A DNA stretch of 64,000 bases from Clostridiaceae bacterium (GTDB taxonomy: Bacteria > Bacillota > Clostridia > Oscillospirales > Acutalibacteraceae). Positions 1 to 64,000 of this stretch are shown here, piece after piece. Each line of letters opens with the position of its first letter. Positions within the stretch are counted from its first letter, which is position 1. The stretch is taken from the NCBI GenBank assembly GCA_016287385.1, contig JAEEWM010000026.1, positions 62,001-126,000 of the forward strand, written 5' to 3'. The position numbers and the translations under genes were made by a program. The notes under the pieces were generated by a model. The model saw only the letters and a list, made by a program, of their open reading frames with translations, searched no databases and had not been told where the DNA came from.

Positions 1-2238
1 AAACTCTTTGTTGTCGGCGACGTAAAGCAGAGTATATACGGTTTTCGCGGCTCAAATCCCGATATATTTCTTAAAAAGAAAAACGCGTACGGCGATTATT
101 CGACCGGCGGTAACGAAACGGGTAAAAGAATAACTCTTTCGCATAATTTCAGGAGCCGCAAGGGTATATGCGACGCGGTCAATTACTTTTTTGAGAATAT
201 TATGACGGGCGATGTCGGCAGTCTTACGTACGGCGAGGCGGAAAAGCTGAACCCCAAGGTAAACTATCCCGATAACGGCGAGACGGAAACCGACTTTCTG
301 CTTATCGACACGGCGGGCGATGACAGTGAAGACAGCGTTATTGAAATTGAAGCAAAGGCGATAGCGGAGTACGTTAAAAGCCTTGTATCGAAAAAAATAC
401 TGAGTGACAAAAATGGCGGACTTCGCCCGGTCGAATACGGAGATATTTGTATTCTTATGCCGAGTATTGAGAAAAAAGGAGTCGCCGTTGCCGATGTTCT
501 TACGAAATACGGTATACCCGCGGTTGTCAGCAGGGGCGGATTTCTTGAATCGACCGAGGTAATAACCGCGCTGTCTCTGCTTGCCGTTATAAACAACCCG
601 CAAAACGATGTTGAACTGCTTAAAGTAATGATGTCGCCGGTATACGGCTTTACCGCCGAAGACCTTGCCGAAATGCGAGTTGACAGAAAGGATATGAGCT
701 TATATTCCGCGTTGCGCCTTTATGCGGCTGAAAGCGAAAAGGCAAAGGCGTTTTTGGATGAACTCTCCGAACTGCGCCGAATGAGCTGTATGCTTCCGAT
801 TGACAGATTCGTATCATTCGCTCTCGATAAAACCGATATGGTAAACACCTTTTATTCCATGCCCGGCGGCAGTATTCGCGCGCAGAATCTTATGAAGCTT
901 ATGCAGTTGTCGGGCGAGTATTCATCGGGCGGAAGCGGAAGCGTTTTCGGCTTTCTCAAATATGTGATGTCCGCGGGCGACGATTCCTCTAAAACTGCGG
1001 ATTCGTCGGGCGACAGCGTCAGGATAATGTCTATTCACCGCTCAAAGGGATTGCAGTTTCCGGTCTGTATCGTTGCCGGACTGAGTATCCGCAAAAACAA
1101 CACGGATACGGCGCCGCCGTGCCTTTATTCACGTAACTACGGTATCGCTTTCAAATATTTTGATAAGGATACGCTTGAAAGCAAAGAAAACTTCGGCTGC
1201 GGTATTATAAAGAAGGAAATCAACGACGAAAAAGTCAGGGAAAGACTTCGCCTTCTTTACGTTGCGATGACCCGCGCCGAAGAAAAGCTCTGCGTCGTAT
1301 GCTGTATGAAGAACGCGGGAGCGGTGCTTGAAAAAGCGGCTGACGCTTCCGATACGGGTAAAGAGGCGATAAAGGGAAATTATATTATTTCATCATCAAG
1401 CTCCGCAAATTATATGCTCGCCGCGGCAATTCTTCATCCGGACGCGGATGAGTTTAGAAAAGTAATCGGCGAAGATATTACTTTAAGAAAAACCGAAAGC
1501 CGCATAAACTTCAGATTTATAAACTCCGCCGAAATAGAAATTGACGAGGCGGCGGAACGTGTTTCTGAACCCGATGAAGCTTTGGCTGAAAAACTCGACG
1601 GTAACATAGAATACGCGTACCCGTTTGCGGCGCTTGCCGATATTCCGGCAAAGGCGGCGGTTACAGCTCTTTCAAACAGGGAAGAGACAGAAGCGTTTGC
1701 TATGACCCAGCGTCCGTCGTTTATGCAAAAGGACGGTCTTTCGGCGGCGGGCAGAGGTACGGCAACGCATAAGGTGATGCAGTTTATCGACTTTTCAGAG
1801 TCGCCCGATATTGACGCCGAAATCGAAAAACTTGTTTTTGAGAACAGAATTTCCGAAAACGAGGCGGCGGCAGTCGACCGGCGTCAAATAAAGAACTTCT
1901 TTGACAGTCCGCTTTACAGGAGAATAATATCTTCCGGTACCGTCAGGCGCGAAATGCGTTTCCTTACCGAACTGCCTGTGTCGATGTACGGCGAAGGCGC
2001 AAAAGATTTGGAAGATAAATTTATTGTGCAGGGCGCGGTCGACTTGTGTTTCCTTGAACCTGACGGCGTGGTCGTGGTCGACTTTAAGACCGACAGGGTC
2101 GACAGTATGTCGGAACTGAAAAAACGGTATGCCGCTCAGCTCGGTATCTATTCGGTCGCTTGCGAAAAAATATTCGGCAAGAGCGTGAAAGAAAGAATAA
2201 TATATTCGTTCTGTTTGTCGGATGAAATAACGGTATAA
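1..2238 (+). CDS. addA: ATP-dependent helicase/nuclease subunit A, C-terminal part (5' end outside window)
   Basis: Partial gene: the reading frame is open from the first base, so about 745 C-terminal residues of a protein normally near 1,200 residues are present. AddA is the UvrD-type helicase and nuclease subunit of AddAB, which processes double-strand breaks for RecA loading. Visible motifs are GDVKQSIYGFRGS at the left edge (helicase motifs II/III region), RIMSIHRSKGLQFPV (motif V) and RLLYVAMTRAEEKL (motif VI). The C-terminal RecB-like nuclease domain shows AGRGTATHKVMQF, then GAVDLCF and VVVDFKTDRV, which carry the acidic and lysine catalytic residues, and a following QLGIY. addB would be expected just upstream. 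The gene ends at a strong terminator. Confidence 0.95.
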   Translation, partial: KLFVVGDVKQSIYGFRGSNPDIFLKKKNAYGDYSTGGNETGKRITLSHNFRSRKGICDAVNYFFENIMTGDVGSLTYGEAEKLNPKVNYPDNGETETDFLLIDTAGDDSEDSVIEIEAKAIAEYVKSLVSKKILSDKNGGLRPVEYGDICILMPSIEKKGVAVADVLTKYGIPAVVSRGGFLESTEVITALSLLAVINNPQNDVELLKVMMSPVYGFTAEDLAEMRVDRKDMSLYSALRLYAAESEKAKAFLDELSELRRMSCMLPIDRFVSFALDKTDMVNTFYSMPGGSIRAQNLMKLMQLSGEYSSGGSGSVFGFLKYVMSAGDDSSKTADSSGDSVRIMSIHRSKGLQFPVCIVAGLSIRKNNTDTAPPCLYSRNYGIAFKYFDKDTLESKENFGCGIIKKEINDEKVRERLRLLYVAMTRAEEKLCVVCCMKNAGAVLEKAADASDTGKEAIKGNYIISSSSSANYMLAAAILHPDADEFRKVIGEDITLRKTESRINFRFINSAEIEIDEAAERVSEPDEALAEKLDGNIEYAYPFAALADIPAKAAVTALSNREETEAFAMTQRPSFMQKDGLSAAGRGTATHKVMQFIDFSESPDIDAEIEKLVFENRISENEAAAVDRRQIKNFFDSPLYRRIISSGTVRREMRFLTELPVSMYGEGAKDLEDKFIVQGAVDLCFLEPDGVVVVDFKTDRVDSMSELKKRYAAQLGIYSVACEKIFGKSVKERIIYSFCLSDEITV

Positions 2239-2242
2239 AATC

Positions 2243-2274
2243 AAAAGCGGAGCCGCGTCTGCGGCTCCGCTTTT
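2243..2274 (+). terminator. Intrinsic terminator of addA, probably bidirectional
   Basis: A perfect 14-bp stem (AAAAGCGGAGCCGC / GCGGCTCCGCTTTT) with a 4-base loop begins 4 bases after the addA stop. The A/T arms let it work in both directions, so it probably also ends the convergent XRE regulator gene. Confidence 0.9.
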
Positions 2275-2285
2275 GACATATTCGT

Positions 2286-2693
2286 TTATTTTTTCTCGCT
2301 ATAAAGGCGGTTTATTAACGCCATAACTTCGTTTCGCTGTTCTTTGCTCAGCTCTCTGCACGCCTTAACGCAGTTGATTTCGTTTATCGTAAGCGTTAAT
2401 TCCGCGCGCTTTTTGAGCGGCGGCTCCGCCTCCGAAAGGCGCTGTACACCGCCGGCGCTTTTCAAATCGTTGGTTTCGCCGCCGTCCGCACCTAATACAA
2501 GCATATTTATTGATACCGTATAAAGGTTCGCGAGCTTTGCGAGCATTTCCGGCGTGGGGTTTCCGTGAAGCTCCATACGGGCATAAGTATTTTTCTTTAT
2601 GCCCAACGCGTCCGCCGCGGTCTGCTGGGTATAACCGGCGAGTTTTCGGTAGGTTGATATCCTTTTATTTATCGGTTTTATCTGTTCTTTCAT
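2286..2693 (-). CDS. XRE-family helix-turn-helix transcriptional regulator
   Basis: A 135-residue cytoplasmic DNA-binding protein. Residues about 8-65 form a HTH_3 domain: RKLAGYTQQTAADALGIKK is the helix-turn-helix, followed by MLAKLANLYTVSINMLV, the usual end of an XRE domain. The C-terminal half (about 70 residues) is polar and matches no family I recognise. I place the start at the ATG at 2693 because GGGTGATTG lies just upstream at good spacing; an in-frame GTG nine bases further up is the alternative. It is transcribed divergently from tRNA-Thr and shares its upstream region. A 7-bp dyad (2707-2731) in that region is a plausible self-operator. Target genes cannot be told from sequence. 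Confidence 0.8.
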   Translation of the reverse strand: MKEQIKPINKRISTYRKLAGYTQQTAADALGIKKNTYARMELHGNPTPEMLAKLANLYTVSINMLVLGADGGETNDLKSAGGVQRLSEAEPPLKKRAELTLTINEINCVKACRELSKEQRNEVMALINRLYSEKK

Positions 2694-2706
2694 CTCAATC
2701 ACCCAA

Positions 2707-2731
2707 AATACTCTTGACTAAACCGAGTATT
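2707..2731. promoter_or_regulatory. Dyad AATACTC-N11-GAGTATT, candidate operator of the XRE regulator
   Basis: Perfect 7-bp inverted repeat whose 25-bp span covers the -35 and part of the spacer of the tRNA-Thr promoter and lies just upstream of the divergent XRE gene. Its size and position fit an XRE-dimer site; binding is inference. Confidence 0.4.
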
Positions 2732-2742
2732 GTTGTTATAAT
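2714..2742 (+). promoter_or_regulatory. Promoter of tRNA-Thr
   Basis: TTGACT, a 17-bp spacer and TATAAT, with the tRNA starting 11 bp after the -10 box. This is a near-consensus housekeeping sigma promoter. Confidence 0.85.
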
Positions 2743-2753
2743 TACATTTGTTC

Positions 2754-2829
2754 GCTGAAGTGGCTCAGTTGGTAGAGCAGCTGATTCGTAATCAGCAGGT
2801 CGTGGGTTCAAGTCCCATCTTCAGCTCCA
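2754..2829 (+). tRNA. tRNA-Thr (anticodon CGT)
   Basis: A 76-nt cloverleaf including an encoded CCA. The acceptor stem is GCTGAAG/CTTCAGC, the D arm contains CTCAGTTGGTAGAG, and the anticodon stem GCTGA/TCAGC encloses TTCGTAA, giving anticodon CGT that reads ACG. The T arm is GTGGG-TTCAAGT-CCCAT. It has its own promoter and terminator and stands alone. Confidence 0.97.
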
Positions 2830-2830
2830 G

Positions 2831-2864
2831 GCAGTCGGCGCCTTTCGCGTTGACTGCTTTTTTT
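2831..2864 (+). terminator. Terminator of tRNA-Thr
   Basis: GCAGTC...GACTGC hairpin, extended by wobble and GC pairs to about 10 bp, followed by seven T. It begins one base after the tRNA CCA. Confidence 0.85.
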
Positions 2865-2936
2865 ACCCTATTATATTATACGAATTTGTCGAAAATTGTC
2901 AAGGGCTCGCTATTCGACATTTACGGGAGTTGTTCT

Positions 2937-3500
2937 ATGATATATCTTGATTATGCCGTCTGCGGCGAAAGCGTCGCGGCGCAGCGTGCCACGGCAAAAG
3001 CCATGCTTTCGGCTTTGATTGAACACGCATTCGGAATAAGCAAAGCAAACGAGCTTATGCAAACAGCAAAGGGCGGCAAGCTGTATATTGAAAACGCCGA
3101 TTTTGATTTTTCGAATTCCCATACCGGCGGCGCGGTCGCCGTCGCGGCGTGCGGAGAAGGAGCGATACTCGGTAATCTGATTATTTCAGATAAAAGCGCG
3201 GATAAAATCGGAGTTGATATAGAGAGCAAAAGCCGCGACGTGAAAAAAGAATCACTCGTGCGTATCGCGAAAAAGCTTTTCAGTAAAAAGGAATTTGAAT
3301 ATCTGAATATTGAAGCGGACGGCTGTAAAACGCGGTTTCTTGAACTCTGGACAAAGAAGGAGGCGATTGTCAAAGCAACCGGCGAGGGACTTGCGGGAAT
3401 AAGCGGAGCGGATACCTTTTCTTTCTCCGGCGCGTTTCTCGAGACCTACTGCGTCACCGTCGGAAACGTCGAATATATTATTTCGGTTGCGGCAATATAA
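2937..3500 (+). CDS. 4'-phosphopantetheinyl transferase, Sfp/AcpS superfamily
   Basis: 187 residues. The family transfers 4'-phosphopantetheine from CoA to a serine of acyl or peptidyl carrier proteins. The two magnesium- and CoA-binding signatures are visible: KIGVDIESK near residue 90 and FLELWTKKEAIVKATGEGL near residue 143. It resembles the single-chain Sfp type rather than the short trimeric AcpS. The start at 2937 has GGGAG upstream; the longer in-frame opening runs back through the tRNA and is not real. The next gene starts 5 bases after the stop, so the two are co-transcribed, although no functional link is evident. No carrier protein or synthase gene lies nearby, so the substrate is unknown. 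Confidence 0.85.
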   Translation: MIYLDYAVCGESVAAQRATAKAMLSALIEHAFGISKANELMQTAKGGKLYIENADFDFSNSHTGGAVAVAACGEGAILGNLIISDKSADKIGVDIESKSRDVKKESLVRIAKKLFSKKEFEYLNIEADGCKTRFLELWTKKEAIVKATGEGLAGISGADTFSFSGAFLETYCVTVGNVEYIISVAAI

Positions 3501-3505
3501 GAATT

Positions 3506-4375
3506 ATGAAAAGATTATTTTGTATTTTATGCGCGGTCATCGGTATTATGCTTTCCGTGCCGTGGTATTGCACGGCGGAAGCCGCGTATACCTACCGGAC
3601 GGAAAACGGCTGCGCCGTTATCTCCGCGGTAAGCGGTCTGTGCGGCGAGTTGGTAATACCCGCGTCGGTTGACGGGTACACGGTCGTCGTGATAGACGAC
3701 TGGGCGTTTGAGGGAAACAATGATATTGAGAGCGTAATTCTCCCGGAAGGAATAACTAAAATCGGCGACGGCGCGTTCTCGGGATGCAAAAACCTTAAAG
3801 CCGTGGTTTTGAAGAACGGTATAACGTCGATAGGGTGGGACGCTTTCTCGAACTGTTCAAAGCTAACCGAAATCGCTTTGCCGGACAGCGTCGTTTCCAT
3901 CGGCGGTTTTGCTTTCAGCGGTTGTACTGCGCTTGAAACGGTGAAACTTTCAAGCGGTGTGGCGGCAGTCGCAAATTTTTCTTTTGAAAAATGCAGGAAT
4001 CTCAAAACCGTCTATTTACCCGCCGGAATAAAGAGTATCGGTCTTTGCGCGTTTTGCGACTGCGGCATATACGATATTTATTACGACGCCGATAAAACAG
4101 ACAGGCTCGGTATCAATACGCTTTCCGGCAATAAGAATATTTATTCCGCCGTCTGGCATTACGGCAATGCGCAAAAGGGCTCGCTTGCCGGCGATGTAAA
4201 CGGCGACGGCTCTCTTAATAATAAGGACCTGACAAGACTCTTTCAGAGCCTTTCGGGCTGGCAGGTCGAAATAAACGAACCGGCGCTTGATATAAATTGC
4301 GACGGTTCGGTGAATAACAAGGACCTTACAAGACTGTTTCAGTATTTAAGCGACTGGGAAGTTGAAATCTTTTGA
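3506..4375 (+). CDS. Secreted BspA-type leucine-rich-repeat protein with C-terminal dockerin-like module
   Basis: 289 residues. A signal peptide (residues 1-27) is followed by about six LRR_5/BspA repeats of the form AFSGCKNLKAVVLKNGITSIG (residues about 60-200). From about residue 229 come two EF-hand-like dockerin repeats: GDVNGDGSLNNKDLTRLFQ and DINCDGSVNNKDLTRLFQ. Each has calcium-ligand positions D-x-N-x-D-G and the helix LTRLFQxLSxW. BspA repeats mediate adhesion or binding; dockerins normally dock onto cohesins. No cohesin is present in the window, so the partner is unknown. The same module with the same NNKDLTRLFQYLSDW wording occurs in the protein at 26936-28567. It follows the phosphopantetheinyl transferase by 5 bases and is closed by two terminators. 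Confidence 0.85.
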   Translation: MKRLFCILCAVIGIMLSVPWYCTAEAAYTYRTENGCAVISAVSGLCGELVIPASVDGYTVVVIDDWAFEGNNDIESVILPEGITKIGDGAFSGCKNLKAVVLKNGITSIGWDAFSNCSKLTEIALPDSVVSIGGFAFSGCTALETVKLSSGVAAVANFSFEKCRNLKTVYLPAGIKSIGLCAFCDCGIYDIYYDADKTDRLGINTLSGNKNIYSAVWHYGNAQKGSLAGDVNGDGSLNNKDLTRLFQSLSGWQVEINEPALDINCDGSVNNKDLTRLFQYLSDWEVEIF

Positions 4376-4392
4376 CTATATGTTTTAATTGC

Positions 4393-4422
4393 CGCGGCGG
4401 AGTGTTTCGCCGCGCTTTTTTT
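4393..4422 (+). terminator. Terminator 1 after the LRR-dockerin gene
   Basis: CGCGGCG / CGCCGCG stem (7 bp plus weak inner pairs), one C, then a run of seven T. Confidence 0.8.
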
Positions 4423-4428
4423 GCGATG

Positions 4429-4463
4429 AAATCGCCTTCTTTTTCAAGAGGGCGATTTTTTTT
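4429..4463 (+). terminator. Terminator 2, tandem
   Basis: AAATCGCC / GGCGATTT 8-bp stem with a 14-base loop and a run of T. The pair of tandem terminators insulates the following dcw promoter. Confidence 0.75.
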
Positions 4464-4483
4464 GGAAAAATTAAAAAAAATAC

Positions 4484-4512
4484 TTGATTTTTATGGAAAG
4501 TGGCTATATAAT
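4484..4512 (+). promoter_or_regulatory. Main promoter of the mraZ/dcw operon
   Basis: TTGATT, 17-bp spacer, TATAAT. It lies about 85 bp upstream of the mraZ start, immediately before an array of MraZ-type boxes. Confidence 0.85.
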
Positions 4513-4565
4513 ACGAATTAGTGGGGAAAAGTGTCTCCAATTACCATAAAAGTGTATCAAAGTGT
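4497..4565 (+). promoter_or_regulatory. MraZ operator array (AAAGTGK boxes)
   Basis: AAAGTGG at 4497 (inside the promoter spacer) and AAAGTGT at 4528, 4549 and 4559, plus a degenerate TTAGTGG at 4518. The starts are 31, 21 and 10 bp apart, so all lie on one face of the helix. AAAGTG-type direct repeats upstream of mraZ are the known target of MraZ in Mollicutes. Autoregulation here is inferred. Confidence 0.75.
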
Positions 4566-4595
4566 TGAATTTCCGGTTAGAGGGGGGTGGCAGGT

Positions 4596-5021
4596 ATGCT
4601 TTATGGCGGTTATGACCACAGCGTGGATAAAAAAGGCAGACTTGCCATACCGTCAAAACTGCGCGACGAGCTCGGCGAAAACTTTATGATATGCCGCGGC
4701 ATTTACGGGAAGCGCTGTATATGCGTTTATCCGATAGGCGAATGGGAAAAACTCGTTGAGAAAATCAGTCAACTGCCTTCGGCGAGGTCGAGCGTGGTTA
4801 AGCGGTTTTTATATGACGGCGCCTTTAACGTTGAATTTGATTCTCAGGGCAGAATACTGATACCTGCCTCGCTAAGGGAATTTGCTTCGCTTGAAACCGA
4901 AGCGCATATAATCGGTGTTGATTCAAATCTTGAAATATGGAATAAAGACGTATGGGCAAAGGAAAACCTCGAATACACACCTGAATCAATTGCTTCAATA
5001 GTCGAAGAACTCGATTTCTGA
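4596..5021 (+). CDS. mraZ: Transcriptional regulator MraZ
   Basis: 141 residues, the usual length. MraZ is an AbrB-fold ring protein that binds direct repeats upstream of its own operon and represses division and cell-wall genes. Two SpoVT/AbrB half-domains are visible: DKKGRLAIPSKLRDEL (residues about 12-27) and DSQGRILIPASLREFA (about 82-97). I choose the ATG at 4596 because AGGGGGGTGG ends 5 bases before it; an in-frame GTG at 4587 lies inside that ribosome binding site. It is first in the dcw operon and its stop lies one base before rsmH. Confidence 0.95.
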   Translation: MLYGGYDHSVDKKGRLAIPSKLRDELGENFMICRGIYGKRCICVYPIGEWEKLVEKISQLPSARSSVVKRFLYDGAFNVEFDSQGRILIPASLREFASLETEAHIIGVDSNLEIWNKDVWAKENLEYTPESIASIVEELDF

Positions 5022-5022
5022 T

Positions 5023-5958
5023 ATGGAATTCAAACATAAACCGGTATTGCTTGACGAAGCGATACGTTCCCTCGATATAAAACCTGACGGTATCTATGTT
5101 GACGGTACCGTGGGCGGCGCGGGACATTCGCTTGAAATAGTGAAGAGGCTGACGACCGGAAAGCTTTTCGCGTTTGACCGCGACCCGCAGGCGGTTGCGG
5201 TGGCGCGCGAGCGGCTGAGCGGTTTTCACGCTACCGTGATAGAAGATAATTTTGATAATATGCGGGAGGCACTAATACGGTGCGGCGTCACTTCGGTAGA
5301 CGGTGTGCTTTTGGATTTGGGCGTTTCCTCCTATCAGCTCGATAATGCCTCCCGCGGTTTCTCCTACCGTAATGACGCGCCGCTCGATATGCGGATGTCT
5401 TCAAGCGGTATTACCGCGGCGGATGTGGTAAACACTTATTCCGCAGAGGAACTTACAAGAGTGTTCAGAGATTACGGCGAAGAAAGATTTGCCGCAAAGA
5501 TAGCGTCGAGAATTGTCGCCGAAAGACAAAAGAAGTCAATAAACGGCACATTGCAGCTTGCAAACCTTATTGCTTCGTGTATGCCTCCGGCGGCGAGGCG
5601 TGACGGCAATCCGGCAAGACGGTGCTTTCAGGCGCTTCGCATTGAAGTCAACGGCGAGCTCGAAAGCCTCGGCAAAGTCCTTGATCAGGCGTTTGATTTG
5701 CTAAGCGTTGGCGGCGTGCTTGCGATAATAACCTTTCATTCGCTTGAAGACAGGGCGGTTAAGCTTAAATTCAAAGAGTTTTGTACCGGATGTACCTGTC
5801 CCGCGGATTTTCCGGTTTGCGTATGCGGTAAAACGCCCCGCGGCGAGCCGGTAACAAGAAAACCAATACTGCCGGGTGAAGAAGAAATAAACGAAAATCC
5901 GCGAAGTCGAAGCGCAAAGCTTCGCGCGGTTAAAAAGATACAGGGAGATAAACAGTGA
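5023..5958 (+). CDS. rsmH: 16S rRNA (cytosine(1402)-N(4))-methyltransferase
   Basis: 311 residues, full length. RsmH (MraW) methylates N4 of C1402 in the decoding centre of 16S rRNA using S-adenosylmethionine. The start HKPVLLDEAI, the SAM-binding YVDGTVGGAGHS, FAFDRDPQA, LLDLGVSSYQLD, GFSYR, LDMRM and the C-terminal ITFHSLEDRAVK are all typical. It starts one base after mraZ and overlaps ftsL by four bases, the usual order of the cluster. Confidence 0.97.
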   Translation: MEFKHKPVLLDEAIRSLDIKPDGIYVDGTVGGAGHSLEIVKRLTTGKLFAFDRDPQAVAVARERLSGFHATVIEDNFDNMREALIRCGVTSVDGVLLDLGVSSYQLDNASRGFSYRNDAPLDMRMSSSGITAADVVNTYSAEELTRVFRDYGEERFAAKIASRIVAERQKKSINGTLQLANLIASCMPPAARRDGNPARRCFQALRIEVNGELESLGKVLDQAFDLLSVGGVLAIITFHSLEDRAVKLKFKEFCTGCTCPADFPVCVCGKTPRGEPVTRKPILPGEEEINENPRSRSAKLRAVKKIQGDKQ

Positions 5959-6437
5959 ATAATATTAAGTATTACAACGACAGCCTCGCGTACGATTTCA
6001 ATATGTTTATGCCGCGCAGCAACGCCGCGCCTCGTGTGCGTGAGGACGATAATATTGTAAAATTGCCGAAAACCGCTCAAAAAACACGCAAGCGCAGGAA
6101 AGCGGCGTCACGCCGTCTTACCGCGAGCGCTTTTGCCGTACTCACGAGTGTCATGATACTTGCGGCACTGTGCGGCAATATCTTTCTGCGTCTGCAAATC
6201 AACGAGGTAAACTCGCAGATAAACAAGGTGAAGAGTGAAATCGATGCCGCCCAAAGCGAGCGGACAAGTCTTTCGGTTGAGCTCGAACGAAAGATATCTT
6301 TTTCAAATATCGAACTTGAAGCGACCGAGCTCGGTATGCACAAAATGGATCAGGATCAGGTAAAATATATCCGTGTGAACGATAAAAACACCGCTGTCAC
6401 CAAAAACGGCAGTTTAGAGGCGAGCAGCAGTGATTAA
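5955..6437 (+). CDS. ftsL: FtsL-like septum membrane protein
   Basis: 160 residues with a GTG start overlapping the rsmH stop (GTGA). The protein has a basic cytoplasmic N-terminus (KTRKRRKAASRR, about residues 43-54) and one membrane segment (about 57-80, VLTSVMILAALCGNIFL). A leucine-zipper-like coiled coil follows (about 82-115: INEVNSQINKVKSEIDAAQSER), then a short tail. Sequence identity in this family is very low; the call rests on position between rsmH and the division PBP and on this topology. FtsL forms a complex with FtsB/DivIC and FtsQ/DivIB at the division site. No FtsB/DivIC gene is adjacent. Confidence 0.8.
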   Translation: MNNIKYYNDSLAYDFNMFMPRSNAAPRVREDDNIVKLPKTAQKTRKRRKAASRRLTASAFAVLTSVMILAALCGNIFLRLQINEVNSQINKVKSEIDAAQSERTSLSVELERKISFSNIELEATELGMHKMDQDQVKYIRVNDKNTAVTKNGSLEASSSD

Positions 6438-6479
6438 GGTATACGGCAAAAATCAGAATAATATAATGTAAAAGAATAC

Positions 6480-6510
6480 GGGAGTAAAGAAAATCTTTGC
6501 TCTCGTTTTC
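6480..6510 (+). other. Hairpin between ftsL and the PBP gene, terminator-like but weak
   Basis: An 11-bp stem (GGGAGTAAAGA / TCTTTGCTCTC, with G-T pairs) closes a 3-base loop and is followed by GTTTTC. It could trim transcription within the cluster or protect an mRNA end. Confidence 0.4.
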
Positions 6511-6565
6511 AACCTATAATGGTTATGATATTTTTTCGGCTTTCGAAGCGCAAGGGGGGCAAAAA

Positions 6566-8812
6566 ATGGCACTTAAACCAAGCAGACAGATGACGGTAAG
6601 GTCAATAGTCATGATGATTATTGTCATTCTTTTGCTTACGGCGGTTTCCTCAATGCGCCTCGTGAAAATCATGGTTGTAGACGGCGAGAAGTATCAGAGC
6701 ATGGCGTCCGAACAACAGCTTTATGACAGCCTTGTTACCGCGCCGCGAGGCAATATATATGACCGCAATATGAATTTGCTCGCCACAAGCGCCACCGCGT
6801 GGACTGTTTACGTTAAACCCAACAGTATAAATAAAGAGAAGAATTCAGACGACGTAGCAAGAATACGCGAAATAATTACCGTGGGACTTTCCGGAATACT
6901 TGAAATGGAAAGCGCCGATATTGAAAGTAAAATCGACCAGTCCTCCTATTACGTCATACTGAAAAAAAGAGTGGAAAAGGATACCGCGGATAAGGTAAGG
7001 GAGTTTATTTCACAGAACGGGGAATACGATCTTACAAAATACATAGGTATCGACGAAACCACAAAGCGGTATTATCCGAACGACTCCCTCGCCTCATGTG
7101 TTCTCGGCTTTGTCGGAGACGATAATCAGGGACTTGCCGGACTTGAGCAGTATTACAATAACGAGCTTACCGGCGTTGCCGGAAGAGTAGTGGCGGCAAA
7201 GAACGCCAAGGGTACCGATATGCCGTTTACCTATGAAAAGGTAGAAGAGGCAAAGCAGGGTAACTCGCTCGTTTCAACCGTTGATTCGTACGTTCAGTAC
7301 GTTTGCGAAAAGTATCTTGACGCCGCCGTGGAAGAAAACAATATAGCCGAACGCGGCGCCGTTATAGCGATGAACGTAAATACCGGCGCCATACTCGGCA
7401 TGGCTGTAAGCGGCGACTTTAACCCCAACAGTCCCTTCACGCTCTCTGCGGCGGACCAGGCGGCTGTCGACGCCGCTCCCGAAGAGGAAAGGGATAAACT
7501 GCGCGAAGAACTGCAATACCGTCAGTGGCGTAATAAAGCCGTCTCCGATACATACGAACCCGGCTCGGTTTTCAAGATTTTTACGGCCTCCACCGCGCTT
7601 GAAGAGGGGCTTATAAACGAGAACAGTCTTTTCACCTGTAACTATACATTTGTGGTCGCCGGCAATCCGTATCACTGCCACCACGCGGGCGGTCACGGTA
7701 CGCAAAATCTTGCGAGGGCAATATCAAATTCCTGCAACCCTGCTTTTATACAAATCGGTCAGCTTATAGGAACAAAACTGTTTTCAAAGTATTTTAAGGC
7801 GTACGGTATGGCGGAAAAAACGGGTATTGATTTACCCGGTGAAGCGCTTCCGAAATATCATACGGAGGAAAAAATGGGTCCGACGGAGCTTGCGTCCTCA
7901 TCGTTCGGTCAGACCTTCAACGTAACGCCTATACAGATGATAACAATGGCGGCGGCGGCGGTAAACGGCGGATATCTCGTGCAACCGCATATGGTTGAAA
8001 AAATAATAGACAGTGAGGGAAAAGTGGTAAAAACCGTATCGACCGGCTATAAGCGTCAGGTTATATCCAACAGCACCTCCGAAACCATGAGGAACCTGCT
8101 TGAATATGTGGTGCAGAACGGCGCTAAAAACGGTATTGTCGCAGGTTACAGAGTCGGCGGTAAGACCGGTACCTCGCAAAAAATGGTTAAAATAGTTGAA
8201 ACGGGTAACCGCGGCTTTTATATCGGTTCATATATCGGCATAGTCCCGATAAACGATCCGCAGATAGCAATTTACGTTATGCTTGACGAGCCGCACGGTC
8301 ACAGTTATTACGGCGGCGTCATTTCCGCGCCGGTCGGCTCAAGAATAATGTCGGATATCCTGCCGTACCTGGGCATAGAGCCGCAGTACAGTGAGGCCGA
8401 GCTCAAAAACATTTCCATCTCGGTGCCCGAAGTGACCGGCAGTGAAATAATTGACGCGAAAAAATCGCTAAGCGGCGTGGGACTTTCCTACAAAGTCTTA
8501 GGCGGCGGCGAAAAGGTAATCCGCCAGCATCCCGCCGCGGGTAACGCGATATTCAGAGGCGGTACGGTAATTCTTTATACCGACGACAGCGAGGCGCAAA
8601 CCACCACGGTTCCCGATTTGCTTAATAAAACCGCGAATGAGGTCAATTCCGCAGCGGCTTCGGCAAACCTTAATGTGGAGTTTTCCGGCAACATTTCTTC
8701 ACCGTCCATCAAATCATACAGACAAAGTATAAATCCGGGTGAGGTTGTGCCGGTAGGCCAGATAGTTACGGTATACTTCCGCGATGAAACAACAGTCGAT
8801 CTTGCAAACTGA
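6566..8812 (+). CDS. Division penicillin-binding protein with two PASTA domains (SpoVD/FtsI/Pbp2x type)
   Basis: 748 residues. It is a monofunctional class B transpeptidase that cross-links septal peptidoglycan next to FtsW. Order: short cytoplasmic tail, one membrane anchor (about 13-33), dimerisation domain (about 55-235), transpeptidase domain, two PASTA domains. The active-site motifs are SVFK (Ser about 334), SNSCNP (SxN, about 387) and KTGTS (about 532). The PASTA units start near VPEVTGSEIIDAKK and VPDLLNKTANEVN. The ATG at 6566 is chosen because of AAGGGGGG just upstream; an in-frame TTG at 6497 has no ribosome binding site. Whether it serves division or sporulation cannot be separated by sequence. 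Confidence 0.92.
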   Translation: MALKPSRQMTVRSIVMMIIVILLLTAVSSMRLVKIMVVDGEKYQSMASEQQLYDSLVTAPRGNIYDRNMNLLATSATAWTVYVKPNSINKEKNSDDVARIREIITVGLSGILEMESADIESKIDQSSYYVILKKRVEKDTADKVREFISQNGEYDLTKYIGIDETTKRYYPNDSLASCVLGFVGDDNQGLAGLEQYYNNELTGVAGRVVAAKNAKGTDMPFTYEKVEEAKQGNSLVSTVDSYVQYVCEKYLDAAVEENNIAERGAVIAMNVNTGAILGMAVSGDFNPNSPFTLSAADQAAVDAAPEEERDKLREELQYRQWRNKAVSDTYEPGSVFKIFTASTALEEGLINENSLFTCNYTFVVAGNPYHCHHAGGHGTQNLARAISNSCNPAFIQIGQLIGTKLFSKYFKAYGMAEKTGIDLPGEALPKYHTEEKMGPTELASSSFGQTFNVTPIQMITMAAAAVNGGYLVQPHMVEKIIDSEGKVVKTVSTGYKRQVISNSTSETMRNLLEYVVQNGAKNGIVAGYRVGGKTGTSQKMVKIVETGNRGFYIGSYIGIVPINDPQIAIYVMLDEPHGHSYYGGVISAPVGSRIMSDILPYLGIEPQYSEAELKNISISVPEVTGSEIIDAKKSLSGVGLSYKVLGGGEKVIRQHPAAGNAIFRGGTVILYTDDSEAQTTTVPDLLNKTANEVNSAAASANLNVEFSGNISSPSIKSYRQSINPGEVVPVGQIVTVYFRDETTVDLAN

Positions 8813-8827
8813 AAAGGAGATAACACA

Positions 8828-10261
8828 ATGCTTTTAAGCAAGTTATTACGCGGCGCCGGAAGCAACTTTTCGGACATTGAAGTCAGCGGCGTTACGTGTA
8901 ATTCAAAAGAAGTAAAAGAAGGTTATGCTTTCGTATGCATCAGCGGCATCGGCGCGGACGGACACGATTTTGCCGAAGATGCCGTTGGGCGCGGCGCGGC
9001 TGTTGTTATCGCCGAGCGTGATCTCGGACTTGATAATCAGGTGATAGTCAAAAGCACGCGCAAGGTATTCGCTTCGATGTGCGCGGCGTGGTTCGGTTTT
9101 CCCGCAAAAAAACTGCGCCTTATCGGTGTTACCGGTACAAACGGCAAAACTTCCGTAACCTATATGCTTAAAGCAATACTTGAGAAAGCGGGTTTCAAGG
9201 TCGGACTTATCGGCACGATTCATAATCTTATCGGCGACACACCGGTGGAAACCAAAAACACCACTCCCGGCGCTTATGAACTTAATTCGCTTTTCAGCCG
9301 TATGGTTGACGCGGGCTGTCAGTGGTGCGTTATGGAGGTTTCCTCTCACGCGCTTGATCAATACCGCGTTTACGATATACCGTTTGCCGCGGCGGCGTTT
9401 ACAAATCTTACGCAGGACCATCTTGATTATCATAAAACGATGGAGAATTACCTCGCGGCAAAGAAAAAACTTTTCGGCATGTGCGATATCGCCGTGATAA
9501 ATGCGGACGATCCGTATTCCGCCGAGCTTATGCGCGGGCTTGACTGTAAGGCAGTAACATATTCAAACGGAAATTCCGCCACTTACAGCGCCCATTCGGT
9601 AAGATACAAACCCGACAGCGTGGAGTATGAAATGTTATGGGGCGGAAAGCTTGACCATATCAAGATTTCGATAGGCGGAGATTTTACGGTATACAATTCA
9701 CTGCTTGCCGCTTCGGTGGCGTTGGAAGTCGGAATAGATATTGCTACGGTCAAGGCGGCGCTTGCTCAAATGCAGGGCGTAAAGGGCAGGGCGGAATCTG
9801 TTCCCACGGGGAGAGACTTTTCGGTAATTATCGACTATGCGCACACCCCCGACGGACTTAAAAATATACTTCAAACCTTCGCAAAATGTGAGAAAAACCG
9901 ACTCGTTCTGGTGTTCGGATGCGGCGGTGACAGGGATAAGACCAAACGTCCGATTATGGGAAGTATCGCCGTTCATTCCGCTGATTATGTTATTGTGACA
10001 AGCGATAATCCGCGTACCGAAGACCCGCGAGCGATAATTGACGATATTCTGGAAGGAACAAAGAACTGCGGAACACCGGTAAAGGTTATCGAAAACCGCG
10101 TTGAAGCGATAAAGTACGCGGTTAAGACGGCGCGTCCGGGCGATATAATAGTCCTTGCCGGCAAGGGCCACGAAACGTATCAGATACTCAAGGATAAAAC
10201 GATTCATCTCGATGAGCGCGAAGTAATAAATGAAGCGTTGAACGAAATCAAAGGAGAATAA
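8828..10261 (+). CDS. murE: UDP-MurNAc-L-Ala-D-Glu:meso-diaminopimelate ligase
   Basis: 477 residues, full length. A cytoplasmic Mur ligase that adds the third stem residue in an ATP-dependent step. The ATP loop is GVTGTNGKTSVTYM (residues about 97-110). The central domain has EVSSHALDQYR and FTNLTQDHLDYH. The C-terminal domain carries SDNPRTEDP; the DNPR box is the known signature for meso-diaminopimelate as substrate, so the wall is predicted to be A1-gamma type. It lies 15 bases after the PBP gene and 2 bases before mraY. The next ligase in the path, murF, does not follow as it does in many genomes. Confidence 0.97.
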   Translation: MLLSKLLRGAGSNFSDIEVSGVTCNSKEVKEGYAFVCISGIGADGHDFAEDAVGRGAAVVIAERDLGLDNQVIVKSTRKVFASMCAAWFGFPAKKLRLIGVTGTNGKTSVTYMLKAILEKAGFKVGLIGTIHNLIGDTPVETKNTTPGAYELNSLFSRMVDAGCQWCVMEVSSHALDQYRVYDIPFAAAAFTNLTQDHLDYHKTMENYLAAKKKLFGMCDIAVINADDPYSAELMRGLDCKAVTYSNGNSATYSAHSVRYKPDSVEYEMLWGGKLDHIKISIGGDFTVYNSLLAASVALEVGIDIATVKAALAQMQGVKGRAESVPTGRDFSVIIDYAHTPDGLKNILQTFAKCEKNRLVLVFGCGGDRDKTKRPIMGSIAVHSADYVIVTSDNPRTEDPRAIIDDILEGTKNCGTPVKVIENRVEAIKYAVKTARPGDIIVLAGKGHETYQILKDKTIHLDEREVINEALNEIKGE

Positions 10262-10263
10262 AA

Positions 10264-11298
10264 ATGAAAAATATTACTGCGGTTATCGCGGCGTTTTCGG
10301 CGTTTGCGGTCACATCGCTTCTGGGTTTTATAGTGATACCGTATCTGCGCAAACTGAAATTCGGGCAGACTATACTTGAAATAGGTCCGAAATGGCATGA
10401 AGGCAAAAAGGGAACGCCTACAATGGGCGGTATTATGATTATCGCCGGGGTGCTTGTCGCCGTTGCCGTGGCTTTCGGTCAGTCCGCGATAGCGGGCGGT
10501 GAATTTTTCACACAGCTAAAGGATAAATTTAATCTTTCAATATTTCTTTCAGGCTTGATAATGGCGCTCGGCATGGGTGCGATAGGTTTTCTTGACGATT
10601 ATATCAAAGTGGTTAAAAAACGTAATCTCGGGCTTACCGCCCGTCAGAAAACGTTTTTGCAGCTGCTTGTATCGGCGCTTTACCTTATGACGCTTGCCCT
10701 CGTCGGCGTGAGGACCACGGTTATACCGTTTATCGGGGAAATAGACGTTTCGAGTGGCATAGGACTGGTTTTCTGGCCGATAGCGCTTATGTTTGTTTAC
10801 GGCTTTACCAACGCCGTGAACCTTACCGACGGTCTTGACGGACTCGCCTCAAGCGTGACGCTTGTAGTGTCCTGCGCCTTAATGCTTATATGCGGCTTTT
10901 TCAGCTCATTTCACGGTAATGTAGCCGCCGCCGCGCTCGCGGGCGCATGCGCCGGTTTTGTGGTGTGGAACAGCAAACCCGCCAAGGTGTTTATGGGCGA
11001 TACCGGCTCTATGTTTTTGGGCGGTATGGTGGTTGCGCTGAGTTTCAGCACAGGCAGACCGGTAATACTGATTCTGATAGGAATTATCTATCTTACAGAA
11101 GCGTTTTCCGTTATGCTTCAGGTTGCATATTACAAGAAAACGAAAAAGCGGATTTTCAAAATGGCTCCTATTCATCACCATTTTGAAATGTGCGGCTGGA
11201 GCGAGGAAAAAATCGTATTCGTCTTCTCGGTTATAACGCTTATAACCTCGATAACTGCAATAGTTTTGATAGTTTTGGAGAATACTTTATTAAAGTAA
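10264..11298 (+). CDS. mraY: Phospho-N-acetylmuramoyl-pentapeptide transferase
   Basis: 344 residues with about ten membrane segments. MraY moves phospho-MurNAc-pentapeptide to undecaprenyl phosphate to form lipid I. Typical signatures are the cytoplasmic GKKGTPTMGG, FLDDYIKVVKKRNLGL with the catalytic aspartates, NLTDGLDGLASS and the late APIHHHFE loop. It starts 2 bases after murE. In Bacillus murD follows mraY; here ftsW follows directly. Confidence 0.97.
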   Translation: MKNITAVIAAFSAFAVTSLLGFIVIPYLRKLKFGQTILEIGPKWHEGKKGTPTMGGIMIIAGVLVAVAVAFGQSAIAGGEFFTQLKDKFNLSIFLSGLIMALGMGAIGFLDDYIKVVKKRNLGLTARQKTFLQLLVSALYLMTLALVGVRTTVIPFIGEIDVSSGIGLVFWPIALMFVYGFTNAVNLTDGLDGLASSVTLVVSCALMLICGFFSSFHGNVAAAALAGACAGFVVWNSKPAKVFMGDTGSMFLGGMVVALSFSTGRPVILILIGIIYLTEAFSVMLQVAYYKKTKKRIFKMAPIHHHFEMCGWSEEKIVFVFSVITLITSITAIVLIVLENTLLK

Positions 11299-11321
11299 AA
11301 CCGTAGTGAAAGGAAAGAAAA

Positions 11322-12467
11322 ATGCAGAAAAGCAATTCCGCTTTACAAAAAAACAGAATATGGCTTACCGGGAAACTTGACATTACGTTTCTTTCCTTTG
11401 TTCTTGTTTTGCTTACAATAGGACTCGTAATGATGTTTTCCGCAAGTTACGCTTATTCGTACGAGTATTATAACAACAGTTACCGCTTTATACTTAAACA
11501 GGCGATATTCGGGGTCGTTGGCGTGTGGGTGATGCTCTTCGTTTCCCGGATCGATTATCATATTCTCCGTAAATTTGCGTGGCTTATTTACATTGTCACA
11601 ATGATAATGCTCCTTATCCTCATTATCGCGCCGCCTATGGCGAAAGGTATGGACGTTAAACGTTGGGTGATAATCGGACCGATAAACTTTCAACCGTCTG
11701 AAATCGCAAAATTCTCGATAATCCTGCTTTTTTCGAGTCTTATCGCAGCAAACCATAACCGGATGGGCGATATCAAAGTAGTGCTGTTTCTGATGACCTT
11801 GCTTGCCGGCATGTGCGTTCTCGTTTTCCTTGAACCGCACATTTCCGCGACGGTGCTGATATTTGCCATCGGTATTTTGATAATGGTGATAGGCGGTCTT
11901 AAAATCAGGTATATCATCGCAGGCGGGGTCATCGGAGTCGGAGGTCTTCTGCTTGCCGTTGCCACAAAGGTAATCGGCTACGGCTCAGACCGCGTCAAAT
12001 ATTGGCTTGACCCGTGGCTTGACGCGAAAGGCAAGGGCTTCCAGACCATACAGTCTCTGCTTGCCATCGGCTCCGGCGGCGTGCTCGGCAGGGGAATAGG
12101 GCAGTCAAGGCAGAAACACCTGTGGGTGCCCGAGCCGCACAACGACTTCATCTTTTCAATAGTCTGCGAAGAACTCGGACTGCTCGGCGCGCTTGTGATT
12201 ATAGTGCTTTTCGCACTGCTTATATGGCGCGGATTTGTGATTTCAATGAACGCGCCCGACAAATTCGGCTCATTTATGGCCATCGGTCTTACCTTCCAGG
12301 TGGGGCTTCAGGCAATGCTCAATATCTGGGTCGTTACGAATACCATACCCAATACGGGTATCAGTCTTCCGTTTTTCAGTTACGGCGGAACGTCGCTTCT
12401 TTTGCTGCTTGCGGAAATGGGCGTTGTGCTTTCTATATCCCGGATGTCTAATATGGAAAAATCGTAG
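11322..12467 (+). CDS. ftsW: Peptidoglycan glycosyltransferase FtsW (SEDS family)
   Basis: 381 residues with about ten membrane segments. SEDS proteins polymerise lipid II and work with a class B PBP, here probably the one at 6566. Recognisable parts are the start SFVLVLLTIGLVMMFSASYA, QPSEIAKF, GLGFQ-like KGKGFQTIQSLLAIGSGG, LPEPHNDFIFS-like VPEPHNDFIFSIVCEELG, and the C-terminal GISLPFFSYGGTSL. The conserved extracellular acidic residue is in the WLDPWLDAKGKG region. In sporulating Firmicutes the gene at this place can also be called spoVE; sequence alone does not decide. Confidence 0.93.
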   Translation: MQKSNSALQKNRIWLTGKLDITFLSFVLVLLTIGLVMMFSASYAYSYEYYNNSYRFILKQAIFGVVGVWVMLFVSRIDYHILRKFAWLIYIVTMIMLLILIIAPPMAKGMDVKRWVIIGPINFQPSEIAKFSIILLFSSLIAANHNRMGDIKVVLFLMTLLAGMCVLVFLEPHISATVLIFAIGILIMVIGGLKIRYIIAGGVIGVGGLLLAVATKVIGYGSDRVKYWLDPWLDAKGKGFQTIQSLLAIGSGGVLGRGIGQSRQKHLWVPEPHNDFIFSIVCEELGLLGALVIIVLFALLIWRGFVISMNAPDKFGSFMAIGLTFQVGLQAMLNIWVVTNTIPNTGISLPFFSYGGTSLLLLLAEMGVVLSISRMSNMEKS

Positions 12468-12497
12468 CGTGAACGGCGCTTTATATGGGGGAAAATT

Positions 12498-13616
12498 ATG
12501 CATATACTGTTTGCCGGCGGCGGCACCGCGGGACATATCAATCCCGCTCTCGCAATAGCCGGGTATATAAGAGAAAAACATCCTGACGCGCACATAAGTT
12601 ATATCGGTACGCCCGATAAGCTTGAAGCGAAGCTTGTGCCCGAAAAAGGTTATAATTTCAGAACTATCGAGGTTTCAGGTCTTAAACGCTCCTTAAAGCC
12701 AAAGGATATGATTAAAAATGTAAAGGCGGTATCGCTCGCGGCGACCGCCTCGGTAAACGTGCGCAAAATCCTTAAAGAGCTTCAGCCCGACGTCGTAGTG
12801 GGTACGGGCGGTTACGTCAGCGGACCGGTACTCAGCCAGGCGGCAAAACTCGGTATTAAAACCGCGATTCACGAGCAGAACGCGTTTCCCGGCGTTACGA
12901 CGAAAATGCTCGCCGGTAAGGTTGACGCCGTTATGCTCGCCATGCCCGAGGCTCAAAAATATATGAAACTTAAATCAAAGCCGTATATTACCGGTAATCC
13001 CGTAAGGCGGGAACTGCTCAACACCTCGCGCGAAGTTGCGAGAAAATCTTTAGGCCTTGACGAACGTCCTCTGCTTCTTTCGTTCGGCGGTTCGCTCGGG
13101 GCAAAGTATATAAATCTCGCCGTTGAGGGACTTATCGAGTGGCATAATAACACAAAACGTTTTTATCACATTCACGGTACGGGCAAAGCCGGCTTTGAAA
13201 CCATGAAAAACGATTTCAAAGAAAAGGGTATAGTGCTGAGCGAGGAAGTAGACGTTCGCGAGTACATTAAAAATATGAACGAATGTATGGCGGCGGCGGA
13301 CCTTGTGATTTCAAGGGCGGGCGCCATAACGCTCAGCGAGATAACCGCGATGGGCAAACCTGCTATTCTGATACCGTCGCCGTACGTTGCCGAGAATCAT
13401 CAGTTCCATAACGCCATGACGTTAAAACGCGCCGGCGCGGCGGAAATAATAGAGGAAAAAGACCTCACCGCGGAAAAACTCATCGAGACAGTCGAAGGGC
13501 TTATTGAAAATAAGCCGAGACTTGAAAAAATGTCCTCTGCGGCAAAGAAAATTGCCATAACCGACGCCAATGAGCGAATATATGAAGTGATAATGAAGCT
13601 TTATACAAACGCGTAA
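12498..13616 (+). CDS. murG: UDP-GlcNAc:lipid I N-acetylglucosaminyltransferase
   Basis: 372 residues. A peripheral membrane GT-B enzyme that converts lipid I to lipid II. The N-terminal loops GGGTAGHINPALAIA and GTGGYVSGPV and the C-terminal SFGGSLGAKYIN, ISRAGAITLSEI and PYVAENHQFHNA are the family signatures. It sits 30 bases after ftsW with GGGGG before the start, and completes the lipid II branch in this cluster. Confidence 0.97.
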   Translation: MHILFAGGGTAGHINPALAIAGYIREKHPDAHISYIGTPDKLEAKLVPEKGYNFRTIEVSGLKRSLKPKDMIKNVKAVSLAATASVNVRKILKELQPDVVVGTGGYVSGPVLSQAAKLGIKTAIHEQNAFPGVTTKMLAGKVDAVMLAMPEAQKYMKLKSKPYITGNPVRRELLNTSREVARKSLGLDERPLLLSFGGSLGAKYINLAVEGLIEWHNNTKRFYHIHGTGKAGFETMKNDFKEKGIVLSEEVDVREYIKNMNECMAAADLVISRAGAITLSEITAMGKPAILIPSPYVAENHQFHNAMTLKRAGAAEIIEEKDLTAEKLIETVEGLIENKPRLEKMSSAAKKIAITDANERIYEVIMKLYTNA

Positions 13617-13637
13617 TACCCTCAATAATGACAAAAA

Positions 13638-13683
13638 AGCGGCTTCCGCATAGTATGGATTGTAGTATCCATCGGGAGGCGCT
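13638..13683 (+). promoter_or_regulatory. RNA hairpin occluding the murA ribosome binding site
   Basis: AGCGGCTTCCG (13638-13648) pairs with CGGGAGGCGCT (13673-13683) at 10 of 11 positions, and ATGGAT/ATCCAT forms an inner stem. The GGGAGG ribosome binding site (13674-13679) is inside the stem, 6 bases before the murA start. Regulation of translation is inference. Confidence 0.55.
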
Positions 13684-13685
13684 TT

Positions 13686-14939
13686 ATGCAAAATCTCATA
13701 ATTAAGGGCGGCAAAAGACTTTCGGGCGCCGTCAGTATCCACGGGGCTAAGAACAGCGTACTGCCGCTTATATGCTCAACCGTGCTTTTAACCGGCAAAA
13801 GCGTATTACATAACTGCCCGGAGCTTACCGACGTATACGCCGCGCTTAATATACTTGAATCCCTAGGTCTTGGCTGGAGTATGAACGGGGCGGATATCGA
13901 AATAATATCAAAATATCCCGAAAGCGCGGAAATACCCGAATCACTTATGCTTAAAATGAGATCGTCGGTTATGTTTCTCGGAGCAATACTGTCGAGGACC
14001 GGTCACGCGGTGATAAGCGCGCCCGGCGGGTGCAGACTCGGACCGCGACCCATTGACATACATCTGTCGGCGCTGAAAAAGATGGGCGCTAATGTCAGAG
14101 AAAACGGGGGAAAACTGATTTTTGACGCTTCAGGCGGTCTTGACGGCGCGGAAATCGTGCTTGATTTTCCGAGCGTTGGCGCTACCGAAAATATCATTAT
14201 GGCGGGCGCCCTGGCAAACGGAACAACCACGGTGTATAACGCGGCACGGGAGCCGGAAATCAAAGACCTTACCGATTTTCTCATAAAATGCGGTGCGGAT
14301 ATATCCGGCGGCGGTACGGATACGGTAGTAATACGCGGCGTGCGGCGACTTACCGGCGCGGAGCATACCGTTATTCCGGACAGAATAGAAGCGGCAACCT
14401 ATATGGCGGCGGCCGCGATAACCGGCGGCAGTGTAACCGTTAAAAACGTAATACCCGGTCACTTTACGGCGGTAAGCGAAATATTCAGAGAGGCGGGCTG
14501 TGAAGTTAGCTTCCTTGACGGCGACGTTATTATAACGGCGCCGGAGCGGCTTAACGCCGTCAAATCGGTCAAAACACGCGTTTATCCCGGCTTTCCGACA
14601 GACGCGGGGCCTGTGCTTTTAAGCGCGCTTAGCGTGGCGTGCGGGACTTCGGTCATAAGCGAAAGCATATTTGAAAATCGCTTCGGTTTTACCGATGAGC
14701 TTTCGCGTTTCGGCGCAAGAATAAAGGTTTTCGGGCGCGTCGCGGTAATCGACGGTGTAAGTGAGCTTTCAGCCGCACCGTGTAACTGCACCGACCTTCG
14801 CGGCGGCGCGGCGCTTATTATTGCGGCGTTAAAGGCGAACGGCGAAAGCAGAATAGGTAATCTCTGTCATGTGATGCGCGGCTATCAGGATTTAGCAAAT
14901 AATCTCAGAACGCTCGGAGCGGATATTATTGAATTGTAA
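13686..14939 (+). CDS. murA: UDP-N-acetylglucosamine 1-carboxyvinyltransferase
   Basis: 417 residues, full length. It catalyses the first committed step of peptidoglycan synthesis, enolpyruvyl transfer from PEP to UDP-GlcNAc. The start has GGKRLSGAVSIHGAKNSVLP; the catalytic loop APGGCRLGPRPIDIHL keeps the cysteine (residue 116) that fosfomycin alkylates. Other signatures are IMAGALANGTT, PDRIEAATYM and FPTDAGP. It lies between murG and ftsQ, a common place for one of the two murA paralogues of Firmicutes. Its ribosome binding site is buried in a hairpin, unlike its neighbours. Confidence 0.96.
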   Translation: MQNLIIKGGKRLSGAVSIHGAKNSVLPLICSTVLLTGKSVLHNCPELTDVYAALNILESLGLGWSMNGADIEIISKYPESAEIPESLMLKMRSSVMFLGAILSRTGHAVISAPGGCRLGPRPIDIHLSALKKMGANVRENGGKLIFDASGGLDGAEIVLDFPSVGATENIIMAGALANGTTTVYNAAREPEIKDLTDFLIKCGADISGGGTDTVVIRGVRRLTGAEHTVIPDRIEAATYMAAAAITGGSVTVKNVIPGHFTAVSEIFREAGCEVSFLDGDVIITAPERLNAVKSVKTRVYPGFPTDAGPVLLSALSVACGTSVISESIFENRFGFTDELSRFGARIKVFGRVAVIDGVSELSAAPCNCTDLRGGAALIIAALKANGESRIGNLCHVMRGYQDLANNLRTLGADIIEL

Positions 14940-14950
14940 AGGAACGGACG

Positions 14951-15733
14951 ATGAAAAAACAACTTACGGAAATTGAGGCAAAGCGCGCTATGCGCAGAAA
15001 AAAGATAGTCAAACGCAGACTTATTATCATATCTGCCGTTTTGCTTTTGTTATGCGCCGCCGTATTTGCCGTGCTTGCGCGCATAAAGCTTTTTCCCGTT
15101 AAAAGTATCGATGTCAGGGGCGGTGAGTTATACACCGCAGAACAAATAATCGAGGCAAGCGGAATAGGGGATAAAACTCCCATTCTTTCGGTTTCACAGA
15201 AAAAGACGGAACAAAGCATCATTAAAAAGCTTCCGTATATCGAAAGCGTTAAGATTAAGCGCAAATTTCCGGATACCGTTATCATTACCGTAACCGACGC
15301 AAAAGAGTATTTTGCTTTCAGGACCGGGGGCGGCTATATACTCACGAATAAGAATACCCGCGTACTCGACGAAAACCCGGTGACGGAATTGCCCGCGGGC
15401 TTGATAGAGGTCGCCGCGGACGGTGTTGAATTTCAAATCGCCGAAAACGTCGGGTTTAAGGACGACAACCAAAAGGAATTGTTTGAAACGCTTTCTTCTT
15501 ATCCGGCGGAAAAAAACATAAAGCTTAACAGTATTGACATTACCGATACCGTACATCTGAAAATACGGGTTGAAGACCGGTTCGACGTAAATCTCGGCAG
15601 CAGGGAAAATCTTGAAAAGAAAATAGACCATCTTGCCGGGATGATAACCGGAATGGACGGTAAAAAAGGCAAAATAAATCTCGAATTATGGTCGGAAAAC
15701 GACAAAAAAGCATTCTTTACGGGAGAAAATTAG
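14951..15733 (+). CDS. ftsQ: Cell division protein FtsQ/DivIB
   Basis: 260 residues. A basic cytoplasmic tail (KRAMRRKKIVKRR), a membrane segment (about 24-46) and an extracellular POTRA domain starting at LFPVKSIDVRGGELYTAEQI, followed by the FtsQ-type domain (IKRKFPDTVIITVTDAKEYFAF). It joins FtsL and FtsB/DivIC in the divisome. It starts 11 bases after murA and ends the first transcription unit of the cluster; a promoter lies in the next gap. Confidence 0.88.
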   Translation: MKKQLTEIEAKRAMRRKKIVKRRLIIISAVLLLLCAAVFAVLARIKLFPVKSIDVRGGELYTAEQIIEASGIGDKTPILSVSQKKTEQSIIKKLPYIESVKIKRKFPDTVIITVTDAKEYFAFRTGGGYILTNKNTRVLDENPVTELPAGLIEVAADGVEFQIAENVGFKDDNQKELFETLSSYPAEKNIKLNSIDITDTVHLKIRVEDRFDVNLGSRENLEKKIDHLAGMITGMDGKKGKINLELWSENDKKAFFTGEN

Positions 15734-15763
15734 CTTTTTCGAAAATAAATTGTAATAAAAGTA

Positions 15764-15792
15764 TTGAAATTTGAAAAGATGTGTGTTAATAT
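15764..15792 (+). promoter_or_regulatory. Promoter of ftsZ
   Basis: TTGAAA, 17-bp spacer, TAATAT, about 55 bp before the ftsZ start. It gives ftsZ its own control apart from the upstream cluster. Confidence 0.75.
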
Positions 15793-15847
15793 CGTTATAT
15801 ATTATGGTGTATAATATTCAAATTTTACATAAACGGAGGAATTGTAA

Positions 15848-16906
15848 ATGCCATTTGAAGTTGCAGAAGAGATGGAAAACGTAGTTCAGATTAAAGTTGT
15901 AGGTGTCGGCGGCGGCGGCGGTAACGCTGTTAACCGTATGGTTAACGCCGGAGTTCGCGGTGTTGAGTTTATTGCCATCAATACCGATAAGGCGGCGCTT
16001 TTCCTTTCAAAAGCCGATCAGAAAATTCAGATAGGTGAGAAATCGTCAAACGGTTTAGGCGCGGGCGGTAATCCCGATAACGGCCGTGCCGCGGCTGAGG
16101 AGTCCCGCGATGAAATCGCGGCGGCTATCCGCAGCGCCGATATGATATTCATTACCGCGGGTATGGGCGGCGGTACCGGCACCGGTGCTGCTCCGATAGT
16201 TGCGGCTATCGCGAAAGAGCTCGGTATTCTTACCGTTGGTATAGTTACAAAGCCCTTCGCCTTTGAGGGTAAAAAACGTATGGCTCAGGCTGAAGCGGGC
16301 ATTGCTGCTTTAAGCGAGCAGGTTGACAGCCTTGTTGTAATCCCGAATGAGAGACTTAAATATGTTTCCGAGCAGAAGATAACCTTCAAAAACGCCTTCA
16401 ATATCGCTGATGACGTTCTCCGTCAGGGCGTTCAGAGCATTTCCGAGCTTATTAACGTTACCGCTCTTGTTAACCTTGACTTTGCCGACGTTAAGTCGAT
16501 TATGGCTGATGCGGGTTACGCTCACATGGGCGTTGGCGTCGCCACCGGCAGAGATAAGGCGGAGCAGGCGGCGAAAGCGGCTATCACAAGTCCGCTTATC
16601 GAGACCTCTATGGATAACGCCCGCGGCGTGATCATCAGCATTACAGGTTCCGATGATATCGGTCTTGAAGAGGTTGAACTTGCTTCCTCCATCATTGCCA
16701 ATATGGCTCATCCGGATGCGACCATCATCTGGGGCGCTCAGCTTGATGACAGTCTCGAGGATACCATTCGCGTAACCGTTGTCGCCACCGGTCTCGGTGA
16801 TGCTAAGAAGAAGGGCGCCTCTGATTTAGAGACACTTATCACTTCAAGCTCCGATGATGATGACGAGTCATACGGCGAGGTTATGAAATTCTTTAATAAT
16901 GACTGA
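15848..16906 (+). CDS. ftsZ: Cell division GTPase FtsZ
   Basis: 352 residues. The tubulin homologue that forms the Z ring. The GTP-binding motifs are [13 protein letters not shown] (about 19-31) and [15 protein letters not shown] (about 103-117); [11 protein letters not shown] is the T7 loop that completes the active site. The C-terminal linker is short and the tail ends [12 protein letters not shown] rather than with a clear classical tail peptide. AGGAGG-like GGAGGA precedes the start. Codon use is noticeably more restricted than in neighbours, as expected of a highly expressed gene. ftsA is not next to it. Confidence 0.98.
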
Positions 16907-16938
16907 TTATCGCAATTTTAGCCCGATGGCTTGAATCT

Positions 16939-16979
16939 GGCGGCAGCCGAACACAGTACGGTTTGGCTTGCCGCCTTTT
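16939..16979 (+). terminator. Terminator of ftsZ
   Basis: GGCGGC(A)GCC(G)AAC pairs with GGTTTGGCTTGCCGCC, giving about 14 pairs with one bulge, and is followed by TTTT. Confidence 0.75.
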
Positions 16980-17024
16980 CGCTTTTAATAAGCGTTTCTT
17001 CGGGCGTTTCAGGAGTTTTTTTAC

Positions 17025-19370
17025 ATGACACTTAATGAATTAAAACCGGGCGAGAGCGCGGTAGTTAAAGCAGTTGGCGGTACCGGCGCACTAAGACAGC
17101 ATTTTCTCGATATGGGTGTGATACCCGGCGCGTACGCAACGCTTATAAAGCTCGCGCCGATGGGCGACCCTATGGAGCTGCAGCTTCACGGGTATGAGCT
17201 TACACTGCGGGTAGACGACGCGAAAAAAATTGATATCGAGCGCGTGGATTTACCGGACGGCAATACAGGAAACGGCGATTCGGCAAAAAGCAAAATCGAG
17301 CACCCGGGTCTCGGTGAAGAGGGAAAGTATCATACCAAATCCGGCGAAAAGCTTCCGAAGGGCAAGCAGATGACATTTGCGCTCGCCGGAAATCAGAACT
17401 GCGGCAAAACCACGCTTTTCAACGAGCTTACGGGCGCTAACCGGCACGTCGGCAATTTTCCCGGCGTCACGGTAGACAGGATAAGCGGCGAGATAAAGGG
17501 CTATCCCGATACCCTCGTTACCGACCTGCCCGGTATTTATTCGCTTTCGCCTTACAGCAGTGAGGAAATAGTTTCCCGCCGGTTTATTATTGATGAAAAG
17601 CCGACCTGCATTATAAATATAGTTGACGCCACGAATATCGAGCGTAATATGTATCTTACCATGCAGCTTATGGAGCTTGATACTCCCATGGTGCTGGCGC
17701 TCAATATGATGGATGAGGTGCGCGGCAACGGCGGCACCGTGCTTATAAACGAAATGGAAGATATGCTCGGCATACCGGTAGTCCCCATTTCCGCGGCGAA
17801 GCGGGAGGGCGTTGACGAGCTCATACGCCACGCGGTGCATATAGCAAAGTATTCCGAAAAGCCCGGCAGGACTGATTTTTGCGATAAAAACGCCGCCGGC
17901 GGCGCGGTGCACAGGGCAATTCACGGTATAATGCACCTTATAGAGGACCATTGCCTTGAAACGCGGATACCGGTGCGTTTTGCGGCGTGCAAGCTCATTG
18001 AGGGCGACAGTATCGTTGCCGAACGTTTAGAGCTTACCGAGAACGAACACGAGCTTATAGAGCATATCATCATTCAAATGGAAAAAGAGCGCGGGCTCGA
18101 CCGCGCCGCCGCGATAGCGGATATGCGCTTTTCCTTTATAAATAAGCTTTGCTCCGCTTGTGTGGTTAAGCCAAAGAAGAGTAAAGAGCAGATACGAAGC
18201 CGCAAAATAGACGCGCTTCTTACCGGCAAATATACCGCGATACCCGCCTTTATAGCGATAATGGCGGCTGTTTTCTGGCTTACGTTTGACGTAATAGGCG
18301 GGTTTTTGCAGTCGCTTCTCGATACCGGCGTTGACCGGCTTACCGAGATTACCGACGGCTTTTTGAACCGTACCGGTGTAAACGCGGTGATTCGTTCGCT
18401 GATAATAGACGGCGTTTTCAAGGGCGTAGGCAGTGTTATCACATTCATACCTATTATAGTTACTCTGTTTTTCTTCCTCTCGCTGCTTGAAGACAGCGGC
18501 TATATGGCGCGTATCGCGTTTGTCACCGATAAGCTTTTGCGCCGCGTGGGTCTTTCGGGCAGAAGTATCGTGCCTATGCTTATCGGTTTCGGCTGTACCG
18601 TGCCCGCGGTTATGGCGACCAGAACTCTGCCCTCCGCGCGCGACCGTAAAATGACGGTCGTTTTAACCCCCTTTATGAGCTGTACGGCAAAACTGCCGAT
18701 ATACGCCTTTTTCACCGCGGCGTTTTTCCCGAAATACGGCGGGCTTGTTATGATAGGTCTTTATCTGCTCGGAATAATCACCGCGATACTGCTGGCGTTT
18801 ATATTCAAGGGTACGCTCTTTAAGGGCGAGGCGGTGCCGTTTGTTATGGAACTGCCTAATTACAGAATGCCCGGCGTAAAGAACGTTTCGCGCCTTTTGT
18901 GGGATAAGGCGAAAGACTTTTTATCCCGCGCCTTTACGGTAATTTTCATCGCCTCTATGGTGATATGGTTCCTGCGCAGCTTCAATTTCACCCTTAACCT
19001 CGTAAACGATTCAAAAGATAGTATGCTCGCCGCCGTAGCGGGCTTTATTGCCCCGATTTTCAAGCCGCTCGGTTTCGGCGACTGGCGAATATCCACCTCG
19101 CTTATAGCCGGCTTTATGGCAAAGGAAAGCGTTGTTTCCACCGTTTCGGTGCTTTTCGGCGGTACGGCGGAGCTTACCTCGCTTATAGGTCTTGCCTCGG
19201 CTCTGGCGCTGCTCGTTTTTTGCCTGCTCTATACGCCCTGCGTTGCGGCGGTTGCCGCGATACGCCGTGAGATAGGCCGCGGCTGGGCGGCGGTCATTGT
19301 AGTGGGTCAGTGCGCGGTGGCGTGGCTTATCGCGCTCGCGGTCAGAGGCGTGGCGCTGTTGATAATTTAA
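17025..19370 (+). CDS. feoB: Ferrous iron transporter, FeoA-FeoB fusion
   Basis: 781 residues. FeoB is a GTPase-gated inner membrane ferrous iron importer. Residues 1-75 are a FeoA (SH3-like) domain, MTLNELKPGESAVVKAVGG, usually a separate protein. After a polar linker (about 76-110) comes the G domain with G1 GNQNCGKTTLFNELTG (about 121-136), G3 DLPGIYSLSPYS and G4 LNMMDE. The membrane part (from about 405) contains Gate motifs such as LLEDSGYMARIAFV, GFGCTVPAVMATRTL and the second GWISTS-like GDWRISTSLIAGFMAKESVVST. FeoA-FeoB fusions are known in Clostridia. Iron import fits the many Fe-S enzymes of an anaerobe. No Fur box was recognised. Confidence 0.95.
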   Translation: MTLNELKPGESAVVKAVGGTGALRQHFLDMGVIPGAYATLIKLAPMGDPMELQLHGYELTLRVDDAKKIDIERVDLPDGNTGNGDSAKSKIEHPGLGEEGKYHTKSGEKLPKGKQMTFALAGNQNCGKTTLFNELTGANRHVGNFPGVTVDRISGEIKGYPDTLVTDLPGIYSLSPYSSEEIVSRRFIIDEKPTCIINIVDATNIERNMYLTMQLMELDTPMVLALNMMDEVRGNGGTVLINEMEDMLGIPVVPISAAKREGVDELIRHAVHIAKYSEKPGRTDFCDKNAAGGAVHRAIHGIMHLIEDHCLETRIPVRFAACKLIEGDSIVAERLELTENEHELIEHIIIQMEKERGLDRAAAIADMRFSFINKLCSACVVKPKKSKEQIRSRKIDALLTGKYTAIPAFIAIMAAVFWLTFDVIGGFLQSLLDTGVDRLTEITDGFLNRTGVNAVIRSLIIDGVFKGVGSVITFIPIIVTLFFFLSLLEDSGYMARIAFVTDKLLRRVGLSGRSIVPMLIGFGCTVPAVMATRTLPSARDRKMTVVLTPFMSCTAKLPIYAFFTAAFFPKYGGLVMIGLYLLGIITAILLAFIFKGTLFKGEAVPFVMELPNYRMPGVKNVSRLLWDKAKDFLSRAFTVIFIASMVIWFLRSFNFTLNLVNDSKDSMLAAVAGFIAPIFKPLGFGDWRISTSLIAGFMAKESVVSTVSVLFGGTAELTSLIGLASALALLVFCLLYTPCVAAVAAIRREIGRGWAAVIVVGQCAVAWLIALAVRGVALLII

Positions 19371-19379
19371 TATATGTGT

Positions 19380-19745
19380 AATACGAAAGCGGGCGGATGA
19401 TATCCGCCCCTACGTTTTGCGTATCAATTTAATTGATATTTTGTAGGGGCGATTCACGAATCGCCCGGTTTTTATATGCGCCGCAGATACCGAAATGCGT
19501 TTTAACGCAATTCACGGTCATAGGGTCAAATCATTATGAGAACGGGATGTCGGGGACGCCATCCCCTACGATGTGCGGGCAATTTAATTGATATTTTGTA
19601 GGGTCGGGCGTCCCGACCGACCGCTTTTTATATGCGCCGCAGGCACATTACCTCTTACTTCTTACATCTTACCTTTTACCTATTTTATGCGCCGCAGATA
19701 CATCGCGTCTGATGTCTGATGTCTGATATCTGACCTCTGTCATCT
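19380..19745. repeat. Intergenic cluster of short direct and palindromic repeats
   Basis: No gene. A 24-bp unit beginning CAATTTAATTGATATT occurs identically at 19425-19448 and 19580-19603. TTTTTATATGCGCCGCAG occurs at 19469 and 19625, and a shortened copy at 19683. GGGCGGAT-GAT-ATCCGCCC and GGGCGATTC-AC-GAATCGCCC are palindromes beside GTAGGGG. The end holds TTAC-rich (19647-19680) and TCTGATG-rich (19708-19747) degenerate tandem stretches. These resemble small dispersed palindromic elements of clostridial genomes; mobility is not shown. Confidence 0.7.
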
Positions 19746-19751
19746 GATAAA

Positions 19752-19786
19752 AAAACGCCGGTGAGGGGTGACCTCACCGGCGTTTT
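19752..19786. terminator. Bidirectional terminator
   Basis: A perfect 15-bp stem (AAAACGCCGGTGAGG / CCTCACCGGCGTTTT) with a 5-base loop. It sits 7 bases after the stop of the minus-strand small gene and probably serves it. Confidence 0.85.
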
Positions 19787-19792
19787 CGGGAC

Positions 19793-19903
19793 TTAGTTGC
19801 AGCCGCAGCCGCAGCCGTTATCGTTGTTGCCGCAGCAGCAGGTGAGCAAGAGTATGAGGATAAGAACCCAGGTGCAGTTTCCGCCAAAACCGTTGTTACA
19901 CAT
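19793..19903 (-). CDS. 36-residue Cys/Gly/Asn-rich small membrane-like protein
   Basis: Sequence pattern: MCNNGFGGNC, a hydrophobic core TWVLILILLLT, three consecutive cysteines, then GNNDNGCGCGCN. Evidence for a real gene is an ideal AAGGAGG 8 bases before the ATG, a stop followed by a strong terminator, and the designed-looking composition (8 Cys in 36 residues). Short Gly- and Cys-rich proteins with one hydrophobic stretch of this kind recur in sporulating Clostridia and are variously annotated as YjcZ-like or chorion-like; their function is unknown. It is divergent from ctsR. The cysteines could bind metal or form disulfides in a spore layer; that is speculation. Confidence 0.7.
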   Translation of the reverse strand: MCNNGFGGNCTWVLILILLLTCCCGNNDNGCGCGCN

Positions 19904-19986
19904 ATATAAAGACCTCCTTTTTCGTCTTTCAACACATACTATGCGGCGTGTTTTTGCGGTGTTACAAAATTTTTTTGATTTAACTA

Positions 19987-20014
19987 TTGACTTTTACTGA
20001 CTTTGGTGTATAAT
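19987..20014 (+). promoter_or_regulatory. Promoter of the ctsR operon
   Basis: TTGACT, 16-bp spacer, TATAAT, ending 4 bp before the CtsR operator. Confidence 0.8.
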
Positions 20015-20017
20015 AAA

Positions 20018-20034
20018 GGTCAGGAAAGGTCAAA
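20018..20034 (+). promoter_or_regulatory. CtsR operator
   Basis: Direct heptad repeat GGTCAGG-AAA-GGTCAAA, matching the known CtsR box GGTCAAA-N3-GGTCAAA with two changes in the first half. Its place just after the -10 box explains heat-shock autorepression of ctsR-mcsA-mcsB-clpC. Confidence 0.85.
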
Positions 20035-20046
20035 AAGGTGATGAAT

Positions 20047-20499
20047 ATGAGGATCAGCGATTTGATTACAGAACGAATACTCGAATTACTTGACGAGTCC
20101 GACGAGAGCACGGCGGAAATTCAGCGTAACGAATTTGCGAACGGTATCGGCTGTGCGCCGAGCCAGATTAACTACGTTCTTTCCTCGCGCTTTACGCCCG
20201 AGCACGGATTTATCATCGAAAGCAGGCGAGGCGGCGGAGGCTATATCAGAATACGGCGCGTCGTTTTGGACAGTTCCTCGGCTATCATGCATATAATTAA
20301 CTCGATAGGCGACGAAATCGATTCCATGAGCGCACGTATTCTTATAGAAAACTGCTACCAGTCGGGTCTTATCGATAAGCACAGCGCGCGGCTGATGGAC
20401 TCCGCAATTTCAAAAAACGTTATGCACGCGCTTCCGCCGGCGATAAGAAACGCGGTTCGCGCTTCGATTCTTAAAGAAATGCTTTTGGTACAACTTTGA
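20047..20499 (+). CDS. ctsR: Heat-shock repressor CtsR
   Basis: 150 residues. CtsR represses clp genes and falls off DNA on heating; McsB and ClpC control its activity. The N-terminal winged helix-turn-helix runs through NEFANGIGCAPSQINYVLSSRF, and the glycine-rich loop ESRRGGGGYIRI that acts as the thermosensor in the family is perfectly kept. The start at 20047 (MRISDLITERILELL) is chosen because AAGGTGATG precedes it; GTG at 20038 and ATG at 20041 overlap that ribosome binding site. It is first in a four-gene operon under its own operator. Confidence 0.96.
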   Translation: MRISDLITERILELLDESDESTAEIQRNEFANGIGCAPSQINYVLSSRFTPEHGFIIESRRGGGGYIRIRRVVLDSSSAIMHIINSIGDEIDSMSARILIENCYQSGLIDKHSARLMDSAISKNVMHALPPAIRNAVRASILKEMLLVQL

Positions 20500-20518
20500 T
20501 TTGAAAGGGAATGATTTT

Positions 20519-21016
20519 ATGTTGTGCGAAATATGCAAGAAAAACGTTGCTACAACTCATATACGTTCGGTGATTAACGGCGTGGCGAAGGAAAGCCACC
20601 TTTGCGCCGAATGCGCCGCGAAGCAGGGCGTTGATACTTTTACGGATAACGGTTTAAGCGGTATGCTTTCCTCAATGTTCGGCGACGTGATGTCGCTCGG
20701 CTCGCCGAGCGGCGGGGCGCGCTGCAAGTGCTGCGGAAGCACCTTTTCGGATATTGCCGAAACCGGCAAGGCGGGTTGCCCCGAATGTTATAAAACCTTT
20801 TACGAAGAGTTTTTGCCGTATATTAAAAGAGTGCACGGCTCGGTAAAGCACGTTGGCAAAATACCGGGCAGAAGCGCCGAAGCGACTGCGAAAGAAAAAG
20901 GCTCAAACACGCTCTCTGACCTTAAAGCCGAGCTTGCAAAGCTTGTCAGCGAGGAAAAATTCGAGCAGGCGGCGCAGGTGCGCGATAAGATACGTGAAAT
21001 GGAGGCGCAGGGATGA
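20519..21016 (+). CDS. mcsA: McsA, zinc-finger activator of the McsB arginine kinase
   Basis: 165 residues. McsA activates McsB and links it to CtsR and ClpC. Four CxxC pairs are visible: CEICKK, CAECAA, CKCCGS and CPECYK (two zinc fingers). The C-terminal UVR motif is LVSEEKFEQAAQVRDKIREME. The ATG at 20519 follows AAAGGGA at 8 bases. The stop overlaps mcsB by four bases (ATGA), implying translational coupling. Confidence 0.95.
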   Translation: MLCEICKKNVATTHIRSVINGVAKESHLCAECAAKQGVDTFTDNGLSGMLSSMFGDVMSLGSPSGGARCKCCGSTFSDIAETGKAGCPECYKTFYEEFLPYIKRVHGSVKHVGKIPGRSAEATAKEKGSNTLSDLKAELAKLVSEEKFEQAAQVRDKIREMEAQG

Positions 21017-22020
21017 GCTGTTGGTATAATATGGAAGCGCCGGACGGCGACATCGCCGTAAGCACCCGCATACGTCTTGCGAGGAATATTAACGGTTATC
21101 CGTTCCCGGCGCGTATGAGTGACGCGCAGCGGCTCGAAGTCAACGCGAAAATCAAAGAGGCGATTATAGGCAGCGACTCGCCGGCAGCGAAAAGACTTAA
21201 ATATATCGATATGAAGGACGTTCCCGAGAACGAGCGTCTTTCCATGCTCGAAAGGCATATCGCGAGCCGCGAATTTGTATTGAATTCGGATAATAAGGCG
21301 ATAATCCTTTCAGAGGATGAATCCGTGAGCATTATGATAGGCGAGGAGGACCACATCCGTATACAGATCATAATGCCGGGTCTGCAGCTCGAAAAGGCGT
21401 ACGAGATAGCCGAAAGTATCGATGATTTGCTCTGTGAGCGGCTGGATATGGCGTTTGACGGTACGCTCGGATTTATTACCGAATGTCCGACCAATCTCGG
21501 CACGGGGCTTCGCGCCTCGGTTATGCTTCATCTGCCGGTCAGTGAAAGTAACGGCGATATTCAGAAACTGTCGCGCTCGGTAAATAAAATAGGTTATACC
21601 GTTCGCGGTATGTACGGCGAAGGCTCAAACGCCGCCGGTTCGCTTTACCAGATATCCAATCAGGTAACTCTCGGCATAAGCGAGAAAAACGCCGTGGATA
21701 ACCTTAAAATCATAACCGGTCAGCTGATACAAAAAGAGAGGGAATTGCAAAAGAAACTTGATAAAATCAAAACCGAGGATTTATGTATGCGCGCACTTGG
21801 TATACTCAAATACGCGCGGGTGCTTTCGAGCGCCGAACTGATAACCCTTATATGCAGAGTAAAGCTCGGCATAAACACGGGCGTTATCAAAGAAGATATC
21901 AACACGATAAAAATACTCATTGAGGGTCAGCCGTATATGCTGATGAAAACCTACGGCGATATGACGGAGGACGAGCGCGATATTTCCCGTGCAGAAATGG
22001 TGAGAAATGCGCTCAAATAA
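21013..22020 (+). CDS. mcsB: Protein-arginine kinase McsB
   Basis: 335 residues, a phosphagen-kinase fold. McsB phosphorylates arginines and so marks proteins for ClpCP. Family signatures are STRIRLARNINGYPF near the start, CPTNLGTGLRASVMLHLP and RGMYGEGSNAAGSLYQISNQ. It overlaps mcsA and lies 29 bases before clpC. Together with CtsR and ClpC it makes a complete protein-arginine-phosphorylation degradation module. Confidence 0.96.
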   Translation: MSCWYNMEAPDGDIAVSTRIRLARNINGYPFPARMSDAQRLEVNAKIKEAIIGSDSPAAKRLKYIDMKDVPENERLSMLERHIASREFVLNSDNKAIILSEDESVSIMIGEEDHIRIQIIMPGLQLEKAYEIAESIDDLLCERLDMAFDGTLGFITECPTNLGTGLRASVMLHLPVSESNGDIQKLSRSVNKIGYTVRGMYGEGSNAAGSLYQISNQVTLGISEKNAVDNLKIITGQLIQKERELQKKLDKIKTEDLCMRALGILKYARVLSSAELITLICRVKLGINTGVIKEDINTIKILIEGQPYMLMKTYGDMTEDERDISRAEMVRNALK

Positions 22021-22049
22021 GCTCAAATGAGGCTAAGGAGGCATTTGTT

Positions 22050-24515
22050 ATGAGGTACAATTTTACGGGATTTACCGAAAAAGCGAACGAGGCGCTTAAT
22101 CAGGCGATAAGCTCCGCGCAAAGTTTGGGACACACCTACGTAGGCAGTGAGCATCTGCTTTTGGGACTTTTGCGCGTCGGCAGCGGCGTCGCCGCGGCGG
22201 TGCTCGGCGAGTACGGCGTTACCGCCGAAAATATTGAAGAGCAGATGAAAAAGAGCATAGGCGTAGGCACGCCTACGCGCCTTTCGCCGGACTATTTCAC
22301 CCCGAGGGCGAAAAGGGTAATAGAATCGGCGATTTCCGGCTGTGCGGGTCTCGGTAAGAAATTCGTTGGCACGGAGCATATCCTTATAGCGGTTTTAAGC
22401 GAGGCGGAAAGCTACGCAATAAGGTTTTTAACCGAACTCGGTGTTGACATTCCGTCACTTACCGAGCGCGTTTTAAGCGAGGCGGGCATAAACGCCGAGG
22501 ATATCCCCGAGGGCGATTCGCAGGATGATTTTTCATCCCCGCAGGGCAAGGAAAAAGGCGCAAAGAAATCGGGACTTAATAAATACGGCGTCGACCTTAC
22601 CGAACTTGCGAAAAAAGGCAAGCTTGATCCGGTGATCGGCAGGGAGCAGGAGATAGAGCGAGTAATACAGATATTATGCCGCAGAACAAAAAACAACCCC
22701 TGCTTAATAGGCGAGCCGGGCGTTGGCAAAACGGCGGTCGTAGAGGGTCTGGCGGCAAAGATAGTTTCAGGCGATGTTCCCGAGATACTCGCGGGCAAGC
22801 GCGTTTTTTCGCTTGACCTTACCGGAATGGTCGCCGGCACTAAATACAGAGGCGATTTTGAAGAGCGTATTAAATCAGTTATAAACGAGGTTAAAAAATC
22901 GTCCGATACCATACTGTTTATCGACGAGGTGCACACCATTATCGGTGCCGGCTCGGCGGAGGGTTCTACCGACGCGGCGAATATTCTTAAACCGTCGCTC
23001 GCGCGCGGTGATTTTCAGGTAATAGGCGCTACTACTATAAGCGAGTACCGCAAAAATATTGAAAAAGACGCCGCGCTTGAACGGCGTTTCCAGCCGGTAA
23101 CAGTATCCGAGCCGAGCGAGGAAGACGCTGTTTTGATACTTAAAGGCTTAAAGGATAAATACGAGGCGCACCATAAGGTTACAATAACCGATGAGGCGGT
23201 AACCGCGGCTGTAAAGCTTTCCGCAAGATATATAAACGACAGATATCTGCCGGATAAGGCGATAGACCTTATAGACGAGGCGGCTTCAAAGGTAAGACTT
23301 GCCGCGTCCGCCGCGCCTGACGACCTTAAAGAACTCGAAAAGCAGATATCAGCGCTTCAGGCGGAAAAGGAAGACGCGATAAAATCGCAGGAATTTGAGC
23401 GCGCCGCCGGAATACGCGATGACATCGGCGAAAAAACAAAAGAGCTTGAAGATAAAAAGGCGAAGTGGCATGAGCAAAACGCGCACACTTCGGGTGAAGT
23501 CACCGCCGAAACGATAGCCGAAATCGTATCCTCCTGGACGGGCGTACCGGTCGCTCAACTTACCGAAGAGGAGAGCGCGCGTCTTCTTAAACTTGAAGAC
23601 GAGCTGCACAACCGGCTTATCGGTCAGAACGAGGCGGTAAGCGCAGTGGCAAAGGCGATACGCAGGGGCAGAGTAGGGCTTAAAGACCCGAAAAGACCTA
23701 TCGGCTCGTTTATATTCCTCGGTCCTACCGGCGTAGGTAAAACCGAGCTTTGCAAGGCGCTTGCCGAGGCGATGTTCGGCAGTGAGAATATGATGATACG
23801 GCTCGATATGTCGGAATATATGGAAAAGCACACGGTATCGCGCCTTATCGGCTCGCCTCCCGGATACGTCGGCTTTGACGAGGGCGGACAGCTTACCGAA
23901 AAAGTGCGAAGAAATCCGTACTCGGTCGTGCTTTTCGATGAAATCGAAAAAGCGCACCCGGACGTTTTCAATATATTGCTTCAAATCCTTGAAGACGGTA
24001 TCCTTACCGATTCGCAGGGCAGAAAAGTCGATTTTAAGAATACGGTAATAATAATGACCTCAAATATCGGCGCTCGTCTCATAACCGAGAAAAAGGTAAG
24101 CTTCGGATTCGGCGATAATTCCGCCGATAACGGTGACAAAACGGATATTAAGGAAAAGGTGCTCGGCGAACTTAAAAACGCCTTCAGACCGGAATTTTTG
24201 AACCGTGTCGACGATATAATCGTCTTTTCGAGACTGAATAAAGACGAAATCAAAACGATAGCGTCAAAAATGCTCGAAAATCTCAATAAGCGGCTTTCAA
24301 ATCTCAATATAACCGCGCGCTTTACCGACGCGGTTACCGAAAAGCTTGCTGAAAAGGGCTTTGACGACACCTACGGCGCGAGACCCCTTCGCCGCGAGAT
24401 TCAAAACGATATCGAGGATAAGTTGAGCGAAAGAATACTTGACGGCTCGATAAAGAACGGCGATACGGTGGTATGTGATTTTAATAACGGTGAATTCACG
24501 TTCACGAAAGAATAA
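22050..24515 (+). CDS. clpC: AAA+ unfoldase ClpC
   Basis: 821 residues. ClpC unfolds tagged proteins for ClpP (encoded at 43265). Order: double Clp-N domain (about 1-145, [22 protein letters not shown]), first AAA+ with [13 protein letters not shown] (about 220), and a UVR/M-domain coiled coil (about 415-465, [16 protein letters not shown]). The second AAA+ has [16 protein letters not shown] (about 557), and a C-terminal D2-small domain closes the chain. AAGGAGG precedes the ATG. The presence of the UVR motif separates it from ClpB and ClpE. Confidence 0.97.
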
Positions 24516-24534
24516 TAAAAACAGGTGGTAAATT

Positions 24535-26421
24535 ATGAAAACAAAACAGTTTAAGTCGGAATCAAAAAAACTTATGGATATGATGATAAACTCGATTTAT
24601 ACCCATAAGGAAATCTTTTTGCGCGAGCTGATATCAAATGCGTCCGACGCGCTTGATAAGCTTTATTTCAAGTCGCTTACCGATAATTCGGTAGGCATTG
24701 CGGCGGATGATTTCGTGATACGTATCGAGCTTGATAAGGACGCGCGCACGCTTAAAGTCATTGATAACGGCTGCGGTATGACCGAGGAGGAACTTGATAC
24801 AAATCTCGGCACGATAGCCAAAAGCGGTTCGTTTAACTTTAAGAACGATAACGAAAAGGTTGACGATGTTGATATCATCGGTCAGTTCGGCGTCGGTTTT
24901 TATTCCGCGTTCATGGTCAGCGACGAGGTTACGGTCGAATCAAAGGCGTTCGGCGCCGATTCCGCTTTCCGCTGGAAATCGAAGGGAGCGGACGGCTACA
25001 CCGTCGAACCGTGTGAAAAGGCGGACGTCGGTACTGTGGTGACTCTTAAAATCCGGGAGTCGACAGAAGAGGAAAACTATGATGAATTTCTCGACCAGTA
25101 CCGCATAAGCGCGCTTGTGCGCAAGTATTCCGATTATATCCGTCACCCGATAAAGATGAAATTTACCACCAAAAAACCGGTCGAGGGCAAAGAGGGTGAG
25201 TTTGAAGACGTAGTTGAGGACAGGACACTTAACAGTATGGTGCCTATCTGGAAAAAGGATAAAAAGGATATAAAACCCGAGGAATACAACAGTTTCTATA
25301 AGGAAAAATTCTTCGATTTTACCGACCCCGTAAGAGTTATACATACCAAAACCGAGGGACAGGCGACCTTTAACGCGCTTCTTTTCATCCCCGAAAAACC
25401 GCCTTTTGATTATTACACAAAAGAGTTTGAAAAAGGACTTCAACTCTATTCGCGCGGCGTGCTTATAATGGATAAATGCGCGGATCTGCTGCCGGATTAT
25501 TTCAGCTTTGTTAAGGGCATTATCGACAGCGAGGACCTTTCGCTCAACATTTCCCGCGAAATGCTTCAACACGACGCACAACTCAAGCTAATAGCAAAAA
25601 CCGTTGAGAAAAAGATTAAAAGCGAGCTTGAAAAAATGCTTAAAACCGAGCGCGAAACTTATGAAAAGTTTTTCTCTTCGTTCGGCGTTCAGCTTAAATT
25701 CGGCGCATATGACGCTTACGGCGCAAACAAGGAAAACTTAAAGGACCTGCTTTTGTTTACTTCAAGCAGGGAGAATAAGTATGTGACCTTAAAGGAATAT
25801 ACCGAGCGTATGCCTGAAAGCCAGACCGCCATTTACTACGCGTGCGGTGAAAGCAGGGAGAAAATCGATGTACTTCCGCAGACTGATACAGTCAAATCAA
25901 AAGGCTACGAGCTTCTTTATCTGACCGATAACGTAGATGAATTTGCGCTTAAAATGCTCGGCGAGTATGACGGTAAAAAGTTCGTGAACATCTGTGATAA
26001 CGATTTCGATTTAGGCACGGATGACGAGAAAAAAGAACTTACCGAGAAAAACGAGGCGGCAAAGGATATGCTTGCCGAAATGAAAAAGACGCTCGAAGGC
26101 AAAGTAAGCGACGTGCGCCTTACCGGCAAACTGCAAACGCATCCCGTTTGCCTTACAAGCGAGGGCGGTATTTCGCTTGAAATGGAAAAGGTGCTTAATT
26201 CCATGCCCGGAGCAAAGGAAAACGCCGTTAAAGCGACCCTTGTGCTTGAAATCAACGCCGACCACCCCGTGACCGAAAAGCTTAAAGACCTCTTCCAAAG
26301 CGATAAGGAAAAATTCGGTAAGTACACCAAACTGCTTTACGACGAGGCGTGCCTCATATCCGGCAAGAGCCTCGATAACGCTCTTGAACATTCAAATCTT
26401 GTTTGTGAACTGATGATGTGA
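24535..26421 (+). CDS. htpG: Molecular chaperone HtpG (Hsp90)
   Basis: 628 residues, full length. A dimeric ATP-dependent chaperone. The GHKL ATPase domain shows ELISNASDALDKL, VIDNGCGMT, GTIAKSG and GQFGVGFYSAFMV. The middle domain has the arginine-bearing LNISREMLQHD. The C-terminal dimer domain ends at the stop. It starts 19 bases after clpC without an obvious promoter or terminator between them, so CtsR control may extend to it. Confidence 0.97.
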   Translation: MKTKQFKSESKKLMDMMINSIYTHKEIFLRELISNASDALDKLYFKSLTDNSVGIAADDFVIRIELDKDARTLKVIDNGCGMTEEELDTNLGTIAKSGSFNFKNDNEKVDDVDIIGQFGVGFYSAFMVSDEVTVESKAFGADSAFRWKSKGADGYTVEPCEKADVGTVVTLKIRESTEEENYDEFLDQYRISALVRKYSDYIRHPIKMKFTTKKPVEGKEGEFEDVVEDRTLNSMVPIWKKDKKDIKPEEYNSFYKEKFFDFTDPVRVIHTKTEGQATFNALLFIPEKPPFDYYTKEFEKGLQLYSRGVLIMDKCADLLPDYFSFVKGIIDSEDLSLNISREMLQHDAQLKLIAKTVEKKIKSELEKMLKTERETYEKFFSSFGVQLKFGAYDAYGANKENLKDLLLFTSSRENKYVTLKEYTERMPESQTAIYYACGESREKIDVLPQTDTVKSKGYELLYLTDNVDEFALKMLGEYDGKKFVNICDNDFDLGTDDEKKELTEKNEAAKDMLAEMKKTLEGKVSDVRLTGKLQTHPVCLTSEGGISLEMEKVLNSMPGAKENAVKATLVLEINADHPVTEKLKDLFQSDKEKFGKYTKLLYDEACLISGKSLDNALEHSNLVCELMM

Positions 26422-26719
26422 CACTTTCCCGGACGGAAGTGCCGTTCGCCGGTACCACACACGCCCCTTGAAAACCGCTTTTTTAAGTTTTTTGATATTT
26501 GTTCGTATATTTTTGTTTTTGATTTTAAATTGATTTTGCTTCTTGCTTGTTAAGTTTCAAAAGGCGGTTTTCACCCACAAGGAGTTTTTCCGCCGCACAT
26601 GTCGCCGGAAAAGCTTTATGCGGCTTGTCGCCGCATAAAAACTAAAAATCTGGGTTTCTCGACAGACTGAAGCACGCGGCGAAACGCCGTGTGCTTTTTC
26701 TATGAGCTTTAAGTATAAC
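26422..26719. other. Gene-free spacer after htpG with inverted repeats
   Basis: No supported gene. A long inverted repeat (GAAAACCGCTTTTT at 26470 and its complement ending at 26572) flanks about 75 AT-rich bases. TATGCGGC-TTGTC-GCCGCATA forms a small hairpin near 26620, and a terminator lies at 26671. The first arm is followed by a T run, so it may help terminate htpG transcription. Confidence 0.5.
26671..26699 (+). terminator. Intrinsic terminator between htpG and the LRR-M23 leader
   Basis: AGCACGCGGCG-AAA-CGCCGTGTGCT (11 pairs, one G-T) followed by TTTTT. Confidence 0.8.
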
Positions 26720-26748
26720 TTGACAGATTTCTTTTTCGGTGCTAAAAT
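26720..26748 (+). promoter_or_regulatory. Promoter of the structured leader
   Basis: Consensus TTGACA, 17-bp spacer, TAAAAT. Transcription would begin about 180 bases before the LRR-M23 start codon. Confidence 0.85.
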
Positions 26749-26754
26749 TAGACT

Positions 26755-26920
26755 GCCGAACAAATTAGCGTTTTTTGCGCATACTAAGTATGTTTTTTAT
26801 CTTTTGATAAAAATGCATACTCTTAATGCACATGCTTAGTTATGCGTTGTGTTAATTTGTTTGGCGACAATCGGAGTCATGCGTTTTTTGTGCGTGGCTT
26901 CGGCTACGCACTTTTTATTG
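26755..26920 (+). ncRNA. Structured 5' leader ending in a terminator: candidate attenuator or riboswitch of unknown class
   Basis: Near the 5' end GCCGAACAAATTA (from 26755) pairs over 13 positions with TAATTTGTTTGGC about 100 bases later, closing a domain. Inside is a strong hairpin around TTTTTATC-TTT-GATAAAAA. Just before the gene GTGCGTGGC-TTCG-GCTACGCAC forms a 9-bp stem followed by TTTTT, an intrinsic terminator upstream of the ribosome binding site GGAGG. I could not match it to a known riboswitch or T-box. Confidence 0.55.
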
Positions 26921-26935
26921 TTGGAGGTATGTGTG

Positions 26936-28567
26936 ATGAGAAAAAAGATATTTTCGGTGATACTGTCCGTGCTTATGGTTTTACAGCTTATACCCGTCTT
27001 TTCGTCGGCGGACGTAACGCAGGAAGACAATTTTCTGTTTTGGGTAAACGATAACAAGGCGCATATTTCGGGAGTTGTCGATGATACCGCCGCCGGTGAA
27101 TTGGTCATACCGGAAACCCTCGGCGGCTTTCCGGTTTACGCTATTGATTGGCTCGCCTTTGAGGGCTGTAAAGGCATCACGAGTGTTGTTATTCCGAGCG
27201 GGGTGGCTTCAATAGGGGAGAGCGCCTTTTCCGACTGCACGGCGCTTCAAAGCGTTATTATTCCCGAGAGTGTGACAGCGATAGGGTATAACGCCTTTTA
27301 CGGCTGTAAAGAATTATCGGGTATTATGATTGCGGACGGTGCCGAATATATTGGTGAACATGCCTTTGAGGGCACGGCGTATTATAATAACGAGGAAAAC
27401 TGGACCGGCGGCGTGCTTTATATCGGTAATTATCTTATAAAGGCAAGCAGTGACATATCCGGGTACTTCAGCGTTCCGATAACCACGGCGGGTATTGCCT
27501 GTTGTGCGTTTTCGGAGTGTGAAAATCTTGTCGGTATCGTTGTTTCCGGAGACGTCGGCACCGTTGAGTACAGAACCTTTTACGGCTGTACAAATCTTGA
27601 AAGCGTTATACTGCCGGAGGGACTGGAAAAAATCGAATACGAAGCGTTTTCGGGTTGCAGTGCGCTTGAAAGGGTGTATTTGCCTCAAAGTATTAAATCG
27701 GTAAATGACGCATTCAATGATTGTGAGGAGCTTAAAAGCGTCTACTATGCCGGTACAAGAAACGAAATGGCGGATATTGAAACAGCCGTTTACGGCGATG
27801 ATTTTCTCAAAAATGCCGACTGGTACTGCAATTTTTCGCCCCTATATACCGGGGCGGGGGATATAAATGGCGACGGCGAGACAAATAACAAGGACTTGAC
27901 CAAGCTGTTTCAGTACCTCTCGGGCTGGAATGTTGAGGTCAACGAGATAGCGCTTGATATCAACGGTGACGGCGGCTGCAACAATAAGGATCTGACCCGC
28001 TTTTTCCAGTATCTTTCGGACTGGAGCGTTGATATTTATTCAAGTGATGAATATAGTGAAATAATCGTTGATTTTGAATTTCAGAATAATATTACTGTAA
28101 ACGGCGCCGCTTCAACGTTTTTAAACCCGAGCACCGGATTTATGTGGCCTGTGGCGGGATATTACGGTATTTCAAGCCCGTTCGGTCCCCGCGGCAGAGG
28201 CTTCCACAGCGGCATGGATATATCGGGCGGCGGCATTTCCGGCAGACCTATTCTCGCCATTGCCGACGGCGAGGTTTACATGGCGAACAACTCATGGACC
28301 GCCGCGCAGGGAAAGAGCGGATATGCGAGCTACGGCAATTGCTGCGCAATAAATCACGGTACTATGACTATAAACGGCTCTTCCGCGAAATACGTTGCTT
28401 TCTACGCTCATGCCACAAGTATCATAGTATCGGTGGGACAACGGGTAAAACAGGGTCAGGTGATAGGCTACGTCGGCACGACCGGCGATTCCGCAGGACC
28501 TCATCTGCATATAGGTATACAGAAGAACGGCTCTTGGGTAAATCCGTATCCATTACTTCGAGAATAA
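26936..28567 (+). CDS. Secreted LRR(BspA)-dockerin-M23 peptidase
   Basis: 543 residues. A signal peptide (1-26) is followed by BspA LRR_5 repeats (about 55-285, e.g. IGESAFSDCTALQSVIIPES). An internal dockerin-like pair (about 307-368) has GDINGDGETNNKDLTKLFQ and DINGDGGCNNKDLTRFFQ. The C-terminal LytM/M23 domain (about 410-541) has SPFGPRGRGFHSGMDI and HLHIGIQ supplying the zinc ligands H-x3-D and H-x-H. M23 enzymes cut peptide cross-links in peptidoglycan. A dockerin between an LRR and a wall hydrolase is unusual and suggests attachment to a cohesin-bearing surface complex. The ATG at 26936 follows GGAGG by 8 bases. A leader with an internal terminator precedes it. Confidence 0.88.
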   Translation: MRKKIFSVILSVLMVLQLIPVFSSADVTQEDNFLFWVNDNKAHISGVVDDTAAGELVIPETLGGFPVYAIDWLAFEGCKGITSVVIPSGVASIGESAFSDCTALQSVIIPESVTAIGYNAFYGCKELSGIMIADGAEYIGEHAFEGTAYYNNEENWTGGVLYIGNYLIKASSDISGYFSVPITTAGIACCAFSECENLVGIVVSGDVGTVEYRTFYGCTNLESVILPEGLEKIEYEAFSGCSALERVYLPQSIKSVNDAFNDCEELKSVYYAGTRNEMADIETAVYGDDFLKNADWYCNFSPLYTGAGDINGDGETNNKDLTKLFQYLSGWNVEVNEIALDINGDGGCNNKDLTRFFQYLSDWSVDIYSSDEYSEIIVDFEFQNNITVNGAASTFLNPSTGFMWPVAGYYGISSPFGPRGRGFHSGMDISGGGISGRPILAIADGEVYMANNSWTAAQGKSGYASYGNCCAINHGTMTINGSSAKYVAFYAHATSIIVSVGQRVKQGQVIGYVGTTGDSAGPHLHIGIQKNGSWVNPYPLLRE

Positions 28568-28592
28568 AGAATTAGAATAACAAAAATCGCGA

Positions 28593-28620
28593 CCGGCGGG
28601 GCACTTCTCGCCGGCTTTAT
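28593..28620 (+). terminator. Terminator of the LRR-M23 gene
   Basis: CCGGCG / CGCCGG stem with a 10-base loop, then CTTTATTATT. A modest but well-placed terminator. Confidence 0.6.
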
Positions 28621-28658
28621 TATTTACAAAAATGTAATTATTGTAACCTGTTTGTAAA

Positions 28659-28687
28659 TTGATTTTGCAGTGCCTTTGCGATAGAAT
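28659..28687 (+). promoter_or_regulatory. Promoter of the glycosyltransferase operon
   Basis: TTGATT, 17-bp spacer, TAGAAT, 35 bp before the start codon at 28722. Confidence 0.7.
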
Positions 28688-28721
28688 AATACTGGTATTT
28701 TATGTCGAAAAAGGTGGAACG

Positions 28722-29792
28722 ATGGCGAATAAAATATTTCTCGTAATACCCTCGCTTAATCCCGATGAACAGCTTGCCAAAACGGTAAAAGGCATGCTCG
28801 ATATCGGATTTGAGAATATTGTTTTGGTGGATGACGGCAGCGACTTTGCACATAAGAAGAATTTTCCCGCGGAAAGCAATAATGTAACAATTCTAACCCA
28901 CGAAGTAAACCGCGGCAAGGGCGCGGCGCTTAAAACCGCGTTTGCATATATAAAAGAGAATTATCCGGACGCTTACGGTGTTGTAACGGCGGACGGCGAC
29001 GGTCAGCATACGCCGGACGACGTGATGAAATGCGCTCTGGAGATAAGCGATAAGCGTGAGATAGTGCTCGGCTGCAGGGATTTTTCGGGTGAGGACGTTC
29101 CGGGCAAAAGCCGCTTCGGCAATAAAGTGACCTCTTTTATTTTTAAGACACTGTGCGGAAAGGCGATTTCCGATACACAGACGGGACTGCGCGGTTTTCC
29201 GGTGTGCCTGCTTGATTTTCTTTGCGATATCAGCGGCGACAGGTTTGAGTATGAAACCAATATGCTTCTGCGGTGCATAGGTGAGAACGTCGGCATTAAA
29301 GAAATCACGATTGAAACGGTTTATCTTGATGAAAACAAAGCGACGCATTTCAGACCCGTCCGCGATTCAGTGCGCATATATAGATTTCTTATAAATTATA
29401 TTTTGAGTTCGTTCATTTCCTTTATAGCGGATATATCGCTGTTTTATTTATTCAGCGTACTGTTTTCACGGCTGTTTCCGGACTCGTCGCCTATGATACC
29501 TATAGTCGCGACGGTTTGCGCGCGCGCGATTTCTTCGGGAATAAATTATTACATAAACAAGACGAAGGTTTTTGAAAACAAACAGCAAATCAAAAAGACG
29601 CTTTTCAAGTATTACGCTTTGGCGATTCCGCAAATGCTCGTTTCCGCGGGCGCGGTCACTTTGCTTACGGTTATATTCGGCGCACATTCTTTCGGCAGCA
29701 GCGTCATAAAAATATTTGTTGATACTGTAATTTTCCTGATCAGCTTCAGAATACAGAAATCTTGGGTTTTTAAGGGTGGAAAAAATGTCTGA
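28722..29792 (+). CDS. GT2 glycosyltransferase fused to a GtrA-type membrane domain
   Basis: 356 residues. The N-terminal 220 residues are a dolichyl-phosphate-mannose-synthase-like GT2 domain: VIPSLNPDEQ, LVDDGSD, NRGKGAALKTAF, TADGDGQHTPDD (DxD) and DTQTGLRGF. The C-terminal about 125 residues have four membrane segments of the GtrA family (INYILSSFISFIADISLFYLF, ISSGINYYINKTKVF). Such fusions make or flip polyprenyl-linked sugars for surface polymers. The start at 28722 has AAGGTGG upstream. It is the first gene of a three-gene operon. Confidence 0.85.
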   Translation: MANKIFLVIPSLNPDEQLAKTVKGMLDIGFENIVLVDDGSDFAHKKNFPAESNNVTILTHEVNRGKGAALKTAFAYIKENYPDAYGVVTADGDGQHTPDDVMKCALEISDKREIVLGCRDFSGEDVPGKSRFGNKVTSFIFKTLCGKAISDTQTGLRGFPVCLLDFLCDISGDRFEYETNMLLRCIGENVGIKEITIETVYLDENKATHFRPVRDSVRIYRFLINYILSSFISFIADISLFYLFSVLFSRLFPDSSPMIPIVATVCARAISSGINYYINKTKVFENKQQIKKTLFKYYALAIPQMLVSAGAVTLLTVIFGAHSFGSSVIKIFVDTVIFLISFRIQKSWVFKGGKNV

Positions 29793-30876
29793 CTACAGGT
29801 TTAGAAGAAAAAAGAGAAATACCGTTGCCCGCATAGTACGCAGAACATCGCTTTGCATCGGTACTTTTTTGCTTGTCGTTCTTGTCGCGGTTTATTGCGC
29901 GGGCTTTATGGTGGCGCACGGCCCGAGCGAGAGTATTTGCAATATGCTTGTGCTTTCGGCAAAGCAGGCGAGCGCTACAAAATGGGTACCGTATCTTTTT
30001 ATGTCGAAATCGCGGGTAAACGATATACTTAAAGAAAGCGAAAAGGTCAATGTAGATACCGTTGATGCGCAAAACTATGTCGGTACGGAAAGCACAAAGA
30101 ATATTGAGCCTGACGATAACGGTCTTAAACTCGTATACTTTACCAAGCCGCGCTTTAAGGCGTATATGCTCATAATTGACGACCCTTCAAGGGTCAAGGT
30201 GGGCGTGTCGTCCGATAATTTCAAATCCGCGGTAAGAGGTATGCGTATATTTGATATTGCGGAAAAATACCGGTGTCTTGCGGCGATAAACGGCGGCGAG
30301 TTTTCGGATGTCGGCGGTCGCGGCAGCGGCGCCGCGCCTATGGGCATTACTTTTTCGGAAGGTAAAAAGGTTTGGAGCGACGGACTCAGACGTACTTTTA
30401 TAGGCTTTGACGGAAACAATAAGCTTATTTGCAAAGAGGGAATGACTGAAAGGGAAGCAACCGAGCTCGGTATTCGTGACGGCGTATCCTTCCAGAACGG
30501 CAACGTACTTATTGACAGTATCGGTGATAAAATAAATCTTTACTACGCCGATAACAACACCGGCACCTCGCAGCGAACGGCGATAGGTCAGTGTAAGGAC
30601 GGCACGGTTCTGATGCTTGTGACTGACGGCAGAACGGCGGACAGTATCGGCGCTACCCGTAACGATCTGATCGATATAATGGTTTCTTACGGCGCGGTCA
30701 GCGCAGGCATGCTTGACGGCGGTTCCTCGGCAATGCTTTATTACAGAAATTATTTCGACGTTTACAACGTGGATAAATCTTCGCTCGACGAGTACCAGCT
30801 AAAGGGCCTTGTAAACAAGTACAAGGCGTTTGTGCCTCCGCGAACGATTCCGACGTTTTTCATCGTTACCGAATAA
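29785..30876 (+). CDS. Phosphodiester glycosidase (NAGPA) family protein, membrane-anchored
   Basis: 363 residues. A basic tail and one membrane anchor (about 24-46) are followed by an extracellular domain. The NAGPA signatures are AAINGGEFSDVGGRGSG, QRTAIGQCKDGTVLMLVTDGR and AGMLDGGSSAMLYY. The family includes the mammalian uncovering enzyme, and bacterial members are thought to act on cell-surface glycans with phosphodiester links. The ATG at 29785 follows GGGTGG and overlaps the glycosyltransferase stop by 8 bases, so coupling to it is tight. A role in surface glycan maturation is inferred from context. Confidence 0.8.
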   Translation: MSDYRFRRKKRNTVARIVRRTSLCIGTFLLVVLVAVYCAGFMVAHGPSESICNMLVLSAKQASATKWVPYLFMSKSRVNDILKESEKVNVDTVDAQNYVGTESTKNIEPDDNGLKLVYFTKPRFKAYMLIIDDPSRVKVGVSSDNFKSAVRGMRIFDIAEKYRCLAAINGGEFSDVGGRGSGAAPMGITFSEGKKVWSDGLRRTFIGFDGNNKLICKEGMTEREATELGIRDGVSFQNGNVLIDSIGDKINLYYADNNTGTSQRTAIGQCKDGTVLMLVTDGRTADSIGATRNDLIDIMVSYGAVSAGMLDGGSSAMLYYRNYFDVYNVDKSSLDEYQLKGLVNKYKAFVPPRTIPTFFIVTE

Positions 30877-30893
30877 CCGTAAGGGGATAAGAT

Positions 30894-31967
30894 ATGGCAC
30901 GCAGGGATTATTTTTACAGGATTTATTTCGGTGTTTTAGCCGGCTTTGCTTTAATAATCGTTATCGGATTATCAGTTTTGCACAGCGTCCTTAAAACATA
31001 CGAGGCGGCTCAGCCGAAAGTTGTCGCACAAAAAATATGCGATGATTACATAATAACCGGTAAGCTTTGGATGCTGAAAAACAAATGCAAGCTCAATATT
31101 TCGGATTACGAAACCAAAGAGAATATCGAGAAAACCTTTTCGGAGTTGGTATCCGGAAAGGATTTTGAGTTGAATCACTCGTCGCAGGTTCCAAAAGGCA
31201 GCGATTTATGCTATACGGTAAAAAGCGGCGATGAAAACTATTTTTCGATAGCGCTTGTGAAGGACAGTAAAAAGGGTAAGTACGGTATCAGGGGTTACAC
31301 CGTCAGCGAAATATCGGTTGTAAAGGATATCTATAAAACTGTAAATATCAGTTTCCCGTCGAGCGCAAAGGTGACGGTAAACGGCACTCCGATTAAAGAC
31401 GGCGATATCGAGCATTTACCGCTCCCGAAAATAAATGATTTTGATTTCGGCGAAAACGCGGTACATCCGTGTTATGCAACCATAAGCGGTTTGTTAAACG
31501 CCGATATCAACATAAAAGCGTCGGGCGACGGCTTTGAAATTCAGAAATCGGATAACGAATACGCCGTAAGCCAGATAATTGACGAGCAGCTTAAAAAAGA
31601 GACGGGGGAATTCGCAATAAGCGGCGCCGAGGTTTACGCCGCACACATGCAGGATGAAGCCGGACTCGGCGCATTGAATAAGTATTTTGATACGTCGAGC
31701 GATTTTTACAAGAACGTTCAGGCCACGCTTACGCGTTTTGCGCTTAGTTCCGATACTTCTTCTTACGAGGATGTTCAGTGCGGTGAATTCCAGAAGTATA
31801 CCGATACGGTTTACAGCTGCAGAGTTAAATTCACATATGTGCGTAAACTGCGCGCCCAGGTTTATAAGGACTATTTTGATAAGCGTGTGTTCCTGCGCGT
31901 CGACGGTAACGGTAAAAAAATAATCGATATGCAAAGTGTAGGAAGTACAGAAAATCCCACGGTTTGA
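30894..31967 (+). CDS. Membrane-anchored protein of unknown function
   Basis: 357 residues, no family recognised. One membrane segment (about 13-32, FGVLAGFALIIVIGLSVLHSV) places the remaining 320 polar residues outside the cell. The body appears to have two halves: a beta-rich region around 125-220 (VNISFPSSAKVTVNGTPIKD resembles a small extracellular beta domain) and a C-terminal part with alternating strands. It follows the NAGPA gene by 17 bases and shares its terminator-bounded operon, so a role in surface glycan assembly is possible. Nothing in the sequence shows an enzyme. Confidence 0.7.
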   Translation: MARRDYFYRIYFGVLAGFALIIVIGLSVLHSVLKTYEAAQPKVVAQKICDDYIITGKLWMLKNKCKLNISDYETKENIEKTFSELVSGKDFELNHSSQVPKGSDLCYTVKSGDENYFSIALVKDSKKGKYGIRGYTVSEISVVKDIYKTVNISFPSSAKVTVNGTPIKDGDIEHLPLPKINDFDFGENAVHPCYATISGLLNADINIKASGDGFEIQKSDNEYAVSQIIDEQLKKETGEFAISGAEVYAAHMQDEAGLGALNKYFDTSSDFYKNVQATLTRFALSSDTSSYEDVQCGEFQKYTDTVYSCRVKFTYVRKLRAQVYKDYFDKRVFLRVDGNGKKIIDMQSVGSTENPTV

Positions 31968-31982
31968 CCCGTGGGATTTTTT
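31951..31982 (+). terminator. Terminator of the glycan operon
   Basis: AAAATCCCACGG / CCGTGGGATTTT, 12-bp stem with a 6-base loop and TTTTTT; the stop codon lies in the loop. Confidence 0.9.
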
Positions 31983-32018
31983 CGTCAAATACTGACTTTT
32001 AAGAGATTTGCGCGGTGT

Positions 32019-32098
32019 GGCTTGCGCATCATGCTCAAAGGCGTTAACCGCCGGTATGATATATGCTTCGCGTATGATATACGCCTGTGGCGCAAGCC
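32019..32098. repeat. Imperfect palindromic element between convergent genes
   Basis: GGCTTGCGC (32019) and GCGCAAGCC (ending 32098) close an 80-base element; within it GTATGATATA recurs and GCGTAT-GAT-ATACGC forms a hairpin. It looks like a REP-type intergenic element. Confidence 0.5.
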
Positions 32099-32111
32099 GT
32101 ATATTAAACGA

Positions 32112-32141
32112 CAAAAAAAATGCCCGGGAAAATTCCCGGGC
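32112..32141 (-). terminator. Terminator of the rsmD-coaD operon
   Basis: On the minus strand GCCCGGGA-N4-TCCCGGGC (8 bp) is followed by ATTTTTTTT, just after the last gene's stop. Confidence 0.85.
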
Positions 32142-32149
32142 AAGTGTTA

Positions 32150-32614
32150 TCAGTCGTTGTTAATCGGAGTGGGGGTCTGCTGCTTGAGCATAGCCCTGGT
32201 CTTGCGGATTTCGCCGAGGTTGGAGGTAAGACCCTCATCGGCACGGCGCATGATATCATCAACGAAATCCTGAGCGGCGCGGCGCATTTCCTTGCTCTTT
32301 GCCTGGGCGTTGGCAATGATCTCGGTCGCCTTTTCCTGCGCCATTTTAACGATTTCTTCCTGCGCTACTATCGCCTTGGCGCGCTCTTCGGCATTTCTGA
32401 TTATACCGTCCGCCTCGCGCTTTGCGGTGGTGATGATATCGGCACGATCGGCAACTATGCCGCGAGCCTGCCTGATTTCGTTGGGAATGTTAAGGCGTAT
32501 GTCATCAACGACCGCGCGGAGCTTCTCAACGTCAACCAAAGTCTTTTTGCCGGGGATCTTAATGCCGCTGTCAAGAACCTCATCAAACTGTTCAAGTAAT
32601 TCTTCAATGTTCAT
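32150..32614 (-). CDS. Coiled-coil protein conserved beside coaD
   Basis: 154 residues. Residues about 65-120 are a long charged helix with AKREADGIIRNAEERAKAIVAQEE and ATEIIANAQAKSKEMRR, reminiscent of ATP synthase b-subunit or DivIVA-like coiled coils, without a membrane segment. Databases often label relatives simply 'ATPase', which is not supported by any nucleotide motif. The ATG at 32614 is preferred because GGAGG lies 9 bases upstream; the ATG at 32623 touches that site. It is last in the rsmD-coaD operon. A scaffold role is likely but unproved. Confidence 0.75.
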   Translation of the reverse strand: MNIEELLEQFDEVLDSGIKIPGKKTLVDVEKLRAVVDDIRLNIPNEIRQARGIVADRADIITTAKREADGIIRNAEERAKAIVAQEEIVKMAQEKATEIIANAQAKSKEMRRAAQDFVDDIMRRADEGLTSNLGEIRKTRAMLKQQTPTPINND

Positions 32615-32648
32615 TTTACTCATCCTCCGTTATTTTTAACATAAGAAT

Positions 32649-33149
32649 TCATTTTTTTGCTTTCGGCGACAGTTTTTTCAAAATATCGTCCAAAATTACC
32701 GGCGGCACGAAATCCGAAACGTCGCCGCCCATTACCGCTATCTGCTTGACCATACTTGAACTGAGGTACATATTCTCGGTGCTGGTGGTCAAGAACAGCG
32801 TTTCAACCTGCGGGTTGAGTTTTTTATTGGCAAGCGCCATCTGAAATTCATACTCGAAATCAGACATTGCGCGTAAACCCTTTATAATCGCCGAGGCATG
32901 CTTCTTTGCCGCGTAATCTGCGAGAAGACCGTCATACAAATCAACCGTTACGTTTTTTATGCCTGCGGTTGATTTTTTTATCATATCTATACGCTCTTTT
33001 GAGGTAAAAGTATATTTTTTATCCTGATTATTCATCGCCACAACGATTATCTCGTCAAACATCGCGGCGGCTCTGGTAATAATATCGAGGTGCCCGAGCG
33101 TGATGCAATCAAAACTGCCGGGGCAGATGGCGATGCGTTTATTCATCAT
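32649..33149 (-). CDS. coaD: Phosphopantetheine adenylyltransferase
   Basis: 166 residues. CoaD makes dephospho-CoA from 4'-phosphopantetheine and ATP, the penultimate step of CoA synthesis. The nucleotidyltransferase motif GSFDCITLGHLDII near the start has Cys where Pro is usual, but the TxGH core is intact; the second motif YLSSSMVKQIA (the ISSTxIR-like region) is present, as is GLRAMSDFEYE. It overlaps the rsmD end by 11 bases, a conserved pairing in Firmicutes. Confidence 0.95.
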   Translation of the reverse strand: MMNKRIAICPGSFDCITLGHLDIITRAAAMFDEIIVVAMNNQDKKYTFTSKERIDMIKKSTAGIKNVTVDLYDGLLADYAAKKHASAIIKGLRAMSDFEYEFQMALANKKLNPQVETLFLTTSTENMYLSSSMVKQIAVMGGDVSDFVPPVILDDILKKLSPKAKK

Positions 33150-33693
33150 CTGTTACATCCTTTATATACATCGTAACTGAAACAGTACCGAATTTATATG
33201 TGCGCCTGATTTTAAGTCCGCTTACGGTATCCGGCAGTACGGCGCCTGTCGGATGTTCACAGAAAACAAAACCGTAATCACTTAAATGCGGACTGACTTT
33301 TGCAAGCGCGTCAGGCAAAAAGCCCGATTTATACGGCGGGTCAAGAAAAACGATATCAAACTGTTTATCACAGCGAAGCAGAAAAGCGGAGTAATCGCCG
33401 TTTATAACCGTGGCTTTTTCCGAAAAACCGGTAATTTCAAGATTTTTCTTTACGATACCGAGCGAGGTGCCCGAACTGTCAACAAAAACTGCGCTTGCCG
33501 CACCGCGGCTCAACGCCTCGATTCCGAGCTGACCGGAGCCGGCAAATAAATCGAGCACTCTTCTGCCTTCAATATCAAACTGTATTGCGCTGAAAATTGC
33601 TTCTTTAACCTTTTCGGAAGTGGGGCGGACTGTATCCGCACCGTCCGGAGTGAGAAGTCTTCTTCCGCGCGCCGTGCCCGTAATTACTCGCAT
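33139..33693 (-). CDS. rsmD: 16S rRNA (guanine(966)-N(2))-methyltransferase
   Basis: 184 residues from the ATG at 33693 (MRVITGTARGRRL). A SAM-dependent methyltransferase: VLDLFAGSGQLGIEALSRGA is the SAM-binding loop and FLDPPYKSG the catalytic N/D-PPY motif that contacts the guanine. Start 33699 is possible but GGTGA spacing favours 33693. It heads the minus-strand operon rsmD-coaD-coiled coil. Confidence 0.95.
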   Translation of the reverse strand: MRVITGTARGRRLLTPDGADTVRPTSEKVKEAIFSAIQFDIEGRRVLDLFAGSGQLGIEALSRGAASAVFVDSSGTSLGIVKKNLEITGFSEKATVINGDYSAFLLRCDKQFDIVFLDPPYKSGFLPDALAKVSPHLSDYGFVFCEHPTGAVLPDTVSGLKIRRTYKFGTVSVTMYIKDVTDDE

Positions 33694-33734
33694 AAGCATT
33701 CACCGCAGATAAAAGTGTACAAAATAGCAAGTAT

Positions 33735-33764
33735 ATTATCACACTAAAAGAGGGGTTTTGTCAA
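33735..33764 (-). promoter_or_regulatory. Promoter of rsmD-coaD operon
   Basis: On the minus strand TTGACA, 18-bp spacer, GATAAT, 42 bp before the rsmD start. Confidence 0.8.
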
Positions 33765-33803
33765 TACCCAATTTGTGAAAGCGCGCATTTATCAAAAAAA
33801 CAC

Positions 33804-33832
33804 TTGATTTTTTACGACTTGTGTGATATCAT
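33804..33832 (+). promoter_or_regulatory. Promoter of rplS
   Basis: TTGATT, 17-bp spacer, TATCAT. Confidence 0.65.
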
Positions 33833-33839
33833 CATAAAG

Positions 33840-33950
33840 CATTTGATTTCACCTTTTCCTTAAAGGTGGGTTTAATGCCGAAATATCGACATTGAAGCGG
33901 GCGGTCCTCTGGCTTTATCGGTTTATGAACGTCTGAAAAAATTAAGGAGG
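33840..33950 (+). promoter_or_regulatory. Candidate L19 ribosomal-protein leader
   Basis: About 115 untranslated bases precede rplS. CACCTTT-TCCTT-AAAGGTG forms a clear hairpin (near 33853-33871) and CCGAAA...TATCGG may close a second domain. Firmicutes rplS is known to carry an autoregulatory leader; whether this matches its consensus needs a covariance-model search. Confidence 0.4.
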
Positions 33951-33958
33951 AAAATTTG

Positions 33959-34303
33959 ATGGATGTTTTGAAGGAACTTGCCGCCTCTCAGATTAAAGAG
34001 GACGCTCCCGAAATTATAATCGGCAGCACAGTTAAGGTTCACGTACGCATTAAAGAGGGCGAGAAGGAACGTATCCAGATTTTTGAGGGTACGGTTATCG
34101 CCAGAAACAATTCCGGCATTTCGGAGACGTTTACCGTTCGCCGCGTTTCTTACGGCGTGGGTGTTGAGCGTGTTTTCCCGCTCCATTCACCGATAGTCGC
34201 GAAGGTTGAGCTTGTCAGAAAAGGTAAAGTTCGCAGAGCGAAACTTTATTATCTGCGTGACAGAGTCGGTAAAGCCGCGAAAGTTAAAGAGCTTATCGGC
34301 TGA
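33959..34303 (+). CDS. rplS: Ribosomal protein L19
   Basis: 114 residues, the usual length. L19 sits at the 30S-50S interface. Signatures: [54 protein letters not shown] and the basic end [26 protein letters not shown] is 8 bases before the ATG at 33959; an in-frame TTG three bases up is less likely. It is followed by a terminator and then signal peptidase, the usual rplS-sipS-rbgA-rnhB neighbourhood. Confidence 0.98.
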
Positions 34304-34311
34304 TGCGTCTT

Positions 34312-34343
34312 AAAAGGAACGGGTTAGCCCTGTTCCTTTTTTT
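34312..34343 (+). terminator. Terminator after rplS
   Basis: AAAAGGAAC-GGG / CCC-T-GTTCCTTTT with a TTAG loop and T run; partial readthrough into the signal peptidase gene is plausible because its ribosome binding site begins soon after. Confidence 0.75.
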
Positions 34344-34368
34344 CTACTCTTTACAAGGAGGGATAGCT

Positions 34369-35112
34369 GTGGATGAACAATGGCTTGATAAAGACGACGA
34401 TTTGAAACCGGAGGCGCCGAAACACGCGGCAAAGGAGAATGACGAGTTGCAGATTCCGGGCGCCGGTGACGGCTCACGTTTTGTCGTAGCGGAGTTCGGC
34501 GATGTTTTGCCGCCTTCAAAGGACAGTGCTTTTCCGATGCTTTTTGAAGGGCTTGACGTTATAGTTACGGCGATGATAGCCGTTATTATAGTGTTTATTT
34601 TCATTTTTAAGATACCGACTATTGACGGCAGTTCAATGAACGATACGCTCTTCAACGGCGAACGCGTGGTTATCAGCGATTTGTTTTATGAGCCGAAATA
34701 CGGTGATATAGTAGTTATCTCCCGTAATTTTGAAAACACTTCAAAGCAAATCAACCAGCAGCAGATGCCCATTATCAAGCGCGTTATCGCAACCGAGGGT
34801 CAGCAGGTCAATATCGTTTACGAGGCGGACGGTACGGGAAGGGAAGTCGGCACGGTTTATGTTGACGGCGTCGCGCTCGACGAGCCGTATATTAAAGAAC
34901 CGATGGACAGAACAAGAAACGGCGGCGACGTTGTTTTTCCGGTTACTGTCCCCGAAGATTGTATCTTCGTGCTCGGCGATAACCGGAACGATTCAAAAGA
35001 CAGCAGGTATCTGAGTATCGGCGACGGCGGTATGATAGATAAGCGGTATGTTATGGGCAAAGCGCTTTTTCGTGTTTTTCCGTTTAATAAATTCGGGAAA
35101 ATCGGTAAATAA
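34369..35112 (+). CDS. lepB: Signal peptidase I
   Basis: 247 residues. Membrane serine protease (S26) that removes signal peptides. A long acidic cytoplasmic N-terminus (about 60 residues) precedes one membrane segment (about 63-85, VIVTAMIAVIIVFIFIF). The nucleophile is in DGSSMNDTL, the catalytic lysine in IIKRVIATEG, and GDNRNDSKDSR is box E. The GTG at 34369 is chosen because AAGGAGGG precedes it; an upstream in-frame ATG at 34303 would add 22 residues through the terminator. The N-terminal acidic extension is longer than usual. Confidence 0.93.
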   Translation: MDEQWLDKDDDLKPEAPKHAAKENDELQIPGAGDGSRFVVAEFGDVLPPSKDSAFPMLFEGLDVIVTAMIAVIIVFIFIFKIPTIDGSSMNDTLFNGERVVISDLFYEPKYGDIVVISRNFENTSKQINQQQMPIIKRVIATEGQQVNIVYEADGTGREVGTVYVDGVALDEPYIKEPMDRTRNGGDVVFPVTVPEDCIFVLGDNRNDSKDSRYLSIGDGGMIDKRYVMGKALFRVFPFNKFGKIGK

Positions 35113-35120
35113 AAGACTTT

Positions 35121-35150
35121 ACAAGCGGTTGTTGAAAACCGCTTGTTTTT
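35121..35150 (+). terminator. Terminator of lepB, overlapping the next promoter
   Basis: ACAAGCGGTT / AACCGCTTGT 10-bp stem with a 6-base loop, then TTTTT. Confidence 0.8.
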
Positions 35151-35160
35151 ATGTTAAAAT
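35132..35160 (+). promoter_or_regulatory. Promoter inside the lepB terminator
   Basis: TTGAAA (in the hairpin loop and arm), 17-bp spacer, TAAAAT. The start of transcription would fall near 35167, which excludes the first ATG (35164) of the next gene. Confidence 0.6.
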
Positions 35161-35175
35161 AGTATGGGTGGGGTT

Positions 35176-35457
35176 ATGAAACATTATATTATTGTGAAAT
35201 TTAAAAACGATTTCGTGTATACGGAGCATATTGACGATATTTCGGCGATATTCGCCAAAACACTTGATATTGAGGGTATAACCGCCGTGGATATCAAAAA
35301 ATCAAACAGCACGCGCAAAAACCGATATGACCTTATGATTGAGATAGATATGGAAGAAGCGGCGCTCCCGCTTTACGATAAATCGGCTCCCCACTTGCTC
35401 TGGAAAGAAAAATACGGCGGGTATATTGCCGAAAAAACAATTTTTGACTGCGATTAA
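35176..35457 (+). CDS. Small protein of unknown function, possibly a dimeric alpha-beta barrel fold
   Basis: 93 residues. No confident family. The start HYIIVKFKNDF and the end HLLWKEKYGGYIAEKTIFDCD, with a helix in the middle, resemble stress-responsive dimeric alpha-beta barrel (Dabb-like) proteins, but this is weak. The ATG at 35176 follows GGGTGGGG closely; the ATG at 35164 lies before the predicted transcription start. It leads a run of same-strand genes to 39124. Confidence 0.6.
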   Translation: MKHYIIVKFKNDFVYTEHIDDISAIFAKTLDIEGITAVDIKKSNSTRKNRYDLMIEIDMEEAALPLYDKSAPHLLWKEKYGGYIAEKTIFDCD

Positions 35458-35463
35458 ACGAAG

Positions 35464-36108
35464 ATGCTTATGCAAAGAAACGGTGTTATATTTGACCTTG
35501 ACGGCACGCTTTGGGACGTTACCGACGTAACGCTGAGCAGTGCCGATGAGATTACAGCAAAACGGGGTCTGCCGTCGGTTTCAAAGGCGGCGGTGCTGAA
35601 TTCCTTCGGTTTGACCAAAGAGGGCTCCGCGGCAAATTTTTTTCCGGATATGCCGCTTAAGGAATCTGTACCGCTTATTGAGGAAATTATTTCACGAAAC
35701 ATTGATAATCTTTTTGTAAAAGGCGGCAATTTGTATCCGGATTTGACCGCGGCGCTCGCCGAGCTTAAACGCGATTACGATTTATTCATAGTTACAAATT
35801 CACCGCAGAGGCGGTATGCGGAATCATTTATTGTTACTTCACATACAGAAGAATATTTTAAGAATTATTTTTCCGCCGGTGAGCTTGGCATGTCAAAGGC
35901 GGACGCGATAGCAAAAATCGTTACAGATTATAAACTGCCGCGCGCGGTATATGTAGGCGATACGCAAACCGATTATGATTCAGCCGCCGAGGCGGGCGTC
36001 GCGTTCATATATGCCGATTACGGCTACGGTCATATAAACGGCGCAAAGTTTTCGGTGTCCGGTCTTAAAGAACTGCCCGCGGCGGTAAAACGGGTGTTCA
36101 GTAAATAA
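35464..36108 (+). CDS. HAD-superfamily hydrolase (phosphoglycolate phosphatase-like)
   Basis: 214 residues. HAD motifs: I FDLDGTLWD (nucleophile Asp and acid/base Asp), II FIVTNSPQRR, III around SKADAIAKI with the lysine, IV YVGDTQTDYDSAAEAGV. The cap is a small helical C1 type, which fits small-molecule phosphatases such as Gph or PpaX. The exact substrate is unknown. Starts at 35464 and 35470 are both possible. It begins 6 bases after the previous gene. Confidence 0.8.
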   Translation: MLMQRNGVIFDLDGTLWDVTDVTLSSADEITAKRGLPSVSKAAVLNSFGLTKEGSAANFFPDMPLKESVPLIEEIISRNIDNLFVKGGNLYPDLTAALAELKRDYDLFIVTNSPQRRYAESFIVTSHTEEYFKNYFSAGELGMSKADAIAKIVTDYKLPRAVYVGDTQTDYDSAAEAGVAFIYADYGYGHINGAKFSVSGLKELPAAVKRVFSK

Positions 36109-36129
36109 CAACAGTAAGGTTGAGGGTAA

Positions 36130-36441
36130 ATGGGATTTTTTTTGGAAATGCTTTTTAGATTGATTTTTGAAGGTACGTTATCGGCAAAAAATAAGGAAAA
36201 GGCCAGCTTATGGTTCAGAATTCCGCTTATTATACTTTTCACAGGCTTAACGGTCGGCGCAATGGTGGCAATTGCCGTATTCGGCTTTTATGTTTTGAAA
36301 ATACGCGACGATAATTCACAGCTCGTGGCGGGTGTGGGACTGCTCGTGCTTGACGCGGCGTTTATCATCTCGGCTTTAAGCAAAATGATTAAGTATGTAC
36401 GGAAAAAGATTGAGGCTAAAAAGCAGGAGACTGATATATGA
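36130..36441 (+). CDS. Small membrane protein of unknown function
   Basis: 103 residues with two membrane segments (about 30-54 IPLIILFTGLTVGAMVAIAVFGFYV and about 64-84 LVAGVGLLVLDAAFIISAL) and a basic C-terminal tail (KMIKYVRKKIEAKKQ). It overlaps rbgA by four bases (ATGA), so it is co-translated. No family recognised. Confidence 0.65.
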   Translation: MGFFLEMLFRLIFEGTLSAKNKEKASLWFRIPLIILFTGLTVGAMVAIAVFGFYVLKIRDDNSQLVAGVGLLVLDAAFIISALSKMIKYVRKKIEAKKQETDI

Positions 36442-37307
36442 GCGATAACAGTGCTAATATAAACTGGTTTCCCGGTCACATGACTAAGGCAAAGCGAAAG
36501 ATAGCGGAACAGATTACGCTTGTAGACGCCGTTGCCGAAATACTTGACGCACGCATACCCGTAAGCAGTCAGAACCCCGACTTACCCGAGCTTATCGGCA
36601 ATAAGCCGCATATTGTTCTGCTGAATAAATGCGATATGGCGGATCCTAAAGTCACACGCGACTGGATATCGTATTATAAAGACAGAGGCGTTGTCGCGAT
36701 AGCCGTTGATTCAAAAAGCGGCGCCGGCGTAGGAGAGTTCAAGCCGCAAGTGCTCACGGTTTTATCGGACAAGCTCAAAAAATATGAAGAAAAAGGTATG
36801 TCGGGTAAAAAACTTCGCGTTATGGTCGTAGGTATACCGAACGTGGGAAAGTCATCTTTTATTAACCATCTTGCCGGAAAATCGAAGGCAAAGGTTGAAA
36901 ATCGCCCCGGTGTTACCCGCGGTAATCAGTGGTATGCTGTTGACGAGAAGCTTGAACTGCTTGATACGCCCGGCGTGCTCTGGCCGAAGTTTGATTCAAA
37001 AACCGTAGGCGAGCACCTTGCCATGACCGGCGCCGTTGCAGACAGAATTCTTGATACTGAATTTCTTGCCATGCGGCTTATTGAAATACTTAAAGCCGGT
37101 TATATGCCGCTTATCACTTCGCGTTACGGTGTTGAGGAATTGTCCGACGACTGTTACGAAGCGCTGTGCGCAGTCGGCAAAAAGCGCGGCATGATGATAC
37201 GCGGCGGCGAGGTCGATACTCTGCGCGCGGCTAATATGCTGCTTGAGGAGTTCAGAAACTGTAAGCTCGGCAGAATTACGCTTGAAGGGATAGATTTTTG
37301 TGCCTGA
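36438..37307 (+). CDS. rbgA: Ribosome biogenesis GTPase RbgA (YlqF)
   Basis: 289 residues. RbgA helps late 50S assembly. It is a circularly permuted GTPase: G4 LNKCDM (about 63-68) comes before G1 GIPNVGKSSFIN (about 132) and G3 DTPGV. The start INWFPGHMTKAKRKI is the family signature, and the C-terminal ANTAR-like helical part follows. It overlaps rnhB by 8 bases, a conserved Firmicutes pair. Confidence 0.96.
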   Translation: MSDNSANINWFPGHMTKAKRKIAEQITLVDAVAEILDARIPVSSQNPDLPELIGNKPHIVLLNKCDMADPKVTRDWISYYKDRGVVAIAVDSKSGAGVGEFKPQVLTVLSDKLKKYEEKGMSGKKLRVMVVGIPNVGKSSFINHLAGKSKAKVENRPGVTRGNQWYAVDEKLELLDTPGVLWPKFDSKTVGEHLAMTGAVADRILDTEFLAMRLIEILKAGYMPLITSRYGVEELSDDCYEALCAVGKKRGMMIRGGEVDTLRAANMLLEEFRNCKLGRITLEGIDFCA

Positions 37308-37902
37308 TTTTTCCTACGAAAACGCCGCCCGCCAAAACGGGTACAAATATATATGCGGCGTCGATGAGGCGGGTCGCGGCCCGCTTGCGGGTCCGGTCTG
37401 TGCGGCGGCGGTCATACTGCCCGCTGATGTTTATATTGAAGGACTTAACGATTCAAAAAAGCTCAGTGAAAAAAAGCGCGAAGCGTTATACGGCGTCATA
37501 ACCGAAAAAGCGGTCGCCTACGGTGTTGCGTTCGGCACATTGGAGGAAATCGAGGAATTCAATATTCTTAACGCCACGTTTCTTGCAATGAACCGCGCAA
37601 TAGATGAACTGGAGGTAAAGCCGGACTATGCGCTTATCGACGGCAACCGTGTGCCTGCCGGTATCAATATCCCGTGTGAGACCGTAGTCAAGGGTGATTT
37701 CAAGTCGGCGAGCATTGCCGCGGCGTCAATACTCGCAAAGGTCACGCGTGACCGCCTGCTTTTGCGGTACGACGAAGAGTATCCGCAGTACAATTTTAAG
37801 AAGCATAAGGGTTACGGCACAAAGGAACATTATGAAGCAATTAAAAAATACGGCGTTTGCGAAGTGCACCGCCTGTCCTTTTTGAAAAATGTTATCAAAT
37901 AG
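37300..37902 (+). CDS. rnhB: Ribonuclease HII
   Basis: 200 residues, GTG start overlapping rbgA. It removes ribonucleotides and RNA primers from RNA-DNA hybrids. The catalytic acidic residues lie in ICGVDEAGRGPLAGPV (Asp, Glu), ALIDGNRVP and ASILAKVTRDRL (Lys/Asp), with the GYGTKEHYEAI motif near the end. It overlaps the YraN gene by 14 bases. Confidence 0.96.
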   Translation: MPDFSYENAARQNGYKYICGVDEAGRGPLAGPVCAAAVILPADVYIEGLNDSKKLSEKKREALYGVITEKAVAYGVAFGTLEEIEEFNILNATFLAMNRAIDELEVKPDYALIDGNRVPAGINIPCETVVKGDFKSASIAAASILAKVTRDRLLLRYDEEYPQYNFKKHKGYGTKEHYEAIKKYGVCEVHRLSFLKNVIK

Positions 37903-38269
37903 GGAAGAGGCGGCGCGCCTTGGGCGTGAGGGCGAAAGGCGCGTAGCGGAATATTTAAGAAAAAAAGGGTATATAATTTTAAGGCGGAACTGGCGTGACA
38001 GCCGTTTCGGTGAAATAGATATCATCGCCGAAAGCCGCGAGAATATTGTGTTTGTTGAAGTCAAAACACGAAGCGAAAACGCTATTGTTTCCGGCGTTGA
38101 ATCAATAGACGCCAAAAAAGCGGAGCGGACGAGAAACGCGGCTCAGTTTTTTATGCGTAAGCTTAACACAAATCTCCCGCCGCGCATTGACGTTGCAGAT
38201 CTGGTGGTAGTTAAGGATAAGGACGGCAAAGAATCGTGGAAGTTAAATTATATCAAAGCTGCAATATAG
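37889..38269 (+). CDS. UPF0102/YraN family nuclease-fold protein
   Basis: 126 residues. The family has a PD-(D/E)XK-like fold: GEIDIIAESRENIVFVEVKTRSENA carries D and ExK. RLGREGERRVAEYLRKKGY is the typical start. It often follows rnhB, as here. The cellular role is unknown, although the fold suggests DNA or RNA processing. No clear ribosome binding site precedes the ATG inside rnhB, so a slightly later start is possible. Confidence 0.88.
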   Translation: MLSNREEAARLGREGERRVAEYLRKKGYIILRRNWRDSRFGEIDIIAESRENIVFVEVKTRSENAIVSGVESIDAKKAERTRNAAQFFMRKLNTNLPPRIDVADLVVVKDKDGKESWKLNYIKAAI

Positions 38270-38278
38270 GGTGATTTT

Positions 38279-39124
38279 TTGCGTTATTTTGACCTCCACT
38301 GCGATACTCCGAGAGTATGCTTAAAGAAAAATATCATGCCGGATGACGCTGCGCTTGCGGTCTCAGTCAAAAAAGGCGGTATATTTGAAGGCTGGCGGCA
38401 GTGCTTTGCGGTATTTGTGCCGGATGACAGCACAGACCCGCAAGGCGAATATGAACGTATACTGACCGGTTTTAAGCAAAAAATATCCGGCTTCAAAAAG
38501 CCCGAACGGATATTCACTCTTGAAAACGGCGCGCCGATAAAGAGTACGGAATTTGCAGACCGCCTTGCCGCCGACGGCATAAAGGCAGTCGCTCTTACCT
38601 GGAACGGAGAAAACGATCTTGCCGGCGGCGCTTACTGCGACACGGGCTTAAAGCCTTTCGGCAGAGAAATAATAAGGCAACTCAACCGCCGAAAAATCGC
38701 GCTTGATTTGTCTCATTTGAACCGCCAAAGTTTTTTTGCGGCGGCGGAGGCGGTTGATACGGTTTTTGCAAGTCATACCTGCTGCTATAAAACACATAAT
38801 CATCCGCGAAACCTGACCGACGAGCAGTTAAAATATGTAGCCGACCGATCGGGCGTTATCGGCGTGTGCTTTTATCCTGAGTTTCTCGGCACAAAGTATG
38901 CCTTTGAGGGCGTTTGGCGCCATATAAATCATCTTCTGAATTTAGGACTTGAGGATCATATCGCGATAGGTTCGGATTTTGACGGCGCCGACATGAGTGA
39001 GCAGCTTGACGGTATCGAAAAAATCCCCGGTTTATACCGCTATTTATCCTTGCGGGGAATACCTGTGAGTATTCTTGATAAGTTTTTCTTCAATAACGCC
39101 GACAGATTTTTCAAAAACTTTTGA
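38279..39124 (+). CDS. Membrane-dipeptidase family (M19) zinc peptidase
   Basis: 281 residues, shorter than most M19 members (about 310-400). M19 enzymes hydrolyse dipeptides, including ones with D-residues. The metal ligands are in FDLHCDTPR at the start, SHTCCYKTHNHPRNLTDEQL and GSDFDGAD; an LTWNGENDLAGGAY loop bears the bridging region. The TTG start at 38279 is supported by GGGTGA 5 bases upstream and by DLHCDTP lying at the correct distance. No signal peptide is visible despite the family name. The stop codon overlaps the -35 box of the thrC promoter. Confidence 0.88.
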   Translation: MRYFDLHCDTPRVCLKKNIMPDDAALAVSVKKGGIFEGWRQCFAVFVPDDSTDPQGEYERILTGFKQKISGFKKPERIFTLENGAPIKSTEFADRLAADGIKAVALTWNGENDLAGGAYCDTGLKPFGREIIRQLNRRKIALDLSHLNRQSFFAAAEAVDTVFASHTCCYKTHNHPRNLTDEQLKYVADRSGVIGVCFYPEFLGTKYAFEGVWRHINHLLNLGLEDHIAIGSDFDGADMSEQLDGIEKIPGLYRYLSLRGIPVSILDKFFFNNADRFFKNF

Positions 39125-39149
39125 CAAATTCCGTTTGTTGTAATATAAT
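39121..39149 (+). promoter_or_regulatory. Promoter of thrC
   Basis: Perfect TTGACA, 17-bp spacer, TATAAT; the -35 box overlaps the preceding stop codon. Confidence 0.9.
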
Positions 39150-39181
39150 GTCTTTAATTTTTACGGAAGAAGGTTAAAAAA

Positions 39182-40663
39182 ATGGACTATATAAGTACGC
39201 GAAACAATAAAATCAGTGTAAGTTCCTCTTTTGCAATAACGCACGGTATTGCGGCTGACGGCGGTCTTTTTATGCCGGTCGGTATACCGGAGCTTTCGGC
39301 TGACGACTTTGAAAATCTGTGTGCGATGACATATATTGAGCGAGCCGCTTTTGTGCTAAAAAAATACCTCACCGATTTTTCTGATGATGAGATACGGGCG
39401 TGTGTTGAAGGCGCGTATACCCGCAGTTTTGAGAACGATAACCCCGCTCCGCTCGCCGCGCTCGGCGCGGATACCCGCGTTATCGAGTTGTGGCACGGCC
39501 CTACATGTGCTTTTAAGGATTTGGCTTTACAGCTTTTACCGTACCTGATGACAACGGCTTCAAAACACGTGGCGGACGGCAAGAAAATCGTTATACCCGT
39601 GGCGACGTCGGGGGATACCGGCAAGGCGGCGCTTGAAGGCTTTAAGGATGTGGAAAATACTGAAATAATCGTTTTTTATCCGAGTGACGGTGTAAGCCCC
39701 GCGCAAAAGCTTCAAATGTCAACACAAGAGGGAAGTAACGTACACGTTTTCGGTATTGTCGGTAATTTTGACGACGCGCAGTCGGGCGTCAAAAAGATTT
39801 TTACCGATGAATCCGTCATAGGTAAGCTTGCCGCCAACGGTTATGAGTTTTCATCCGCGAATTCGATTAACTGGGGCAGGCTCGTTCCGCAGATAGTATA
39901 TTATATTTCCGCTTACTGCGATATGAAAAACGAGGGCGTTGATTTATCGGACGGCTTTAATATAACCGTTCCGACGGGTAATTTCGGCAATATATTGGCG
40001 GCGTATTTCGCCAAGGCGATGGGTTTGCCGGTCAATAAGCTTATATGCGCTTCGAATAAAAACAAGATACTTACCGATTTTATAAACACCGGCAAGTATG
40101 ATAAAAACCGCGATTTTTATACAACGATTTCACCGTCGATGGACATACTTATTTCGAGTAATCTTGAGCGTATGCTTTATCTTCTTTCCGGCGATGATAA
40201 TTATGTTGCGCGTCTGCAAAACGAACTTATGACGTTAGGGCGCTATGAGGTCACCGACGGTATAAAGAATAAACTCGGCGAAATTTTTTACGGCGGATAC
40301 TGTGATGACGCGAAAACTCTTGAAACAATTTCCTCACTTTATCACGATTTCGGTTATCTCTGCGATACGCACACCGCGGTGGCGGTGACCGTTGCAAATG
40401 AATACAAAGTGAAGACCGGCGATAAGAGACCTATGGTGATAGCTTCCACTGCTTCGCCTTACAAATTCACGAAGAGCGTACTTAAAGCCCTCGGCGAAGA
40501 AGTGCCGGAGGATGAATTCGAAGCGATCGGCAAGCTTAGCGCGGTGACCGGTGCTCCCGTACCGTCGCCGATAGCAAATCTTTGCGGAAAAAAAGTGAGA
40601 TTTGCCGAAGTTATTGATAAGTCGGCAATTAAAGACGCGGTGTATTCTTCACTGAATATGTAA
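39182..40663 (+). CDS. thrC: Threonine synthase
   Basis: 493 residues, the long class. It turns O-phosphohomoserine into threonine with PLP. The start MDYISTRNNKISVSSSFAI is typical; the PLP lysine is in HGPTCAFKDLALQLLP (about residue 112), with VATSGDTGKAALEGF and the phosphate loop PTGNFGNILAAYFA. It is a single-gene unit. Threonine also feeds isoleucine synthesis, but no ilvA-type gene lies in the window. Confidence 0.95.
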   Translation: MDYISTRNNKISVSSSFAITHGIAADGGLFMPVGIPELSADDFENLCAMTYIERAAFVLKKYLTDFSDDEIRACVEGAYTRSFENDNPAPLAALGADTRVIELWHGPTCAFKDLALQLLPYLMTTASKHVADGKKIVIPVATSGDTGKAALEGFKDVENTEIIVFYPSDGVSPAQKLQMSTQEGSNVHVFGIVGNFDDAQSGVKKIFTDESVIGKLAANGYEFSSANSINWGRLVPQIVYYISAYCDMKNEGVDLSDGFNITVPTGNFGNILAAYFAKAMGLPVNKLICASNKNKILTDFINTGKYDKNRDFYTTISPSMDILISSNLERMLYLLSGDDNYVARLQNELMTLGRYEVTDGIKNKLGEIFYGGYCDDAKTLETISSLYHDFGYLCDTHTAVAVTVANEYKVKTGDKRPMVIASTASPYKFTKSVLKALGEEVPEDEFEAIGKLSAVTGAPVPSPIANLCGKKVRFAEVIDKSAIKDAVYSSLNM

Positions 40664-40664
40664 T

Positions 40665-40694
40665 GATTATCCGAGCCGCGCGGCTCGGATAATC
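40665..40694. terminator. Perfect palindrome between convergent genes, probable terminator
   Basis: GATTATCCGAGCC-GCGC-GGCTCGGATAATC, 13 bp with a 4-base loop, directly after thrC. It lacks a T run on either side, so it may instead protect 3' ends. Confidence 0.5.
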
Positions 40695-40708
40695 TCTGTA
40701 AAAGAGCG

Positions 40709-40876
40709 TCAGCAGTTTTCTCTGCACTTAAACGTGTCGCAGCAGGTTTCGCTTGTGCTTTTTGCGGTGCTGTTGCCGACTTCGATTTTTCCTGCGGCGC
40801 ATTTGTTGTTTTCAGTGTGATAGTGGCAGTTTTTAACGCTGCAATTTATGCAGTGTTCGGTTTTACATTCGTTCAT
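40709..40876 (-). CDS. Small cysteine-rich DUF1540 protein
   Basis: 55 residues from the ATG at 40876 (or 58 from 40885). The pattern C-x-N-C-SVKNCHYH, ENNKCAAGKIEVG and ETCCDTFKC is that of DUF1540, short Cys- and His-rich proteins common in Clostridia and sometimes found in pairs of repeats. The spacing of Cys and His suggests metal binding. AAGGATGA lies about 8 bases before the chosen ATG. It is convergent with thrC. Function unknown. Confidence 0.85.
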   Translation of the reverse strand: MNECKTEHCINCSVKNCHYHTENNKCAAGKIEVGNSTAKSTSETCCDTFKCRENC

Positions 40877-40951
40877 TAAATTCATCCTTTCCGGCTTTCA
40901 GCCGAATATATTATGCGCCATTTCAGCAAATTTATAACGGGGAGGTTTTTC

Positions 40952-41653
40952 ATGCGGCTTTTTGCCATTTCCGATTTACATCTGTCCTTCGGCACGGATA
41001 AGCCGATGGATGTTTTTTCCGGGTGGGAGAACTATACAAAACGGCTCAGAGAAAACTGGGGAAAAATCGTTGGCGAAAATGATACGGTAGTAATAGCCGG
41101 CGATGTTTCGTGGGGAATTTCTCTTTCGGAATCGCTTGAAGATTTCGCCTTTCTTAACTCGCTGAGCGGCAGAAAGATTATTATCAAAGGTAATCACGAT
41201 TACTGGTGGTCGACCGCCGCAAAAATCAGAAACTTTTTTGACGTTAACGGTTTTGATACTTTAAGTATTCTTCACAACAACTGTTTTTCGGACGGTCAAA
41301 TCGCGGTATGCGGTACTCGCGGCTGGGTTTACGACGGCACCGGCGAGCAGGATGTAAAGGTGATAAACCGTGAATGCGGTCGGCTTGAGCGATCGATAAG
41401 TCTCGCGGAGAGTGCCGGTGTAAAACCGTTCGTCTTTCTGCACTATCCGCCGGTGTACGGCGATTATAAGTGCGATGAGATTATTTCAGTGCTTCAAAAG
41501 CACAAAATCAAAACCGTGAATTACGGGCATATACACGGCGCCGGCAAGTACAGAATACTTCCGGAATATGAGGGTATAAATTTCAGAATACTCTCTGCCG
41601 ATACGGTGAATTTTACCCCTGTTTTTATCGCTGAATGCGGAACTTTCAAATAA
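40952..41653 (+). CDS. Calcineurin-like metallophosphoesterase
   Basis: 233 residues from the ATG at 40952, which follows GGGGAGG. The metal-site motifs are ISDLHLSFG (D-x-H), IAGDVSWG (GD), IIKGNHDYWW (GNHD), FLHYPP and YGHIHG (GHxH). The family covers cyclic-nucleotide, DNA and nucleotide phosphatases; this compact form is widespread in Clostridia with no assigned substrate. It lies between the DUF1540 gene and tig with no close partner. Confidence 0.88.
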   Translation: MRLFAISDLHLSFGTDKPMDVFSGWENYTKRLRENWGKIVGENDTVVIAGDVSWGISLSESLEDFAFLNSLSGRKIIIKGNHDYWWSTAAKIRNFFDVNGFDTLSILHNNCFSDGQIAVCGTRGWVYDGTGEQDVKVINRECGRLERSISLAESAGVKPFVFLHYPPVYGDYKCDEIISVLQKHKIKTVNYGHIHGAGKYRILPEYEGINFRILSADTVNFTPVFIAECGTFK

Positions 41654-41696
41654 TTTCTTAAAAAATTAAAAATATATGGAAATTTTTGAAATATTG

Positions 41697-41705
41697 TGAT
41701 ATAAT
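41697..41705 (+). promoter_or_regulatory. Extended -10 promoter of tig
   Basis: TGATATAAT, i.e. TGn plus a perfect -10, with no good -35 box at 17 bp. It lies 28 bp upstream of the tig start. Confidence 0.6.
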
Positions 41706-41733
41706 ACGTTTAATTTGTTCGGAGGTTAAAAAA

Positions 41734-43206
41734 ATGAGTCTTAAAGAAACAAAAAAACTTGAAACAAACCGTTATCAACTTGAAATACTTATTGACGGCG
41801 AGCGTTTCAGGGAAGCAATCACGCAGGCATACAGAAAGAACGGTAAAAAAATTAACGTTCCCGGTTTCCGCAAGGGTAAAGCCCCTTTGCATATTATTGA
41901 AACATATTACGGTTCCGAGGTGTTCTTTGAGGACGCTTTGAATCTGCTTTACAACGATGTTGTTGAAGAGGCGATAACCGAGTCGGGTCTTAAAGTTATT
42001 GATGATAAAATGGATTTTGATCTCGTTTCGATTTCAAAAGAAGACGGCGTCGATTTCAAAGTAAGTCTTACCACTTACCCCGAAATCACCCTTAAAAAGT
42101 ATAAGGGTCTTAAAGCCGAAAAGCAGGCGGTCAAGGTTGAGGCAAGCGAGATTAACGCTGAGCTTAAATCTCTCGCCGAGAGAAACGCCCGTATGATATC
42201 CGTTGAAGACAGAGCGGCGAAAAAAGGTGATACCGCCGTTATAGATTTTGAGGGCTTTGTCGACGGCAAAGCGTTTGAAGGCGGCAAGGCCGAGGGTCAT
42301 TCTCTCGAGCTTGGCTCGGGTCATTTCATACCCGGCTTTGAGGATCAGATTGTCGGACATAATATTGGTGATGAATTTGACGTAAACGTTACCTTCCCGA
42401 AGGATTACGGCGCGGAAGACCTCGCCGGCAAACCCGCCGTATTCAAGGTTAAGCTTCACGAGATTAAAGTGCGTGAGCTTCCTGAAATAGACGATGAGTT
42501 TGCGAAGGACGTAAGCGAATTCGATACACTTAAAGATTTCAAGGCCGATCTTAAAAAGAAAGCGCTTGAACGTAAGCAAAAAGCGGCTGACGAGGCGCTT
42601 GAAAACGATCTCGTCAATCAGATAGTCGAGGGCATTGAAGGCGAGATACCCGAGGCGATGTTTGAAAAACGTCTTAATCAGTCGGTTGAGGAGTTTGCAT
42701 ACCGCCTGCAGTCGCAGGGTATGGACTTTGATACATATCTTAAATATACCGGCGGCAGTCTTGACGATTTCAAAAAGAACTTTCGCCCTCAAGCCGAAAT
42801 GCAGGTCAAATACCGTCTTGCGCTTGAAAAAATAGTTGAGCTTGAGGATATCAAGCCGGACGAAGAGGCCATTGAGGCGGAGTATAAAAAGCTTGCCGAA
42901 GGTTACGGTGTTGACGTTGACAAGGTGAAAGCGGCAATTCCGCTGGCTGAAATTGAAAAAGACGTTGCGGTGGGTAAGGCTATTGATTTTGTTAAAGCCA
43001 ACGCGACCGTTACCGAGGCAAAAGAGAAGTCGCCTGAGGAAACGAGTTCCGATAAGCCCGCGGCAAAGAAGACGGCAACCGCCAAGTCAACCTCCGCAAA
43101 GCCGGCTGCGAAGACCGCGGCGGCGAAATCGACCGCGGCAAAACCGGCTGCAAAGAAGCCTGCCGCAAAAAAGCCCGCGGCTAAAAAAGATTCGGCCGAT
43201 AAATAA
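41734..43206 (+). CDS. tig: Trigger factor with a histone-H1-like basic tail
   Basis: 490 residues. A ribosome-bound chaperone and prolyl isomerase. The N-terminal ribosome-binding signature is VPGFRKGKAPLHIIETYYG. The FKBP domain spans about 155-245 (KKGDTAVIDFEGFVDGKAFEGG, GFEDQIVGHNIGDEF) and the C-terminal helical domain reaches about residue 428. Residues about 430-490 are an unusual tail of Lys, Ala, Pro, Ser and Thr (repeats of KPAAKK and KSTAAKPAAKK). Most trigger factors end without it. The start at 41734 follows GGAGG. It leads tig-clpP-clpX, a common order. Confidence 0.95.
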   Translation: MSLKETKKLETNRYQLEILIDGERFREAITQAYRKNGKKINVPGFRKGKAPLHIIETYYGSEVFFEDALNLLYNDVVEEAITESGLKVIDDKMDFDLVSISKEDGVDFKVSLTTYPEITLKKYKGLKAEKQAVKVEASEINAELKSLAERNARMISVEDRAAKKGDTAVIDFEGFVDGKAFEGGKAEGHSLELGSGHFIPGFEDQIVGHNIGDEFDVNVTFPKDYGAEDLAGKPAVFKVKLHEIKVRELPEIDDEFAKDVSEFDTLKDFKADLKKKALERKQKAADEALENDLVNQIVEGIEGEIPEAMFEKRLNQSVEEFAYRLQSQGMDFDTYLKYTGGSLDDFKKNFRPQAEMQVKYRLALEKIVELEDIKPDEEAIEAEYKKLAEGYGVDVDKVKAAIPLAEIEKDVAVGKAIDFVKANATVTEAKEKSPEETSSDKPAAKKTATAKSTSAKPAAKTAAAKSTAAKPAAKKPAAKKPAAKKDSADK

Positions 43207-43264
43207 TAACTGTTTAAGTTTTCGTTTTGTTGTCCATAATACTTTTTGATCGGAGGAAAGAAAC

Positions 43265-43852
43265 ATGGATATGAGTTTAGTGCCTTATGTAATCGAACAA
43301 ACGAGCCGCGGTGAGCGTTCGTACGATATCTTTTCGCGTCTGCTTAACGACAGAATTATTATGCTTAACGATCAGGTGGATAACGCGTCGGCAAGCGTGG
43401 TTATAGCGCAGATGCTTTATCTTGAGGGTCAGGATCCCGATAAGGATATCAGCTTCTATATCAACAGCCCCGGCGGCTCTGTTTCCGCCGGTATGGCGAT
43501 TTTTGATACCATGCAGTACATTAAATGCGACGTAAGCACGATATGTATCGGCATGGCGGCGAGTATGGGCGCGTTTTTGTTGGCGGCGGGCGCAAAAGGT
43601 AAGCGTTTCGCACTGCCTAACAGTGAAATAATGATTCACCAGCCGCTCGGCTCCGCCGAGGGTCAGGCGACCGACATACTCATTCACGCAAATCACATCA
43701 AGCATATTCGCAGTACGATCAATAAGATTCTGGCTGAAGAAACCGGCAAGCCGCTCGAGGTTATTGAGCGTGATACCGAGCGCGATAACTTTATGACAGC
43801 CGCCGAGGCGGCTGAATATGGTCTTATCGACAAAGTCATTGACAAGAGGTAA
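43265..43852 (+). CDS. clpP: ATP-dependent Clp protease proteolytic subunit
   Basis: 195 residues. The serine protease partner of ClpX (next gene) and ClpC (22050). The nucleophile is in [16 protein letters not shown] (Ser about 99) and the histidine in [14 protein letters not shown], with the aspartate following in the [10 protein letters not shown] region. The start [22 protein letters not shown] is typical. AGGAGG-like GGAGG lies before the ATG. Confidence 0.98.
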
Positions 43853-43856
43853 ATTT

Positions 43857-45080
43857 ATGGCGAAAGAGAGTCATAATGATATCCGTTGCTCATTTTGCGG
43901 GAAGACGCAGGATGAGGTAACTCGGCTCGTCGAAGGTCCGGGCGTCTATATTTGCGACAACTGCATCAGTTACTGCAATTCTCTGCTTTTCGAGGATGAA
44001 AGCGCTTACAAGGCGACGAAAAAGAGTCCTGCCGAAAGCAACCGCAGTTTACTTCCGCCGGCGGAGATTAAAAAGAAACTTGATGAGTACGTAATCGGAC
44101 AGGATGAGGCAAAAAAGACTCTCGCCGTAGCGGTGTACAACCATTATAAGCGCGTATACTCGGATAAGGCGAGCGACGTTGAAATTGCCAAGAGCAACGT
44201 GCTTATGCTCGGTCCCACCGGCGTTGGCAAAACACTGCTTGCGCAGACTCTCGCAAAAATAATCGACGTACCCATTGCCATTACCGACGCCACGACGCTT
44301 ACTGAGGCGGGTTACGTCGGTGAGGATGTCGAGAATATACTTTTGCGCCTTATCCAGGCGGCTGATTATGATATTGATAAGGCCGAACACGGCATTATCT
44401 ATGTTGACGAAATAGATAAGATTGCCCGCAAATCGGAGAATGCTTCGATTACCCGCGACGTGAGCGGCGAGGGTGTTCAGCAGGCATTGCTCAAAATCCT
44501 TGAGGGTACTGTTTCAAACGTACCGCCGCAGGGCGGCAGGAAGCATCCTCAGCAGGAGTTTATACAAATTGATACAACCAATATACTCTTTATCTGTGCC
44601 GGCGCGTTTGACGGTCTTGAAAAAGTAATCGAGCGCAGAATAGGCGGCGGAAGTCTCGGCTTCGGCGCTGACGTTAAGTCTCCTAAAAGCGTTGAAGCGC
44701 AGTCGCTTTGCGAGGTGGCGACTCACCAGGATCTCGTTAAATTCGGACTTATTCCGGAACTTGTCGGCAGACTTCCGGTTATTACGGCGCTTTCTCCGAT
44801 GGATGAGGAAACGCTCGTCCGTATTATGACAGAGCCGAAAAACTCAATAGTCAAGCAGTATGTTGAACTGTTCAGACTTGACGGTGTAGCCCTTACCTTT
44901 GACGATGCGGCGCTCAGGAAGATAGCAAAGCTCACCATTGATCGTAAGACCGGTGCGCGCGGACTTCGCTCCATAATTGAATCGGTGCTTAAAGACCTTA
45001 TGTTCAGCGTACCGTCAGATAAGAGCATTAAGGAAATAAATATCACCGAGGATATGGTCGGTTCCGCAGAACGCGGTTAG
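43857..45080 (+). CDS. clpX: ATP-dependent Clp protease ATP-binding subunit ClpX
   Basis: 407 residues. AAA+ unfoldase for ClpP. An N-terminal zinc-binding domain with CSFCGK and CDNCISYC is followed by Walker [16 protein letters not shown], Walker [12 protein letters not shown], the [23 protein letters not shown] region with pore residues, and sensor motifs (LVGRLPVI). The ATG at 43857 begins 4 bases after the clpP stop; the longer in-frame opening inside clpP lacks support. Confidence 0.98.
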
Positions 45081-45089
45081 TAACGGCTC

Positions 45090-45114
45090 AATATTTACAA
45101 CGTGAATATTTTTT
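45090..45114 (+). terminator. Terminator of tig-clpP-clpX
   Basis: AATATTTA-CAACG-TGAATATT (8 bp, one G-T) followed by TTTT. Confidence 0.65.
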
Positions 45115-45125
45115 CAAAAAATGTA

Positions 45126-45154
45126 TTGACAAATCGGAATTGCGGTGATATAAT
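45126..45154 (+). promoter_or_regulatory. Promoter of T-box 1
   Basis: Perfect consensus TTGACA, 17-bp spacer, TATAAT. Confidence 0.92.
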
Positions 45155-45159
45155 CACCA

Positions 45160-45434
45160 CAAATAAAAAGGCTGTGACGAAGACGGTTTAAGATATTGTC
45201 TTTCAGAGAGTCGGCGGTTGGTGCAAGCCGATATTCAGTTTCTTAAGTTACCTATCACTTCCGAGCCGGTAGCCCGAAAAAGTGTTTTAGTAGACGCTAC
45301 CCGTGATTGCTGCGTGAAGGCATAGAGGTTGTTAGACCTTAAAGCGGTAAACCGTTACGGTTTGCAATTTGAGTGGTACCGCGGATGATTTATTCACCCG
45401 TCTCAAAGAAATTTGAGACGGGTGTTATTTTTTA
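45160..45434 (+). ncRNA. T-box leader 1, predicted isoleucine specifier (ATC)
   Basis: Stem I base GGCTGTGACGAAG pairs with CTTCCGAGCC. The distal AGAGAG loop is at 45205 and the apex holds GGTTGGTGCAAGCC. On the 3' side of the specifier loop, between the upper helix (GGT-TTAAGA / TCTTAA-ACC) and CTTCC, stands T-ATC-A (ATC at 45254-45256), an Ile codon. The T-box GAGTGGTACCGCGG is at 45371-45384; TGGT pairs with an ACCA tRNA end, as in tRNA-Ile. The terminator CACCCGTCTCAAA / TTTGAGACGGGTG plus T run is at 45395-45434. Uncharged tRNA-Ile should allow readthrough into the acyl-CoA synthetase gene. Confidence 0.9.
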
Positions 45435-45448
45435 TAAGGAGTGATAAA

Positions 45449-47719
45449 ATGGCTGTAAGTTCTGTCAACAAATTAAAGGAAATCGCTTTCCGAATTAAGG
45501 AAATGCGCGAAATCAGCGGTATTTCGGTTGAAGAAATGGCAAAGAAAACCGAAGTTAAGATTTCCGAATACACCGACTATGAAAGCGGTAAGCTTGATTT
45601 CCCCTTTACATTTATTCATAAGTGTTCTCAGGTTTTCGGAATAGGTATTACAGACCTGCTTGAAGGTGAAAGCGCGCACCTTTCATCATATACTGTTACC
45701 CGTAAGGGCATGGGACAGCCCACCGCCAAGGAAAGCGGCATCGAAATTCAGAATCTGGCGCCGTTTTTCGATAAGAAAATTGCCGAACCGTACTGGGTAA
45801 GATATTCCTTTGACCCGTCGCTTCAGGATAAGCCGATACATCTTACCAAGCATTCCGGTCAGGAGTTCGACCTTGTTTTGAGCGGCAGATTAAAGGTTCA
45901 GGTAGGCGAGCACACCGAAGTTCTTAATGAGGGCGACAGTATTTATTATAACAGCTCGACTCCTCACGGTATGATAGCCGTTGACGGCAGAGACTGCCTG
46001 TTTGCGGCAATAGTCATGCCCGGCGAGGAAAGTGAAAAAGATAAGATAATTGAGCCGTATATCTTCCCGCATAAAAGCCAACCGGGCGGTTATGTATCGT
46101 CAAAGTTTATTGATACCGTTGAGGATGACAAGGGCAGATTGCAGAAAATCTCGTTTAAGGATGAGGAAAAATTCAATTTTGCCTTTGATATAGTTGATGA
46201 GCTCGGCCGTAATAAGCCTCAGAAACTCGCAATGCTTCACATTGATAAGAATAAAGTTGAACGCCGTTTTACTTTCAGGGATATGAAGCGTTATTCGGCG
46301 CAAACGGCTAATTATTTCAAGTCCCTGGGCATTAAAAAAGGCGACCGTGTAATGCTCGTGTTGAAACGTCATTATCAGTTCTGGTTCAGTATACTGGCGC
46401 TTCACAAGCTCGGTGCTATAGCGATACCCGCGACAAATCTGCTGCAGGAGCACGATTTTGATTATCGCTTCAATTCCGCTGGCGTTTCGGCAATAGTATG
46501 CACGGCGGACGGCGAGGTTGCGGCTCATGCTGACGCGGCTATTGAGCATTCTCCCACTGTTAAGTTAAAAATTATGGTGGGCGGTTCCCGTGAGGGCTGG
46601 CATAACTTTGACGAGGAATTCGGACTTTACAGCGCCCACTATTACCGTGACGAGGATACCGCCTGCGGCAGTGACCCGATGGTGATGTTCTTTACCTCCG
46701 GCACAACGGGGTATCCGAAAATCGCGGTACATAATTATAAATACGCGCTCGGTCACTATATTACCGCTAAATACTGGCACGGCGTTGACCCCGACGGGTT
46801 GCACTTTACAATATCCGAGACCGGCTGGGGTAAGGCGCTTTGGGGCAAGCTCTACGGTCAGTGGCTATGTGAGGGAGCGGTATTTACCTATGATTTTGAC
46901 CGCTTCTCCGCAAGCGATATACTTCCGATGTTTAAGGAACATAATATAACCACGTTCTGCGCACCGCCTACAATGTTGCGTATGATGATAAAAGAAGATA
47001 TCTCAAAATACGATTTGTCCTCAATCAGGCATATGACAACGGCGGGCGAGGCGCTTAACCCGGAGGTATACCGGCAGTTTGAAAAAGCTACCGGACTTAA
47101 AATAATGGAGGGCTTCGGTCAGACCGAAACAACAATGACGCTCGGTAACCTCAGGGGCGCGCCCCATAAAATCGGATCTATGGGCAAACCCTCGCCGCTT
47201 TATGACGTTGATCTGCTCGACGCGGACGGCAACAGCGTACCGGTGGGTGAAACCGGTGAAATCGTCGTAAAAACTTCGGATCATATACCCTGCGGACTCT
47301 TTGACGGTTATTATAACGACCCGGAAAACACCGCACAGGTTTGGCACGACGGGTACTATCACACAGGCGATACCGCCTGGCGCGATGAGGACGGCTTTTA
47401 CTGGTATGTCGGCCGTGTCGACGACGTTATTAAATCTTCCGGCTACCGTATAGGACCGTTTGAGATAGAAAGCGTTATTATGGAGCTTCCGTACGTTCTT
47501 GAATGCGGCGTTTCAGCCGCGCCCGATCCGATACGCGGTCAGGTAGTGAAAGCAAGTATTGTCCTTGTAAAAGGCAAAGAGGGCAGTGAAGAACTTAAAA
47601 AAGAGATACAGGATTACGTAAAGTCAAAGACCGCGCCGTATAAATATCCGCGAATCGTGGTATTTCGTGACGAGCTGCCGAAAACAATCAGCGGTAAAAT
47701 TCAGCGTAATAAACTGTGA
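45449..47719 (+). CDS. XRE-cupin-acyl-CoA synthetase fusion, under Ile T-box
   Basis: 756 residues in three parts. Residues about 8-70 are an XRE helix-turn-helix (RIKEMREISGISVEEMAKKTEV) and about 115-195 a cupin_2 domain (HSGQEFDLVLSGRLKVQVGEH, STPHGMIAVDG). From about 235 comes an ANL-family acyl-CoA synthetase with FFTSGTTGYPKIA (about 415), GFGQTE, YHTGDTAWRDEDGFYWYVGRVDD and the catalytic lysine motif KTISGKIQR at the end. The ligase part resembles short/medium-chain (ACSM or propionyl/butyryl) synthetases. Because it is the only gene after an Ile-type T-box and stands beside a VOR and IlvE, I predict 2-methylbutyrate as substrate. ATG at 45449 follows AAGGAG. The C-terminal 130 residues are nearly identical to its neighbour at 48058. 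Confidence 0.85.
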   Translation: MAVSSVNKLKEIAFRIKEMREISGISVEEMAKKTEVKISEYTDYESGKLDFPFTFIHKCSQVFGIGITDLLEGESAHLSSYTVTRKGMGQPTAKESGIEIQNLAPFFDKKIAEPYWVRYSFDPSLQDKPIHLTKHSGQEFDLVLSGRLKVQVGEHTEVLNEGDSIYYNSSTPHGMIAVDGRDCLFAAIVMPGEESEKDKIIEPYIFPHKSQPGGYVSSKFIDTVEDDKGRLQKISFKDEEKFNFAFDIVDELGRNKPQKLAMLHIDKNKVERRFTFRDMKRYSAQTANYFKSLGIKKGDRVMLVLKRHYQFWFSILALHKLGAIAIPATNLLQEHDFDYRFNSAGVSAIVCTADGEVAAHADAAIEHSPTVKLKIMVGGSREGWHNFDEEFGLYSAHYYRDEDTACGSDPMVMFFTSGTTGYPKIAVHNYKYALGHYITAKYWHGVDPDGLHFTISETGWGKALWGKLYGQWLCEGAVFTYDFDRFSASDILPMFKEHNITTFCAPPTMLRMMIKEDISKYDLSSIRHMTTAGEALNPEVYRQFEKATGLKIMEGFGQTETTMTLGNLRGAPHKIGSMGKPSPLYDVDLLDADGNSVPVGETGEIVVKTSDHIPCGLFDGYYNDPENTAQVWHDGYYHTGDTAWRDEDGFYWYVGRVDDVIKSSGYRIGPFEIESVIMELPYVLECGVSAAPDPIRGQVVKASIVLVKGKEGSEELKKEIQDYVKSKTAPYKYPRIVVFRDELPKTISGKIQRNKL

Positions 47720-47726
47720 TTTCTTC

Positions 47727-47755
47727 TTGACAAATCAATACTTGTGTGCTAAAAT
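47727..47755 (+). promoter_or_regulatory. Promoter of T-box 2
   Basis: TTGACA, 17-bp spacer, TAAAAT, starting 7 bases after the previous stop codon. Confidence 0.9.
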
Positions 47756-47761
47756 GCTTTG

Positions 47762-48030
47762 TGTCAAAGGCGATGACGAAGAGGGCATAAGGCTCAAACT
47801 TCAAGAGAGCGGGCGGTTGGTGCGAGCCCGTAAGCGGACCCTTATGCTGTAACTTCCCAGCCGGAAGGAAGAAAGTCTTTATGATCAGTAGAACCTTCCC
47901 GTGATTGCTGCGTAAACGCATAGGAGTTTAACGACTTCGAGAGGTGGCGGCTAAAACCGCAATTTGAGTGGTACCGCGGGTATGAAATGTTACTCGTCTC
48001 AAAGTATTTTAACTTTGGGGCGAGTTTTCT
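47762..48030 (+). ncRNA. T-box leader 2, predicted valine specifier (GTA)
   Basis: GATGACGAAG at the 5' base pairs with CTTCCCAGCC. The upper helix GCATAAGG / CCTTATGC is perfect. Directly after it lies T-GTA-A before CTTCC, so the specifier is GTA (47849-47851), Val. AGAGAG is at 47804 and the apex holds GGTTGGTGCGAGCC. The T-box GAGTGGTACCGCGG is at 47966-47979 (TGGT, matching an ACCA acceptor end). The terminator ACTCGTCTCAAAG / CTTTGGGGCGAGT (13 pairs with G-T) plus T run is at 47992-48030. Confidence 0.9.
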
Positions 48031-48057
48031 GTTTAGCCCCCAAAGGGAGGTAATGTT

Positions 48058-50346
48058 TTGGAAAGAATGACAGGTCTTGATTACAAAATCCATGAAATGG
48101 CGGCAAGAATTAAGGAACTGCGTGAAATCGTAGGGCTTTCCGTTGCGGAAATGGCTGAAAAAACCGATGTTACCGAAAAGGATTATATCGCCGCGGAGAA
48201 CGGTAAAACCGACCTTAACTTTGCGTTTATTTACCGTTGCGCAAATGCCTTCGGCGTCGACGTGACCGATATTATTGAAGGTCACAGTCCCACGTTGCGC
48301 TCTTATACTCTTACCCGGCGCGGAGCGGGGCAGCGTATAGATAACGCGCACGGTATGACGTATTTTAACCTTGCGCCGGCTTTCAGAAAAAGAATTGCCG
48401 AACCGCTTTACGTCAAAAGCGTTTACAGCGAGGCGGCACAAAACCGCGCTATTGAGGTTACAACCCATAAGGGTCAGGAGTGCGATATAGTTATATCCGG
48501 TCACCTCAAAGTTCGCGTTGGCGATCACACCGAGGTTTTAGGACCCGGCGATACTATTTATTATGACAGTTCGACACCGCACGGTATGATAGCCGTAAAC
48601 GGTGAGGACTGCTACTTCTACGCAATTGTGCTTAACCCGACGGGCGACCCGATACCTGAATTATCCGGTGCTAACGAGCTTACCGCGGCTGAGCCGGTGA
48701 AATTTGATACCAAAAGACGGCTTTATCATCAGTTTATCGATATCGAAAAAAACGAAAACGGCACGCCGACCTCAATTAAATTCAAAAATGCCGATAAGTT
48801 CAATTTTGCTTTTGATATTGTCGACGGTTTAGCCGAAAAGGATCCGGACAAACTTGCCATGCTTTATATCGGCAAGGATAAATCGGAGCACAGATTTACC
48901 TTCAGCGATATGAAAAGGTCTTCGGCACGTTGTGCAAACTACTTTAAGTCGCTTGGCATTAAAAAAGGCGACAGGGTAATGCTCGTCCTTAAACGCCATT
49001 ATCAGTTCTGGTTTTGCATGCTTGCGCTTAATAAGCTCGGCGCTATCGCGATACCGGCTACAAATCAGCTTCAGGAGCATGACTTTGAATACCGTTTTAA
49101 TTCAGCCGGCGTTACGGCTATCGTCTGCACCGCGGACGGTGACACCGCGCATCAGGTTGATATAGCGGCAAAAAACTGTCCGACTCTTAAGCACAAGCTG
49201 ATCGTCAACGGCACCCGCGAGGGCTGGCGTGATTTCAACGCCGAGTATGAGGTATACCGCTCGCACTTTGAGCGTACGGATGATTCGCCCTGCGGTGACG
49301 ACCTTATGCTCATGTACTTTACCTCGGGCACGAGCGGCTATCCGAAAATCGCTACACACAACCACAAATATCCGCTCGGACATTTCCATACTGCAAAGTA
49401 TTGGCATAACGTGGATCCTGACGGTTTGCACTTTACGATTTCGGATACCGGATGGGCGAAGGCGATGTGGGGCAAGCTTTACGGACAATGGCTGTGTGAG
49501 GCGGCAACCTTCGTTTACGATTTTGACCGTTTTGACGCGGCGGACATACTGCCGATGTTCAAAAAGCATAATATTACTACCTTCTGCGCGCCGCCTACGA
49601 TGCTTCGTATGATGGTTAAGCAGGATATTTCAAAATACGATTTATCCTCAATTAAGCATATGACAACGGCTGGCGAGGCGCTTAACCCTGAGGTGTACAG
49701 GCAATTTAAGAAAGCGACCGGTCTTAGCATACTTGAGGGCTTCGGACAGACCGAGAGTACCATGATAATCGGCAATCTTCGCGGTGCGCCCCATAAGATC
49801 GGCTCAATGGGCAAACCGGCTCCGATATATGACGTGGATATTGTTGACCCCGACGGCAACAGTGTTCCTACGGGTGAGACCGGTGAAATTGTTATTAACA
49901 TCAAGAACGGTTTGCCGTGCGGGCTTGCGGTTGGTTATTACGGTGATGAGGAAAAGACGAACGAGACGTGGCGTGACGGACTTTATCACACCGGTGATAC
50001 CGCCTGGCGCGATGAGGACGGCTTTTACTGGTATGTCGGCCGTGTTGACGACGTTATCAAGTCATCCGGCTACCGTATAGGGCCGTTTGAGATAGAAAGC
50101 GTTATTATGGAGCTTCCGTACGTTCTTGAATGCGGCGTTTCAGCCGCGCCCGATCCGATACGCGGTCAAGTTGTAAAGGCAAGTATCGTTCTTGTTAAGG
50201 GCAAGGAAGGTACCGAGGAACTAAAAAAAGAGATACAGGATTACGTCAAATCCAAAACCGCGCCGTATAAGTATCCGCGAATTGTGGTATTCCGTGACGA
50301 ATTGCCAAAGACCATAAGCGGTAAAATTCAGCGCAACAAGCTTTAA
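48058..50346 (+). CDS. XRE-cupin-acyl-CoA synthetase fusion, under Val T-box
   Basis: 762 residues with the same architecture as the upstream paralogue: XRE domain (about 12-75, RIKELREIVGLSVAEMAEKTDV), cupin (about 118-200, THKGQECDIVISGHLKVRVGDH, STPHGMIAVNG) and acyl-CoA synthetase (YFTSGTSGYPKIA near 421, GFGQTE, KTISGKIQR). TTG at 48058 is the likely start because AGGGAGG lies 7 bases upstream; an ATG at 48067 is too far. It is the first gene of an operon with the 2-oxoacid:ferredoxin oxidoreductase and ilvE. The Val T-box makes isobutyrate the predicted substrate. The attached HTH and cupin suggest the enzyme may also sense a ligand and bind DNA, which is inference. Confidence 0.85.
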   Translation: MERMTGLDYKIHEMAARIKELREIVGLSVAEMAEKTDVTEKDYIAAENGKTDLNFAFIYRCANAFGVDVTDIIEGHSPTLRSYTLTRRGAGQRIDNAHGMTYFNLAPAFRKRIAEPLYVKSVYSEAAQNRAIEVTTHKGQECDIVISGHLKVRVGDHTEVLGPGDTIYYDSSTPHGMIAVNGEDCYFYAIVLNPTGDPIPELSGANELTAAEPVKFDTKRRLYHQFIDIEKNENGTPTSIKFKNADKFNFAFDIVDGLAEKDPDKLAMLYIGKDKSEHRFTFSDMKRSSARCANYFKSLGIKKGDRVMLVLKRHYQFWFCMLALNKLGAIAIPATNQLQEHDFEYRFNSAGVTAIVCTADGDTAHQVDIAAKNCPTLKHKLIVNGTREGWRDFNAEYEVYRSHFERTDDSPCGDDLMLMYFTSGTSGYPKIATHNHKYPLGHFHTAKYWHNVDPDGLHFTISDTGWAKAMWGKLYGQWLCEAATFVYDFDRFDAADILPMFKKHNITTFCAPPTMLRMMVKQDISKYDLSSIKHMTTAGEALNPEVYRQFKKATGLSILEGFGQTESTMIIGNLRGAPHKIGSMGKPAPIYDVDIVDPDGNSVPTGETGEIVINIKNGLPCGLAVGYYGDEEKTNETWRDGLYHTGDTAWRDEDGFYWYVGRVDDVIKSSGYRIGPFEIESVIMELPYVLECGVSAAPDPIRGQVVKASIVLVKGKEGTEELKKEIQDYVKSKTAPYKYPRIVVFRDELPKTISGKIQRNKL

Positions 50347-50357
50347 TCGGTGTTTTT

Positions 50358-51032
50358 ATGAAATATAAGCGAATAACTGTTGTTTGCGGCCATTACGGCA
50401 GCGGTAAGACGAATATCGCGCTCAATATGGCTTACGATCTAAAATCGGGCGGCAATGACGTAACAATCGCCGACCTTGATATTGTGAATCCGTATTTCCG
50501 CACGAAAGACAGCATTGATGAACTGAATGAGCGCGGTATAAGCCTTATTTGTTCCGAGTATGCCGGTACAAATCTTGATATACCGGCAATGCCCGATGAA
50601 ATGTATGCGATAACCGATGATTTAACGCGAAACTATGTGCTTGATATCGGCGGCGATGACCGCGGCGCGCTCGCGCTCGGCAGACTTGCTCCCAAAATCG
50701 TTTCGGAGAATAATTACAGCATGATAGCCGTCGTTAATATGTACAGACCGCTTACGCGCGACTGTGCCTCTACCGTACAGGTTCTGCGCGAAATCGAGTA
50801 CGCCGGCGGAATCGGCTTTACCGGGATAATTAACAATTCAAACCTCGGCGTTGATACTGCTGCAGGCGATGTACTGAATTCCGTCGCTTACGCAGATGAG
50901 ATTTCCGCGGCAATGAATATTCCGGTAATTGCAACCGCCGTCGATAAACGCTTAAAAGCCGAACTTGACGGAAAAATAAACGAATTGTTTTATATTGAAT
51001 TGCAAAATTCACTTGTGAATAAGGAGTGTTGA
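50358..51032 (+). CDS. MinD/ParA-like P-loop ATPase in the 2-oxoacid oxidoreductase operon
   Basis: 224 residues. The nucleotide site is VCGHYGSGKTNIALNMA (deviant Walker A) with VTIADLDIVNPYFRTKDS as the following strand and switch region; VLDIGGDDRGALALGRLA is a Walker B-like segment. It lies 11 bases after the acyl-CoA synthetase and 2 bases before the ferredoxin, so it belongs to the operon. SIMIBI ATPases of this type act in Fe-S cluster or cofactor insertion and in partitioning; a maturation role for the oxidoreductase is a reasonable guess. It has no CxxC pair for holding a cluster. Confidence 0.75.
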   Translation: MKYKRITVVCGHYGSGKTNIALNMAYDLKSGGNDVTIADLDIVNPYFRTKDSIDELNERGISLICSEYAGTNLDIPAMPDEMYAITDDLTRNYVLDIGGDDRGALALGRLAPKIVSENNYSMIAVVNMYRPLTRDCASTVQVLREIEYAGGIGFTGIINNSNLGVDTAAGDVLNSVAYADEISAAMNIPVIATAVDKRLKAELDGKINELFYIELQNSLVNKEC

Positions 51033-51034
51033 AT

Positions 51035-51241
51035 ATGCCAAAACTGACATTCAAAACCGATCTCTGCAAGGGCTGCGGGCTGTGCGTAGACGTCTGCCCG
51101 AAGAAAGTGCTTGCGCTATCGGCGGACAAAATTAACAAAAAGGGACATCACCCGGCAGAAGCGGTAAATCCCGACGACTGTATCGGCTGCGCCTTCTGCG
51201 CGACGATGTGTCCCGACTGTATTATCAAGGTGGAAAGGTAG
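51035..51241 (+). CDS. 2-oxoacid:ferredoxin oxidoreductase delta subunit (2[4Fe-4S] ferredoxin)
   Basis: 68 residues. Two cluster motifs: CKGCGLCVDVCPKK and CIGCAFCATMCPDC. This subunit carries electrons between the TPP subunit and free ferredoxin. ATG at 51035 follows AAGGAG by 8 bases. It sits first in the order delta-alpha-beta-gamma, common to KOR/VOR complexes. Confidence 0.92.
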   Translation: MPKLTFKTDLCKGCGLCVDVCPKKVLALSADKINKKGHHPAEAVNPDDCIGCAFCATMCPDCIIKVER

Positions 51242-51249
51242 GGTGTAAA

Positions 51250-52317
51250 ATGGCAGATAAGGTTCTTATGAAAGGCAACGAGGCTATAGCTGAGGCGGCT
51301 ATAATCGCCGGTTGCCGTCACTACTTCGGTTATCCGATTACGCCGCAGACCGAGGTCGCCGCATATATGGCGAAGAAAATGCCCAAGATCGGCGGCACGT
51401 TCCTGCAAGCGGAAAGCGAGATTGCCGCAATTAACATGGTTTACGGTGTGTCAAGCGCGGGCAAGCGTGTTATGACATCTTCTTCAAGCCCCGGTATTTC
51501 GCTTAAAAGCGAGGGACTCTCGTATCTTGCCGGCGCCGACCTTCCCGCGTTCGTTGTAAACGTTCAAAGGGGCGGTCCGGGTCTCGGCGGCATTCAGCCT
51601 TCACAGTCCGATTATTTTCAGGCGACGCGCGGCGGCGGTCACGGCGATTATCATATGGTGGTCTACGCGCCGGCTTCTGTTCAGGAAATGGCGTCGCTTA
51701 CTGTCAAGGCCTTTGAGACGGCTGATAAATACCGTATGACTTCAATGATTCTTGCCGACGGCACAATGGGTCAGATGATGGAGCCGGTTGACCTTGAATC
51801 CCTTAAAGTTAATCCGGCGCCCGAAAAACCCTGGGCAACCACCGGAACCGATAAAAAGCGTGAACATAACATAATCAATTCGCTTTACCTTAAACCCGAA
51901 CAGCTTGAAAAAGTGAACTTTGAGCGCTATGAGCGTTATAAAACCGTTGAGGCGAACGAGGTTATGTATGAGGAATACCTTATGGATGACGCCGAGATTT
52001 GCGTAGCGGCATTCGGTATTGCCGCCCGCGTTTCAAAAAACGCAATTAACGCGGCAAGGGAAAAGGGTATTAAAGTAGGTATGATCCGTCCGATAACTCT
52101 TTGGCCTTTCCCGAAGGATGTTTTTAAGAATGCCGCCGAAAAGGTACACACATTCATCAGCGTTGAACTTTCAATGGGTCAGATGATTGAGGACGTAAAG
52201 CTCGCGACAGAATGCAAGGCAAAATATGTGCTTTGCAACAGAGTCGGCGGTATGATACCGTTACCCGAGCAGGTCCTCGCCGATATTGAAGAAGCCGCGA
52301 AAGGAGGCGAGCTGTAA
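51250..52317 (+). CDS. 2-oxoacid:ferredoxin oxidoreductase alpha subunit (VorB/KorA type)
   Basis: 355 residues. It contains the pyrimidine-binding domain (GNEAIAEAAIIAGCRHYFGYPITPQTE) and the transketolase-like C-terminal domain (FGIAARVSKNAINAAREKGIKVGMIRPITLWPFP). QAESEIAAINMVYGVSSAGKRVMTSSSSPGIS is the family's conserved loop. The complex interconverts 2-oxoacid + CoA with acyl-CoA + CO2 using ferredoxin. Paralogues for 2-oxoglutarate and for branched 2-oxoacids look alike; the neighbouring branched-chain aminotransferase and the Val T-box favour branched-chain substrates. It abuts the beta gene by a one-base overlap. Confidence 0.9.
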   Translation: MADKVLMKGNEAIAEAAIIAGCRHYFGYPITPQTEVAAYMAKKMPKIGGTFLQAESEIAAINMVYGVSSAGKRVMTSSSSPGISLKSEGLSYLAGADLPAFVVNVQRGGPGLGGIQPSQSDYFQATRGGGHGDYHMVVYAPASVQEMASLTVKAFETADKYRMTSMILADGTMGQMMEPVDLESLKVNPAPEKPWATTGTDKKREHNIINSLYLKPEQLEKVNFERYERYKTVEANEVMYEEYLMDDAEICVAAFGIAARVSKNAINAAREKGIKVGMIRPITLWPFPKDVFKNAAEKVHTFISVELSMGQMIEDVKLATECKAKYVLCNRVGGMIPLPEQVLADIEEAAKGGEL

Positions 52318-53072
52318 TGGTAGTGTTTGATAAACCGAAAGCACTTGCGGATGTGCCGCTGCACTATTGTCCCGGCTGTACGCACGGCATAGTTCACAGA
52401 CTCGTCGCCGAGGCGATCGATGAGTTTGATATCGAGGGCAGGACCATAGGTATAGCTCCGGTCGGCTGCTCGGTTATGGCGTACGATTATTTTAACTGCG
52501 ATATGATAGAAGCGGCTCACGGCAGAGCGCCGGCTGTTGCTACCGGCGTTAAGCGTGCCGACCCGAGCAAGATAGTGTTTACATATCAGGGTGACGGCGA
52601 CCTTGCGTCGATAGGTATGGCTGAAACGGTTCACGCCGCCGCGAGAAATGAAAACATCACCGTAATATTTATAAATAACGCCATATACGGTATGACAGGC
52701 GGTCAGATGGCGCCGACATCACTTCCCGGTCAGGTAACGCAGACTTCGCCTTACGGCAGAGACGTAAAGCTTTGCGGTTTTCCGGTAAAGGTATGTGAAA
52801 TGCTCTCGCGTCTTGACGGCGCCGAGTACATCGAGCGCGTCGCCGTAAATAACATAAAGAACATTAACGCGGCGAAAAAAGCAATTAAAAAAGCGTTTCA
52901 GAATCAGATTGAAGGCAAAGGCTTTTCGCTTATTGAAGTAATTTCAAGTTGTCCTACCAACTGGGGTCTTACTCCGCAGAACGCTCTTAAATGGATAGAT
53001 GAAAAAATGATTCCTTACTATCCGCTCGGCGTTTATAAAGACAGGTCGGCAGAGGGGGTACGTTTAGTATGA
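52317..53072 (+). CDS. 2-oxoacid:ferredoxin oxidoreductase beta subunit (TPP-binding)
   Basis: 251 residues. Holds thiamine pyrophosphate and magnesium: YQGDGDLASIGMAETVHAA (GDG) through NNAIYGMTGGQMAPTS is the TPP motif. PLHYCPGCTHGIVHRL supplies cysteines near the start. It overlaps the gamma gene by four bases. Part of the same four-subunit complex and operon. Confidence 0.93.
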   Translation: MVVFDKPKALADVPLHYCPGCTHGIVHRLVAEAIDEFDIEGRTIGIAPVGCSVMAYDYFNCDMIEAAHGRAPAVATGVKRADPSKIVFTYQGDGDLASIGMAETVHAAARNENITVIFINNAIYGMTGGQMAPTSLPGQVTQTSPYGRDVKLCGFPVKVCEMLSRLDGAEYIERVAVNNIKNINAAKKAIKKAFQNQIEGKGFSLIEVISSCPTNWGLTPQNALKWIDEKMIPYYPLGVYKDRSAEGVRLV

Positions 53073-53602
53073 AAACCACACAGTATTTATTTGCCGGTTT
53101 TGGCGGTCAGGGTATTCTCTTTGCCGGAAAATTTGCCGCATATAAAGGTCTTATCGAAGATAAGCAGGTAAGCTGGCTTCCGTCCTACGGACCCGAAATG
53201 CGCGGGGGGACTGCGAGCTGCAGTGTTATTATCGGCGACGAGCCGGTAGGTTCTCCGATAGTTTCAAGACCGGACGTACTTATAGCTATGAACCTGCCTT
53301 CACTGGACAGATACGAGGACAGCGTAGTTCCCGGCGGTATGATTTTTGCCGATTCTTCACTTATAGAGCGTAAAGTTAACCGTACCGACGTCAAGGTGTT
53401 CTACATACCTGCCACAAAGCTTGCCGACGAAAACGGTATCGGCAAACTCGCCAATATGATAATCGTTGGCAAAATACTCAAAGAGAGAAATGAGTATAAC
53501 GAAGAGTCGGTAGTAGCGGCGCTTAAAAAAGTTGTTTCCGCAAAGCACGCGGATATGCTTGATATCAACCTTAAAGCGATTAAGGTAGGGTTTGAAAACT
53601 AA
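53069..53602 (+). CDS. 2-oxoacid:ferredoxin oxidoreductase gamma subunit
   Basis: 177 residues. Signatures of the gamma domain: [21 protein letters not shown] and [30 protein letters not shown]. It binds the CoA side of the reaction in the complex. It ends 12 bases before ilvE. Confidence 0.93.
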
Positions 53603-53614
53603 GGAGGTATTTTA

Positions 53615-54679
53615 ATGAATATTACCGTAAAACTTACTGATAATCCGAAAACCAAGCCGGATAGCTCCGTGCTCGGCTTCGGCAAATACTTTACAGACCA
53701 TATGTTCATTATGGATTACGTTGAGGGTGAGGGCTGGAAGAACGCGCGCATAGTGCCGTTCCAGAATATTTCGCTTCATCCGGCTTCGACCGTTCTTCAT
53801 TACGGCTCGGAGATTTTTGAGGGTCTTAAAGCGTATCGCCGCGCAGACGGCAGAGTTCAGCTTTTCAGACCTATGGAAAACATCCGCCGTATGAATCGCT
53901 CGGCAGACCGTATGTGCTTACCGCAGATACCGGAGGATGACGCGCTCGAAGCGCTCACAAAGTTTGTTGAAACAGAAAAGGACTGGACGCCTTCAGCTCC
54001 CGGCACGTCTCTCTATCTTCGCCCGTTTATGTTCGGCAACGACGAGTCGCTCGGTGTGCACTCGGTAAAGAACGTTACATATGTTATAATAGCGTCGCCT
54101 GTCGGCAGTTACTATAAAGAGGGCATTAACCCCGTAAGCATTATGATCGAGTCCGAAGACGTACGTGCCGTTCGAGGCGGCACCGGTGAGGCAAAATGCG
54201 GCGGTAACTACGCGGCGAGCAACCGCGCCGGCAAGCGTGCCGAGGATAAGGGATATTCACAGGTTCTCTGGCTTGACGGTGTTGAGCGCAAGTATATTGA
54301 AGAAGTCGGCGCAATGAACGTAATGTTCAAAATCGACGGCGTAATCGTAACTCCCGCGCTGCTCGGCTCAATCCTGCCCGGCATTACGCGCAAATCGTGT
54401 ATTGAAGTGTTAAAGGGCGAGGGATATAAGGTTGAGGAAAGAAGAATCAGCGTTGACGAACTTGAAGAAGCCCTCGAAAGCGGCAAACTTGAAGAGGCAT
54501 GGGGCTGCGGCACGGCGGCTGTTGTTTCACCGATCGGCGAACTGAATTACAAGGATAAAAAGTTCATTATCAACGACGGTAAAATCGGCGAAGTTACACA
54601 GCACCTTTATGATACCCTTACCGGTATTCAGTGGGGCAAAACCGAGGATAAATTCGGTTGGACCTACATGATCGGTTAA
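53615..54679 (+). CDS. ilvE: Branched-chain amino acid aminotransferase
   Basis: 354 residues, the long bacterial/eukaryote-like class IV BCAT. It interconverts Val, Ile, Leu and their 2-oxoacids with glutamate. HYGSEIFEGLKAYR, GTGEAKCGGNYAASNRAGK (the PLP lysine is in AKCGGNY), VLWLDGVERKYIEEVGAMNVMF and GTAAVVSPIG are the family motifs. AAGGAGG precedes the start. Being last in the Val T-box operon, it links the ferredoxin-dependent oxidoreductase to amino acid production. Confidence 0.95.
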   Translation: MNITVKLTDNPKTKPDSSVLGFGKYFTDHMFIMDYVEGEGWKNARIVPFQNISLHPASTVLHYGSEIFEGLKAYRRADGRVQLFRPMENIRRMNRSADRMCLPQIPEDDALEALTKFVETEKDWTPSAPGTSLYLRPFMFGNDESLGVHSVKNVTYVIIASPVGSYYKEGINPVSIMIESEDVRAVRGGTGEAKCGGNYAASNRAGKRAEDKGYSQVLWLDGVERKYIEEVGAMNVMFKIDGVIVTPALLGSILPGITRKSCIEVLKGEGYKVEERRISVDELEEALESGKLEEAWGCGTAAVVSPIGELNYKDKKFIINDGKIGEVTQHLYDTLTGIQWGKTEDKFGWTYMIG

Positions 54680-54686
54680 AAAACAC

Positions 54687-54715
54687 TTGCAAATTCAAAA
54701 GTATTGTGCTATACT
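54687..54715 (+). promoter_or_regulatory. Promoter of T-box 3
   Basis: TTGCAA, 17-bp spacer, TATACT, eight bases after the ilvE stop. Confidence 0.75.
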
Positions 54716-54721
54716 ACCTTT

Positions 54722-54989
54722 TGTTAAATGCGACGAAGGAACTATTTTTCGTAAAAAACGCTTTAAGAGAGTCGGCGTTCGGTGCAAGCTGATAGCGGTT
54801 TTGCGGAAAAGTCTCATTCCCGAGCAGAGTCTCTGAAAGCAGTAAGAGATTACGGCATGCTCCGTTATCATGGCAAAGGGCTTATTTGAGCCTTCCGAGT
54901 GGCAGATTTCTTTCTGCAATCGGGGTGGTACCGCGAATTTTATTCGTCCCCGAAGCCGGATTTCCGGCTTCGGGGACTATTATTTTTTA
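54722..54989 (+). ncRNA. T-box leader 3, predicted leucine specifier (CTC)
   Basis: Stem I base TGCGACGAAGG pairs toward TTCCCGAGCA. The upper helix TTTTTCGT / GCGGAAAA with AAAAAACGC / GCGGTTTT leads to AGAGAG at 54766 and an apex GTTCGGTGCAAGC. After GCGGAAAAG stands T-CTC-A then TTCCC, so the specifier is CTC (54813-54815), Leu. The T-box GGGGTGGTACCGCG is at 54922-54935 (TGGT). The terminator TCCCCGAAGCCGG / CCGGCTTCGGGGA plus T run is at 54947-54989. Confidence 0.9.
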
Positions 54990-55002
54990 GTGAGGTATTT
55001 TT

Positions 55003-56385
55003 ATGAAAAAAGTAATCGTTGCTGACACTACACTCCACCGCAACGCCGCCGGCTTCGGCTTTAACGAGAGTATCGAAATCGCGCGTCAGCTTGAAAAGCT
55101 GAACGTTGATATCATTGAACTGCCCGCGGTAGTAAACGAGGCAAAGGACGTACTTCTCATTAAAACTATCGCGTCTTTTGTCAAGTCTTCGGTGCTTTCT
55201 GTTGACGGCGGAACTACGGTCGCTCAGATCTCTGTTGCGGCAGGCGCCATATCAACCGCGCAAAACGGGAGAATCAGGATTTCCTTACCGACTTCCGACG
55301 TTGGAATGGAATACGGTTTTCATAAAAAGGGTCCGGCAATGGTTAAGCTTGCGGCGGAGCTTGTTTGCGCCGCGGCGGAAAAATGCGGCGACGTTGAATT
55401 CTGTGCGCTTGACGCGACGCGTGCTGATATGAGCACACTAGTTGAAATAATAAAAGCGGTTGTATCTGCCGGCGCAAAAACCGTTTCGCTTTATGATAAC
55501 GAGGGAATATTCTTCCCGGATGAAATGTCTGATTTTGTGTCCGGGGTGCGTGACGGCGCACAAATTGGCGAGGATGTTAAGATAGGCATTTGCTGTTCTG
55601 ATATTACCGGTATGGCTGCGGCTTCATCCTTTACAGTTATAAGAAACGGCGCCGACCTCATTAAAACCGGCGTGGACAGCGGCATTACCGAGCTTAAAAC
55701 CGCTATCCAGATTTTACGCACGTGCAAGTTCCACAGCGCCCTTCAAACCGGCATTGATTTTACTTCGTCGGGGCGCATTATTTCCCGCATCGAATGGATA
55801 ATCGGCGACAGGGAAAACTGCGCTGCCGAAGCGCAAGGCAACAGCGCCGGGTTCGTGCTTGACAGCAACGACGGCATTGAGGCCGTGACAGCCGCGGTGC
55901 TTAAACTCGGCTACGACCTGTCCGAAGACGATATTAAAAAGGTATATGAGGAATTCAAGCGAATTGCCGCAAAAAAGAACGTTTCGGAAAAGGAAATGGA
56001 GGCAATTATTGCTTCGAGCGCGCTTCAGGTGCCGCCAACGTATACACTTGAACAGTATTCGATCCAGTCGGGTAATATCATGACTTCATCCGCGCAGATA
56101 AATATGACTAAGGACGGCGCGACTGTTACGGGTATTTCTGTCGGCGACGGTCCGATTGACGCGGCGTTTCGCACTATTGAGCAGATAACCGGCAGGCATT
56201 TTGAGCTTGATGATTTCCAGATTCAGGCAATTACCGAAGGTCATGAAGCCATGGGCAGCGCGGTTGTTAAGCTTCGCGCCGGCGGCAAATCATATTCGGG
56301 AAAAGGACTGTCTACCGATATTATCGGTGCGAGCATACGCGCTTACATCAGCGCTCTTAACAAGATTCTTTACGAGGAGGCGTAA
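55003..56385 (+). CDS. LeuA-like protein with degenerate catalytic site and intact leucine-binding domain
   Basis: 460 residues. The N-terminal TIM barrel (about 1-270) belongs to the HMGL/2-isopropylmalate synthase family, but the usual DTTLRDGEQ loop is DTTLHRNAAGFGF and the metal-binding H-x-H-N-D segment is ICCSDITGMA. The catalytic Arg and both His ligands are therefore missing. The C-terminal LeuA dimer domain (about 345-458) is well kept: GDGPIDAAFRTIEQI, AITEGHEAMGSAVV and GKGLSTDIIGASIRAYISALN. It is first after the Leu T-box. It is most likely a leucine sensor or an enzyme of changed chemistry, not a working isopropylmalate synthase. Confidence 0.8.
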   Translation: MKKVIVADTTLHRNAAGFGFNESIEIARQLEKLNVDIIELPAVVNEAKDVLLIKTIASFVKSSVLSVDGGTTVAQISVAAGAISTAQNGRIRISLPTSDVGMEYGFHKKGPAMVKLAAELVCAAAEKCGDVEFCALDATRADMSTLVEIIKAVVSAGAKTVSLYDNEGIFFPDEMSDFVSGVRDGAQIGEDVKIGICCSDITGMAAASSFTVIRNGADLIKTGVDSGITELKTAIQILRTCKFHSALQTGIDFTSSGRIISRIEWIIGDRENCAAEAQGNSAGFVLDSNDGIEAVTAAVLKLGYDLSEDDIKKVYEEFKRIAAKKNVSEKEMEAIIASSALQVPPTYTLEQYSIQSGNIMTSSAQINMTKDGATVTGISVGDGPIDAAFRTIEQITGRHFELDDFQIQAITEGHEAMGSAVVKLRAGGKSYSGKGLSTDIIGASIRAYISALNKILYEEA

Positions 56386-56388
56386 ACT

Positions 56389-58902
56389 ATGAAGTTCGCT
56401 TTTTCAAGCAAGGGTTGGCATGACGCGAGTTTTGACGATATGATAAATATCGCCAAAGAGTTGAAATATGACGGAATTGAACTCCACAATACTCACGGTT
56501 CGCTCTTTACGGAAAAAGACGGCGCTTTTTACGATTACAAGTCCGCCGCCACGGCGCGCAAGCTTTACGAAATCAAATTGAAAATACCGTGTGTTGATTC
56601 AATTTGCAAAACAGGTGACAGCGCCGATTTTGATAACAGTGTAGATGAAATCAGGCACTGCATTACGATAGCGTCTGCGCTTCATATCCCGTATGTAAGG
56701 GTCAAAACCGACGATAACGGCGACGAAATCAGCGTTAAAGCGGTTATTGACGAGGTTTTGCCGTTTGCCAAGGCAAACAAAGTTACACTGCTTATTGAAA
56801 CCTGCGGCATTTTTGCCGATACGGCGAAACTTTGTGATTTTCTGAATTACTTTGCCACTGATTACGTCGCGGCGCTCTGGAATGTCAGCGCTACCTGCTT
56901 CTTCGGCGGAGAAACGCCGGAGGAGACAATCACAAATCTCGGCATCTACGTCAGACACGTCCATATTTGTGACGGTGTGTTAAACGGCGGTAAACTTGAT
57001 TATTGCCTGATAGGCGAGGGAAAACTTCCGATTTCCGATGTCATGGCGTCGCTCAAATCAATTAACTATGACGGTTTTATTTCGCTCGAATGGGATCCCG
57101 CCTGGTTCAGTGAGCTTGACGATATGGAGATAATCTTTTCGCATTTTATCAACTTTATGCGTCAGTTCGGCGATACCGCAAAGGCAAAAAGCAGTCTGTA
57201 TTACAATAACGCTCATACCGGAAATTATGTATGGAAAAAAGAATTGCTTATTGAAAATACTTTTCCTCAGGTACTTGACCGCATGGTAGAGGAATTCCCT
57301 GACCAGTATGCCTTTAAGTATACCACGCTTGATTATACGCGCACTTACAGTGAATTCCGTGACGATGTCGATACTTTTGCGCGCACGCTTGTCGCGCTCG
57401 GTGTAAAGCGCGGTACTCATGTTGCGGTATGGGCTACCAACATACCTCAGTGGTATATAACTTTCTGGGCGGCGACTAAAATCGGCGCGGTGCTTGTAAC
57501 GGTCAATACCGCTTATAAAATACACGAGGCGGAGTATCTCTTCAAGCAGTCAGACACACACACTATCGTTATGATAGACGGTTACCGAGATTCCGATTAT
57601 TCGGCAATTATATCGGAGCTTTGTCCCGAACTTGAAACGAAAAAACCGAACGAGCCGCTTTTCAGCAAGCGCCTGCCGTTTTTAAGAAACGTTATAACCG
57701 TAGGATTTGAGCAAAAAGGCTGTATCAAGTGGGAGGACGCTATCGGACTTGCAAACTCCGTACCTGTTGAAACGGTATACAAAATGGCGGCTGAAGTTGA
57801 TAAAGACGACGTCTGCAATATGCAATACACCTCCGGCACAACCGGCTTTCCGAAAGGCGTTATGCTTACGCATTACAACGTGGTAAACAACGGTAAATGT
57901 ATCGGTGACAGAATGGATCTTTCGACAGCCGACCGTATGATGGTTCAGGTGCCGATGTTCCACTGCTTCGGAATGGTTCTTGCCATGACCGCCTCAATGA
58001 CGCACGGCGTGACGCTTTGTCCGCTTCCGTACTTTTCTCCGAAGCCCGCGCTTGCGTGTATAAATTCCGAGCATATTACGGCGTTTCACGGCGTTCCCAC
58101 GATGTTTATAGCGCTGCTTGAACACCCCGATTTTGCGAAGACCGACTTTTCGTATATGCGAACGGGTATTATGGCGGGTAGTCCTTGCCCCATTTCGGTT
58201 ATGCGTGATGTTGTGGATAGGATGAATATGCGCGAAATCGTTATAGTTTACGGCCAGACCGAGGCGTCGCCCGGATGTACTATGAGTTCTACCGACGATC
58301 CGCTTGAAGTGCGTGTCGGCACCGTCGGCGGTCCAATGCCTGAAATCGAGTGTAAAATAGTTGACCCCGAGACCGGCGCTGAGTGTCCCGATGAAGTGAC
58401 GGGCGAATTTGTCGCGCGCGGCTACAATATTATGAAGGGTTATTATAAAATGCCGAAGGCGACCGCCGCCGCCATTGACGCGGACGGCTGGCTTCACACC
58501 GGCGATCTCGCTTGCAGAACGCCGGAAGGCAATTTCCGTATTACCGGGCGCCTTAAAGATATGATAATCCGCGGCGGCGAAAATATTTATCCCAAGGAAA
58601 TTGAGGAGTTTATCTATACTCATGAAAAAGTTAAAGACGTTCAGGTCATCGGCGTGCCCGACGAGCAGTACGGTGAGGAAATATTCGCCGCGGTAATACT
58701 CAAAGACGGCGAGAGTATGACCGAAGACGAACTTAAACAGTACGTTATGTCGCATATGGCGAAGCATAAGGTTCCGAGATATGTTGATTTCGTGGATTCG
58801 TTCCCGATGAACGTCGCGGGTAAAATTCTTAAATATAAAATGCGCGAGGATGCGATAAAGAAACTGCACCTCGAAAAAGCAGACAGTACGGTGACAGCAT
58901 AA
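56389..58902 (+). CDS. Xylose-isomerase-like TIM barrel fused to acyl-CoA ligase
   Basis: 837 residues. Residues about 1-270 are an AP-endonuclease-2/sugar-isomerase TIM barrel: YDGIELHNTHG, LLIETCG, RHVHICDG and ISLEWDP keep the Glu and His positions. The usual W-D-x-x-H is W-N-V-S-A, so metal binding may be impaired. Residues about 300-830 are a long/medium-chain acyl-CoA ligase with YTSGTTGFPKGVMLTH (about 481), YGQTEASP, WLHTGDLACR, IIRGGENIYPKEIE and the lysine motif NVAGKILKYKM. The fusion is unusual. Under a Leu T-box, isovalerate is the predicted acid. It starts 3 bases after the LeuA-like stop. Confidence 0.85.
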   Translation: MKFAFSSKGWHDASFDDMINIAKELKYDGIELHNTHGSLFTEKDGAFYDYKSAATARKLYEIKLKIPCVDSICKTGDSADFDNSVDEIRHCITIASALHIPYVRVKTDDNGDEISVKAVIDEVLPFAKANKVTLLIETCGIFADTAKLCDFLNYFATDYVAALWNVSATCFFGGETPEETITNLGIYVRHVHICDGVLNGGKLDYCLIGEGKLPISDVMASLKSINYDGFISLEWDPAWFSELDDMEIIFSHFINFMRQFGDTAKAKSSLYYNNAHTGNYVWKKELLIENTFPQVLDRMVEEFPDQYAFKYTTLDYTRTYSEFRDDVDTFARTLVALGVKRGTHVAVWATNIPQWYITFWAATKIGAVLVTVNTAYKIHEAEYLFKQSDTHTIVMIDGYRDSDYSAIISELCPELETKKPNEPLFSKRLPFLRNVITVGFEQKGCIKWEDAIGLANSVPVETVYKMAAEVDKDDVCNMQYTSGTTGFPKGVMLTHYNVVNNGKCIGDRMDLSTADRMMVQVPMFHCFGMVLAMTASMTHGVTLCPLPYFSPKPALACINSEHITAFHGVPTMFIALLEHPDFAKTDFSYMRTGIMAGSPCPISVMRDVVDRMNMREIVIVYGQTEASPGCTMSSTDDPLEVRVGTVGGPMPEIECKIVDPETGAECPDEVTGEFVARGYNIMKGYYKMPKATAAAIDADGWLHTGDLACRTPEGNFRITGRLKDMIIRGGENIYPKEIEEFIYTHEKVKDVQVIGVPDEQYGEEIFAAVILKDGESMTEDELKQYVMSHMAKHKVPRYVDFVDSFPMNVAGKILKYKMREDAIKKLHLEKADSTVTA

Positions 58903-59711
58903 TGGTAAACGGAAAATTTTATTGTATTGACGCGCACTGCCACGTCTATCCCGAACAAATTGCCGAAAAAGCGGCAAAGGCAACCGGTGATTTTTACGGT
59001 GAGATGCCCTTCGGAAAGGGCACAATCGCTGATTTGACTGAAAACGGCAAAAAAGCCGGGATTGACAGGTTTATTGTCCAGTCGGTAGCTACGACGAAAG
59101 CCCAGGTACGTAAAATCAACGAGTTTATCGCCCGGGAGGTAGAGGCGCATCCCGATACTCTTATCGGGCTTGGAACAATGCACCCCGAGTCCGATGATAT
59201 CGAGGCGGATTTTGAACACCTTAAATCACTCGGACTTCACGGCGTTAAGCTTCATCCCGATATTCAAGGGTTCAAAATCGACGATTACCGCTGCCTGAAA
59301 ATGTATGAGCTATGCGAGCGTGACGGTCTGCCGGTGCTTCTTCATACCGGTGATTATCGCTATGATTTTTCGAATCCGAACCGCCTTATACCCATACTTG
59401 AAATATATACCGGTCTTACGGTGATAGGCGCGCATTTCGGCGGCTGGTCGATATGGGACGAAGCATCAAAGAAACTTGCGGATATGCCGAATCTGGTTGT
59501 AGACTGCTCTTCAAGTCTTTCATACATAAAGCCGGAGCTTGCGGCTGAAATAATAAACAGATACGGTACCGACCGCGTTCTTTTCGGTACGGATTATCCG
59601 CTGCACTCACCGGTCAATGAAATGAATATTCTGCTGTCGCTCGGGTTTAGCGACGAAGATTACAAAAAAATATTTTCAGAGAACGCAAAGCGGGTTTACA
59701 AAATCGTCTGA
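58902..59711 (+). CDS. Amidohydrolase-family (Amidohydro_2) metal-dependent hydrolase
   Basis: 269 residues. A TIM-barrel hydrolase or decarboxylase: CIDAHCHVYP (H-x-H), GVKLHPDIQGF, VLLHTGDY, VIGAHFGGW and VLFGTDYPLHSP are the metal and substrate loops. It overlaps the preceding stop by one base (TAATG), so it belongs to the Leu T-box operon. Relatives act on aromatic or lactone-like acids, but nothing specific can be said. How it helps a leucine-responsive operon is unclear. Confidence 0.8.
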   Translation: MVNGKFYCIDAHCHVYPEQIAEKAAKATGDFYGEMPFGKGTIADLTENGKKAGIDRFIVQSVATTKAQVRKINEFIAREVEAHPDTLIGLGTMHPESDDIEADFEHLKSLGLHGVKLHPDIQGFKIDDYRCLKMYELCERDGLPVLLHTGDYRYDFSNPNRLIPILEIYTGLTVIGAHFGGWSIWDEASKKLADMPNLVVDCSSSLSYIKPELAAEIINRYGTDRVLFGTDYPLHSPVNEMNILLSLGFSDEDYKKIFSENAKRVYKIV

Positions 59712-59771
59712 TTCAAAAATGCAAGTCTTTTTTGTCGAAAACAAAAAAATATTTTCGGTTTATTAAGCAGT

Positions 59772-59808
59772 CCTCCGGTAATAATTCTAATGTGATTATT
59801 ACCGGAGG
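59772..59808 (+). promoter_or_regulatory. RNA hairpin over the sigG ribosome binding site
   Basis: A perfect 14-bp stem, CCTCCGGTAATAAT / ATTATTACCGGAGG, with a 9-base loop. The last five bases (GGAGG) are the ribosome binding site of sigG. A similar leader hairpin limits premature translation of sigG in Bacillus. Confidence 0.8.
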
Positions 59809-59816
59809 TGCTTTTT

Positions 59817-60581
59817 ATGTATGCGAGCAAGGTTTATATATGCGGTGTTGACACATCCAAACTGCCGCTTATGAAGGAGGCGGAAATCAAGACTCTGCTT
59901 AAATCGGCCAAAGACGGGGACAAGACGGCGCGTGAAAACCTCATAAACGGTAATTTGCGGCTTGTGTTAAGCGTTGTCAAAAGATTTACGGGTCGCGGCG
60001 AAAACCCCGACGATTTGTTTCAAATCGGTTGTATAGGGCTGATTAAATCAATTGATAACTTTGATATAAATCAAAACGTGCGGTTCTCGACATACGCCGT
60101 TCCGATGATTATAGGAGAAATCAGGAGACACCTGCGCGATAACAGTGCGGTGCGCGTCAGCCGCTCAATAAAGGATACCGCGTACCGCGCAATGCAGGTC
60201 AAGGAGCAATTGCTCGATAAACTGAAAAGGGAACCGACTGTTGCTGAAATATCCGCCGAGCTCGGTGTGCCGCGGGAAGACGTTGTAATTGCCCTTGAAA
60301 GCATAGTCGAGCCTGTGTCGTTATACGATCCGGTTTATTCGGATAACGGCGATACCGTTTACGTACTTGACCAGATAGGTGACAATAATGACGATAAAAA
60401 CTGGCTTGACGAAATCTGCTTAAAAGAAGCGATAAAGGGTTTAAGCGATAGGGAGAAAAAGATACTTTCACTGCGATTTATGCAGGGGAAAACGCAGATG
60501 GAAGTATCTGATGAGATAGGTATATCGCAGGCGCAGGTCTCACGGCTTGAAAAAAACGCGATGGATAAGATTAAAAGCTGA
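59817..60581 (+). CDS. sigG: Forespore sigma factor SigG
   Basis: 254 residues. SigG directs late forespore transcription. The start KVYICGVDTSKLPLMKEAEI is the sigma-G signature. Region 2 has NLRLVLSVVKRF, DLFQIGCIGLIKSIDNFD and FSTYAVPMIIGEIRRHLRDN; region 4 has LSDREKKILSLRFMQGKTQMEVSDEIGISQAQVSRLEK. The ATG at 59817 follows GGAGGTG. Normally it lies after spoIIGA and sigE; here it stands alone. It shows that the host encodes sporulation. Confidence 0.95.
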   Translation: MYASKVYICGVDTSKLPLMKEAEIKTLLKSAKDGDKTARENLINGNLRLVLSVVKRFTGRGENPDDLFQIGCIGLIKSIDNFDINQNVRFSTYAVPMIIGEIRRHLRDNSAVRVSRSIKDTAYRAMQVKEQLLDKLKREPTVAEISAELGVPREDVVIALESIVEPVSLYDPVYSDNGDTVYVLDQIGDNNDDKNWLDEICLKEAIKGLSDREKKILSLRFMQGKTQMEVSDEIGISQAQVSRLEKNAMDKIKS

Positions 60582-60707
60582 ATAATTCGATGCGATTTGA
60601 TAAATGCCGGAACTGATTTTACAACAATCCTCCCTTGCGACCATCCGCCAGAAAGTCGCAATTTGCCTTTGGCAAACCGCGCTTTTCGAGTCCCTGCGCT
60701 ATATTGA

Positions 60708-60745
60708 AAAGAGAGCACTGCACCTGACGGTGTAATGCTCTCTTT
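60708..60745 (-). terminator. Terminator downstream of the tRNA-Arg fragment
   Basis: AAAAGAGAGCA and TGCTCTCTTTT close a stem that continues inward through TGCACC-TGAC-GGTGTA. On the minus strand it follows the CCA end of the tRNA fragment directly. Confidence 0.75.
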
Positions 60746-60803
60746 TGGCGCGCTGAAAGGGACTCGAACCCCCGACCCTCTGCTTAGAAGGCAGGTTGTC
60801 TAT
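60746..60803 (-). pseudogene. 3' fragment of a tRNA-Arg (TCT)-like gene, possible attachment site
   Basis: On the minus strand CTGCCTTCTAAGCAG (anticodon arm, TCT), GGGTC, the T arm GGGGG-TTCGAGT-CCCTT and an acceptor 3' end with CCA are present. The 5' acceptor strand and D arm are missing; only ATAGACAAC is left upstream. The terminator is intact. This is the pattern left on one side when an element integrates into a tRNA 3' end, so the element would lie to the right. Simple decay is the alternative. Confidence 0.65.
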
Positions 60804-61041
60804 TTCTGTGTTTGACCAAAAAAATCCTTTATTTATAGTGTTTTTTAAATCTTTATAAAGCTTTGGCTTGTTAAAATGTCAATTAAAAGTCAACTACGAA
60901 ACGCAAAAAAAAGGGAATTGTATTTTTACGTTGCTAAGTATATAATACTACTTATACAGTTGACTGTCAAGGTATTAATTTTACACACAAAATACTAATT
61001 TAATAATTGTATAAAAGACAAATTTTTACTTTTTTCTGCAG

Positions 61042-61070
61042 TTGACTAATCCGTCCCCATATGCTATAAT
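61042..61070 (+). promoter_or_regulatory. Promoter of the DUF4143 ATPase
   Basis: TTGACT, 17-bp spacer, TATAAT, 45 bp before the start codon. The -35 box is part of one of the AGTTGACT repeats. Confidence 0.8.
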
Positions 61071-61114
61071 ATCGAAAAGTAACGTCGAAACCGACGAAAC
61101 TACGAGGTGTAGAT

Positions 61115-62389
61115 ATGATAAAAAGAGATTTGTACCTAAACCGCATTATCAAATCAATGTGGAACGGCGAAGTCAAAGTTATAACCGGTATCCGCAGATG
61201 CGGTAAATCTGTTTTGCTCTTTAATTTGTTTTATGATTACCTTGTCGAGCAAGGCGCTGCCGAGGATCAAATCATCAAAATCGAGTTGGATCAAAGGAAA
61301 AATTATAAATTCAGAAACCCGATTACACTTTGCGAACATGTTGAGTCGATCGTTAAAGCAGATAAAAACAAAAGGTTTTATCTTTTCATCGATGAAGTTC
61401 AGTTGACAATCAAAGTTGTTGACAATGAAAACGGTGGTATAGAAGTCACTATCTACGACATGCTGAACGAACTGAAAGCGTATGAAAACCTTGACGTGTA
61501 CGTGACCGGCAGTAACTCAAAGGGGTTATCAAAGGACATCGCGACAGAATTTCGCGGCAGAGCGACCCAAATCCACGTTTTCCCGCTATCATTTGCCGAA
61601 TACTATTCGGCTGTTGGAGGTGACGAGCGACGCGCTTTGGACGACTATATGCTTTACGGAGGGCTCCCAAAGGTAGTTTCACTACCTGATGACAGAGAGA
61701 AAAAAGCCTATCTCTCTGGACTGTTTGATGAATTGTACGTCAAAGACATCATAGAGCGTAACAAAATCGAACGTGAGGATATTCTGAATGACATTCTCGA
61801 TTTTGTTGCTTCCCAAATCAGTTCTCTAACTAACCCGACAAATATCGCAAATGCGCTGACAAGCATCAAAAACGAAAAGGTCAATTCTGCGCTGGTATCT
61901 GCGTATATCAAGCATATCATCGATTCTTTCTTAGTTGATGAAGCGCGCCGATATGACATCAAAGGAAAAACCTATTTCAAGTACCCTAATAAATATTATT
62001 ACACCGATATCGGACTTCGCAACGCAAGGCTGAATTATCGGCAATTTGATCCAGGACACATAATGGAAAACATCGTTTATAACGAACTCGTCCGTCGCGG
62101 GTGGTCGGTCGACATCGGCGTTGTTTCGGATAGGTCAGACAATCGCAACGTTCAGAAAGAGATAGACTTTGTTGTCAACGATGCAGACCGGCGAATCTAT
62201 ATTCAATCTGCGCTGCAGATTAATACCGAAGAAAAGAGCAACGCAGAACTGCAATCGCTCCTTCTGACCAAGGATTTCTTCAAAAAGATTGTGATTCGGC
62301 AAGATATTCCACATTCACATTATGACGATAATGGCATTTATCACATCAATCTGATCGACTTTCTGCTTGGAAAAGTTGAACTGTTTTAA
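61115..62389 (+). CDS. AAA_14/DUF4143 ATPase
   Basis: 424 residues. P-loop VITGIRRCGKSVLLFNLFYDYL (about 22-43), Walker B FYLFIDEVQ (about 90-98), and sensor-like VTGSNSKGL in the AAA_14 domain. Residues about 200-400 are DUF4143 with MLYGGLPKVVSL, YYTDIGLRNA, ENIVYNELVRRGW and KEIDFVV, which resembles a PD-(D/E)XK nuclease core. These proteins are common as accessory genes in anaerobes and archaea and are of unknown role. Codon use is visibly less GC-rich than in the genes to the left. It has its own promoter and terminator. Confidence 0.88.
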   Translation: MIKRDLYLNRIIKSMWNGEVKVITGIRRCGKSVLLFNLFYDYLVEQGAAEDQIIKIELDQRKNYKFRNPITLCEHVESIVKADKNKRFYLFIDEVQLTIKVVDNENGGIEVTIYDMLNELKAYENLDVYVTGSNSKGLSKDIATEFRGRATQIHVFPLSFAEYYSAVGGDERRALDDYMLYGGLPKVVSLPDDREKKAYLSGLFDELYVKDIIERNKIEREDILNDILDFVASQISSLTNPTNIANALTSIKNEKVNSALVSAYIKHIIDSFLVDEARRYDIKGKTYFKYPNKYYYTDIGLRNARLNYRQFDPGHIMENIVYNELVRRGWSVDIGVVSDRSDNRNVQKEIDFVVNDADRRIYIQSALQINTEEKSNAELQSLLLTKDFFKKIVIRQDIPHSHYDDNGIYHINLIDFLLGKVELF

Positions 62390-62470
62390 TACTGATTATT
62401 GTTCTTCCTTTTTAAAAAACTTTTTTGTGGTATTTACAGTTTCGGATAAAACAATATCCAAATATAATTT

Positions 62471-62499
62471 AGCTGGCATAAAATGCCAGCTATTTTTCT
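62471..62499 (+). terminator. Terminator between DUF4143 gene and araC-type gene
   Basis: AGCTGGCA-TAAAA-TGCCAGCT (8 bp) followed by ATTTTTC. Confidence 0.8.
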
Positions 62500-62535
62500 T
62501 TTTATAATGAAGATACAGTTTGCTGATGACAATAA

Positions 62536-63285
62536 TCATTTTCCGTACGATTTGAGTTCTCTCGGGGTGCAGTGCAGATGCTTCTTTACTACTCTTGAAA
62601 AATATTTTGGGTCGTTAAAACCGCTGATAAATGAAGCATCCTTTATACTCATGCCGTTTGAAATAAGATTTTGCGCGTTTTCTATTCTCAGTTGTGTTAC
62701 GTAAGTGTTGGGCGTTTTGTTGTAATGTTCGGAAAAGAGGCGTCTGAAATATGCTTCGGATATATTTGCCTCGCGACATACATTGCTTATTGATAAAGTG
62801 CTGTTTTTGAATTCCGAATTAATAATTGAAAGCGCGTCTATAAAGCTCTTTGGAATAGTTTGCTTTTGCTTTTCCGTATAAAGGGTGCCGAGTATTTTAT
62901 ACAGAACTGAGATCGCAAACATTTCATAACCGACTTCTTTTGATTGCCAAATATGGAGCGCTTCTAAAAACGACTTGTATGTTTTTTCGGTGTTATCGAG
63001 TGAAAAAACTTCCACTAAACTGTCGGAAACGGCAGTCTTGAAATGGATAACTATTATTTCGGTGTCACTGTAATTAGCTGTATAGCCGATATTTTGGGGG
63101 AAATAAAGAACGTCGTTTGCGGTAAAGTGTATTTTTTTACCGTTGTATTTTATCTCACCGTCTCCCTTTATTCTGAACGCAAGGGAACAATAATCACGCG
63201 GCAAAACCGCGGCTTTTTGCTTTTTCCAGGAGAGATGACTTATACTGATTATTTCCACAACGGGATTATTAAGGTCAAAAAGCAT
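62536..63285 (-). CDS. AraC-family transcriptional regulator
   Basis: 249 residues from the ATG at 63285, which has GAGGTG upstream; a longer in-frame opening reaches 63612 but its extra residues have no sense as a domain. Residues about 20-100 are a cupin-like sensor (IKGDGEIKYNGKKIHFTANDVLYFPQN). Residues about 150-249 form the double helix-turn-helix with LSISNVCREANISEAYFRRLFSEHY and SIKDASFISGFNDPKYFSRVVKKH. Such proteins usually activate sugar-use genes. It is divergent from the probable glycoside hydrolase, its likely target. Confidence 0.9.
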   Translation of the reverse strand: MLFDLNNPVVEIISISHLSWKKQKAAVLPRDYCSLAFRIKGDGEIKYNGKKIHFTANDVLYFPQNIGYTANYSDTEIIVIHFKTAVSDSLVEVFSLDNTEKTYKSFLEALHIWQSKEVGYEMFAISVLYKILGTLYTEKQKQTIPKSFIDALSIINSEFKNSTLSISNVCREANISEAYFRRLFSEHYNKTPNTYVTQLRIENAQNLISNGMSIKDASFISGFNDPKYFSRVVKKHLHCTPRELKSYGK

Positions 63286-63493
63286 ATTAGTACACCTCGT
63301 TAAAATGCGACACTTTTCGGGTAAACACCGATTATACTGTTTAATAACAATAAAGTGTAAGTTTGAATCTTCCATTATTTTACAATATATTTTGTGATAT
63401 TTCAAGTATTGAAATATCCACCTTTTTTTATGAAATGTGAGTTTACACATTGGCACATTTATACTAAAATATAAAAAAAGGGAGCGTGTATCT

Positions 63494-64000
63494 TTGGGGG
63501 AAATGTACTGTTTTGGAAAGAAAGTAAGCGCGAAAGCAAACGTCTGCTTAAATAAATCCGTTTTCAAAGAGTTCTGGCGGGGGTTTTGCTGCCATTCTTC
63601 GGATATAAGCATGGCGGACAGTCAAAAATATGAGTTCATCATAGGCGACCCTTCCTTATGTGAGGACGGCGGCGGTTTGTATTGCATAAACGCGGATGAA
63701 AAAGGTGTTTTGGTTACCGCAAATGATGTGAAAGGTCTCATCTGCGGTTATATGGATTTGTTGGGAAGGATAAAAGTTTTAGCGACCGATGACGGACGGG
63801 AGCTGTTCGGAATAGAATCCTGCCGCGCATCGGTATCCCCCAAGGTTCGCAACAGGATGATACACTACTGTGTTTTCCCGGAGACCAAATACTATGAAAT
63901 GCAAAGGTTTATACGGCTTTGCGGTTTTTTGGGATATACGCACATTGTATTTGAGTTTTGGGGAATGCTCAGGTTTGACGTTTTGAAAGAACTTTCCTGG
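63494..64000 (+). CDS. Probable glycoside hydrolase, N-terminal part (runs off the window)
   Basis: Partial: 169 codons to the window end without a stop. TTG at 63494 has GGGAG nine bases upstream; ATG at 63503 is the alternative. The first part (KYEFIIGDPSL, YCINADEKGVLVTANDVKGLICGYMDLL) resembles the N-terminal GH20b-like domain that precedes family 20 and related catalytic barrels. The latter part (MIHYCVFPETKYYEMQRFIRLCGFLGYTHIVFEFWGML) looks like the first strands of a TIM barrel. No signal peptide is seen. It is divergent from an AraC regulator, as is usual for glycan-use genes. Family assignment is tentative. Confidence 0.6.
   Translation, partial: MGEMYCFGKKVSAKANVCLNKSVFKEFWRGFCCHSSDISMADSQKYEFIIGDPSLCEDGGGLYCINADEKGVLVTANDVKGLICGYMDLLGRIKVLATDDGRELFGIESCRASVSPKVRNRMIHYCVFPETKYYEMQRFIRLCGFLGYTHIVFEFWGMLRFDVLKELSW

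Follow-up and report, generated by a model that had tools for sequence, protein, structure and literature searches.

A probable T-box-controlled regulon for assimilating branched-chain acids into isoleucine, valine and leucine in uncultured Clostridia

Introduction

It has long been observed that rumen bacteria need isobutyrate, 2-methylbutyrate and isovalerate, and it is known from physiology that these bacteria form valine, isoleucine and leucine by reductive carboxylation of branched short-chain acids. Going by its title, a 1984 paper by Allison reportedly deals with alternative leucine biosynthesis. To our knowledge, the genes and the control behind the branched-acid need are still poorly defined. 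The reverse reaction is termed 'not proven yet' in a passage of one publication (PMC7709123). The route proposed here would follow the same order as in the rumen, from acid to CoA ester, 2-oxoacid and amino acid; what sets it apart from the rumen physiology is that its genes are defined, each amino acid having one ligase and, in most cases, one T-box.

Among ligases for such acids, published work indicates that 2-methylbutyrate is the preferred substrate of MacsMa (PMC10455477) and that Staphylococcus aureus MbcS accepts 2-methylbutyrate and isobutyrate, and isovalerate poorly (PMC10026030). Two ligases of the present locus resemble these enzymes in their nearest NCBIfam model, nearest structure (3ETC) and expected substrates. 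Unlike MbcS and MacsMa, they carry an N-terminal HTH-cupin region, stand under T-box control and score below the MbcS equivalog cut-off, and their products would go into amino acids instead of lipids.

T-box leaders switch genes on at starvation. The locus shares leader architecture (RF00230) and control logic with T-box-regulated amino acid biosynthesis operons, whereas its targets are acid-activating ligases and a common oxidoreductase. Among the papers listed in searches of the open-access literature, no report that joins T-boxes with branched-acid assimilation was seen. Finally, isopropylmalate synthase (LeuA) has the same barrel fold and C-terminal LeuA_dimer domain as a protein of the locus, here called psLeuA; in contrast to LeuA, psLeuA has lost the catalytic Asp and the first metal-binding His, and neither leuB nor leuC is matched over cut-off in the genome.

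The locus and its T-box leaders

The features of the locus are listed in Table 1, with positions in the window, that is, the whole stretch of 64,000 nucleotides that was analysed.

Table 1. Features of the branched-acid locus in the window.
Feature	Positions	Strand	Evidence and remarks
T-box leader 1, specifier AUC (Ile)	45165..45408	+	RF00230, 95.0 bits; orthologous leaders also AUC
Ile-module ligase; predicted 2-methylbutyrate--CoA ligase	45449..47719	+	HTH (HTH_19/HTH_3)-Cupin_2-AMP-binding-AMP-binding_C
T-box leader 2, specifier GUA (Val)	47764..48004	+	81.1 bits, E 4.1e-18 (computed for the whole genome); orthologous leaders also GUA
Val-module ligase; predicted isobutyrate--CoA ligase	48058..50346	+	Same HTH-cupin-ligase layout; in the GUA-leader group
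Putative P-loop NTPase (CbiA/ParA-like)	50358..51032	+	Kept beside the ferredoxin subunit in relatives
2-oxoacid:ferredoxin oxidoreductase, delta subunit	51026..51241	+	4Fe-4S (Fer4) motifs
VorB, alpha subunit	51250..52317	+	NF005507, 539.9 bits (cut-off 399)
Oxidoreductase beta subunit (TPP-binding)	52317..53072	+	PF02775
Oxidoreductase gamma subunit	53069..53602	+	PF01558
Branched-chain aminotransferase IlvE (type II)	53615..54679	+	TIGR01123, 409.9 bits (cut-off 250.05)
T-box leader 3, specifier CUC (Leu)	54724..54954	+	RF00230, 122.2 bits; orthologous leaders CUC or CUG
psLeuA, isopropylmalate-synthase homologue	55003..56385	+	Lacks catalytic Arg-Asp and His-x-His; LeuA_dimer kept
TIM barrel (AP_endonuc_2-like) fused to an AMP-binding ligase; predicted isovalerate--CoA ligase	56389..58902	+	
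Amidohydro_2 family protein	58902..59711	+	Trails the TIM-barrel-ligase in many relatives, not all

An earlier note on this DNA had described three T-box leaders in a row, each in front of an acyl-CoA ligase or its operon. All three leaders were matched, the first and third above the Rfam gathering score of 93 and the second (81.1 bits) below it. A ligase or its operon stands behind the Ile and Val leaders, but the Leu operon opens with a LeuA homologue.

The triplet that lies one base 5' of the stem of the specifier loop was taken as the specifier, and the readings agree with the Ile, Val and Leu assignments proposed earlier, both in the window and, with exceptions, across relatives. Read by eye under the same rule, the remaining five T-boxes in this genome have the specifiers UUC, UGG, AAC, ACC and AUC and precede pheS, a gene for a TrpB-like enzyme, asnS, thrS and ileS, respectively (NCBIfam; the ileS assignment concerns a cut gene piece that scores below the cut-off), so the rule agrees with the downstream gene in five of five cases. 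Both tRNA-Val(UAC) and tRNA-Leu(GAG) were found in the genome, but tRNA-Ile(GAU) is absent from its 41 tRNA matches.

Ligases, oxidoreductase and aminotransferase

The coding sequence of the Ile-module ligase probably starts at ATG 45449, which is preceded by a ribosome-binding-site-like AAGGAG, rather than at the listed TTG 45413. A domain search found the N-terminal HTH-cupin region fused to both the Ile and the Val ligase. The two proteins score 426.9 and 435.1 bits against the MbcS model (NF047394), whose equivalog cut-off is 850, and filing them as MbcS was rejected on these scores. Because they fall so far short, the substrates were assigned only by kinship to proven ligases, which points to 2-methylbutyrate and isobutyrate; for the Ile-module ligase, the nearest solved structure is that of MacsMa (3ETC). 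The Leu-module ligase belongs to another family (NCBIfam), which fits the poor activity of MbcS on isovalerate.

The GUA leader precedes a single operon comprising the Val ligase, the P-loop reading frame, the four-subunit oxidoreductase and IlvE. Alpha, beta, gamma and delta subunits of a Vor-type enzyme are all present, as had been proposed. VorB and IlvE exceed their cut-offs and the other subunits are recognized by domains or motifs; the beta and gamma subunits have Pfam matches, but each stays below the cut-off of its best NCBIfam model. The VorB start is a predicted one, since the open reading frame is listed from GTG 51208 and the matches of many relatives begin at residue 13-15.

A LeuA homologue without catalytic residues

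The HTH-cupin and TIM-barrel fusions and a dead LeuA are new with respect to the earlier note. In 2-isopropylmalate synthase, we take the Arg-Asp of the LRDG motif to be catalytic and the His-x-His to be metal-binding. In an alignment of 32 psLeuA sequences, neither the catalytic Asp nor the first metal-binding His is found in any; the catalytic Arg is kept in three (L068, L070 and L071) and the second His in one (L057), while the psLeuA of the window has none of the four. Its score against the LeuA equivalog is 278.9 bits, for a cut-off of 532. On the curated cut-off and the missing residues, psLeuA was rejected as an isopropylmalate synthase and should no longer make isopropylmalate.

The C-terminal LeuA_dimer domain (PF08502, E 6.2e-33), a regulatory domain of the leucine type, is kept and well conserved, and homology of this domain suggests that psLeuA may bind leucine. 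The predicted structure (pTM 0.59) has Foldseek matches to 6e1j, 3fig and 3eeg; superposition on full-length LeuA gives an rmsd of 13 Å or more, with a good fit only over the barrel. The LeuA_dimer part alone gave only weak phmmer matches in the PDB (3f6g, E 0.86).

In all 80 loci (80/80), the TIM-barrel-ligase lies 5-212 bases downstream of psLeuA. The metal ligands of the PF01261 xylose-isomerase-like barrel are presumably Glu/Asp/His/Glu; in a comparison of 18 sequences the corresponding columns (137, 165, 192 and 234) are variable, and the TIM-barrel of the window keeps three of the four, with Asn at 165.

It is proposed, with roughly even chances, that psLeuA is a leucine-sensing regulatory partner of the TIM-barrel-fused isovalerate--CoA ligase, to which it would bind, imposing leucine feedback on isovalerate activation. 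Alternatively, psLeuA may be no sensor, acting instead as the enzyme of a new metal-independent reaction or as a mere structural scaffold, which we hold to be possible rather than probable. The invariant residues that remain in the barrel (Met102-Glu103-Tyr104, His107, Lys109, Asp137 and Arg140) speak for such a role, but the barrel diverges faster than the regulatory domain (mean pairwise identity of 0.42 versus 0.67) and its catalytic and metal positions vary freely across the sequences. If the sensor reading is true, the feedback part of a lost pathway from pyruvate to leucine has been retained as a dead LeuA subunit, and the leucine route is under two controls, a T-box that responds to tRNA charging and a pseudoenzyme that responds to free leucine. 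Such a dead enzyme would be of interest for a regulatory domain that may have been re-used. In the Ile and Val ligases, the HTH-cupin region might have a sensory or regulatory role analogous to that of psLeuA; inspection by eye of part of the aligned leaders revealed no operator to which the HTH domain might bind.

Distribution in relatives

The genome of the window (G000), from a gut bacterium, is 99.97% complete. It has no match to ilvC or ilvD and none over cut-off to leuA, leuB or leuC. The psLeuA query misses leuA-type frames in leuB-positive genomes and is no basis for calling leuA absent, so the leuA result stems from a search with the leuA model. Conserved synteny and the absence of classical genes had both been raised by the earlier note as checks. 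The synteny is conserved in relatives; ilvC, ilvD, leuB and leuC have no match over cut-off in the genome of the window, and ilvC and leuB tend to be missing in relatives where the modules occur.

Among 217 genomes of the order, ilvC is present in 1 of the 18 that have two or more full-length fused ligases, in 17 of the 51 that have one and in 106 of the 148 that have none. In a 60-genome set, leuB occurs in 1 of 33 genomes with psLeuA and 18 of 27 others; the Fisher tests applied to these distributions take no account of kinship. Two genomes (G114 and G009) combine ilvC with both ligases, and G009 additionally has psLeuA and leuB. A tie of the Leu module to ilvC alone was tested against leuB and rejected: of the six genomes in which either ilvC or leuB, but not both, is present, five (G050, G040, G053, G057 and G059) follow leuB and G037 does not.

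This complementary distribution leaves eight of the 60 genomes where ilvC, leuB and psLeuA are all missing. Two are 57% (G005) and 79% (G017) complete, three have leuA over cut-off (G039, G051 and G055), and G041 and G046 stand as exceptions. The remaining one (G036) has a leuA-type frame adjoining a leuC fragment; the leuC model never reaches its cut-off in the 60 genomes (0/60), so short leuC frames are an interpretive reading.

For 76 fused ligases, 68 leaders were read (including the two of the window), with 41 AUC, 26 GUA and 1 CUC; three ligases are internal to an operon and have no separate leader, and no T-box was found for five, one of them (L105) without an Rfam rescan. The regular-expression scan is incomplete, and the leaders of L074, L082, L104, L110 and L206 were found by eye or with Rfam. 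Ligases with GUA leaders group to the same side of a branch whose SH-aLRT is 100. In addition, 15 of the 17 ilvC-positive genomes with a single fused ligase were examined, giving 12 AUC leaders, no GUA and three cases where no T-box was found.

Before psLeuA, the 23 leaders read in the numbered (G) genomes comprise 22 CUC and one CUG. Among 80 named psLeuA loci, the 59 aligned leaders all carry Leu codons (52 CUC and 7 CUG), from a motif scan with one mismatch allowed that hits 59/80 loci versus 0.85/80 in shuffled sequence; the strict motif is absent within 480 bases upstream in 21 of the 80, two of which are cut by a contig end.

Proposed pathway and alternatives

The specifiers, the synteny, the missing ilv/leu genes and the kinship of the ligases support the pathway from branched acid to amino acid that had been suggested, and it is likely that the locus is a branched-acid assimilation regulon in place of ilv/leu biosynthesis. 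Uncharged tRNA-Ile, -Val or -Leu would act on its own T-box to let transcription reach one AMP-forming ligase, and the ligases would convert 2-methylbutyrate (Ile), isobutyrate (Val) and isovalerate (Leu) to their CoA esters. The oxidoreductase of the Val operon, common to all three routes and driven by reduced ferredoxin, would then carboxylate each CoA ester to the 2-oxoacid, which IlvE would transaminate to the amino acid.

As a gene set the locus is complete and testable, and each ligase comes with its own amino-acid label; it is found in uncultured Clostridia, of which many come from herbivore guts. Furthermore, such a regulon would predict which members depend on branched acids that others release.

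The CoA esters could instead be primers for branched-chain membrane lipids, as described for the related ligase MbcS in Staphylococcus (PMC10026030). This is very unlikely here, given an amino-acid-specific T-box before each module, the common operon of Val ligase, oxidoreductase and IlvE, and searches for classical genes that gave no match over cut-off; lipid-primer and amino-acid uses could nevertheless exist side by side.

AMP-forming ligases consume ATP. This expense argues against Stickland-type degradation, in which IlvE, the oxidoreductase and the ligases would run from branched-chain amino acids to branched acids; the same enzyme types work that way in other anaerobes, and the transaminase and oxidoreductase are reversible, but activation of T-boxes at starvation, the scarcity of ilvC with two fused ligases and of leuB with psLeuA, and a separate specifier per module in most relatives read make it very unlikely.

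Not every relative has a separate leader for each module: in G029 the whole array lies behind a single Leu-codon T-box, and in G088 and G250 both ligases lie behind a single Ile T-box.

T-box leaders and gene content of the modules

The earlier note had placed successive Ile, Val and Leu T-box leaders in the window, and the Rfam searches recovered all three, with leaders 1 and 3 exceeding the Rfam T-box gathering score of 93 and leader 2 falling under it. The specifier was taken as the triplet one base 5´ of the specifier-loop stem, read from the sequence. The same reading, made by eye in the five other T-boxes of the genome (G000), gave UUC, UGG, AAC, ACC and AUC, in agreement with the downstream gene in 5/5 cases (pheS, a TrpB-like gene, asnS, thrS and ileS, named by NCBIfam, the cut ileS piece scoring below its cut-off). 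Both tRNA-Val(UAC) and tRNA-Leu(GAG) are present in G000; tRNA-Ile(GAU) was not seen among its 41 tRNA hits.

Leaders and associated genes of the window and of G000
Feature	Position	Search result	Specifier	Remark
T-box leader 1, Ile	45165-45408	Rfam, 95.0 bits	AUC	
T-box leader 2, Val	47764-48004	Genome search, 81.1 bits, E 4.1e-18, below gathering score	GUA	
CbiA/ParA-like P-loop protein	50358-51032			Conserved in many relatives, where it separates the ligase from the ferredoxin subunit
T-box leader 3, Leu	54724-54954	Rfam, 122.2 bits	CUC	
Amidohydro_2 protein	58902-59711			Follows the third ligase in many relatives
T-box L003, Trp	G000:C2:155271-155518		UGG	Ahead of the TrpB-like gene

Leader 1 is followed by one ligase alone. 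Leader 2 precedes ligase 2, a P-loop ORF (perhaps serving iron-sulfur delivery), a 4Fe-4S protein, three subunits (alpha, beta and gamma) of a 2-oxoacid:ferredoxin oxidoreductase, and IlvE, with VorB and IlvE passing their curated NCBIfam cut-offs. Leader 3 precedes a LeuA (isopropylmalate synthase) homologue, here psLeuA, a ligase and an amidohydrolase. The pathway proposed in the earlier note probably operates under this T-box control: branched acids would be activated to CoA esters by the ligases, converted into 2-oxoacids by the oxidoreductase in the predicted reductive direction, and transaminated by IlvE. For Prevotella bryantii, PMC7709123 describes the reverse reaction, in which branched acids become amino acids, as “not proven yet” but theoretically possible via a ferredoxin oxidoreductase. 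Among the matches listed in the open-access literature, nothing linked T-boxes with branched-acid assimilation.

Ligases and their predicted substrates

Ligases 1 and 2 share a fused HTH-cupin-AMP-ligase architecture. The HTH and cupin domains are conserved, but below the ligase part, with mean pairwise identities of 0.73, 0.77 and 0.82, respectively, in GUA-leader ligases (26 rows) and 0.58, 0.65 and 0.75 in AUC-leader ligases (36 rows). In G037, G051, G057, G046:C2 and others, the match to the HTH-cupin part and the ligase runs through an in-frame stop, as for two adjacent genes, possibly an unfused form.

Among solved structures, the one closest to ligase 1 is 3ETC, and that enzyme prefers 2-methylbutyrate (PMC10455477). 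MbcS is the best NCBIfam model for the Ile and Val ligases, which score below its cut-off, and S. aureus MbcS activates 2-methylbutyrate and isobutyrate, isovalerate being a poor substrate (PMC10026030). This range matches the layout, in which the Ile and Val modules have MbcS-like ligases and the Leu module has a ligase of another type. The third ligase (TIM-ligase) has an N-terminal xylose-isomerase-like barrel, with metal-ligand columns variable among 18 sequences, and its best NCBIfam model is that of a different ligase family (NF009233, score below cut-off).

Missing genes of the classical route

The earlier note had proposed looking for absence of classical genes in relatives. In G000 itself (99.97% complete), ilvC and ilvD have no match, and leuA and leuB no match over their cut-offs. 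The leuB model matches at 129.9 bits (cut-off 353.2), next to the 650-residue, aconitase-length frame that holds the leuC-model match, as for isocitrate dehydrogenase. The leuA model (cut-off 598.7) hits psLeuA, split into two pieces, and in addition a 459-residue frame in that aconitase cluster (108.4 bits) and a weak third target (31.9 bits), all of them under the cut-off. G000 lacks the leuA-type match that leuB-bearing genus members show at 171 to 214 bits, likewise under the cut-off. Since the leuC cut-off is reached in 0/60 genomes, frame length alone tells leuC from aconitase there.

Of the 37 genomes in the genus, those without ilvC have fused ligases in 29/30 cases and those with ilvC in 1/7, contig-cut matches counted. 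In the order set (217 genomes, 216 of them at ≥90% completeness and ≤5% contamination), ilvC is found in 1/18 genomes that have two or more full-length fused ligases, 17/51 with one and 106/148 with none, matches with in-frame stops or cut by a contig end not being scored as fused. Both comparisons are uncorrected for kinship. Of the 17 single-ligase genomes with ilvC, 15 were examined: 12 read AUC, none GUA, and three had no T-box found, so that genomes keeping ilvC mostly lack the Val ligase. Both ligases and ilvC coexist in G114 (order set) and G009 (genus set). G009, with 170 contigs and 2% contamination, holds the regulon together with ilvC, ilvD and leuB, either as true redundancy or through mixed contigs.

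Leader specifiers of the fused ligases

Leaders were read for 68/76 fused ligases of the tree, giving 41 AUC, 26 GUA and one CUC after removal of one duplicate GUA row. Three others are internal to an operon and have no separate leader; no T-box was found before five (L105, which was not rescanned, L109, L198, L201 and L203). A branch supported by SH-aLRT 100 sets apart the group of 29 rows that holds the GUA-leader ligases (26 GUA and three “operon”), in a quick, midpoint-rooted tree whose labels predate some later leader readings.

The sole CUC case, G029 (L099), places both fused ligases, the P-loop ORF, the oxidoreductase, psLeuA and the TIM-ligase behind one Leu-codon T-box, with no IlvE match within the stretch examined; the gap between its ligases is too short for a Val leader. 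In G088 and G250 (L209 and L210), a single AUC leader is common to both fused ligases, with no T-box candidate ahead of the second.

psLeuA and the Leu module

psLeuA shares the barrel fold of LeuA and differs from it by missing catalytic-motif residues. It lacks the catalytic LRDG Arg-Asp and both metal-binding HCHND histidines of isopropylmalate synthase; alignment to solved synthases shows a gap and replaced residues. Of 32 aligned sequences, none retains the Asp or the first His, three keep the Arg and one keeps the second His. Conservation is highest in the LeuA_dimer domain, with a mean pairwise identity of 0.67 versus 0.42 for the barrel (21 sequences). Foldseek matches the psLeuA model to isopropylmalate synthases, and its barrel superposes well on 3eeg (rmsd 1.7 over 271 columns). 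Against full-length, Leu-bound M. tuberculosis LeuA (3fig), the rmsd is 13.3 over 538 columns at 15% identity; the model pTM of 0.59 makes the relative placement of domains unsure. There is about an even chance that psLeuA mediates tuning of the predicted isovalerate ligase by free leucine, which would add a second control layer. The HTH-cupin part of the Ile and Val ligases might play a comparable role.

In a scan of named genomes, the best 80 psLeuA loci all carry MAG or uncultured record titles, mostly with Clostridia-type or Ruminococcus-type names, and 48/80 titles name ruminant or horse. A TIM-fused ligase lies 5 to 212 bases downstream in 80/80 (at most 60 bases in 75/80). A strict T-box motif occurs within 480 bases upstream in 59/80, compared with 0.85/80 in shuffled sequence, and all 59 aligned leaders specify Leu (CUC 52, CUG 7). 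In several of the other 21, psLeuA comes after IlvE and may belong to the Val operon.

In a set of 60 relatives, 1/33 genomes with psLeuA have leuB, versus 18/27 without it. psLeuA status tracks leuB in five of the six genomes with just one of ilvC and leuB: G050 (ilvC only) has psLeuA, and G040 (only 55% complete), G053, G057 and G059 (leuB only) lack it, while G037 (ilvC only, no psLeuA) breaks the pattern. Eight of the 60 lack ilvC, leuB and psLeuA alike; of these, G036 carries a leuA-type frame together with a leuC fragment, while leuA exceeds its cut-off in G039, G051 and G055, which have no ilvC or leuB over cut-off.
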